Source: a virus. From it: 29,986 nucleotides of DNA. The translations under genes were made by a program, and so were the position numbers. The number at the start of each line of letters is the position of its first letter. Position 1 is the first letter of the stretch. The stretch is from positions 1-29,986 of the IMG/VR virus record IMGVR_UViG_3300021961_000421. One strand, written 5' to 3'. The notes beneath the pieces were generated by a model. It did no database searches. It saw nothing but the letters and a program-made list of their open reading frames with translations, and had not been told where the DNA came from. Of this stretch, positions 1 to 29,986 are shown one piece after another.

Positions 1-17
1 ACTGCTTTTTTAGTCAT
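1..17 (-). CDS. 5' end of a protein-coding gene (partial)
   Basis: Only the first codons are in the window: an ATG at 17..15 reading M-T-K-K-A and running off the left edge. The start is supported by a strong Shine-Dalgarno sequence (GGAGAAAG) ending a few bases upstream. The same GGAGAAAGT-ATG arrangement precedes the zinc-ribbon gene that starts at 6020. Nothing can be said about the product. It is the next gene in the leftward direction after the non-coding stretch at 18-295. Confidence 0.6.
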
Positions 18-295
18 ATACTTTCTCCTTTTTTATTTATAATAAATTTTATTTAAAGAAGAAGATACAAGAATCTTTATTTAAGGGATGGCGGCATGCC
101 TAACCAAGTAGTACTTGACTAGTGATTTTTGCAAAGATATACACGGATTTATTTGTTAAATTAAATGCCGCCAATTTAAAAATATCATACCAGCTGTGCA
201 AATTAAACAATTTTCTTTAGTGATCAATATAAATATAAATGCCACATGCCGATATATACGGAAGATGATTTACAATTTATCAATGGAGAAAAATA
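18..295. promoter_or_regulatory. Non-coding divergent intergenic region with a GC-rich inverted repeat
   Basis: No ORF with a credible ribosome site lies between the leftward gene starting at 17 and the rightward gene starting at 296, so promoters for both probably lie here. GGCGGCAT at 90-97 is repeated inverted as ATGCCGCC at 165-172; the pair stands out in very AT-rich DNA. Inside it, CAAGT (105-109) and ACTTG (113-117) can form a small hairpin with a three-base loop. GATATACACGG (136-146) recurs as GATATATACGG (251-261). A weak sigma70-like pair for the plus strand is TAAACA (204-209), 18 bases, TATAAA (228-233). The function (operator, structured RNA or packaging-related site) is unknown. 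Confidence 0.4.
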
Positions 296-472
296 ATGTT
301 TAACTTAACTAAAAAATCAATGAACCACTTCTTAAACTTCTTTAACAAAGAAGATAAAGACAAAGAAGTAAAAGAATACTGCCAAGCTGAATATAAAAAA
401 GATTGGTATGCCGCTTATATGACTTTTAAAGAAGAAGGTAAGTTTCCTAACTTTATCAGAAGAACACTATAA
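296..472 (+). CDS. Small hypothetical protein, 58 aa, plus strand
   Basis: ATG at 296 follows a GGAG ribosome site (285-288) with 7 bases of spacing, and the frame stays open for 58 codons to TAA at 470-472. The protein is rich in Lys, Phe and Asn and soluble-looking. Its C-terminal half has clustered aromatics (DWYAAYMTFKEEG) and ends in FPNFIRRTL; the N-terminal half is amphipathic. I recognise no domain. It is one of only two credible plus-strand genes in the window and converges on the minus-strand gene at 467-670, with the two 3' ends overlapping by six bases. Its own upstream region suggests expression separate from the leftward operon. Coding status is fairly secure from the ribosome site and composition; function unknown. 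Confidence 0.7.
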   Translation: MFNLTKKSMNHFLNFFNKEDKDKEVKEYCQAEYKKDWYAAYMTFKEEGKFPNFIRRTL

Positions 473-670
473 TAAATCTTCTATCCGTCCAGCTTGAACA
501 CAAGTAAACTTTAATGTTACTGATTCAAGGTCCCTTATCTTTTGAGTTACTGCTTGATAGTATTCATTACAGCTCTGGTACGTTTCATGTATTACTTCGG
601 ATCCCATTCTAACACACTGCTGATCAACTCCTAGACCAAGACATACCCAACCTACGAGAAACCACTTCAT
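467..670 (-). CDS. Small Cys-containing protein with N-terminal hydrophobic segment, 67 aa
   Basis: Residues 1-14 (MKWFLVGWVCLGLG) form a short hydrophobic stretch after a single Lys, like a signal peptide or membrane anchor, though short for a standard one. Residues 15-67 are polar with Cys at 19, 34 and 57, which could form a disulfide if the protein is exported to the periplasm. The start overlaps the stop of the upstream gene as TAATG, so translation is probably coupled. Small signal-peptide proteins like this are common in marine phages, but I cannot name a family with a known role. It is the last gene of the leftward replication module. Confidence 0.6.
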   Translation of the reverse strand: MKWFLVGWVCLGLGVDQQCVRMGSEVIHETYQSCNEYYQAVTQKIRDLESVTLKFTCVQAGRIEDLL

Positions 671-951
671 TAGTGTAGTGTAATATGATTTCCTACGTCA
701 AAGACAGGAAGTGTGTCTATATCTACTTGTCGCATATAAAAGTTAGCATGCTTTCCACTATCGTCAAGTAAGAATGTGACGTATTTAACATCTTCTCGAT
801 TCTTAACATCTCGAACTTCTTTCACAGGGAAATTCATATCATTATCTAAATCTTTAAAACAATCTTCATTATAGCCATGATCGTGATGTTGAAGTGACCA
901 CTGATTAATTAACTGTAATAAAGTTTTATGCGCAAAACGTATTTTCATCAT
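670..951 (-). CDS. Hypothetical protein, 93 aa
   Basis: Starts at the first of two adjacent ATG codons (MMKIRF) preceded by a GAAAGGAA ribosome site. The protein is acidic and His-rich (HHDHG near residue 23, further His at 4, 69 and 93). No domain is recognised. The 55 bases upstream contain a sigma70-like promoter, so this gene and the 67-aa gene after it may form their own transcription unit as well as receiving read-through from the larger operon. The stop overlaps the next start (TAATG). Confidence 0.6.
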   Translation of the reverse strand: MMKIRFAHKTLLQLINQWSLQHHDHGYNEDCFKDLDNDMNFPVKEVRDVKNREDVKYVTFLLDDSGKHANFYMRQVDIDTLPVFDVGNHITLH

Positions 952-975
952 TTGTTATTCCTTTCGTAATTCTAA

Positions 976-1003
976 ATTATAATTCTTAAATAAACAGTAT
1001 AAA
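976..1003 (-). promoter_or_regulatory. Candidate sigma70-like promoter
   Basis: On the minus strand TTTATA (1003-998) is followed after 16 bases by a perfect TATAAT (981-976). It lies in the only non-coding gap between the 75-aa and 93-aa genes, about 25 bases before the ATG at 951, leaving a short leader that holds the ribosome site. The AT-rich background makes chance matches likely, so this is tentative. Confidence 0.4.
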
Positions 1004-1006
1004 CCG

Positions 1007-1234
1007 TTAGTGTATCGTCAATGAAGTTTGATGACCGATGACCATGAGATTAGAAACATCGGGTTTGACTAATATATTCTTTACGACATTGTCCCCTAAT
1101 TTTTCTTCTATTCTCTTGACAATTTGCCCTATATTTGTGTATTCAAGATCGTCATATTCTTGAAACTCAATGGATTGTATCTCGCCATCTTTATCCCAAT
1201 ACAATTTTACAATATAAGGAAATACACCTGTCAT
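1007..1234 (-). CDS. Hypothetical protein, 75 aa
   Basis: Small acidic protein starting MTGVFPYIV. A predicted strand-rich N-terminus (residues 4-25) is followed by a helix (36-48) and a second strand-rich part (50-75). No domain is recognised. The ATG lies inside the stop codon region of the upstream gene (ATGA overlap, 1231-1234), implying coupled translation. The opposite strand here also has open frames, but they lack ribosome sites and look like shadows. Confidence 0.55.
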   Translation of the reverse strand: MTGVFPYIVKLYWDKDGEIQSIEFQEYDDLEYTNIGQIVKRIEEKLGDNVVKNILVKPDVSNLMVIGHQTSLTIH

Positions 1235-1515
1235 TTATTCGGAGCCTTTTTCAATACCTTTATTTCGAGTTGCCAACTTCTAGGAATGACAGTAATACGA
1301 CTGCCAAACTCTCCTGTCTCATCGCCCACCAAAATAATTTTTTCATCATCTTCCTTAAACAGATATCCTACACTATTACATTTAGCGAGTACCGCCTTTT
1401 TTTCAATCTCTTCCCACTCATGCCACCCGGTTGACAATGCATCGAAAGCATCGAGCCAGGTGACATGAACGATATCGCACGTGTTCGCTAAATTGTAATT
1501 TTTAAATTTATCCAT
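1231..1515 (-). CDS. Conserved phage small protein of the 'CNSVGYL' type, 94 aa
   Basis: The pattern W..A.......GWHEWEE......L.KCNSVGYLFKEDD..I.LVGDETG......TVIPRSW is shared with small proteins found in many tailed phages, in which a Cys-x-Ser-Val-Gly strand is followed by an acidic turn and an IPR-W ending. No biochemical role is established for them that I know of. It overlaps the DUF2786 gene upstream by 8 bases and the next gene by 4 bases, so it belongs to the same translational chain. AGGA lies directly before the ATG. Family recognition is from memory of the pattern. Confidence 0.6.
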   Translation of the reverse strand: MDKFKNYNLANTCDIVHVTWLDAFDALSTGWHEWEEIEKKAVLAKCNSVGYLFKEDDEKIILVGDETGEFGSRITVIPRSWQLEIKVLKKAPNK

Positions 1516-2272
1516 TTCCTAACATATATCGACTAGCTGACTTACCAGATAGTTGCGTGTTTAACGATACTCCTTCACCTGCCATACGACCTCGTTGATA
1601 AGCTGCACCATTCGTGACGTTACGTTTTGTAGTAGAACTACGAAGATGAATGCCTTGGTTTTTTAGATGATCGTTACATAAAGCTAACTCTGATTTATAA
1701 AGAGCAGGAAGATTATGTTTCGTTCCTTCGATTTGATAATCACCCGGATCTTGTCTCTCTATCTCTCGGTATTTCTCATTCACTCTAGCTGATACTTTAG
1801 AAGCGCAACCTAATTCAAAGTTTCTTCGAATACCATTTAACATACGTTTATCGCCTGCAATCGGAGCGACATGTTCCTCTCCTAGTTTCTTAATCGTGTT
1901 AATAAGATAAGAAGTCATGGACTTTGCGACCGCTATATTATGAGGTCGACCAACGTAGTTATGTTCCGTAGCTTTCTTGTAGTTCTCATCTAACACTCCT
2001 GTACTATAATAATATTTACAAAAGTAAAGACGAGCAGTAGCAGTTCGTAAACTAATCTGCCATGTTTCTCTTACCTGTTCCGTAAAAGCTTCATCAGTAA
2101 TATCTTCCTGTTTTAAAGTTCCCTCTACATCTTCCATAGAGAGATTGTATTCAGCTAGATACTCCTGTGCTTTTTCCATAGCAAGCTGTGCTTCAGCTTC
2201 TGATGCACCAGAATCATTAGCCATCGCAAGTAGTTTTGCGATCTTCTTTTTAATAGAATCTTTATCCGACAT
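1508..2272 (-). CDS. DUF2786 domain protein, 254 aa
   Basis: Residues 1-45 match the DUF2786 pattern: KKKIAKLLAMANDSG, then ASEAEAQLAMEKAQEYL, then AEYNLS. This helical domain is frequent in phage replication regions and its function is unknown. The remainder (about 55-254) looks like the C-terminal domain that usually accompanies it (DUF7168-like): a helical region with ARLYFCKYYY (83-92), YVGRPHN (106-112) and many basic residues near the C-terminus, which suggests nucleic-acid contact. The start has a good GAAAGGAG ribosome site and a candidate promoter just upstream, so it may head its own transcript covering the five leftmost minus-strand genes. Confidence 0.8.
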   Translation of the reverse strand: MSDKDSIKKKIAKLLAMANDSGASEAEAQLAMEKAQEYLAEYNLSMEDVEGTLKQEDITDEAFTEQVRETWQISLRTATARLYFCKYYYSTGVLDENYKKATEHNYVGRPHNIAVAKSMTSYLINTIKKLGEEHVAPIAGDKRMLNGIRRNFELGCASKVSARVNEKYREIERQDPGDYQIEGTKHNLPALYKSELALCNDHLKNQGIHLRSSTTKRNVTNGAAYQRGRMAGEGVSLNTQLSGKSASRYMLGNG

Positions 2273-2300
2273 TTGATTCTCCTTTCTTTATTTTAAATAT

Positions 2301-2329
2301 ATTATATACGATTAAAAGATTTTTGTCGC
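2301..2329 (-). promoter_or_regulatory. Candidate sigma70-like promoter upstream of the DUF2786 gene
   Basis: On the minus strand GCGACA (2329-2324, four of six -35 matches) is separated by 17 bases from a perfect TATAAT (2306-2301). Initiation near 2294 would give a leader of about 20 bases containing the GAAAGGAG ribosome site. It lies in the 129-base gap at 2273-2401, the longest gap of the left module apart from 18-295. Confidence 0.5.
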
Positions 2330-2331
2330 AA

Positions 2332-2373
2332 TTAATTGAATTTTAAGTACAATAATCTTTCTTTCTTGTTCAT
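2332..2373 (-). CDS. Micro-ORF of 13 codons behind a perfect Shine-Dalgarno
   Basis: AGGAGG followed by five bases and ATG at 2373 gives the strongest Shine-Dalgarno match I saw in the window, yet the frame ends after 13 codons (MNKKERLLYLKFN). It lies between the nuclease stop (2402) and the candidate promoter for the DUF2786 gene. It could be a genuine micro-protein, the remnant of a lost gene, or a ribosome-binding element acting on read-through transcripts. Only the sequence supports it. Confidence 0.35.
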   Translation of the reverse strand: MNKKERLLYLKFN

Positions 2374-2401
2374 TAAGTCCTCCTAGACATATAGCAGAAA
2401 G

Positions 2402-2803
2402 CTAGGCCTTCTCTTCGGAGAGGGCCTTTTTTATTGAATCCCAATCGGAAGCTATGGATAATTCTTTTAAATCGGTATAAATTACGCCAGAAATCAGCTT
2501 TTCAGCCATTTCTGGCCGGTATAAATAGATTTCCTTACTAACTTTAGCTAAGATATATACACGCCCTTTAAAACGAGAAAAAGAGCGATGCCAAGCGACC
2601 TGCTCAATGGATACTTTTAGTCTTACTTTCGATGTTTCCTTAACTGGCTTATCGGCGTATTTACCCTCTATCCAACCAGAAATACCATTAGGTGCGCAGT
2701 AAAAGAGATCAGGAATTCCACGCTCAACTGCCGTTTCAATCCTTTGTAAAAAGAAGTCATTAAGGTATTTCTTTGTAAGATTCCACAGATTCGCTTCACT
2801 CAA
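2402..2803 (-). CDS. PD-(D/E)XK endonuclease (VRR-NUC-like), 133 aa
   Basis: Likely a DNA nuclease acting on branched replication or recombination intermediates. The active site is visible: a helix with RIE (residues 21-23), then GIPD (29-32) and, after a strand, EGK (46-48), the typical E...PD...ExK layout of VRR-NUC-like and Holliday-junction-resolvase-like phage nucleases. The following Q..WH and GRVYILAKV fit the family core. The start is TTG, since the frame contains no earlier ATG, and it overlaps the end of the polymerase gene by 8 bases, so it is probably translated by coupling. It may do the job that endonuclease I does in T7-like phages, but it is not recognisably that family. Confidence 0.8.
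   Translation of the reverse strand: MSEANLWNLTKKYLNDFFLQRIETAVERGIPDLFYCAPNGISGWIEGKYADKPVKETSKVRLKVSIEQVAWHRSFSRFKGRVYILAKVSKEIYLYRPEMAEKLISGVIYTDLKELSIASDWDSIKKALSEEKA
2404..2432 (+). terminator. Rho-independent terminator, plus-strand direction, UUCG loop
   Basis: GGCCTTCTC (2405-2413) pairs with GAGAGGGCC (2418-2426) through nine pairs (one G-U) around a C(UUCG)G tetraloop, followed by six T (2427-2432). The U-tract is only on the plus strand, so it would stop rightward transcription. No U-tract follows on the minus strand. No plus-strand gene is known upstream; the hairpin overlaps the last codons of the minus-strand nuclease gene. Confidence 0.8.
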
Positions 2804-4658
2804 TGTTACCCCAATCTTTCCCTGATTCTACGTCAACCTGGAGAGGTAGATCCAGGTCAACGCAGTTCTTCATTTCATGCACGATTTCTTTTAACTGCTC
2901 TAACCCCTTACTGTCTTGCGGTATCGAGAAATCGAGTTCATCATGAACTGTTAATAAAGGCGTCAATAGTCCTGCTTCATAGACTTTTAGCATTGCAGCT
3001 TTCGTTACGTCAGCCGCACTGCCTTGTATTAATGAGTTTAATGCTTTATGAGTATAAGCACGTCTAAGTGGTTTTCCTTTATAAATTTCTCTTGCTCGTT
3101 CTAATGGATGACCCATGCTTCCAAAATCAGTAGCATCTTCCCATAGATCGAAGTGTCGTTTACGACCGAGTAAAGTTTTTATATACCCATTCTTTGATGC
3201 GTAGTTTAACATTCTATCGTAAAGACCTCTTACGAAAGGAACACGTGTATGATACTTTCTAAAAAGTTGTTCCGCCTCTTCCGTTTCTAATCCTAACTGA
3301 CTTGCTAATTTTCTTTTACCCATACCATAGAATAATCCTAAGTTAATTGTTTTCGCTTGCTTTCTTTTTATTCCTGCCATCGATGCGACCATCGTATGAA
3401 AGTCAGTTTTCTCATCAGTCTTATAAGCTGATAACGCCGTCATACTTTCTGGTAATTTTAATCTTGATGCAAAATGAACTAATAGTCTAGGCTCTTGTTG
3501 TGCGTAGTCAATACAATACCATTTCTCATTTTCTTCAGGCAAGAAAAGGCCTCGTATTAATTTAGATAGTTCTTCATCACGAGCAGGTACTTGCTGTAGG
3601 TTCGGGTTACTTGAACTAAATCTTCCTGTCACTGCTCCTCTCGCATTAAACTGACAGTGCACTCTTCCTTTTACATGTTTCTCTAAAATCATGCCATGGA
3701 TAAATGTCGTGCGTAGCTTATTTAATTTCCTGACTTTTAAAACTAAACTTGATAATTCATCTTCAGCTTGATCAAGAAAGACTTGAGTAAAACTAGGTTT
3801 TCCTGTAGGAGTACGACCAAAAGGAATACTACAATTAGTATATGCTCTTCCTAAACTTTCATTCGCCCACACGTTACAATCTATTCCTGATTTTTTATTT
3901 AAAATATCCTGTGCTTCATGTTCTTGTGCCTGTAATCTTTTTGATACTATTTCAGCATTATCAAGATCAACGTTAACACCTTGTATTCTCATATCTAAAA
4001 GCATAGGAGTAAGATCAGTTTCTAGTTTTACAATATTTTCTAATTCTTGTTCTTTAATTAACTGCCATTGTTTTTTAATTATTTTTACAGGAAGTATCGC
4101 ATCCTGTTCCGCATACGGTCCTACATAACTACTATGAAGGCGCCATATATTTCCTTTTACATCTTTCTTTCCGAAGTGTGCTCTTACAGCATCCGTTAAT
4201 AAAGTTTCATCTTTACCATCACCGACATACTTCTTTCCTAATGCTTCTAAAGAATAATCTTTTTGATTCTCATCTATAAGATGTTCTAATAATTGAACGT
4301 CATAACACTTACCATTAACTTTAATTCCTAAGTTGTGGAGCCATTCTAAATCATATAAAGCATTCGCAAATACTTTAGGAGTATCAGTTGCAAGTAATTC
4401 TTTTAAATAATTAATAATTAAAGGTTTAGGAAGATTACCACCATCTTGATGTGCGATAGGAAAATAATAACCTTTACCATCATCTCCTGCTATACTGATT
4501 CCTGCAACATGACCATCTTTTCTGATGCTTCCAGGTCCATACTTCTTTAAGCCAGGATCAAATGTTTCTAAATCAACTCCTATTATTTTAGAGAAAGAAA
4601 GATCAGGAAGTAATGTAGGTGGAGTCCAATTGCTAGTGGGTTTGAAAAGATCCGTCAA
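2796..4658 (-). CDS. DNA polymerase, family A, with 3'-5' exonuclease
   Basis: The replicative polymerase. Exonuclease motifs are D29-L-E31 (ExoI), N99 to D103 (ExoII) and Y182..D186 (ExoIII). Polymerase motif A is D384-Y-A-Q-Q-E-P-R, motif B is K436-T-I-N-L-G-L-F-Y444-G, and motif C is H572-D-E574. At 620 aa it has the T7-type layout (exonuclease plus polymerase) without a 5' nuclease domain. The residue matching E. coli Pol I Phe762 is Leu440. The start is TTG at 4658: a TAA lies two codons upstream, and an AAGGA sits directly against the start, too close to act normally. Translation is therefore probably coupled to the dCMP deaminase gene, which it overlaps by 26 bases. Confidence 0.95.
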   Translation of the reverse strand: MTDLFKPTSNWTPPTLLPDLSFSKIIGVDLETFDPGLKKYGPGSIRKDGHVAGISIAGDDGKGYYFPIAHQDGGNLPKPLIINYLKELLATDTPKVFANALYDLEWLHNLGIKVNGKCYDVQLLEHLIDENQKDYSLEALGKKYVGDGKDETLLTDAVRAHFGKKDVKGNIWRLHSSYVGPYAEQDAILPVKIIKKQWQLIKEQELENIVKLETDLTPMLLDMRIQGVNVDLDNAEIVSKRLQAQEHEAQDILNKKSGIDCNVWANESLGRAYTNCSIPFGRTPTGKPSFTQVFLDQAEDELSSLVLKVRKLNKLRTTFIHGMILEKHVKGRVHCQFNARGAVTGRFSSSNPNLQQVPARDEELSKLIRGLFLPEENEKWYCIDYAQQEPRLLVHFASRLKLPESMTALSAYKTDEKTDFHTMVASMAGIKRKQAKTINLGLFYGMGKRKLASQLGLETEEAEQLFRKYHTRVPFVRGLYDRMLNYASKNGYIKTLLGRKRHFDLWEDATDFGSMGHPLERAREIYKGKPLRRAYTHKALNSLIQGSAADVTKAAMLKVYEAGLLTPLLTVHDELDFSIPQDSKGLEQLKEIVHEMKNCVDLDLPLQVDVESGKDWGNIE

Positions 4659-5094
4659 TCCTTACCCACTTTCTATCATGTCGTTCCCATAACAACCTTG
4701 CTTTTTGATCAACGTAATCTTCTTCAAAAATAATTGTCTGACAACTCGTATTTAATAATAACTTAGTACATGTCATGCAAGGAGATACTGTAACGTAACA
4801 CGTATCGATTTCAAACACATTTCTACACTGAAGGAGTGCGTTCTGCTCTGCATGAACAGCTTCACATAAATCTAAATCAGTTCCTGATGGTGAGTTAGCG
4901 CCGATACAGGGTATATCGAGACAATGAGGTTGACCTGATGCCACACCATTATATCCCGTAGCAAGAACATGTTTTCTTTTATTAATTAAAACAGCACCAA
5001 CTTTTCTTCTAAGACACGTACTTCTCTCTGACACGAGAAGTGCCATATCCATAAAGTATTCATCTTTAGAAGGTCTATGCGGTAAAAAACTCAC
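4633..5094 (-). CDS. Deoxycytidylate (dCMP) deaminase
   Basis: Converts dCMP to dUMP. Zinc ligands and the catalytic Glu are plain: H81-A-E83 (HAEQNA) and C106-M-T-C109. The first half has KVGAVLI (31-37) and TGYNG (46-50), which bind nucleotide. The insert with Cys58 and Cys63 between them resembles T4 dCMP deaminase-type enzymes, which hold a second zinc. At 153 aa the length is usual. It starts with GTG at 5094, 20 bases inside the end of the thymidylate-synthase-family gene. dUMP would feed thymidylate synthesis; in phages with modified cytosine the same enzyme also diverts dCMP. Weak ribosome site, so probably coupled. Confidence 0.93.
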   Translation of the reverse strand: MSFLPHRPSKDEYFMDMALLVSERSTCLRRKVGAVLINKRKHVLATGYNGVASGQPHCLDIPCIGANSPSGTDLDLCEAVHAEQNALLQCRNVFEIDTCYVTVSPCMTCTKLLLNTSCQTIIFEEDYVDQKARLLWERHDRKWVRIDGSFQTH

Positions 5095-5854
5095 TTGGAT
5101 TATCTTTCCATATATTTAATTTTTCTTTTAAATCTTCAAAGCTGTTAAAGTTTTCAGGTTTAAAAGTTGGATAAGAATTACCTAAAGCGCATGAATCTAT
5201 AACTTTAAATGCGCCTTCGAAGTTCTCTTTATAAAGATGTCTACTACCAGCATTATTAGTAAGCATTCCTAATTTAAGATTTTTACCATGAATTTCTCTC
5301 ATTAGGAGACAGACAGATAAACCGACCATACTAAAATTAAAGTTATCGTAAGGCCAACCGAGCCATATATCATTACTTCTCATAGTAGCAATAACATATA
5401 AAGTATCTCTTCGAACTAAAAACTGTAAAGATAAAGTACAAGGAATATCTTTCGATACCGGTGGTTTTTCACGCCATATATTTATACAAGCTTGACGAGT
5501 ATCTATATCGTAATTTAAAGCTTTACAAACATAAGGTAATTGATCTACGATCTTAGGGCCGTAGGCTCCGAAATAAAATACTCCGTCATCACTAAATCTT
5601 TTAATAACATTAGAGTAAGGTTTAATAGTTGATACTCGATTATCACCTGATAATATCCAGTGCGCTTCAGCGAACATAAACTTATATCCTAAATCTCTTT
5701 CTGGTATCGTAACGATAGGCGAACCCATATCGCATCTAGTCGTGTGTCCTATAATTTCTTTCGTAAACATACCACGAGGGTCTGCTCCGAATCCTCTATC
5801 TTCTACTTCATCAAGTAGATTGCGATAGACTTCATTAGCATGATTCATTGGCAT
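5075..5854 (-). CDS. Thymidylate-synthase-family enzyme with dCMP-hydroxymethylase signature
   Basis: The fold is clearly the thymidylate synthase family: catalytic Cys139 in IPCTLSLQF, Arg120 (phosphate) and RS at 159-160. But the specificity residues follow T4 dCMP hydroxymethylase (gp42), not TS. Thr140 replaces the His after the catalytic Cys. The motif is MRSND (158-162). Asp170 (in GWPYD) stands where TS has Asn177, the residue that selects dUMP over dCMP. G203-S-R-H-L-Y208 matches gp42 GSLHVY rather than TS GDTHLY. Inferred reaction: hydroxymethylation (or methylation) of dCMP using methylene-tetrahydrofolate. A plain thymidylate synthase is the fallback. Start ATG at 5854 has an AAAGGA site; it overlaps the zinc-ribbon gene upstream by 20 bases. 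Confidence 0.85.
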   Translation of the reverse strand: MPMNHANEVYRNLLDEVEDRGFGADPRGMFTKEIIGHTTRCDMGSPIVTIPERDLGYKFMFAEAHWILSGDNRVSTIKPYSNVIKRFSDDGVFYFGAYGPKIVDQLPYVCKALNYDIDTRQACINIWREKPPVSKDIPCTLSLQFLVRRDTLYVIATMRSNDIWLGWPYDNFNFSMVGLSVCLLMREIHGKNLKLGMLTNNAGSRHLYKENFEGAFKVIDSCALGNSYPTFKPENFNSFEDLKEKLNIWKDNPSEFFTA

Positions 5855-6020
5855 TGCTTTTTTCCTTTCTATCTACTAATTCAATATCGTCTAGTTTACA
5901 ATTTTTACAGTAATAAGTTCCGTCCCTCCAATAGTCATCGTAAACAAGTCTTTTAGAGCGACAACATGGACAACGTCCATCATCTGATTCGTTGTCGTAG
6001 TCATTCATAGGATAGTCCAT
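5835..6020 (-). CDS. Zinc-ribbon micro-protein, 61 aa
   Basis: Two Cys knuckles, C17-P-C-C20 and C38-K-N-C41, flank a short beta-rich region (RLVYDDYWRDGTYYC), the form of a single zinc ribbon. The N-terminus (1-15) is strongly acidic and the C-terminus is polar. Such ribbons bind nucleic acid or partner proteins; nothing here tells which. The start at 6020 has one of the best ribosome sites of the region (GAAAGGAGAAAGT). An internal Met5 is a less likely start. It lies between the kinase and the TS-family gene. Confidence 0.75.
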   Translation of the reverse strand: MDYPMNDYDNESDDGRCPCCRSKRLVYDDYWRDGTYYCKNCKLDDIELVDRKEKSNANESC

Positions 6021-6032
6021 ACTTTCTCCTTT

Positions 6033-6584
6033 CTATGGTCTTAATCTATCTATTATTTTATCTAAAATATCTTTATCAGTAAACCGATCATATCGTATAA
6101 AGTCATCTTTATCTTTTAATGGTTGTATCTCTTTTAAGAAGTTACTAGGGCCATTATAAGTACCGTACCAATGATCGTAGTATCTTTTAACTACATTCGA
6201 TATATCATGATACTCTTCATGTCTTTCTTCTCTTCTAGTTTTATGTTCTTCAATCAACCTTTCATAATCTTCTGGTACTGCCCATATATAAAAAGCTTTA
6301 TATCTTTTAAGCCAATGATATATTATTTCAGGATAATAACTAGGACCAGGTGCTCTTTCATAAGAATAGATTTGCTCACTTGGCCAATGTCGATCAAGTA
6401 TAACTAAATAATCTTTTGATAATCGAATCGCTCTTCTTGCAGTAGCGCAGTGCCACTTTTCCATTTCTTTATGCACTCTAAGATGCATATAGCGAGTTTT
6501 AAATAACCAATGTTCTCTTATTTTATTTATTAATGTAGTCTTACCAGCACCATCTGGACCTTCTACAATTAATATTCCGTTCAT
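6033..6584 (-). CDS. P-loop deoxynucleoside monophosphate kinase-like protein
   Basis: Walker A GPDGAGKTT (9-17) and D64-R-H-W-x-S69, the equivalent of the DR(Y/H)..S motif of thymidylate kinases, put it in the TMK-like P-loop kinase group. At 183 aa it is slightly short. A basic stretch HKTRREERHEE (133-143) fits a lid region. The likely job is phosphorylating dTMP or another (possibly modified) dNMP, as T4 gp1 does for hydroxymethyl-dCMP. Related P-loop kinases in hypermodified phages phosphorylate bases in DNA instead, so that is an alternative. It starts by ATGA overlap with the glycosyltransferase-like gene. Confidence 0.78.
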   Translation of the reverse strand: MNGILIVEGPDGAGKTTLINKIREHWLFKTRYMHLRVHKEMEKWHCATARRAIRLSKDYLVILDRHWPSEQIYSYERAPGPSYYPEIIYHWLKRYKAFYIWAVPEDYERLIEEHKTRREERHEEYHDISNVVKRYYDHWYGTYNGPSNFLKEIQPLKDKDDFIRYDRFTDKDILDKIIDRLRP

Positions 6585-7621
6585 AATAAATCTATTATAA
6601 AGTTTTTTAATTCCTCTTTAGACCAGAATATATCTTCATAATCTAATAATTGTTTATTTCTATATTCTTGCATTTCACTATCGCTCATCATCTCAATTTC
6701 TCTTCTTGATTTAACTCTATCCTCAAAGAATATAGATAGTTCTGTAGGATCGCCTACTGTAATACATTGAGCATCTCTAACCATTCCATATCGTACTCTC
6801 CACCAACCACTCTTTTTTAAAGTATGATAATGAGGTGGTACTAATACTCCCCATGATTCTTGATAGATTTTATATAGTTCAGGTTCACTAATTCTTTCCT
6901 GTCCTAAATTTTTATTTCCATAAGCTTGTACAGGCCAACCGCCAGGTGTTCTTTCTAGCCAACCTGGTTTTTGTATAAGAGAAGCATAGACCCATTTTTT
7001 TTCTTTGTTTTTTATTTCTGTCAGTGCTGCCTGACTAAATAGATCGGTAGGTGCTTCCATGTAGGAATCACAAATAGGAGTAGGATCCCATGCAATTAAT
7101 TCTTTCGCTTTTATACCTAATACTTCAATATTACCAGTTCTATACACTGGTGCAAGACATCTGTAAGGCCATTCTTCAAATCCCATTGTAGAACATAGGT
7201 CGTTTAGTTCTTGTTTAAAGTTAAGTGCTTGATCGTAGTATCGTTTCTTCATAGGAGCACCAGACTTTGTTTGCGTTTTCCATAAACGCCAATGGCCTTC
7301 TCTTGCAAATGTAGCGAAACCAGAAGGTACGTCTTTAGTTTGCCAATCGTCAAGAGCACAAATAGCATCGGGTCGTTTAGCTAAAGTGTACATAGCGCCA
7401 TAAGTATAAGCACTTGGTAAACTATTAGGTGGAAACATAAATACAAATACATGATCGTATTCCGATACATCGTCACCAGGTATAATTGGTTTTTGAATTA
7501 CTTCATGACCAGCCATTTCTAAAGCTATGGGAAGTAGATTTGCACTAGTAGCAATTCCTAATTTATTATCACCACTACCAATTCCTTTGGCAGTAAATCC
7601 AGTTATTAAGACTTTTGCCAT
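6581..7621 (-). CDS. Predicted GT-B glycosyltransferase (possible DNA-base glycosyltransferase)
   Basis: 346 aa with a two-lobed layout. The N-terminal half starts MAKVLITGFTAKGIGSG, with a Rossmann-like pattern of strands (YDHVFVFMF, 55-63; DAICALDDW, 85-93). The C-terminal half has a strand (KKWVYASLI, 208-216), GYxxK-type loops (GWPVQAYGNKN, 228-238) and the donor-site-like SGWWRVRYGMVRDAQCITVG (271-290), in which a helix ending in a small/acidic turn precedes a strand. That order, plus a C-terminal helical tail, is like T4 beta-glucosyltransferase and other phage GT-B enzymes; sequence identity is low. The neighbours (TS-family enzyme, kinase, MazG, UDP-sugar enzyme) favour a nucleotide-sugar-using DNA modification role. 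It overlaps the MazG gene start by 16 bases. Confidence 0.5.
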   Translation of the reverse strand: MAKVLITGFTAKGIGSGDNKLGIATSANLLPIALEMAGHEVIQKPIIPGDDVSEYDHVFVFMFPPNSLPSAYTYGAMYTLAKRPDAICALDDWQTKDVPSGFATFAREGHWRLWKTQTKSGAPMKKRYYDQALNFKQELNDLCSTMGFEEWPYRCLAPVYRTGNIEVLGIKAKELIAWDPTPICDSYMEAPTDLFSQAALTEIKNKEKKWVYASLIQKPGWLERTPGGWPVQAYGNKNLGQERISEPELYKIYQESWGVLVPPHYHTLKKSGWWRVRYGMVRDAQCITVGDPTELSIFFEDRVKSRREIEMMSDSEMQEYRNKQLLDYEDIFWSKEELKNFIIDLL

Positions 7622-7983
7622 CTTTTAATAATGCCTTTTATATCAGGTGCTTTCCAACCTTCAGGTTTAACTACGTCAAACTCAGAACGGTCACTTGCTT
7701 CTCTAACCTTTTCCATATTAGATCGTTGCACTTCTTTCCATGCTTCCTCGAAAGGAAGTCCAAGTAGCCACGCTGTTCCCATTGCTACATAGCAGATATC
7801 CACTAATGCGTCAAGAATTTCTACGTCATCTTGTCGATCTAAAGCATCAGTCAATTCAGCTATTTCTTCCATAAGAAAATCAACTCTCCAATTACCAAAA
7901 TTATATCCTAATGAATTAATTCCTTTTCCTTGTTCAAATTTAAACTTTTTATGAAAATCGTCAATATCTTTATATTGGCTCAT
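7606..7983 (-). CDS. MazG-like all-alpha NTP pyrophosphohydrolase, 125 aa
   Basis: The metal-binding pattern E39-E-I-A-E43 and, 12 residues on, E55-I-L-D58 with D62 defines the all-alpha NTP-PPase superfamily (MazG, dCTPase, dUTPase types). The later GTAWLLGLPFEEAW (69-82), SNMEKV (88-93) and KPEGWKAPD (106-114) are typical of single-domain phage MazG-like proteins. The role is hydrolysing an (d)NTP to NMP and pyrophosphate, cleaning or rebalancing the pool. T4 gp56 dCTPase, of the same superfamily, removes dCTP so that modified cytosine is used; whether this one does is unknown. The start overlaps the methyltransferase stop (ATGA). Confidence 0.85.
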   Translation of the reverse strand: MSQYKDIDDFHKKFKFEQGKGINSLGYNFGNWRVDFLMEEIAELTDALDRQDDVEILDALVDICYVAMGTAWLLGLPFEEAWKEVQRSNMEKVREASDRSEFDVVKPEGWKAPDIKGIIKRWQKS

Positions 7984-9029
7984 GCAAATAAATCCTCCAT
8001 TTGTGGTGGCTTTGTATAATTAACCACTTGTACATCTTCTTTAGCTTGTATATTTTCATTAATAGAATTTTTAACTACTCTTGCCACGAATTCACCAACT
8101 GGTGGCATTACTGATCGTGCGATTAATGATCCCCAACCAGACGGAGGACCTGCCCATTTATAATCTTGAGGATAACCAGAGAAATGAGCCAGTTCTTTAT
8201 GGCCTAGTAATCTATCTTCCGTAGGGTGAATATAAAACCCTCCTGCGATAACTCCTGCTGGTTTATTTCCTTTTAATCTCCATTTCATAAATTGAGGTCT
8301 ACCTTTAACTCCTCTTCTTCCTTTTTCAGATCGTTGCCAAGTTTCAGGTGGATTTAACTTTTCCCATACAGTTCTTAACTGTTCTCCTTGACCACATTGA
8401 GAAACTAACTCAGCTTCTGTTTTAGTAAAACTATTCATATGACCAGGATCTGGTACTTCCGATAAAACTTCTTCAATCGTAGGTGCAGGGCTCCAATTTA
8501 ATCGAGGAAAAACTAACCCTCCTTGATGCGCTAAGAAAAAGAATCTTCTTCTACTATGATTTAAATTTGTATATTGACCGTCAACTAAAAAATGTGTAAC
8601 TTTATATCCCATTTGTAAAGCTTTATTTGTAAAATCTTCAATCATAGGACGGCCGCCTGTTTCTGCGTAAACTCTAGGAACAGATTCAATCGCTAAAGCT
8701 TTAGGTTGTAGATCGTTTAAAAGGGAAAAGACATGAGACCATGCTTCAATGCGAGGATCATCTCGCCAGTCTAAATCTTTACGACCGCCTGTTCCTAGTG
8801 TAGACCAAGGAGCACAAGGAGGATTACCATAAACGAAATCGACTTGACCCTTGTATTTACTAACAGGCCAGTTAGAGGGACCACTGAATACTGGTATATT
8901 AGGTCGATTAAGAGCAAATGTATCTGCTCCATAAGCACCATCACCTTCAAAGTGAGCAAGAACGTTAAAGTGCTTTTCAACTCCAAGAGTAAATCCACCC
9001 GCAAAGATATGACTTCCGATTGCGTTCAT
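7980..9029 (-). CDS. C5-cytosine DNA methyltransferase
   Basis: Transfers methyl from SAM to cytosine C5 in DNA. Motif I is IFAGGFTLGVEK (8-19). Motif IV, with the catalytic Cys72, is YGNPPCAPWS (67-76). Motif VI is A-I-E115-S-V, where the usual ENV has become ESV. Motif VIII is NHSRRRFFFLA (157-167), and the C-terminal SGYPQDY resembles motif X. At 349 aa it is a compact enzyme without a partner restriction gene nearby, so it probably protects phage DNA from host restriction or marks cytosine for further modification. The AAAGGAG ribosome site lies 21 bases before ATG 9029; an in-frame ATA at 9041 is 9 bases from it. Confidence 0.88.
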   Translation of the reverse strand: MNAIGSHIFAGGFTLGVEKHFNVLAHFEGDGAYGADTFALNRPNIPVFSGPSNWPVSKYKGQVDFVYGNPPCAPWSTLGTGGRKDLDWRDDPRIEAWSHVFSLLNDLQPKALAIESVPRVYAETGGRPMIEDFTNKALQMGYKVTHFLVDGQYTNLNHSRRRFFFLAHQGGLVFPRLNWSPAPTIEEVLSEVPDPGHMNSFTKTEAELVSQCGQGEQLRTVWEKLNPPETWQRSEKGRRGVKGRPQFMKWRLKGNKPAGVIAGGFYIHPTEDRLLGHKELAHFSGYPQDYKWAGPPSGWGSLIARSVMPPVGEFVARVVKNSINENIQAKEDVQVVNYTKPPQMEDLFA

Positions 9030-9057
9030 AGGAATATGTATAGAATCGTGCTCCTTT

Positions 9058-9108
9058 CTAGTTTTTTATATTAATAATTTTTTCAAAAAATAAAACAAAA
9101 GTTTTCAT
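9058..9108 (-). CDS. Possible 16-codon micro-ORF coupled to the helicase gene
   Basis: In the 78-base gap between the helicase stop and the methyltransferase start, an ATG overlapping the helicase stop (TAATG, 9106-9110) opens a 16-residue frame (MKTFVLFFEKIINIKN) closing at TAG 9058, right at the methyltransferase ribosome site. It is hydrophobic at the start. There is no ribosome site of its own. It could be a spacer translated only by coupling. Low confidence as a gene. Confidence 0.2.
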   Translation of the reverse strand: MKTFVLFFEKIINIKN

Positions 9109-10622
9109 TAAATTGGGTAACTGTATAATCCTTGAGGATTAACTATAAATAAATTATTTTTTGCTCTTGTAATTCCTACATAAAATACTCTATGTTCATC
9201 ATCAGATTGTTCATTAATATTTTTCCATGTCGCATACGATACATCTGTAAGAAGCATTACATTTTCAGCTTCAGCACCTTTACTTCCATGTATGGTACTT
9301 AATCGTATTCTCGGTTCATTATAAAATAAATCACCAGTCTTTTCTAAAGCTTGATAATAATACTTATCTTCATCAGGAATCATTCCTAGTATATCTTCCC
9401 ATTTTCCTTCTGCAGTAAGACCATGATTTTCTTTTAATTCTTTATATGTATAAGTTTTTTCTTGATCTAACGAATTACAGTTTTTATATCCTCTTGTAAT
9501 TCCTTCACCCGTTCTAATACAACTATATAATTTTGTAATCGAATCATAAGGCACTTCCTTGCCTTCTACTAAATCTAACCAAGTTCTAATCGCAACGACA
9601 TGTTTATTCGCTTTAAATCCACCAAATTTTCTTTCAAATACATATCCTTTTTGCTTTAGATATTTTTCAATCGGATATAACTGATAATTATTTCTAGCTA
9701 AGATCAACCAACTTCCTTGAGACATATCTGCATATTCATATGATTCAATATAATTTACTGATCCCTGTTCCTCTGAACTAGACCAATCTTTATCGTATCT
9801 ATTCATAATTCTTTTTGTAACTTGATTCGCTAAATCAAAAACACGTTTCTTTAATCGATAAGTAAACGGCAGTATTCGAATCTCACCATCAAGATTTAAA
9901 AAAGTATCTACGTCAGCTCCTGCCCATTTATAGATTGCTTGATCATCATCTCCTGCTATATAAATAGTTTTAACGGATTGAGATAACTTATCAATTACTT
10001 TCCATTGTAGTTTTGTTAAGTCTTGTGCTTCATCAACAAATAAAATATCAATATCAGGAGTGTATTCAGATTCTAAAAAAGAACTTAACATATCAGTAAA
10101 GTCAAGAAGGTTTCTTTTTAATTTAAAATCAACTAATGTATCGGAAAATAATTTCTGCTCTTCCCATGAATAATCACATTTTAATTCTCTCCATGTATCT
10201 TGAAGAGGGCACATCTTTGCCCTAGCTAACTGATCGCAAAATAACATACGATCTCCTAAACTTGCTCCACTATTAACTATCTGTTCTTCATCTACATCAC
10301 CTGTCATATCGATTCGTAGAATCTTTTTAAATTCAGTGACGTGACTTCCTTTAAATATTCTTTCGCTATTAAGACCTAATGATCTAAAACATAAACTATG
10401 AAGTGTTCTAAAATAATCTAATTGATCTTTATCAATCTCTTTGAATTTTTCTAATGTTCTATCTCTCGCTTCTTTAATCGCTCTGCGTGTAAATGATACA
10501 AATCCAATACGTTCTGGTGCTATACCACTTTCTATTTCTTCTTCTAGAATATTTAATAATGTAGTGGTTTTACCCGTACCAGGTGGCCCTAGTATTATTT
10601 TAGTTTTATCCTTCGATAGCAT
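9108..10622 (-). CDS. UvrD/Rep-like superfamily 1 DNA helicase
   Basis: ATP-dependent helicase, 3'-5' by family. Motifs in order: Walker A GPPGTGKTT (12-20), Ia FVSFTRRA (41-48), Walker B VDEAQD (196-201), III GDDDQAIYKWAGA (224-236), IV TYRLKKRV (254-261), V ending in STIHGSKGAEAENV, and VI VGITRAKNNLF near the C-terminus. At 504 aa it is shorter than UvrD (about 720), with reduced 1B/2B regions as in phage versions. It may be the replicative or recombination helicase, as no DnaB-type gene is seen. It overlaps the UDP-sugar enzyme gene by 17 bases and has no clear ribosome site of its own. Confidence 0.92.
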   Translation of the reverse strand: MLSKDKTKIILGPPGTGKTTTLLNILEEEIESGIAPERIGFVSFTRRAIKEARDRTLEKFKEIDKDQLDYFRTLHSLCFRSLGLNSERIFKGSHVTEFKKILRIDMTGDVDEEQIVNSGASLGDRMLFCDQLARAKMCPLQDTWRELKCDYSWEEQKLFSDTLVDFKLKRNLLDFTDMLSSFLESEYTPDIDILFVDEAQDLTKLQWKVIDKLSQSVKTIYIAGDDDQAIYKWAGADVDTFLNLDGEIRILPFTYRLKKRVFDLANQVTKRIMNRYDKDWSSSEEQGSVNYIESYEYADMSQGSWLILARNNYQLYPIEKYLKQKGYVFERKFGGFKANKHVVAIRTWLDLVEGKEVPYDSITKLYSCIRTGEGITRGYKNCNSLDQEKTYTYKELKENHGLTAEGKWEDILGMIPDEDKYYYQALEKTGDLFYNEPRIRLSTIHGSKGAEAENVMLLTDVSYATWKNINEQSDDEHRVFYVGITRAKNNLFIVNPQGLYSYPI

Positions 10623-11556
10623 TTCTAAAGTACTCTATCGTGCTATCTAATCCTTGGTTTAAATTTATTTTAGGAGTCCAACCTAAATATTCTTCAATCT
10701 TTTTTATATTAGGTTTTCTATGCATTGGATCGTCTGGTGAAGGCGCATCGTTTTTCCAACCAGGTGCGTCAGTCTTTTCAGCTATTACTTCTGCTATTTC
10801 TAATATGGAATAACGATCAGGATTTCCTACATTAAATATTTCTTTAAATCCACTTTCACAGATTCGAATCAAACCTTCTATTGTATCATCAACATAGCAG
10901 AATGATCTAGATTGAAAACCTCCGCCATATATGATAAGATGATTGCCTTTTAAACCTTCCGTAATAAAGTTAGATATAACCCTACCATCATTAATCGCCA
11001 TATAAGGGCCATAAGTATTAAATATTCTCGCTATTGATATATTTGCATCTAATTTTCTAATTGATTCATAAATTAAAGCTTCAGCAACTCTTTTACCTTC
11101 ATCATAACAAGCACGAGGACCATAAGAATTTACATTTCCCCAATACGTTTCTTCCTGTTCTTCTACTTGAGGATCACCATATACTTCACTTGTTGAAGCA
11201 TGAAGCATTCTAACTTTTCCTTGTTCCATTGAATATTGAATAACATTCTTCGTTCCATTATAGCATACCTCTAAAGTAGAAAATGGATGTGCTTTATAAT
11301 GATCTGGTGATGCAGGACATGCTAAGTTATAAATATAATGAATACCTTTTCTATTATGATCTCTTAATAGCATAGATAAATCTTCTTTTATTATATTTGC
11401 TTCATAGAAACTGTAATTCTCATGATCTAAAATATTAGACTCACTTCCTGTTAAATGATTATCTATACCAATAACATAGTATCCTCGTTCTAATAAAGTT
11501 TCACATAGATTTCTTCCTAGAAATCCTGTGGCTCCTGTTACAACTACTCTTTTCAT
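10606..11556 (-). CDS. UDP-glucuronate decarboxylase (UDP-xylose synthase), SDR family
   Basis: Converts UDP-glucuronate to UDP-xylose with NAD+. TGATGFLG (7-14) binds NAD. The UXS-specific signature LACPASPDHY (78-87) is present. The catalytic region STSEVYGDP (121-129) has Thr122 and Glu124, and the pair is Tyr151-x3-Lys155 in ACYDEGKR. ARIFNTYGP (176-184), NDGRVISNF (189-197) and SRSFCYVDD (216-224) match the UXS group closely, better than dTDP-glucose dehydratases or UDP-glucose epimerases. 316 aa is full length for the bacterial form. It starts by ATGA overlap with the exonuclease. A phage copy suggests need for a pentose donor for DNA, capsule/LPS or virion glycosylation; the glycosyltransferase-like gene 3 kb downstream is a candidate user. 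Confidence 0.88.
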   Translation of the reverse strand: MKRVVVTGATGFLGRNLCETLLERGYYVIGIDNHLTGSESNILDHENYSFYEANIIKEDLSMLLRDHNRKGIHYIYNLACPASPDHYKAHPFSTLEVCYNGTKNVIQYSMEQGKVRMLHASTSEVYGDPQVEEQEETYWGNVNSYGPRACYDEGKRVAEALIYESIRKLDANISIARIFNTYGPYMAINDGRVISNFITEGLKGNHLIIYGGGFQSRSFCYVDDTIEGLIRICESGFKEIFNVGNPDRYSILEIAEVIAEKTDAPGWKNDAPSPDDPMHRKPNIKKIEEYLGWTPKINLNQGLDSTIEYFRNAIEG

Positions 11557-12335
11557 TTTTCTGCCATTCTCCTAATAATGTTCATTTGTTTATCGGAGAT
11601 CATAACTTTCTCTTTGTACTTCTCTATTCTTTCTTCTTGATCTTTGAGAAAATTACTCTCCCATTCGCTTATATTATCTCTATTTATAGAAGAAATTAAA
11701 CCAGTTAATTCTTCATAATCGTCATTATTCATTACTTTTAACAACTTTTTAGGAAGTTGTCGTGGTTCTTTTAATTCAATTCCTTGATTTTTTAAATGAA
11801 AATAGATAATTCTACATACTTGAACGTCAACTAAAGCATCGTGCCAATCGAAATATCCTACATTAAAAAAGTGTTCATACGTTTCAATTAATTTAGGAAA
11901 CTTATAATCATCAAAATCACTTTCTAATTTTAAAATATCTTTCGTGCTCATCATAGTACAGTGTAAGTCTTTTGGTTGTCTAAAAGGTTTTTTAAGGTAA
12001 TGAAAATCTCTTGCAATTATTTGCAAGTCAAAAGCTAAGTTATGAGCCACCAATGTATGCGCTGAAGCTGCCATAGAATTAAAAACAGAAAGGGCACTAA
12101 TAAGAGGTACGCCATAATTAGTTGCTTTCTCATTGGAGATTCCATGTATTTCTTCAGCATCTTTAGGTATCGTCCAACCTTCTGGTTGAATAAGCATTGA
12201 GTATTGATTAACAACTTTTTCATTATTATCTACTAACTGTGCAGCTATTTGTACTAAGTGTGGTTGATTTAAATCAGTAGCCTCTAGATCACGGCGCCAC
12301 AAGCCGTTTGTTTCTGTGTCAAAAAATAAATACAA
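11553..12335 (-). CDS. DnaQ-like DEDDh 3'-5' exonuclease
   Basis: Exonuclease residues are D6-T-E8, D103 (in HNLAFD, 98-103), and H165 with D170 (HDALVD), the DEDDh set of the DnaQ/RNase T group. The nuclease domain fills about residues 1-180; residues 180-260 are helical and highly charged, perhaps for partner or DNA binding. As the polymerase already has its own proofreading domain, this separate nuclease more likely degrades host DNA or processes ends. It starts with TTG at 12335, five bases after GGAA. An ATG five bases upstream is out of frame, and no in-frame ATG precedes the catalytic D6. Confidence 0.85.
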   Translation of the reverse strand: MYLFFDTETNGLWRRDLEATDLNQPHLVQIAAQLVDNNEKVVNQYSMLIQPEGWTIPKDAEEIHGISNEKATNYGVPLISALSVFNSMAASAHTLVAHNLAFDLQIIARDFHYLKKPFRQPKDLHCTMMSTKDILKLESDFDDYKFPKLIETYEHFFNVGYFDWHDALVDVQVCRIIYFHLKNQGIELKEPRQLPKKLLKVMNNDDYEELTGLISSINRDNISEWESNFLKDQEERIEKYKEKVMISDKQMNIIRRMAEK

Positions 12336-12348
12336 AACATTTCCTTTC

Positions 12349-12435
12349 TTATTCTAGACATTCACATTCGTTAATATCTAATTGACAAACAGGGCAGATA
12401 TTAGGATCCAATACCCCAATATCGAGAGTGTTCAT
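12349..12435 (-). CDS. Cys-rich micro-protein, 28 aa
   Basis: MNTLDIGVLDPN is followed by C14-P-V-C17 and C24-E-C26, then Leu-Glu and stop. Four Cys in 13 residues form a minimal zinc-knuckle pattern. It fits exactly between the 46-aa basic protein gene and the exonuclease ribosome site, on the same strand, with a weak AAAGAAG ribosome site. It is too short for statistics; the Cys pattern and fit into the operon are the support. Confidence 0.5.
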   Translation of the reverse strand: MNTLDIGVLDPNICPVCQLDINECECLE

Positions 12436-12440
12436 CTTCT

Positions 12441-12581
12441 TTATTTCTTTTTAGTTTTTTTAGAAGATGCTTGAGCCTTTTTAAAAGCTTCTTTAGTAGG
12501 CGCACCTTTTGCTCCTTTCTTTCGCATCTTTTCTCCACGCTTTCTTTTAGCATGAATATTTGCCCACAAACCTTTTTTCAT
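12441..12581 (-). CDS. Conserved small basic phage protein (GLW..IHAKR type), 46 aa
   Basis: The sequence pattern KKGLWANIHAKRKRGEKMRK, then GAKGAPTKEAFKKAQ, is one I recognise from small proteins in many marine and other phages and some bacteria, where GLW-NIHAKR, GEKMRKxGxKGAP and a final AF..AQ are fixed. The function is unknown. Nearly every third residue is Lys or Arg, so it may bind nucleic acid. This copy lacks the short IKAGS-like insert usual before GEKMRK and has a Lys-rich tail (KKTKKK). It starts by ATGA overlap with the metallothionein-like gene, behind AAGGA. Confidence 0.82.
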   Translation of the reverse strand: MKKGLWANIHAKRKRGEKMRKKGAKGAPTKEAFKKAQASSKKTKKK

Positions 12582-12724
12582 TTCATAATCCTTAGTGATA
12601 CTCCTGATACTGCTACAACAGCATCTTTTTTAGGTTCACAATTTTTACAATTACAATTTGCACATTCGCACATGCAACTTGAATCTTTATGGCAAGGACA
12701 GCCACATCTATTGCATTTTTCCAT
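12578..12724 (-). CDS. Metallothionein-like Cys-rich protein, 48 aa
   Basis: Ten Cys fall within residues 4-29: C4, C7, C9, C11, C17, C19, C21, C24, C26 and C29, plus His12, in CxxCxCxC and CxCxCxxCxCxxC runs, with almost no aromatic or large hydrophobic residue there. That composition is typical of metallothioneins, which bind Zn, Cu or Cd in thiolate clusters. Residues 30-48 form a plain tail (EPKKDAVVAVSGV). The start overlaps the primase stop as TAATG and the end overlaps the next gene as ATGA, so it is embedded in the operon and expressed with replication genes. Possible jobs: metal buffering, zinc supply to the phage zinc proteins, or redox protection. It is not a known zinc-finger family. 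Confidence 0.75.
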   Translation of the reverse strand: MEKCNRCGCPCHKDSSCMCECANCNCKNCEPKKDAVVAVSGVSLRIMK

Positions 12725-14226
12725 TAGAAAGTTATATCGTCAATTTGAGGCTTTGTAAATTCTTCTTCTTGTCTTTCAAATTTAGCCATAGACCATAGAT
12801 TTACGTGCTTTCCTTTAATTTTTTTAGTTAGATGTTCAGCGCCAAATTCTTTTAAATGAGCAGTTACTTCGTGGAGTTTAAATTCTTTGAATCTATGTTT
12901 CTCAAGAAATTCCATAAAATCATTAATTCTAAACATAGTAGTACTATCTACTGTAACAGCGTGACCTCGTAAAATATCTTCTACTATATCAGAAGAAGTA
13001 GAGCCGGTGCAAAATCTTTCACAAAGTTCTAGTAATCTTCCTTTATTTGAACTATCAGAATTAACTTCAACAATCTCCATTTTTTCCATTAATTCATTAA
13101 TCGTTTCAAGCCATAATGGTTGTGCTACAATAGGCATTAAAGTATTCATATTTTCAAATACAACTCTTTGGAAATTTTTTTGATTAATAATTTCTAAACT
13201 ATCGATCGGTCCAATTCTATGATCGTTTACTGTAACAAAATAAGTTGGAGGATCAGTATTAATCTTAGTAATTCCACTAATAGCAGGAAGATTTCCATGG
13301 TCACTTATACCAAATTTACAAGTTAGACAAACTGGTTTATTACAGAAAGCATTAATAGGTTGCTCTGAACACATATAATTGTAATCTTTTTTCTCTAATG
13401 ATTTAATAACTGTTTGAACTTCTTTTGATCTTAATGGAGGTTCTATATATTTATGATTATATTCTTCAATCTTTACTTCCCATTCGTCAGGATGTGCTTT
13501 CTTTAAATATACTCCAATGTTATATAAAGAATTATTTCTAGTACCTTCTGGTATACCATTCTGTAATAAATACTTTAAACAAGGTGGACCATCAGGTAAT
13601 AGTTTCTTATCTTGTTCTTTTAATTGCGGAATTTTAATTTCATCAACACTATCAATCTTTCGAATGTCAGCTAATTTAATGAAATCTTCTGGATTAGTAA
13701 TATGCTCTCCATTATAGATAGCATATCGTGTAGTTCTTTTGCCACCAAAATAGGGCATATTAATCCAATTTCCTACATCACCACGATCAGTAACTAGTTT
13801 TATTTGTTTAGGAAATATTTCAGCACTAGGTTTTCCTAAAGCTGATGTAATTTCTCTTAATTTAGTAACTACTAATTTAGCAGATATTGCTTTTTTGAAG
13901 AATACATATAGATGTATTCCACCAGATTTTGTTAGACAAGGTATAAAAGGGGATGTTCCTAGGCTCTTTGATAATGTATCTACGTCTAAATCGTATTCAT
14001 CAATATCAATCGCTCCCCATAAAACTTTTGCATCATCACGAATAGGGACTACACCAAGGCCTTGCGTTCCTTCAAGGTGTAGTTCCCACTGCTGTAACGT
14101 TAGCTTTTCAGCTATTGTTCTTGCTGTACCAGACCGCTTTACGCCAGATTGATCTGTATCTAAATCATATCTGCCGTAAGCACGGTCTAAACCACTAAAT
14201 AAATTATAAAAATCCTGCGCTAGCAT
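12724..14226 (-). CDS. DNA primase, archaeo-eukaryotic (AEP) type
   Basis: Makes primers for replication. AEP catalytic motifs: D74-x-D76 (GAIDIDEYD), S101-G-G-x-H105 (TKSGGIHLYVFF), then SAEIFPKQ (134-141) and NWINMPYFGG (153-162), the order seen in TOTE-like and other phage/plasmid primases. Residues about 222-305 look like a PriCT-type region (GIPEGTRNNSLYNIGVYLKK) followed by four Cys (286, 295, 300, 303), a probable zinc or Fe-S site. The C-terminal third is helical and unassigned. No helicase domain is fused, so a separate helicase must act with it. It starts in TAATG overlap with the SSB-like gene. Confidence 0.82.
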   Translation of the reverse strand: MLAQDFYNLFSGLDRAYGRYDLDTDQSGVKRSGTARTIAEKLTLQQWELHLEGTQGLGVVPIRDDAKVLWGAIDIDEYDLDVDTLSKSLGTSPFIPCLTKSGGIHLYVFFKKAISAKLVVTKLREITSALGKPSAEIFPKQIKLVTDRGDVGNWINMPYFGGKRTTRYAIYNGEHITNPEDFIKLADIRKIDSVDEIKIPQLKEQDKKLLPDGPPCLKYLLQNGIPEGTRNNSLYNIGVYLKKAHPDEWEVKIEEYNHKYIEPPLRSKEVQTVIKSLEKKDYNYMCSEQPINAFCNKPVCLTCKFGISDHGNLPAISGITKINTDPPTYFVTVNDHRIGPIDSLEIINQKNFQRVVFENMNTLMPIVAQPLWLETINELMEKMEIVEVNSDSSNKGRLLELCERFCTGSTSSDIVEDILRGHAVTVDSTTMFRINDFMEFLEKHRFKEFKLHEVTAHLKEFGAEHLTKKIKGKHVNLWSMAKFERQEEEFTKPQIDDITF

Positions 14227-14984
14227 TAGAATGGTATATCTTCACCATCTACTGCTGCAGCTTTTTTCTCACCTCTTTTAATAGATTCTGATAAAGCTTT
14301 CGCATCTTTATATAGTTGAGTGTTAGTAATTGGACTTGGATCACCTACATTATAGACAAACCAGGTTCCTTTATCATTATCTTTTTCTCTTGTAGAGATT
14401 TCCCAAGCATAATAAAATGTCGGAGGTTCGATCATTTTACCATTTACTACTTCTTTTTGTAGCTTCATTCTAGTCAACCAGTTTCTAGAAACGGATAAAA
14501 GAGACCCTGTCATTGACATTACAGCAGGTTCGTAAGAACCATCTTCATGTACGACCATAACGTAATGATCAGCTGTATCAGCAACTTCATTTCCATTAGG
14601 AAGTACAAAGCGACCACTATCGTTTTTCATTAGATCGGAAGGTCTATTATCGTGTGTTTGAACTAATCCACCACCTTTTTCTCTAGGAACCCATTCTACA
14701 TAAGATTTCATAAACTCACATGGAACGACTTTAAAGACACCTGTATATAGTTTTTTAGTTACTGTATTAAAGACGTGCCCTTCTTCAGCACCTTCTATAT
14801 ACTTGTCATCTTTCTTTTTCCTTTGAGGACTTCCTGATTGAACAATCGCCAATCTTGGAATACTCATATCTTCAGTTCTTACATTCTGAAGTCCTTTACC
14901 AGCATCAGCGAGAATTTGATCTGCTAATTCAGCTAGTACTACATTTGTTGTTTCTTTTTTAACAACTTGCTTTTCTTCTGACAT
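14226..14984 (-). CDS. Single-stranded DNA-binding-like protein with SSB acidic tip
   Basis: 252 aa, ending GEDIPF, close to the acidic Asp-x-Ile-Pro-Phe tip with which SSBs recruit partner enzymes. The body is not a bacterial OB-fold SSB that I can align. It resembles a group of phage proteins found beside primase and exonuclease genes, with SIPRLAIVQSGSPQ (41-54), a GxVFN..T.K.Y pattern and a YYAWEISTREKDNDKGTW strand pair in the last third. Expected role: coating ssDNA and loading the primase or polymerase. The ribosome site GAAAGGAG lies in the end of the upstream gene, 12 bases from the ATG. Confidence 0.65.
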   Translation of the reverse strand: MSEEKQVVKKETTNVVLAELADQILADAGKGLQNVRTEDMSIPRLAIVQSGSPQRKKKDDKYIEGAEEGHVFNTVTKKLYTGVFKVVPCEFMKSYVEWVPREKGGGLVQTHDNRPSDLMKNDSGRFVLPNGNEVADTADHYVMVVHEDGSYEPAVMSMTGSLLSVSRNWLTRMKLQKEVVNGKMIEPPTFYYAWEISTREKDNDKGTWFVYNVGDPSPITNTQLYKDAKALSESIKRGEKKAAAVDGEDIPF

Positions 14985-14988
14985 ATCG

Positions 14989-15570
14989 TTATTTTTCTCC
15001 TTTCGATAATTTTACTTTCGCTAAAGGTGTTTCATACCAATTAAATAATTCTTCTGGTATATCTTCACCTTTATTTCGAAGGTCTTTAAAAGTAGCTTTT
15101 AAAGTTTGAGGATGTACGGAAGCTTTTTCGTCATAACTATTCTGACCATTTTCTTTCAATACTCCTTTAATCCTTTCAGCTTCCTCATGTTCACCACGAG
15201 CAAACGATATAGTTATATCATGTTTAATGATATCTCCTAAACCGTTATCGTCAAGCCATTGTAAGGCTTGTATTCGTTTATCTTCTTTAATACTAGCAAA
15301 TAATTCATCTTTAATAGCAATTTCCGTGCCATCATCCATTACAAATTTACTAATATTTAAAGACGCCATTACATCTGGTATTTCTTTTTCTCTAACATCT
15401 TTAATTTCTTCATATGTTTGACTAGCTAAAGTTTTATACTCAGCATACTGACGTTCTTTTTCTACGAGTTTACGACAAACTAAATTTAGTTTTCCTAATT
15501 TTTCATCTGTCGGTATTTCTCGTTGTTGTTTAGCATCTTCTTCAAGACTACTAAATATTTCAGTTGACAT
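14989..15570 (-). CDS. Conserved phage replication-region protein, 193 aa
   Basis: The start is taken as ATG 15570 (MSTEIFSSLEED) because GAAAGGAG sits seven bases upstream; the longer frame starts with TTG at 15600 with no such site. Residues 20-65 are a coiled coil (charged heptads ending REKEIPDVMASLNI), then FVMDDGTEIAIKDELFASI (strand pair), QWLDDNGLGDIIK, and VHPQTLKATFKDL near residue 160. I recognise this arrangement from phages, usually next to SSB or recombination genes, but know of no assigned function. It overlaps the preceding gene by 11 bases. Confidence 0.75.
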   Translation of the reverse strand: MSTEIFSSLEEDAKQQREIPTDEKLGKLNLVCRKLVEKERQYAEYKTLASQTYEEIKDVREKEIPDVMASLNISKFVMDDGTEIAIKDELFASIKEDKRIQALQWLDDNGLGDIIKHDITISFARGEHEEAERIKGVLKENGQNSYDEKASVHPQTLKATFKDLRNKGEDIPEELFNWYETPLAKVKLSKGEK

Positions 15571-15898
15571 TGTCTTTCTCCTTTCTTCCGAATAAGTCAA
15601 TTGATACTGAATAGTAAGCTTTCGTTTGCTTATCCCATTTCAGTAATTTCATATAGCCATTATTAATCTCACCGGCTACCATGGCCGTTATAGCGATTGC
15701 AGCCGGATCACCCATAGCTAATATGTAATCATCATCAGTAAAGTTTTTTAACTTCTTCCGTACAGCGTTCACTGCTAGGTTAGATGAAAATACAATTTGA
15801 CTTCCGAAAGGAAAGATAACATCTAGTTCACCGAATCTAGCGGCAGGTAAAACATTCACCGATGGATTCTCTTGTACTATAAATACTCTCGAACTCAT
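15560..15898 (-). CDS. Conserved phage hypothetical protein (FIVQE..GDPA type), 112 aa
   Basis: The pattern FIVQE near the start, AARFGELDVIFPFGSQIVFS (18-37), DDYILAMGDPAAIAITAMVA (55-74) and LKWDKQTKAYYSVSIDLF near the end recurs in many phages with small genomes. It is a single alpha/beta domain of unknown function. It is the first gene of the leftward replication module, directly downstream of the divergent promoter region, with a strong GAAAGGAG site seven bases before its ATG, so it is expected to be expressed early and strongly. Confidence 0.75.
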   Translation of the reverse strand: MSSRVFIVQENPSVNVLPAARFGELDVIFPFGSQIVFSSNLAVNAVRKKLKNFTDDDYILAMGDPAAIAITAMVAGEINNGYMKLLKWDKQTKAYYSVSIDLFGRKEKDNVN

Positions 15899-15969
15899 TT
15901 GTTTCTCCTTTCTTATTTTTTCGATATAGTATAAAATAATTTAATAAAGTATACAGAAAGAATTATAAA
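15899..15969. promoter_or_regulatory. Divergent promoter region for the replication module and the SNF2 gene
   Basis: The 71 bases between the leftward gene starting at 15898 and the rightward gene starting at 15970 are almost all A/T. Candidate -10 boxes are TATACT on the minus strand (15933-15928) and TATAAA on the plus strand (15930-15935); they overlap, so use of one would compete with the other. No good -35 box is visible for either, which may mean dependence on a phage or activated host polymerase. Confidence 0.45.
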
Positions 15970-17445
15970 ATGACGCAAGTATCTTTTAGTGATAATGAAT
16001 TCATAGATTATAAATATAAGACGAAGCCATTTAAACATCAATGGGACGTATTTAAAACTTCTCGTGATGAAGAATATTATGCTCTTTTCATGGAGCAAGG
16101 AACAGGTAAATCAAAAATTATTGTTGATAATATAACTTATCTTGCAAGAAAAGGCAGTATAGATAGCGCAATTATTGTAGCACCAAAAGGTGTCTATCGA
16201 AATTGGTTAAAGCAAGAAATACCAATTCATATGCCTGATGATGTTCTTGATTCTATCTACATGGAATTATGGAACCCTGTGGAAACGAAAAAGAATATTG
16301 AACGATTAACGGAGTTTATGAAAGCTAATCATAATGGACTTAAAATATTCATTATTAATATAGAAGCTTTTAGTACTCTTAAAGGACTTCATTACACACA
16401 ACGTTTTCTTAACGTTCACAAATCAATGGTCGTGATTGATGAATCATCAACAATAAAGCATAAGACTGCTCGAAGAACTAAGAATTTATTAAAGCTTGCG
16501 AATATGGCAAAGTATCGTAGAATCTTAACAGGAACACCTGTAACAGCAGGGCCAATCGATATCTATACTCAGATGTCTTTTCTTTCAGATAATATTTTAC
16601 AATCTTCTTTCTATGGATTCCGTAATCGTTATTGTGTTTTACGAAGAAGAACTGTTAATATGAGAAGTTTTGATGAGATAGTTGACTATCAAAACTTAGA
16701 TGAACTACAAGATATAATTAAACCTTTTTCATATCGTGTAACGAAAGACGAATGTTTAGATTTACCTGATAAAATATATATCAAACGAGAAATTGAAATG
16801 ACTCCGAAACAACAGAAAGTTTACGATATCTTAAAGAAAAAAGCATTTATTGAATTATCGGAAGAAAAATCTGTAACAGCTCCTCTCGTTATTACTCGAT
16901 TATTAAGACTACAACAAATAATGTGTGGATTTGTAAAATACGATGACGGAAGAGAAGAAGAAATTGATAAAGTAAATCCTAGAATAACTGAACTATTACA
17001 AGTTCTCGAAGAGACAGAAGGTCAAGTTATTATCTGGTCTAACTATACACGATCTATTCACGATATAGAAAGAGCAATTAAAAAACATTTAACTAATAAA
17101 ACTTGTGCTACTTATTATGGCGATACTAAATCAGAAGATAGGCAGGAAATAGTTACACAATTTCAAGCTGGTGAAATAGATTACTTTATAGGACAGCCTA
17201 GAACGGGTGGCTATGGATTAACTTTAACTAACGCAAAGACAGTTATTTATTATGCGAATAGCTATGATTTAGAAGTACGATTACAGTCGGAAGATAGACC
17301 TCATAGAATTGGCCAAACTAATAAAGTTACTTATATTGATTTTGTTACTCCTAAAACTATTGATGAAAAAATATTCGAAGCTTTAAGAAATAAAAAATCT
17401 TTAGCAGACAGTATTACGGGGGATAATTGGAAAGAGTGGATTTAA
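15970..17445 (+). CDS. SNF2/SWI2-like superfamily 2 ATPase
   Basis: dsDNA-translocating ATPase. Motif order: Q-like KPFKHQWDVF (19-28), Walker A EQGTGKSK (42-49), Ia APKGVYRNW (71-79), Walker B DESS (157-160) in place of DEAH, III LTGTPVTAGPIDIY (186-199), then the second lobe with IIWSNYTRSI, FQAGEIDYFIGQPRTGGYGL and motif VI EDRPHRIGQ. 491 aa is the bare engine, with no fused nuclease or methylase. Similar stand-alone SNF2 proteins sit in many phage replication regions, with suggested roles in recombination, fork remodelling or removal of bound proteins. It is the only large plus-strand gene, has a weak ribosome site, and its stop overlaps the virion gene at 17442 tail to tail. Confidence 0.92.
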   Translation: MTQVSFSDNEFIDYKYKTKPFKHQWDVFKTSRDEEYYALFMEQGTGKSKIIVDNITYLARKGSIDSAIIVAPKGVYRNWLKQEIPIHMPDDVLDSIYMELWNPVETKKNIERLTEFMKANHNGLKIFIINIEAFSTLKGLHYTQRFLNVHKSMVVIDESSTIKHKTARRTKNLLKLANMAKYRRILTGTPVTAGPIDIYTQMSFLSDNILQSSFYGFRNRYCVLRRRTVNMRSFDEIVDYQNLDELQDIIKPFSYRVTKDECLDLPDKIYIKREIEMTPKQQKVYDILKKKAFIELSEEKSVTAPLVITRLLRLQQIMCGFVKYDDGREEEIDKVNPRITELLQVLEETEGQVIIWSNYTRSIHDIERAIKKHLTNKTCATYYGDTKSEDRQEIVTQFQAGEIDYFIGQPRTGGYGLTLTNAKTVIYYANSYDLEVRLQSEDRPHRIGQTNKVTYIDFVTPKTIDEKIFEALRNKKSLADSITGDNWKEWI

Positions 17446-18245
17446 ACTGTGATATCAGGATTATTTATAACATATAAAATACTAATAGACGCAGATACAT
17501 TAAAACTTACAGAAGCTGAACTAGATACAGCTCTAAACTCTATATCTGTTTTCTCGGTTAATTTAATTGGAAAACTATACATCTGTAGATGATTTCCGTC
17601 TGTTAGTACAATTATTTCTTGTGTATTAAATACTCCACCGTATGGTCTTGCTACTAACAAAGTTTTTAAAACAGCAGGAGTATTTGAACCATTCCCTGTT
17701 GATATGTTTGTTTGATGAATATAAGCAGTGTAGTTAGCTGGTACAGTCCAAAAAGCTTGAAGTGTTTGATTAGTTCCGTCTCCATTAATTGTAGTGTAAA
17801 TATTTGCAGGTACACCTGTCGTCACTGTTCCTGTTCCTACATAAATAATTCCTGCGTTTGCCTCGCCACTTCCTGCGGTTAAAACTATTGCTCTGTTTAC
17901 TCGTAGAAATGAATTAGTAGTCGTAACAGCCGTTTGACCATTCATAGTTATTGTTTCAGAAATTTCATTATAATCTCCGTCTAATCCAGAAATTAAAACT
18001 GTTCTTGCACCTGTTCCTGCTGACGTATCATTTACATCTGAACTTGATACTGTCATGGTAGTTGCACTTGGTGGGTAAGAATATAGGCCTCCTTGTGACC
18101 AAATAGTTTCTACACTATCTCCAACAACTGCATTTTGTCCAAACTTATAAACATGTTTATGATAAGCGATTTGATTTCTCGATACTTGTAATTCAAACGG
18201 TTCAGTTTGACCTGTTCTTGATATTGATGATACAGTGTTCCCCAT
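17442..18245 (-). CDS. Virion structural protein, 267 aa
   Basis: All-beta, Thr/Ser/Gly/Asn-rich protein. The conserved core HKHVYKFGQNAVVGDSVETIW, then GGLYSYP, MTVSSSDVNDT, GTGARTVLISGLD and FLRVNRAIVL is one I know from virion proteins of marine phages (cyanophage and uncultured groups), where it is usually annotated only as structural. The fold may be a decoration, collar or tail protein. It is the last gene of the leftward virion/lysis module and starts in a TAATG overlap with the 46-aa basic protein, with AAGG upstream. Exact virion location not determinable from sequence. Confidence 0.7.
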   Translation of the reverse strand: MGNTVSSISRTGQTEPFELQVSRNQIAYHKHVYKFGQNAVVGDSVETIWSQGGLYSYPPSATTMTVSSSDVNDTSAGTGARTVLISGLDGDYNEISETITMNGQTAVTTTNSFLRVNRAIVLTAGSGEANAGIIYVGTGTVTTGVPANIYTTINGDGTNQTLQAFWTVPANYTAYIHQTNISTGNGSNTPAVLKTLLVARPYGGVFNTQEIIVLTDGNHLQMYSFPIKLTEKTDIEFRAVSSSASVSFNVSASISILYVINNPDITV

Positions 18246-18385
18246 TATCTACCTTGGCCTCGGTAAACTTTAAAATTACGTCTTTTACTTTTATTCATTG
18301 TTGACCAACTAATTCGACCATCGCCTATCGTAGTCTTTTTAACTACGTGTTCGATTGCGTTATTAGATACTTGTTTTTTAGCCAT
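18245..18385 (-). CDS. Small basic conserved protein (YRGQGR type), 46 aa
   Basis: MAKKQVSNNAIEHVVKKTTI leads into GDGRISWSTMNKSKRRNFKV and the ending YRGQGR. Small basic proteins with KKTxIG..., a KRR cluster and a terminal YRGQGR occur beside lysis or structural genes in marine phages; their role is unknown, and the charge suggests nucleic-acid or membrane-surface binding. Both ends use TAATG overlaps, so it sits exactly between its neighbours, which is strong support that it is real. Confidence 0.8.
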   Translation of the reverse strand: MAKKQVSNNAIEHVVKKTTIGDGRISWSTMNKSKRRNFKVYRGQGR

Positions 18386-18612
18386 TAAAATTCTTTTGCA
18401 GTCTTAATTAAGAATTCTTCTATCCACATAGTTCTATCGTCCATTCGCATTATCTTTTCTTTGATAACAGCTATATCCGTGTGCATTTGCATAATCATAT
18501 CTGCTTTCTTTTCTACCGCATCTAATCGTTGAGAAAACATACCCCAAGAGATACCAATACTACATATGATTGCTACATATGGTAGTATTAGTTTGAGGTC
18601 TATTTGGTTCAT
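18385..18612 (-). CDS. Membrane-anchored coiled-coil protein of the lysis region, 75 aa
   Basis: One membrane segment, about residues 7-24 (KLILPYVAIICSIGISWG), followed by a coiled coil (25-70) with regular hydrophobic heptads. This is the layout of i-spanins and of XhlA-like holin helpers. Being next to the holin and endolysin favours a lysis accessory role, for example spanin-like. No lipoprotein partner (o-spanin lipobox) is visible. Translation is probably coupled to the 31-codon ORF by ATGA overlap. Confidence 0.65.
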   Translation of the reverse strand: MNQIDLKLILPYVAIICSIGISWGMFSQRLDAVEKKADMIMQMHTDIAVIKEKIMRMDDRTMWIEEFLIKTAKEF

Positions 18613-18704
18613 TTAATTGCACTCATATTATTCAAAGGGTTATTTAAAGCTTTATTTAGTTCTAATTGTAACTCATTTTTTATGTCTTTTAAATCATTTT
18701 TCAT
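18609..18704 (-). CDS. Micro-protein of the lysis cassette, 31 aa
   Basis: An amphipathic helix-like peptide (MKNDLKDIKNELQLELNKAL, then NNPLNNMSAIK) filling the space between holin and the coiled-coil protein, with overlaps at both ends (TAATG and ATGA). No ribosome site of its own. The perfect tiling and helix-compatible sequence support translation; the function is unknown. Confidence 0.5.
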   Translation of the reverse strand: MKNDLKDIKNELQLELNKALNNPLNNMSAIK

Positions 18705-19090
18705 TATTTTTTAAATTTTTTAATCGCAAGATCAGTTACTTTCAATCCAAATGAACTAGCTATTGCAGCCATTAACGCCCATATATACCAATCGGGTAGT
18801 TCATCTAACGCCATAAAACCTTCTTTTAATTTAGTTATCCATTCAGGTTTATTAGCGAATATAGAAATAAAGACTATTAAAAGAGGGATCGACAAAATGA
18901 CTGTAAACCATTCATCTCGCCATGAATCTCCCATACTTTTTTGCGCTTGAATAGCATACTCCAATTCACCTTCTGCCATCTTTTTAATATGTGTTTGCTC
19001 AGCTTGAGCAAGTAATTTTTTAGTTTCAGTTTTAGTTTTAATAACATCGACTGCTCCTTTCGCTACAGTTCCTAATAACGACCAAATCAT
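18704..19090 (-). CDS. Holin, three-TM GTA/phage type
   Basis: Forms holes in the inner membrane for endolysin release. Residues 1-55 are an N-terminal amphipathic region with a coiled-coil-like QAEQTHIKKMAEGELEYA. The conserved SWRDEWFTVILSIPLLIVF (56-74) starts the first strong membrane segment, and a second lies at about 102-119 (WYIWALMAAIASSFGLKV). This fits the GTA_holin_3TM family pattern (Q..A..SWKDEW before the membrane segments). The gene follows the endolysin by TAATG overlap, with a GAGGG ribosome site. Confidence 0.8.
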   Translation of the reverse strand: MIWSLLGTVAKGAVDVIKTKTETKKLLAQAEQTHIKKMAEGELEYAIQAQKSMGDSWRDEWFTVILSIPLLIVFISIFANKPEWITKLKEGFMALDELPDWYIWALMAAIASSFGLKVTDLAIKKFKK

Positions 19091-19512
19091 TATGCTTCCC
19101 TCACTATATCTGCTAGACTATTTGCTCTCTTTGGTGTTTGATTTGCCCACCGACTGTCTAGCATTTCATCAGCAGCAGTAACATAATCTTTATCTTCTAA
19201 AGCGGACTTAAATTTTTTAAAGCCACAAAGGCGAGGATATCCGAGCTGAAAACACATTTCGATAATTACTCCAAATATATCCTCTGGGTGTTCATCTGGA
19301 TCAATAAATTTTTCAGCATCTAGAACAGCGGTTGCAAAATCTTTTTCAAAATATTCCATAACTACATCATCTGAATATTCTATACCTTCTTCTAAATCAT
19401 CTGAATCAAGTACGAGGTGTCCTACACCAAAAGTTTTTAAGCCTAGAGAATCTTTATATATTTTATTAATTTTGCCTTCGTGCTTAATAATACGTTCTTT
19501 AATCGCTTCCAA
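19090..19512 (-). CDS. Endolysin, T4-lysozyme-like (GH24) muramidase
   Basis: Cleaves peptidoglycan. Catalytic triad spacing is as in T4 lysozyme: E12 (KHEG), D21 (YKDSLG), T27 (KTFGVGHLV). FQLGYPRLCGFKKF and the ending SRWANQTPKRANSLADIVR match the family C-terminal lobe (W..Q.P.RA). 140 aa is a little shorter than T4 lysozyme (164). There is no signal sequence, so export depends on the holin gene immediately downstream. It starts with TTG at 19512 preceded by GGAGAG at good spacing, and overlaps the small nuclease-like gene by 14 bases. Confidence 0.92.
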   Translation of the reverse strand: MEAIKERIIKHEGKINKIYKDSLGLKTFGVGHLVLDSDDLEEGIEYSDDVVMEYFEKDFATAVLDAEKFIDPDEHPEDIFGVIIEMCFQLGYPRLCGFKKFKSALEDKDYVTAADEMLDSRWANQTPKRANSLADIVREA

Positions 19513-19723
19513 AATAACACTCTCCGTTTTCTTGTACGAAAAGTAACTTTACACTATATTGTTTTTGTTTGCTAGAAGGTTTTCTGTATATTTTTTGTCC
19601 ATTCTTCTTTCTAAATGTCTCACTTTTAATATCTATTCCTATAAGTTTTTTGCCGTCAAATATAACAACGTCAATAAAACCAGTAACATGAACGTTTTTA
19701 AAAACATGATAACCTTGCTTCAA
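19499..19723 (-). CDS. PD-(D/E)XK nuclease-like small protein; true start uncertain and further upstream
   Basis: Residues GFID18, then D31-I-K33, and a later SSKQKQYSVKLLFV look like the core of a small restriction-endonuclease-fold nuclease. The frame continues upstream without a stop to about 19810, and the translation before TTG 19723 (KGTSAEYAGISWLLKQGYHV) is exactly what this fold expects: a first helix with a conserved Glu. So the annotated TTG start removes part of the domain. No ATG, GTG or TTG with a ribosome site precedes it; non-AUG initiation near 19765-19777, or a +1 shift from the end of the 1045-codon gene, are the options. Confidence 0.55.
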   Translation of the reverse strand: MKQGYHVFKNVHVTGFIDVVIFDGKKLIGIDIKSETFRKKNGQKIYRKPSSKQKQYSVKLLFVQENGECYFGSD

Positions 19724-19769
19724 TAACCATGAAATACCAGCATATTCTGCTGATGTTCCTTTGACAACT

Positions 19770-22700
19770 TTACTGATTCGGAATCGTGTATCCAGATTGT
19801 CCTGCTCGATCTGTCAAAGATTTTAAAGCATCAGAACCTTGAGTATATATTTCTGTTGCGTATGGTGAAGCTTTTAATGCTGTTTCTCCCATAAACATAC
19901 CAGCTTGTTCCATTATTGACGCTTCATCACTATCTGGTCGTACCAGCAATTCTTGAGTTCCTGCAGCAGATGCCCAACGTTGCATATCAGTTGGACTATT
20001 AAAAATAGATTTCGCTCTTTTAATAAATTCATCAACATCAGCTAAAGCTGCACCTGATCCTTTGTATCCGTATAGTCTAATAAAATTAGTAATACCTCGA
20101 ATTAATGTTCTTTTTCTATCTAATTGTCCAAGAAATATATTTTTTAATGCGTCAGCAGTTACGTTACTTCCTACTCTATTACCTTGCTTTATAACATAAT
20201 CATAAGGTTCTAATGCTTTAGCTACATTGTTTAATCTAGTCATAAATCCATTTCCAAATAAAGCTTCATAGATTGCTCTATTTTCACCTTTCAATAAATT
20301 ATAAATAGCACTAGAAGAATACATATCTCCACCCGTAAGAGTATCAGGTTTAGTAATTTGTTTATAAAGTTTACCCATAAAATATTGTTTAATATCTTTT
20401 TCTAAATTTTTAGCTAAACCTTTTTGACCTGCATTACTTAAGTTTTCTAAAAGTTCTTTTACAGCACCTGGACTTTTTTCTAAATATCTAGTTATTGTAT
20501 AAATATCAGCATTAGCTAAATCTCCTAAATTTCCCTTAGATAAATCTTTTGTAAGGTCAGCTAGTTTCTTTTGAGATATATCGTATTCTTTAACTGCTTT
20601 AGTTGTATTTTTTAATAAAGATTGAGTATCTTTTTCTAGAAATGAAACAGCTAATTGATTATTTTGTAACCACTCACTTGCTAATTTAGTTAATTTTGCT
20701 GGATCAGTAATCGTTCTATTATTAGTTACTTCATTTATATATTTTTTAAGAATGTAGTTTTGAACTAGTTCTTTTTCACCTTGAAGAGCTGTATTGTTTC
20801 CTATAATAGAAAATAATTCTTTTGCAGCAATTTCATCTTTTAAAATATTATCAAACACATTTTTATCTGATATTTCTAATCCTCTTTTAGTACTTGAAAA
20901 TAATTTCTTAATAGCTGTCATGTTATATTCTTGACGTAAATTTTTTAAATTAGTTAAACTTTCTTTAATTTTAAGATAGTCAACTGGATCTAAATTCTTT
21001 TTTAAACCATCGTCTAATGCATTTCTAAGATTTGAAGCTATACGAGATATCTTACCTGAATCTGCAGCTCCGCCTACTAGTCTTGCCGCTTCATCATCTA
21101 CTAATCTATTTAATCCATTCAACATTGACATTGCTTGTTGAAAAGTTAAACTTTTAGCTGGTGAAATTCCTCTTGCTCCTTCTGCTCGTACTCCTGATGT
21201 TGATTCTAATATTTGATTAATAAGTTTAACTGTTCCTGCATCTGCATCGATTAATGAATCATTTAAAATTTTTCGAAGATCATATAAATCTCTTCTAAAT
21301 AAACCTGTATTTATAAAAGGTTTATTGCCTCCACCGGGTATAGTTTTTAAAATAGTTTTAATAGTATTGTCATATATTTCTTTTTGAGCGTTAAAAGCAT
21401 CTTTATTAGCTTTAGCTATATTTTCTACTTGATCAGTTGTAACAGTTCCACCTTTCCCTGCTTTAGCTTCTATTACATCTAAAAAAGTATTTAATTTATT
21501 TAAATCAAAAGCAACATCTTTTTCAGCCCCACCTAAAATAGTATTTTTTACTACTTTAGCACCGCCTTGAGTTTTAGTTCCTATTTCTCCAATAGATTGA
21601 ATCGTTCCTGTAGGAGTTACTCCTGTTTGATTTGATAAATAAGTATCAACAGCATCACCTGTTTCTTTAATATTATTAGAAACTGTATCTAAATATTTTT
21701 TAGAAGCTGACGGAAAGTTTTTTAAATAAGATAAAACTGATTCAATTTCACTATCTGTTAAATATTGATTGAGTGTATATTTAATTTGAGAAGCATCTTT
21801 ACCAACTAATTCTTGAAGTTCAGCATTAATCTGATCTCTTGCTATATTAGTCGGTCTTGTTCCTGCTTTCTCTACTGTTTCTTTAGTAGCTATATCAGTA
21901 AGTTGTCCCGGTAATCTTTTGCCAACAGTTGTTGATCCAATAGCCAATATACCATCAAAAACCTTTTTCATTATAGGAGTCATGACCATAGATGAAATAC
22001 CAGCGAAAGCTGCATCATCTTTTACTTGATCAAATAACTCTTGAAAATCAGCATATGAATAATCTTCACCGTTCATTTTAGCTAATGTATAATCAGCAAC
22101 TCCTTGAACAACTAATTCTCCAACAACTGATCCAAATCCTGCTCCTACTACAGCTCCAACAGGTCCTCCAACTTTCATTCCTAATGCTATTCCTGCTGCA
22201 TCAGCTACAATAACCGGAAGTTCTCTAGTTATAACAGCTCCTAATTCAGTTCCTGTTAATCCTGGTTTATTAGCTATTCTAAATCCTTGATCTCCTACTT
22301 TAAATATAATAGGATCATATCCTGTTTCTTTATAGTCAGCTGTCATTGTTTTTACAAAGTCAGGGACTGAATCGCCTAACTCACTAGCTTTTCCTACAAA
22401 AACATCTTGCTCTGGATTTTTAGCAATTAGATATGATCTAAGATTATCCATTTTTTGTTGATCATCTCCGCCACCTGCTTCCATAACTAAACGAGGAAGA
22501 AAATCTAACTCATCTAAATTAATACCTGCTTGTTTTAATCGAGTAGTTTTACTTGGAACAAAATTAGCAAAGATTTCATTTAATTCTTCATTACTTAGTT
22601 CTGTAGTAGGTTGACCCATTTCTGCAGCACTTATTTCACCTTTACCCACATCTACTGATCCAAGTTTTTCTTCTTTAGCTTTTTGAATTACTTCTGCTAT

Positions 22701-22901
22701 TTCTTTAGACCAATCTAAATTTCCTTCCGAAATAAGATTAGGATTAAATCCTGCAGCTTCTAAAGCAGATTCACTTCCACCAATAGCTATTTCTTCTGAA
22801 GTTGAAATAGGAATGTTATTAGGTCTATCTTTTTCAATTTCATTATCAAGAAATTGATTTAGTTCATCATTAGATAAGTTTTGAAAAGTTTTACTTGGCA
22901 T
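19770..22901 (-). CDS. Large internal virion (DNA-ejection) protein, 1043 aa
   Basis: Start taken as ATG 22901 (MPSKTF), nine bases after AGGA; the TTG two codons earlier is too close to it. Mostly alpha-helical and soluble-looking, with one Gly/Ala/Val-rich hydrophobic segment (about residues 229-268, GIALGMKVGGPVGAVVGAGF) that could enter a membrane. A long helical body follows, rich in Lys, Leu and Asn. Its size, its place between other internal proteins and its composition suggest a counterpart of T7 gp16 or P22 ejection proteins, although no sequence motif (no transglycosylase Glu motif seen) proves it. LSNDELNQFL near the N-terminus recurs as LSNEELNEIF at about residue 102. Confidence 0.65.
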   Translation of the reverse strand: MPSKTFQNLSNDELNQFLDNEIEKDRPNNIPISTSEEIAIGGSESALEAAGFNPNLISEGNLDWSKEIAEVIQKAKEEKLGSVDVGKGEISAAEMGQPTTELSNEELNEIFANFVPSKTTRLKQAGINLDELDFLPRLVMEAGGGDDQQKMDNLRSYLIAKNPEQDVFVGKASELGDSVPDFVKTMTADYKETGYDPIIFKVGDQGFRIANKPGLTGTELGAVITRELPVIVADAAGIALGMKVGGPVGAVVGAGFGSVVGELVVQGVADYTLAKMNGEDYSYADFQELFDQVKDDAAFAGISSMVMTPIMKKVFDGILAIGSTTVGKRLPGQLTDIATKETVEKAGTRPTNIARDQINAELQELVGKDASQIKYTLNQYLTDSEIESVLSYLKNFPSASKKYLDTVSNNIKETGDAVDTYLSNQTGVTPTGTIQSIGEIGTKTQGGAKVVKNTILGGAEKDVAFDLNKLNTFLDVIEAKAGKGGTVTTDQVENIAKANKDAFNAQKEIYDNTIKTILKTIPGGGNKPFINTGLFRRDLYDLRKILNDSLIDADAGTVKLINQILESTSGVRAEGARGISPAKSLTFQQAMSMLNGLNRLVDDEAARLVGGAADSGKISRIASNLRNALDDGLKKNLDPVDYLKIKESLTNLKNLRQEYNMTAIKKLFSSTKRGLEISDKNVFDNILKDEIAAKELFSIIGNNTALQGEKELVQNYILKKYINEVTNNRTITDPAKLTKLASEWLQNNQLAVSFLEKDTQSLLKNTTKAVKEYDISQKKLADLTKDLSKGNLGDLANADIYTITRYLEKSPGAVKELLENLSNAGQKGLAKNLEKDIKQYFMGKLYKQITKPDTLTGGDMYSSSAIYNLLKGENRAIYEALFGNGFMTRLNNVAKALEPYDYVIKQGNRVGSNVTADALKNIFLGQLDRKRTLIRGITNFIRLYGYKGSGAALADVDEFIKRAKSIFNSPTDMQRWASAAGTQELLVRPDSDEASIMEQAGMFMGETALKASPYATEIYTQGSDALKSLTDRAGQSGYTIPNQ

Positions 22902-24888
22902 TACCAATAGTCCTATTATAAATATCTATGTATTGATCTTCAAAAGCATAATCTTCTTGATTCATTACATAACCAGGGTATCGTTCTGCAAATTGAGCTT
23001 GTTTTTGAGTATCACTAAGATTTGTAATAGCGTTTAATTGATTTTCAAATTTTTGCATATTAGCAATAAATCTTTTAATTTGTGAATTTACTATTTGATT
23101 ATTATTATCAAATACTAATTCAATTGGTTTTTTATCATTATTAAATATTAAGCTATTACTATTTGCTTCAAATTTTTGAACTGATGATAATAAATCTTCA
23201 TTATCTTTATAATTAGATGTAGTAAGATAAGCTATTGGAGTAAAATCTTCTTCACTTATAAATTTACCTTGTTTTTCTGAATAAGTTCCTTTTTTAGATT
23301 TAGAGAAACCTAACTCTGATGGATCTAAATTTCCATATAAATCTTTTACTTTTTGATTAGCATAAGCGATTGCATAATCATTAGCATTTTGATATTTTTT
23401 ATCTCCGATAGTTAGTCCACCGTCAAAACTAACAGCATAGTTTGATGTTCCTAGTTCATATTTATCTCTATTAGCTGCATCTTTGTCAGCTGACATAAAT
23501 AATTTATGACCTTCATCTAAGAATTTAGCATATTGAGTAGTTGCTTTTTCAAAAGATAAAGCTTTTAATGCAAATTGTCCTTCTTGACCGTAATTAGCAA
23601 ATGAATCTGAAATTAATCTAATATCCGTATCTGATACGGGATAAACTTCTTTTACAACGCCTAAAGTCTTTTGAATAGTCGCTTTATCAAATTCTTTCAA
23701 AGGTTCAATTTGAGAATAAGTTAAACCAGTTATATCTGGTCCATTAATTTTAAGGTATAAATCTTCTGGTAATACTGCTTTAAAGAAATTAACTAAAGGT
23801 TTGAATTTTTCTGTTTTAGCTCCAAAAGAAGATAAAATCTCAGGATTTTCTCTTAATGTTGAAAACTGTCTATCAATTTGGCTTTCATTTTTAATTGCTC
23901 CTACAATAGATGGTGCGTATTGTTCATTCCATATATCTTGAACAGCATTACTTCTTTTATCAAGCTCTTCATATATATCGCTTCCTTTTAAAGCACCAGC
24001 TAATGTCTCTGCAGCACTTTTAGCTTTATCTGGAGCAAACTGACTATACACAAATCCATTTGTATTAGGATCAAAATATCCAACAGCAGTTCCTGTTGTT
24101 CCTATTGAATATCCCATTTTAGTTGCAAAATCATTTTCTAGAACTGTATAAGGGACTTCCACTGGTCTAGTTGAAGCTGATTTAGTTGCTGTATTTCCAT
24201 ATCGAAGATTAGCGATTCTGGCATCAGCTAATTGTTGACGAGTTGTATTAAAAGCATTGGCAACTTTAGCTAGTGGAGAACTAAAACTAGGAGTACCAGA
24301 AGCTTCAATTAAATTCATAGAAAATTGAGTTACAGGATTTTGTAAATATTCAGAAAAGAAATCACTGCCAGATTTAGGCGCAAAAGCATATTCTCCTGAC
24401 ATTGGATTTACACCAAGTTCATAGCCTCCTGTAAATAATTCAGATATTTTAGTAGGAAGATCACTGATTCTTTGTCCTATTGTTTTATCTTCTAATCCAA
24501 ATGCTCTTTCTAAAGCTATTCTTCTTTTATTATTGACAAGTCCAGCATCTACCATATAGTCAACTATTCCTTGAAACTGTTCTCTATCGTTTAAATTTTT
24601 TTCAACTCCACTAATTAAATCTTCTCTAACTTTATTAAAAGCTGAATCTTTAGAATAATTCATTTTTGTAGGATCAACTACCGGCTCTTCCGAAGTAGTA
24701 TCTTGTTGTGTTTTACTTTCGTTATTTATTACAAGTCTAGCTTGATTAAGAAACTCTTCTTCTCCGCCATATTTTTCAAATATTTTATTTTCTTCTGCTT
24801 CATAAGCACCAGGAACTCCACCTTCTTTTTTATCAAAAATAGATTTAAGATATTCTAAATCTTTTCTCGGATCTAATTCCAATGCCAT
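22891..24888 (-). CDS. Internal virion protein, 665 aa, unassigned
   Basis: Highly helical, Gln/Asn/Lys/Glu-rich, acidic N-terminal 75 residues with a low-complexity linker (QQDTTSEEP), no membrane segment and no catalytic motif that I can see. It lies between the 1043-aa ejection-type protein and the S74-tailed protein, and overlaps the former by 11 bases, which suggests the three are made together and packed inside the capsid, as gp14-gp15-gp16 are in T7. That role is inference from order and composition. Confidence 0.6.
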   Translation of the reverse strand: MALELDPRKDLEYLKSIFDKKEGGVPGAYEAEENKIFEKYGGEEEFLNQARLVINNESKTQQDTTSEEPVVDPTKMNYSKDSAFNKVREDLISGVEKNLNDREQFQGIVDYMVDAGLVNNKRRIALERAFGLEDKTIGQRISDLPTKISELFTGGYELGVNPMSGEYAFAPKSGSDFFSEYLQNPVTQFSMNLIEASGTPSFSSPLAKVANAFNTTRQQLADARIANLRYGNTATKSASTRPVEVPYTVLENDFATKMGYSIGTTGTAVGYFDPNTNGFVYSQFAPDKAKSAAETLAGALKGSDIYEELDKRSNAVQDIWNEQYAPSIVGAIKNESQIDRQFSTLRENPEILSSFGAKTEKFKPLVNFFKAVLPEDLYLKINGPDITGLTYSQIEPLKEFDKATIQKTLGVVKEVYPVSDTDIRLISDSFANYGQEGQFALKALSFEKATTQYAKFLDEGHKLFMSADKDAANRDKYELGTSNYAVSFDGGLTIGDKKYQNANDYAIAYANQKVKDLYGNLDPSELGFSKSKKGTYSEKQGKFISEEDFTPIAYLTTSNYKDNEDLLSSVQKFEANSNSLIFNNDKKPIELVFDNNNQIVNSQIKRFIANMQKFENQLNAITNLSDTQKQAQFAERYPGYVMNQEDYAFEDQYIDIYNRTIGNAK

Positions 24889-24889
24889 A

Positions 24890-25993
24890 TTAGTTTATTT
24901 TTTTAAAATCTACGTCAATCTTTCCGTAATCTACCGCTAGGTATCCATTAATATTAATAGAAGCTTGAGGTACTTCTTGTGCTATTACACCTTGATATCT
25001 ATTAGAATCATTAATATAATTAAACTCATAGATATTAATTCCAGAAGAAGATTGACCTATTAGTTCAATATTTTCTTTTAATCTTGCATCAGAGAAAAAA
25101 GGAGCAAGAGCACCTGCCGCACCAGCAATTTGACCAAATGGTGAAGTTCCACCAATAACTTGACCTACTGTACCAGAACGTTCTTCTCCATATGAACGTA
25201 TTGGAGCACCTGTAAGAATACTTGATAAAAATCCAAGTTGTCCACTTTCATAGCCTTGTTTTTCTATAAAGTCACGATAATCTTCTAATAATTTTTGTTG
25301 TTGCACTGCTTGTTGTAGACCACCAAATTGAGATGCGGCTGCAGCTTCTTGAAGTCCTATTTGACCTAATTGTGCTTGTAACGCAGGAATAGCTTGTGCA
25401 GCTTGTAATTGACCTGATGCAGCTGAAGCACGATCTTGAGCAAATCGAGCGGCAGCATCTTGAAAAGCTTGTCCTTGTAATTGAGCTGTAATATCACCTG
25501 CTTTTTTTGCTGTTTCAGCTTGAAGTACAGCTTCTTGTACTCCTTGTCTAGTTCCACCAAAAGCACCTGATTGAACCGCTTGTGCTCTTTGTTGTTGTGA
25601 AGCTAAAGCAGATTGTTCTTGTAAATTTCGTATAGCGGCATTAGTAACTTGTTCCGTATAAGGATTCATATATTGCTGAGCCATTTGAGGAGTGAATTGC
25701 ATAGAAGATATATTAGCTGCATTCGACACCATTTGTTGTGCTTGTGGTATTACTCCAGATGCACCAAATTGCCCTAAATTTGTTTGTGCTTGAGTAATTG
25801 CAGCGTTTTGTAATTGAGATAAATCAGCTATACGCTGTCCAGTATAAGCTTCAAAAGGTTGTTGACTTACTGTATTCGCTCTTTCAAATACAGATTGCTG
25901 TAAATCTTTAAAATACTGTGGAATATCATATTGTACTTGACCTTGACTAGGTGCTTGTACGACAGTTGTAGTTGGTTTAAATAAACTTCCCAT
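24890..25993 (-). CDS. Gln-rich internal virion protein with C-terminal S74 self-cleaving chaperone
   Basis: Residues 1-260 are an Ala/Gln-rich helical protein (QQSALASQQQRAQAVQSGAF and similar runs) resembling podoviral internal proteins. Residues 301-367 form a peptidase S74 (intramolecular chaperone) domain: S301-D-A-R-L-K306-E-N-I, then YEFNYI, and GVIAQEV. The Ser-Lys pair performs autocleavage after the domain has helped trimer folding in tailspikes, so release of the last 67 residues is expected. The start follows GGAGA at nine bases in a TAATG overlap with the GNAT gene. Confidence 0.8.
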   Translation of the reverse strand: MGSLFKPTTTVVQAPSQGQVQYDIPQYFKDLQQSVFERANTVSQQPFEAYTGQRIADLSQLQNAAITQAQTNLGQFGASGVIPQAQQMVSNAANISSMQFTPQMAQQYMNPYTEQVTNAAIRNLQEQSALASQQQRAQAVQSGAFGGTRQGVQEAVLQAETAKKAGDITAQLQGQAFQDAAARFAQDRASAASGQLQAAQAIPALQAQLGQIGLQEAAAASQFGGLQQAVQQQKLLEDYRDFIEKQGYESGQLGFLSSILTGAPIRSYGEERSGTVGQVIGGTSPFGQIAGAAGALAPFFSDARLKENIELIGQSSSGINIYEFNYINDSNRYQGVIAQEVPQASININGYLAVDYGKIDVDFKKIN

Positions 25994-26436
25994 TATAAGT
26001 TATCTCCATATGTTCCACCTAGATATTCAAAATTCTGCCGTATCATCCATTGATGTTTTCTATCTATATCGTATCCTTGTGTCATTTCAAGTATCAAAGG
26101 CATTTTCGTTATCTTAACGTATTCTTTAGCATATTCTAGCAATTTTTTTGCTATTCTACTATTCCTTTTTTTGTTATCTACATAGAACCAATTTACTCGA
26201 TAAAACTTTTTATCGGTGTACCACATATCTCCTAAAACTAAAGCTATTGTTCCTATTATTTTATCGTCTTTTTCAGCCACAATAACGAAATGATTATATA
26301 TAATATCGTGTATATATTCATCTCCTTTTCCTGTATTAGGCTTTCCTAAGTTTAAAGGCGATTCTTTGAGCCAATTAAGAAGTAAGTTTCTAATTGCTCT
26401 AACATCATCTAAAGTCGCTTTACGATAGTTAATCAA
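25993..26436 (-). CDS. GNAT-family N-acetyltransferase
   Basis: GNAT fold: MINYRKATLDDVRAIRNLL (beta1-alpha1), FVIVAEKDDKIIGTIALVL (beta2-3), VNWFYVDNKKRNSRIAKKLL (beta4 with the acetyl-CoA loop, where the usual R/Q-x-x-G-x-G/A is KRNSRIA, lacking the first Gly), and MIRQNFEYLGGTYG near the end. At 147 aa it is usual length. GNAT genes sit among virion genes in many marine podoviruses; the target is unknown (virion protein, host protein or antibiotic-like compound). The start is TTG at 26436, with AAAGGA a few bases upstream. Confidence 0.82.
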   Translation of the reverse strand: MINYRKATLDDVRAIRNLLLNWLKESPLNLGKPNTGKGDEYIHDIIYNHFVIVAEKDDKIIGTIALVLGDMWYTDKKFYRVNWFYVDNKKRNSRIAKKLLEYAKEYVKITKMPLILEMTQGYDIDRKHQWMIRQNFEYLGGTYGDNL

Positions 26437-26680
26437 GTAGTCCTTTCGTTTTTAATGTTTCAATTAAAGTTCCTAGAATATTAGCGACATCAGCCAACGT
26501 AGCTGTTGATGCATCTAGAGTCTTTGTTGTTGTAACATTAGTAGTAGAAAAACCGGTACCAGCGGGTTGAGTAATCTCTAATAAATACTGTTCTAAATCA
26601 GTAACAGCTCGATTATAGATATCTAATACTTCATCATTAGACTTCATTAAAGGAATACTAGGTGGTCGTTTAAATGTCAT
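26429..26680 (-). CDS. Small structural-module protein, 83 aa
   Basis: A helix-turn region (LMKSNDEVLDIYNRAVTDLE) leads into a Thr/Ser stretch (GFSTTNVTTTKTLDASTATL) and a final helix (ADVANILGTLIETLKTKGLL). The DAST.TLADVANVLGTLI..L...G.L ending is common at the C-terminus of small phage virion or fibre proteins (head-fibre-like). Function uncertain. It overlaps the GNAT gene by 8 bases and starts in a TAATG overlap with the gp10-like gene. Confidence 0.65.
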   Translation of the reverse strand: MTFKRPPSIPLMKSNDEVLDIYNRAVTDLEQYLLEITQPAGTGFSTTNVTTTKTLDASTATLADVANILGTLIETLKTKGLLD

Positions 26681-28539
26681 TATCGTTTACCATCGGGTCG
26701 AGCATCCACTCGTAAAGTTCCGAATCTCCAATTATCATCAACACTTGAATTACTTTTTATTTGAACTGCTATTTGTCTACCTCTCGCTCTAGTATTAACT
26801 TCTCTCGTACTCGATGTAATATCAATTTCACCAGATTGAGTTTGAGTATCAGCAGGAAATTCTCTTGATAATAAATTCATTTTAACAGTTCCTTGAAGAT
26901 TTTTAAAGTCAGGAATATATCCTCGAATAAACATAAAATCATCTCCGTCTGCTATATCAACATCTCCACTGGTAATATATGATTCCATTATCGCACCATT
27001 TTTAGTAGTACCCGTTTCATGTTCATAAATAAAACTACGACCGGGTGATAATCCATTTAAAGTTTGAGATGTTGCGGCAGTTGAATTAGCATAATATTCA
27101 GTTGCTTGCGGAACGGAATAAACGCCTTGATCTACCCAAGTACTTCTACTCATATTTCCAATATACCAAACATTTTCTTGATAATTAAATATAACGTACT
27201 TATCTATTTGAGTTGCGTTACTAGAACAATAAAACCAGATAACTTCATTAAATTCATTATTTTCTCCAGCGTACACTTGAGGATTTTGATCAGTATTAAT
27301 ATTATTAAACACATAACTTTTTACAGTACAAGGAAGTTCTTGAATAGAACCTCGATAAACCATAAATCGACCGTCAGACATCCAATATGCTGTATCGCCT
27401 ATAACGACAGTAGAATTCATTCCTACTGCTCCACAATCAGTTCCTAATAATCTAAATCCAAAAGTATAAGGAGGACCAATAAATTGCATACTATGAAGTC
27501 CTTGATCAGTCCATACTAAAATTTCATTTCTTGTTTTCTTTGCTGATACAATTCTACTTCCTTCACCTAGTCTTTGAGAGCCTGCTGTATTAGTAGAAGT
27601 GGCTGCCCATTGAGTAAAATTTTCTTGATCAGACCAACGAATAAACATCGTGTCTTGAGTAGTAGGTGTTCCAATAGTTGTTTCTGTTCCAAAACATATT
27701 AAATGTCGATCAGGAGTAGAAACTAAACCTGTAATAGAAGCAGTGGGAGCATTGGTCACAAGTGTCATACGATTATTTGATAATCCAGCAGAAGTATCCC
27801 ATACATATGTTCCACCATTCTTTTTCCAACCATATAAATCTTCACCAGCATTATCAAAACTCCACATTCCCATATCTAATGTAACGTTAGAAACTGAACG
27901 AGCAGTTCCCCAAGTTTCTGATCCCCATGTATAAGTACCCCAACCATATCCTAATGTTTGAGAAGCTGGTTCAATCGTTTCTTCAAAACTAGCATCACCA
28001 TCTCCTGTAGTTGTAATACCTGCTCCTGATTCTGCAGACGGCATTTCAATATAAAAAGCATCTCCATTGGCGATAGCTTGAATTTCAAATTCACCAGTTT
28101 CAAAATCAGATACGGAATAAGAAGTACTAGCAGTTAGTCCTGATATATTTTCAAATATAACAAAATCACCTTCTACTGCTCCATGATTACTTACTTCTAC
28201 AGTAACGTTAGAACTACCATTTGTAGTTGTAAACATGTTAGTTAATGAAGTATTAGCTTGCCTTATTGGTGTAATATCATAAAGATTACCACCATTATAA
28301 ATATAAACTTTTTTATTAGTTCCAAGTCCAATATAACGATCTCCGTTTAAATCAAACCAAGATTTAATTCCTCGTACAGCACCGACCATGGCTGTATTTG
28401 CTATTTGAAGCCAGCCACCTATTTTTTCAGGAAGTCCAAATCGAAAACGAACTTTATCACAATCTACCCAATTTCCTTCCGCACCATATTCAGTATTTTC
28501 TTTATCGATACCAGATCTAAATTGAACTTTACTTATCAT
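26680..28539 (-). CDS. P22 gp10-like tail/DNA-stabilisation protein, 619 aa
   Basis: The beta-rich N-terminus (VQFRSGIDKENTEYGAEGNW, then VRFRFGLPEKIGGW) is the hallmark of the packaged-DNA-stabilisation protein family (P22 gp10 type) that closes the portal and carries the tail needle or hub. The middle contains repeated blade-like strands (GVRGIKSWFD, TPDRHLICFG, NEILVWTDQGLHSMQF, GDTAYWMSDGRFMVY), consistent with a propeller. The C-terminal part (about 500-619, RARGRQIAVQIKSNS) is a strand-rich domain found at the end of such proteins. The family match is firm; the exact position in this virion is inferred. Confidence 0.78.
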   Translation of the reverse strand: MISKVQFRSGIDKENTEYGAEGNWVDCDKVRFRFGLPEKIGGWLQIANTAMVGAVRGIKSWFDLNGDRYIGLGTNKKVYIYNGGNLYDITPIRQANTSLTNMFTTTNGSSNVTVEVSNHGAVEGDFVIFENISGLTASTSYSVSDFETGEFEIQAIANGDAFYIEMPSAESGAGITTTGDGDASFEETIEPASQTLGYGWGTYTWGSETWGTARSVSNVTLDMGMWSFDNAGEDLYGWKKNGGTYVWDTSAGLSNNRMTLVTNAPTASITGLVSTPDRHLICFGTETTIGTPTTQDTMFIRWSDQENFTQWAATSTNTAGSQRLGEGSRIVSAKKTRNEILVWTDQGLHSMQFIGPPYTFGFRLLGTDCGAVGMNSTVVIGDTAYWMSDGRFMVYRGSIQELPCTVKSYVFNNINTDQNPQVYAGENNEFNEVIWFYCSSNATQIDKYVIFNYQENVWYIGNMSRSTWVDQGVYSVPQATEYYANSTAATSQTLNGLSPGRSFIYEHETGTTKNGAIMESYITSGDVDIADGDDFMFIRGYIPDFKNLQGTVKMNLLSREFPADTQTQSGEIDITSSTREVNTRARGRQIAVQIKSNSSVDDNWRFGTLRVDARPDGKR

Positions 28540-28801
28540 TTTTCAATAATCTCGCAGTTGTAATCATATTCGCTTTAACCATTTCATTACGAAAGCTTTC
28601 TATTGCAGCCCCAGCTTGATTTGTTTGTCTTGAATTTTCAATCATAAGTAGAGGCATCATGGCCATGGCACAACCGTACTCATCTACTTCTGCCCCTGTT
28701 TGAGGATGCGTTCCTTTTATTTGAATAAACCAAGCACAATCAAATTGTTTGCATTTTTTAAAACCGTTGAGAGGACAGTTATCTTTAACTTCAAGTTTCA
28801 A
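28529..28801 (-). CDS. Conserved Cys-containing phage protein (CPLNGFKKCKQFDCAW type), 90 aa
   Basis: C9-PLNGFKK-C17-KQFD-C22-AWF, then GTHPQTGAEVDEYGC44, PLLMIENSRQTNQAGAAIES and FRNEMVKANM are a pattern I recognise from many marine phages, always a short protein beside tail genes. Four Cys could hold a zinc ion or Fe-S cluster. The function is unknown. The start is TTG at 28801 with only a weak AAAGA site, two bases after the fibre gene stop, so it is probably coupled. Confidence 0.8.
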   Translation of the reverse strand: MKLEVKDNCPLNGFKKCKQFDCAWFIQIKGTHPQTGAEVDEYGCAMAMMPLLMIENSRQTNQAGAAIESFRNEMVKANMITTARLLKNDK

Positions 28802-28803
28802 GG

Positions 28804-29796
28804 TTAATCTTTCGAAGCGATAATTAAATCGACATATTGAACGTCTAAATTAAAATTATCACTGAATGTGTGCGTGTGAGAACTACCTGCTAATGTTCCT
28901 GCAGTGTGAGTATGAGATCCTCCACCTCCTTGATAATCAGTGTAATATCTTCTCGCACCACCATCATTTCCTGTATTTCTCGTTCCTGCACTAACACTAT
29001 CACCTGTACCAAATTCCACATGACCTCCTTCTAAGTGTCTATGTGAAGGTATTTGGCTTAGCGTTAAAGTAGTATCTCCGACACTTCCTGTAATAGTAAC
29101 GGCAGTACTACCTGATGTACCGCTTACAGTTTGATTAGAATTAAAAGCATTGGTGAAGGAATTAGACCCCCCTGAACTCACGCTTCCTGTGACCACACGT
29201 AACGCTTTATTATTATGAGTTGTATCTTTCGTCCAACCAGTTGGTGCCGCTGTTTGTTGAAATAACATTTTCGTTCCAGAAGTAAATGGTTGAATACCTG
29301 TTAAAGATGATCCATCACCTGTGTAAGTAGTCGCATTAATAGTATTAGCACTTAACGTTCCTAAAGAATTAGCAAAAAGATCAACCATTTTTGTACCATT
29401 TTTATTGTACATAATAGTGTGTGAACTTTGAGTTACTGCAACTCCATTCGCAGAATGACCTGTTGGCGCGACTGTTAAAGTATAACTACCAGAAGTATTA
29501 TTGTGAAATATATATTCTTTTTCTACAGCAGGAACAAACACATAAATATTACCAGTTAATGTTCCTGTAAATTCAATTACTTTATTAGCAGATTCATTAG
29601 TAGTTTCTACATCAGGATCACGATTAGCTTGAGTTAAAGTAACGTTAGAACTACCTGCAACGTTTTTAGATAAATAACCACCTACTGCGGCATCAATAAC
29701 TTGTAAATTGTCGTTTGTATGATTTCCCCAAACACCAGCATTAGCGCCGGTTCCCATTAATTCTAATTTTAATCGATCTGAATATGTTGATGCCAT
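28804..29796 (-). CDS. Tail fibre or collar-type protein with His-rich tip, 330 aa
   Basis: The N-terminus MASTYSDRLKLELMGTGANA, then GVWGNHTNDNLQVIDAAVGG, is a common attachment region of phage fibre proteins. The middle is a Thr/Ser/Gly beta-rich shaft. The C-terminus has GTKMLFQQTAAPTGWTKD (the tail-collar pattern), LSQIPSHRH, GGGSHTHT and SSHTHTFSD, a ladder of His-x-His motifs like those that hold iron in trimeric fibre tips such as T4 gp37. Likely host receptor binding or adaptor. It follows the W-repeat protein with a GGAG about 13 bases before its ATG. Confidence 0.78.
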   Translation of the reverse strand: MASTYSDRLKLELMGTGANAGVWGNHTNDNLQVIDAAVGGYLSKNVAGSSNVTLTQANRDPDVETTNESANKVIEFTGTLTGNIYVFVPAVEKEYIFHNNTSGSYTLTVAPTGHSANGVAVTQSSHTIMYNKNGTKMVDLFANSLGTLSANTINATTYTGDGSSLTGIQPFTSGTKMLFQQTAAPTGWTKDTTHNNKALRVVTGSVSSGGSNSFTNAFNSNQTVSGTSGSTAVTITGSVGDTTLTLSQIPSHRHLEGGHVEFGTGDSVSAGTRNTGNDGGARRYYTDYQGGGGSHTHTAGTLAGSSHTHTFSDNFNLDVQYVDLIIASKD

Positions 29797-29797
29797 T

Positions 29798-29986
29798 TTA
29801 TGCCGCTATCTCCGTCCATGTGTTTGTACTCGAAGTATTTACGTTAGACCAACTACTGGTTACTGACGTATTTACATCAGTCCATGTATTATTAGCACCT
29901 GGTATAGATTGCCAAATAATAGGTGAACCTAAACTTATATTAGCAGAAAATCCAGAAATTGGAAGAATTTGTTCAGTTCTAACAGA
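29798..29986 (-). CDS. C-terminal end of a structural protein with 11-residue W repeats (partial)
   Basis: 62 codons plus TAA (29800-29798) remain in the window; the start lies to the right. The visible part is beta-rich (LPISGFSANISLGSPIIWQS) and ends in two full and one partial 11-residue tandem units: TWTDVNTSVTS, SWSNVNTSSTN, TWTEIAA. Trp-containing short C-terminal repeats like this are seen in marine phage tail and fibre proteins. The stop is one base from the fibre ATG, so the two genes are linked. Confidence 0.7.
   Translation of the reverse strand, partial: SVRTEQILPISGFSANISLGSPIIWQSIPGANNTWTDVNTSVTSSWSNVNTSSTNTWTEIAA
29801..29887 (-). repeat. Tandem 33-base coding repeat (11-residue W units)
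   Basis: Three consecutive units encode [ST]W[ST]-[DNE]-[VI]-NTS-x-T-x, the last being cut short by the stop. The units agree better in protein than in DNA, so selection on the protein has kept the pattern. Likely a repeated beta-turn or contact site at the tip of a virion protein. Confidence 0.6.

Follow-up and report, generated by a model that had tools for sequence, protein, structure and literature searches.

We analysed a 29,986-nt stretch of viral DNA (positions 1 to 29,986 of IMG/VR record IMGVR_UViG_3300021961_000421; herein the window), in which a short, cysteine-rich open reading frame (ORF) lies on the minus strand within a replication operon, directly behind a primase gene. The features of the locus, in window coordinates, are as follows:

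12724..14226, minus strand: archaeo-eukaryotic-type primase (AEP-TOTE + PriCT_1, phrog_21866), upstream of the Cys-rich ORF
12578..12724, minus strand: metallothionein-like ORF of 48 aa (10 Cys, 1 His), supported by its translation, orthologues and dN/dS
12638..12715, minus strand: Cys-rich core of that ORF, C4 to C29, CxxCxCxCHx4CxCxCxxCxCxxC, with 11 putative metal ligands
12581..12637, minus strand: C-terminal tail of that ORF, motif KD-xx-VxVxGVSL, also found in a microprotein without Cys that a sister lineage encodes at this locus
12441..12581, minus strand: basic ORF of 46 aa (phrog_16028), downstream of the Cys-rich ORF with a 4-nt ATGA overlap
12349..12435, minus strand: ORF of 28 aa with CPxC...ECxC, sequence MNTLDIGVLDPNICPVCQLDINECECLE
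11553..12335, minus strand: RNase_T / DNA polymerase exonuclease subunit, the next large gene of the operon

The Cys-rich ORF is translated (12724..12578, minus strand) as MEKCNRCGCPCHKDSSCMCECANCNCKNCEPKKDAVVAVSGVSLRIMK, and residues 4–29 of the 48 hold all ten cysteines and the single histidine in CxC and CxxC spacing. Its ATG shares 1 nt with the primase stop codon (TAATG) and its TGA stop shares 4 nt with the ATG of the ORF at 12581..12441 (ATGA), so that the ORF is probably coupled in translation to its neighbours. In the window it lacks a strong ribosome-binding site, and AGGAG-like sites are found in several relatives. Translation and coordinates bear out the preliminary description of this DNA, which had reported ten Cys and one His with CxC/CxxC spacing and overlaps on both sides. 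Metallothioneins are proteins of low mass with about 15–35% Cys; the window protein consists of 21% Cys (10/48) arranged in CxC/CxxC arrays and, as expected of a group with few or no aromatic residues, contains none. The downstream 46-aa basic protein (12441–12581, minus strand) contains GLWANIHAKRKR...GEKMRKKGAKGAPT, and the phrog_16028 motif also matches parts of larger phage families of unknown function (phrog_11180, 22379, and 11470).

The ORF is retained wherever its primase is closely conserved. Among 80 primase-bearing viral contigs, nine loci encode a full-length primase with 90% or greater identity to that of the window; in all nine the Cys-rich ORF follows the primase directly, and five distinct versions of it occur (one identical to that of the window). 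The four distinct divergent orthologues in this position all retain the ten Cys and the His, TGT/TGC switches are seen at Cys codons between relatives, and pairwise dN/dS among the window and three relatives is 0.16–0.31. Within the Cys domain dN is 0.06–0.13, and in the comparisons with the window (0.12–0.13) synonymous sites are near saturation. By these comparisons the ORF is under purifying selection and, on the sequence evidence, is a real phage gene. Composition points the same way, as the window reaches ten Cys per 30 residues versus at most eight (typically five) in 400 dinucleotide-preserving shuffles, and conservation is the stronger of these two arguments against a chance ORF.

Beyond this locus, we collected at least 104 distinct proteins of the same family from uncultured viral contigs. 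The DNA pattern for CxxCxCxCHx4CxC is present in at least 119 viral stretches, mostly in small ORFs with the core CxKCxCxCHxxxTCMCECAxC, and all convincing matches to the C-terminal half alone (CMCECAxC) also have the N-terminal half, including His12, with a two-residue insertion in one subtype; neighbourhoods anchored on the portal gene added a subtype whose second half contains CGCVGC. Positions C4, C7, C9, C11, H12, C17, C19, C21, and C24 are invariant among aligned members, the non-Cys residues E20 and A22 are conserved at 90% or more, and the window protein fits the family core (CxxCxCxCHx4CxCECxxC) with 11 ligands. The preliminary expectation that relatives would share the Cys pattern is therefore upheld, at the same place by the four divergent orthologues and more widely by about 100 further phage proteins. 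The 104 collected members are 30–71 aa long (median 47) with a median Cys content of 25%, and 81 of them lack aromatic residues; short length, high Cys, and few aromatics across the family are metallothionein traits. Many members also bear an N-terminal arm with four extra Cys (MCQGCDC..DC or MCEGCD.LC.KC), a number that could hold one extra tetrahedral site.

The number of putative ligands is nearly constant, and their positions are not. Cys and His in the core sum to 11 in 92 of the 104 members, to 12 in 11, and to 10 in one. With positions 13, 26, and 29 left free in the search pattern, 74 members have Cys13 and lack Cys29 (position 26 being His in 70, Cys in three, and neither in one), the remaining 30 lack Cys13 and have both Cys26 and Cys29, and none mixes the two sets. 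Neither set is confined to a single genomic context: Cys13/His26 is found in contigs L226 and L223, and Cys26/Cys29 in L245 and L213 as well as in the window. Shared descent is a caveat: each set may represent one old lineage, so the absence of mixed members overstates the number of independent events. The M4Cys11 cluster of the mammalian (animal) alpha domain and the Zn4Cys9His2 cluster of cyanobacterial SmtA use 11 ligands each, and this shared count favours an M4 cluster in the phage family. Metallothioneins hold several d10 metal ions in a thiolate cluster, and the nearly constant ligand number would be an indirect sign of such binding.

Profile searches of Pfam, PHROGs, and NCBIfam returned no significant match for the members tested. 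The prokaryotic metallothionein profile (PF02069, SmtA/BmtA) did not match the window protein up to E = 1 or any of 24 members up to E = 5, a search in which the HMMER bias filter disfavours such composition, and no solved metallothionein chain in the PDB matched at E ≤ 1, the top hit being a short chain at E = 2.4. We rejected as chance a Pfam z-alpha match, a Metallothi_Euk2 match of one member (E = 0.026, chance level), and a match to PDB chain 8bvc. The strict pattern has zero matches in 84,980 prokaryotic species genomes; the looser-pattern prokaryotic matches, among the matches listed, are almost all low-complexity CHCH-type or long frames and were set aside.

In most relatives the Cys-rich gene resides in a late or structural module, near holin, portal, GroES, and capsid genes ("holin" being our reading of a short membrane protein, phrog_2524, to which PHROGs gives no function). 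Three arrangements recur: portal, holin-like gene, Cys-rich gene, often a methyltransferase, GroES, and then capsid; lysozyme, holin, small ORF, and Cys-rich gene; and a membrane-type protein of 75–80 aa, Cys-rich gene, and phrog_28122. Where at least 1 kb of sequence follows the portal gene, 36 of 41 neighbourhoods carry a member, located 388–857 nt after that gene (26 of the strict and ten of the CGCVGC type). The window lineage is the exception, with its gene in the replication operon, and the family behaves like a module that has changed place. Because most relatives are in late or structural operons, the role of the family is not tied to replication enzymes, and the proposed connection with a zinc-using primase and deaminase finds no support; since the neighbours differ between contexts, they do not constrain the cellular function.

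Sister phages (L011–L020; primase identity 64–65%) encode, directly behind the primase at about 6500–6658, a Cys-less ORF that begins KDVVVKVKGLSV; this Lys/Glu-rich microprotein of 52–53 aa has an N-terminus (KDVVVKVKGLS) that aligns with the C-terminal KDxxVxVxGVSL of the window family (E = 4e-4 in a single comparison). The Cys motif has no match in seven contigs of these sister phages, including two that exceed 61 kb. In a 61-kb relative (G001), a second pattern match is antisense to a structural gene and was discarded as chance. The Cys domain was either gained ahead of the tail by the window lineage or lost by the sister phages, and gain is favoured because bare Cys domains are widespread elsewhere.

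We hypothesize that the ORF encodes a metallothionein-like phage protein that would bind about four metal ions in a cluster and act as a metal buffer or sink during infection, a reading to which we assign a probability of roughly 0.68. The Cys-rich core (ten Cys and one His, 11 ligands) would fold around about four divalent ions, presumably Zn2+ in the cell and replaceable by Cd2+ or Cu+, making the protein a small intracellular metal-thiolate buffer or sink; metal binding, cluster stoichiometry, and the buffering role are all predicted from the ligand pattern, and the role as a zinc or copper sink is a working hypothesis. The window lineage carries this Cys domain ahead of an older VxVxG tail in its replication operon, and most relatives have a bare domain, or one with the four-Cys arm, among late genes. 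The preliminary description had likewise called the protein metallothionein-like; this much stands, with a Cys pattern conserved as a family, and the accompanying link to zinc-using replication enzymes does not.

The known systems offer partial parallels. SmtA/BmtA (Metallothio_Pro) proteins are likewise small and Cys-rich, with CxC motifs and one or two His, and the phage subtype with nine Cys and two His has the ligand set of the SmtA Zn4Cys9His2 cluster; however, the phage ligands are packed in 24–26 residues, with no Pfam match among the 24 members. SmtA has a longer zinc-finger-like insert and aromatic residues, both missing from the phage core. The animal alpha domain (M4Cys11) shares the 11 ligands and CxC-rich character, most phage members being likewise free of aromatics, but the phage core is a single domain with a different spacing and never lacks His. 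Small phage zinc-ribbon or zinc-finger proteins are also phage-encoded Cys proteins in operons, but have some four Cys, arranged as paired CxxC, instead of 11 packed ligands. One such ORF in the window encodes a 61-aa zinc-ribbon-like protein (CPCC...CKNC; 5835–6020, minus strand) with weak family matches, flanked by thymidylate synthase on one side and a kinase on the other.

The foremost alternative, which we consider unlikely, is a small structural zinc domain (a finger or adaptor) in which Zn serves folding and the protein works through a protein or nucleic-acid partner, for example in replication or head assembly. Fusion to a conserved tail that stands alone in sister phages suggests a binding partner, the strong conservation of E20 and A22 speaks for this alternative, and the neighbours are head-assembly (portal, GroES, and capsid) or replication genes. 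Ordinary zinc fingers use four to eight ligands, however, and 11 ligands in 26 residues exceed what is usual; a hydrophobic or aromatic core is almost missing, and the domain occurs alone in proteins of 30–40 aa in several unrelated contexts.

We regard thiol redox chemistry or protection against copper and oxidants, with the cysteines scavenging Cu+ or reactive oxygen as host metal pools are freed near lysis, as improbable: a late-operon position next to holin and lysozyme genes, as seen in many relatives, would suit it, but the nearly fixed 11 Cys and His and the conserved His point to defined metal coordination. It is very improbable that the apo-protein instead strips a host enzyme or defence protein of its Zn2+ or Cu+, the gain to the phage being depletion itself (counter-defence or host takeover). 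Retention in 36 of 41 portal neighbourhoods of one clade and absence from the corresponding regions of cultured relatives fit a host-dependent accessory function, but no defence-related neighbours were seen, and the late-gene location in most relatives is late for counter-defence. That the ORF is a chance Cys-rich frame, as its shortness and lack of a family database match might suggest, is refuted by conservation and has a negligible probability given purifying selection, synteny, a family of 104 proteins, and shuffles that never reach ten Cys in 30 aa.

The contigs are termed marine here because they resemble pelagiphages as well as other phages from the sea, and because their names probably derive from marine sample sets. 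A tblastn search of cultured phages with the window protein and its orthologue from L005 found no match, which is weak negative evidence, since queries this rich in Cys may be masked by the low-complexity filter. We therefore inspected the sequence around the portal and primase genes in relatives that are cultured or named (HTVC023P, HTVC027P, 023Pt_psg01, and DSL-LC04) and saw no Cys-rich ORF of this type there. As cultured HTVC023P-type pelagiphages and their relatives are without the gene in these regions, its function probably depends on host or habitat. The main text of a study on HTVC023P-type phages mentions neither metallothionein, cysteine, nor zinc (PMC9599517). In the open-access literature covered by the search, we found no report of a phage-encoded metallothionein.

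Taken further, we consider it an even proposition that these proteins form a virus-specific metallothionein family, absent from sampled prokaryotes and nearly fixed in one uncultured marine phage group, in which an 11-ligand M4 cluster would have been kept through ligand exchange, one lineage would have moved into the replication operon and joined an older microprotein, and metal control would be phage-encoded. If metal is bound as proposed, common marine phages would govern intracellular Zn or Cu during infection, and lysis may release protein-bound metal clusters, which would matter for trace-metal cycling. The family would also give bioinorganic work a set of naturally occurring 11-ligand clusters that differ by ligand swaps, and it exemplifies how phage genes below 60 codons, even near-core ones, escape annotation.

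Other observations concern small Cys-rich ORFs and the remainder of the operon. In an Erysipelotrichaceae MAG (L273, 2355–2576, minus strand), a 73-aa ORF with 17 Cys (KCECEDCSCGCHEGKACTCKDEKCTCGCGDDCKC) has partly similar spacing and is possibly a bacterial metallothionein-like protein. The replication operon of the window includes an NAD-dependent epimerase/dehydratase gene (10606–11556, minus strand) whose position is kept in relatives. The 28-aa ORF at 12349–12435, absent from the relatives L004 and L005 and present in L003 and L009, is possibly a minimal zinc-binding peptide.
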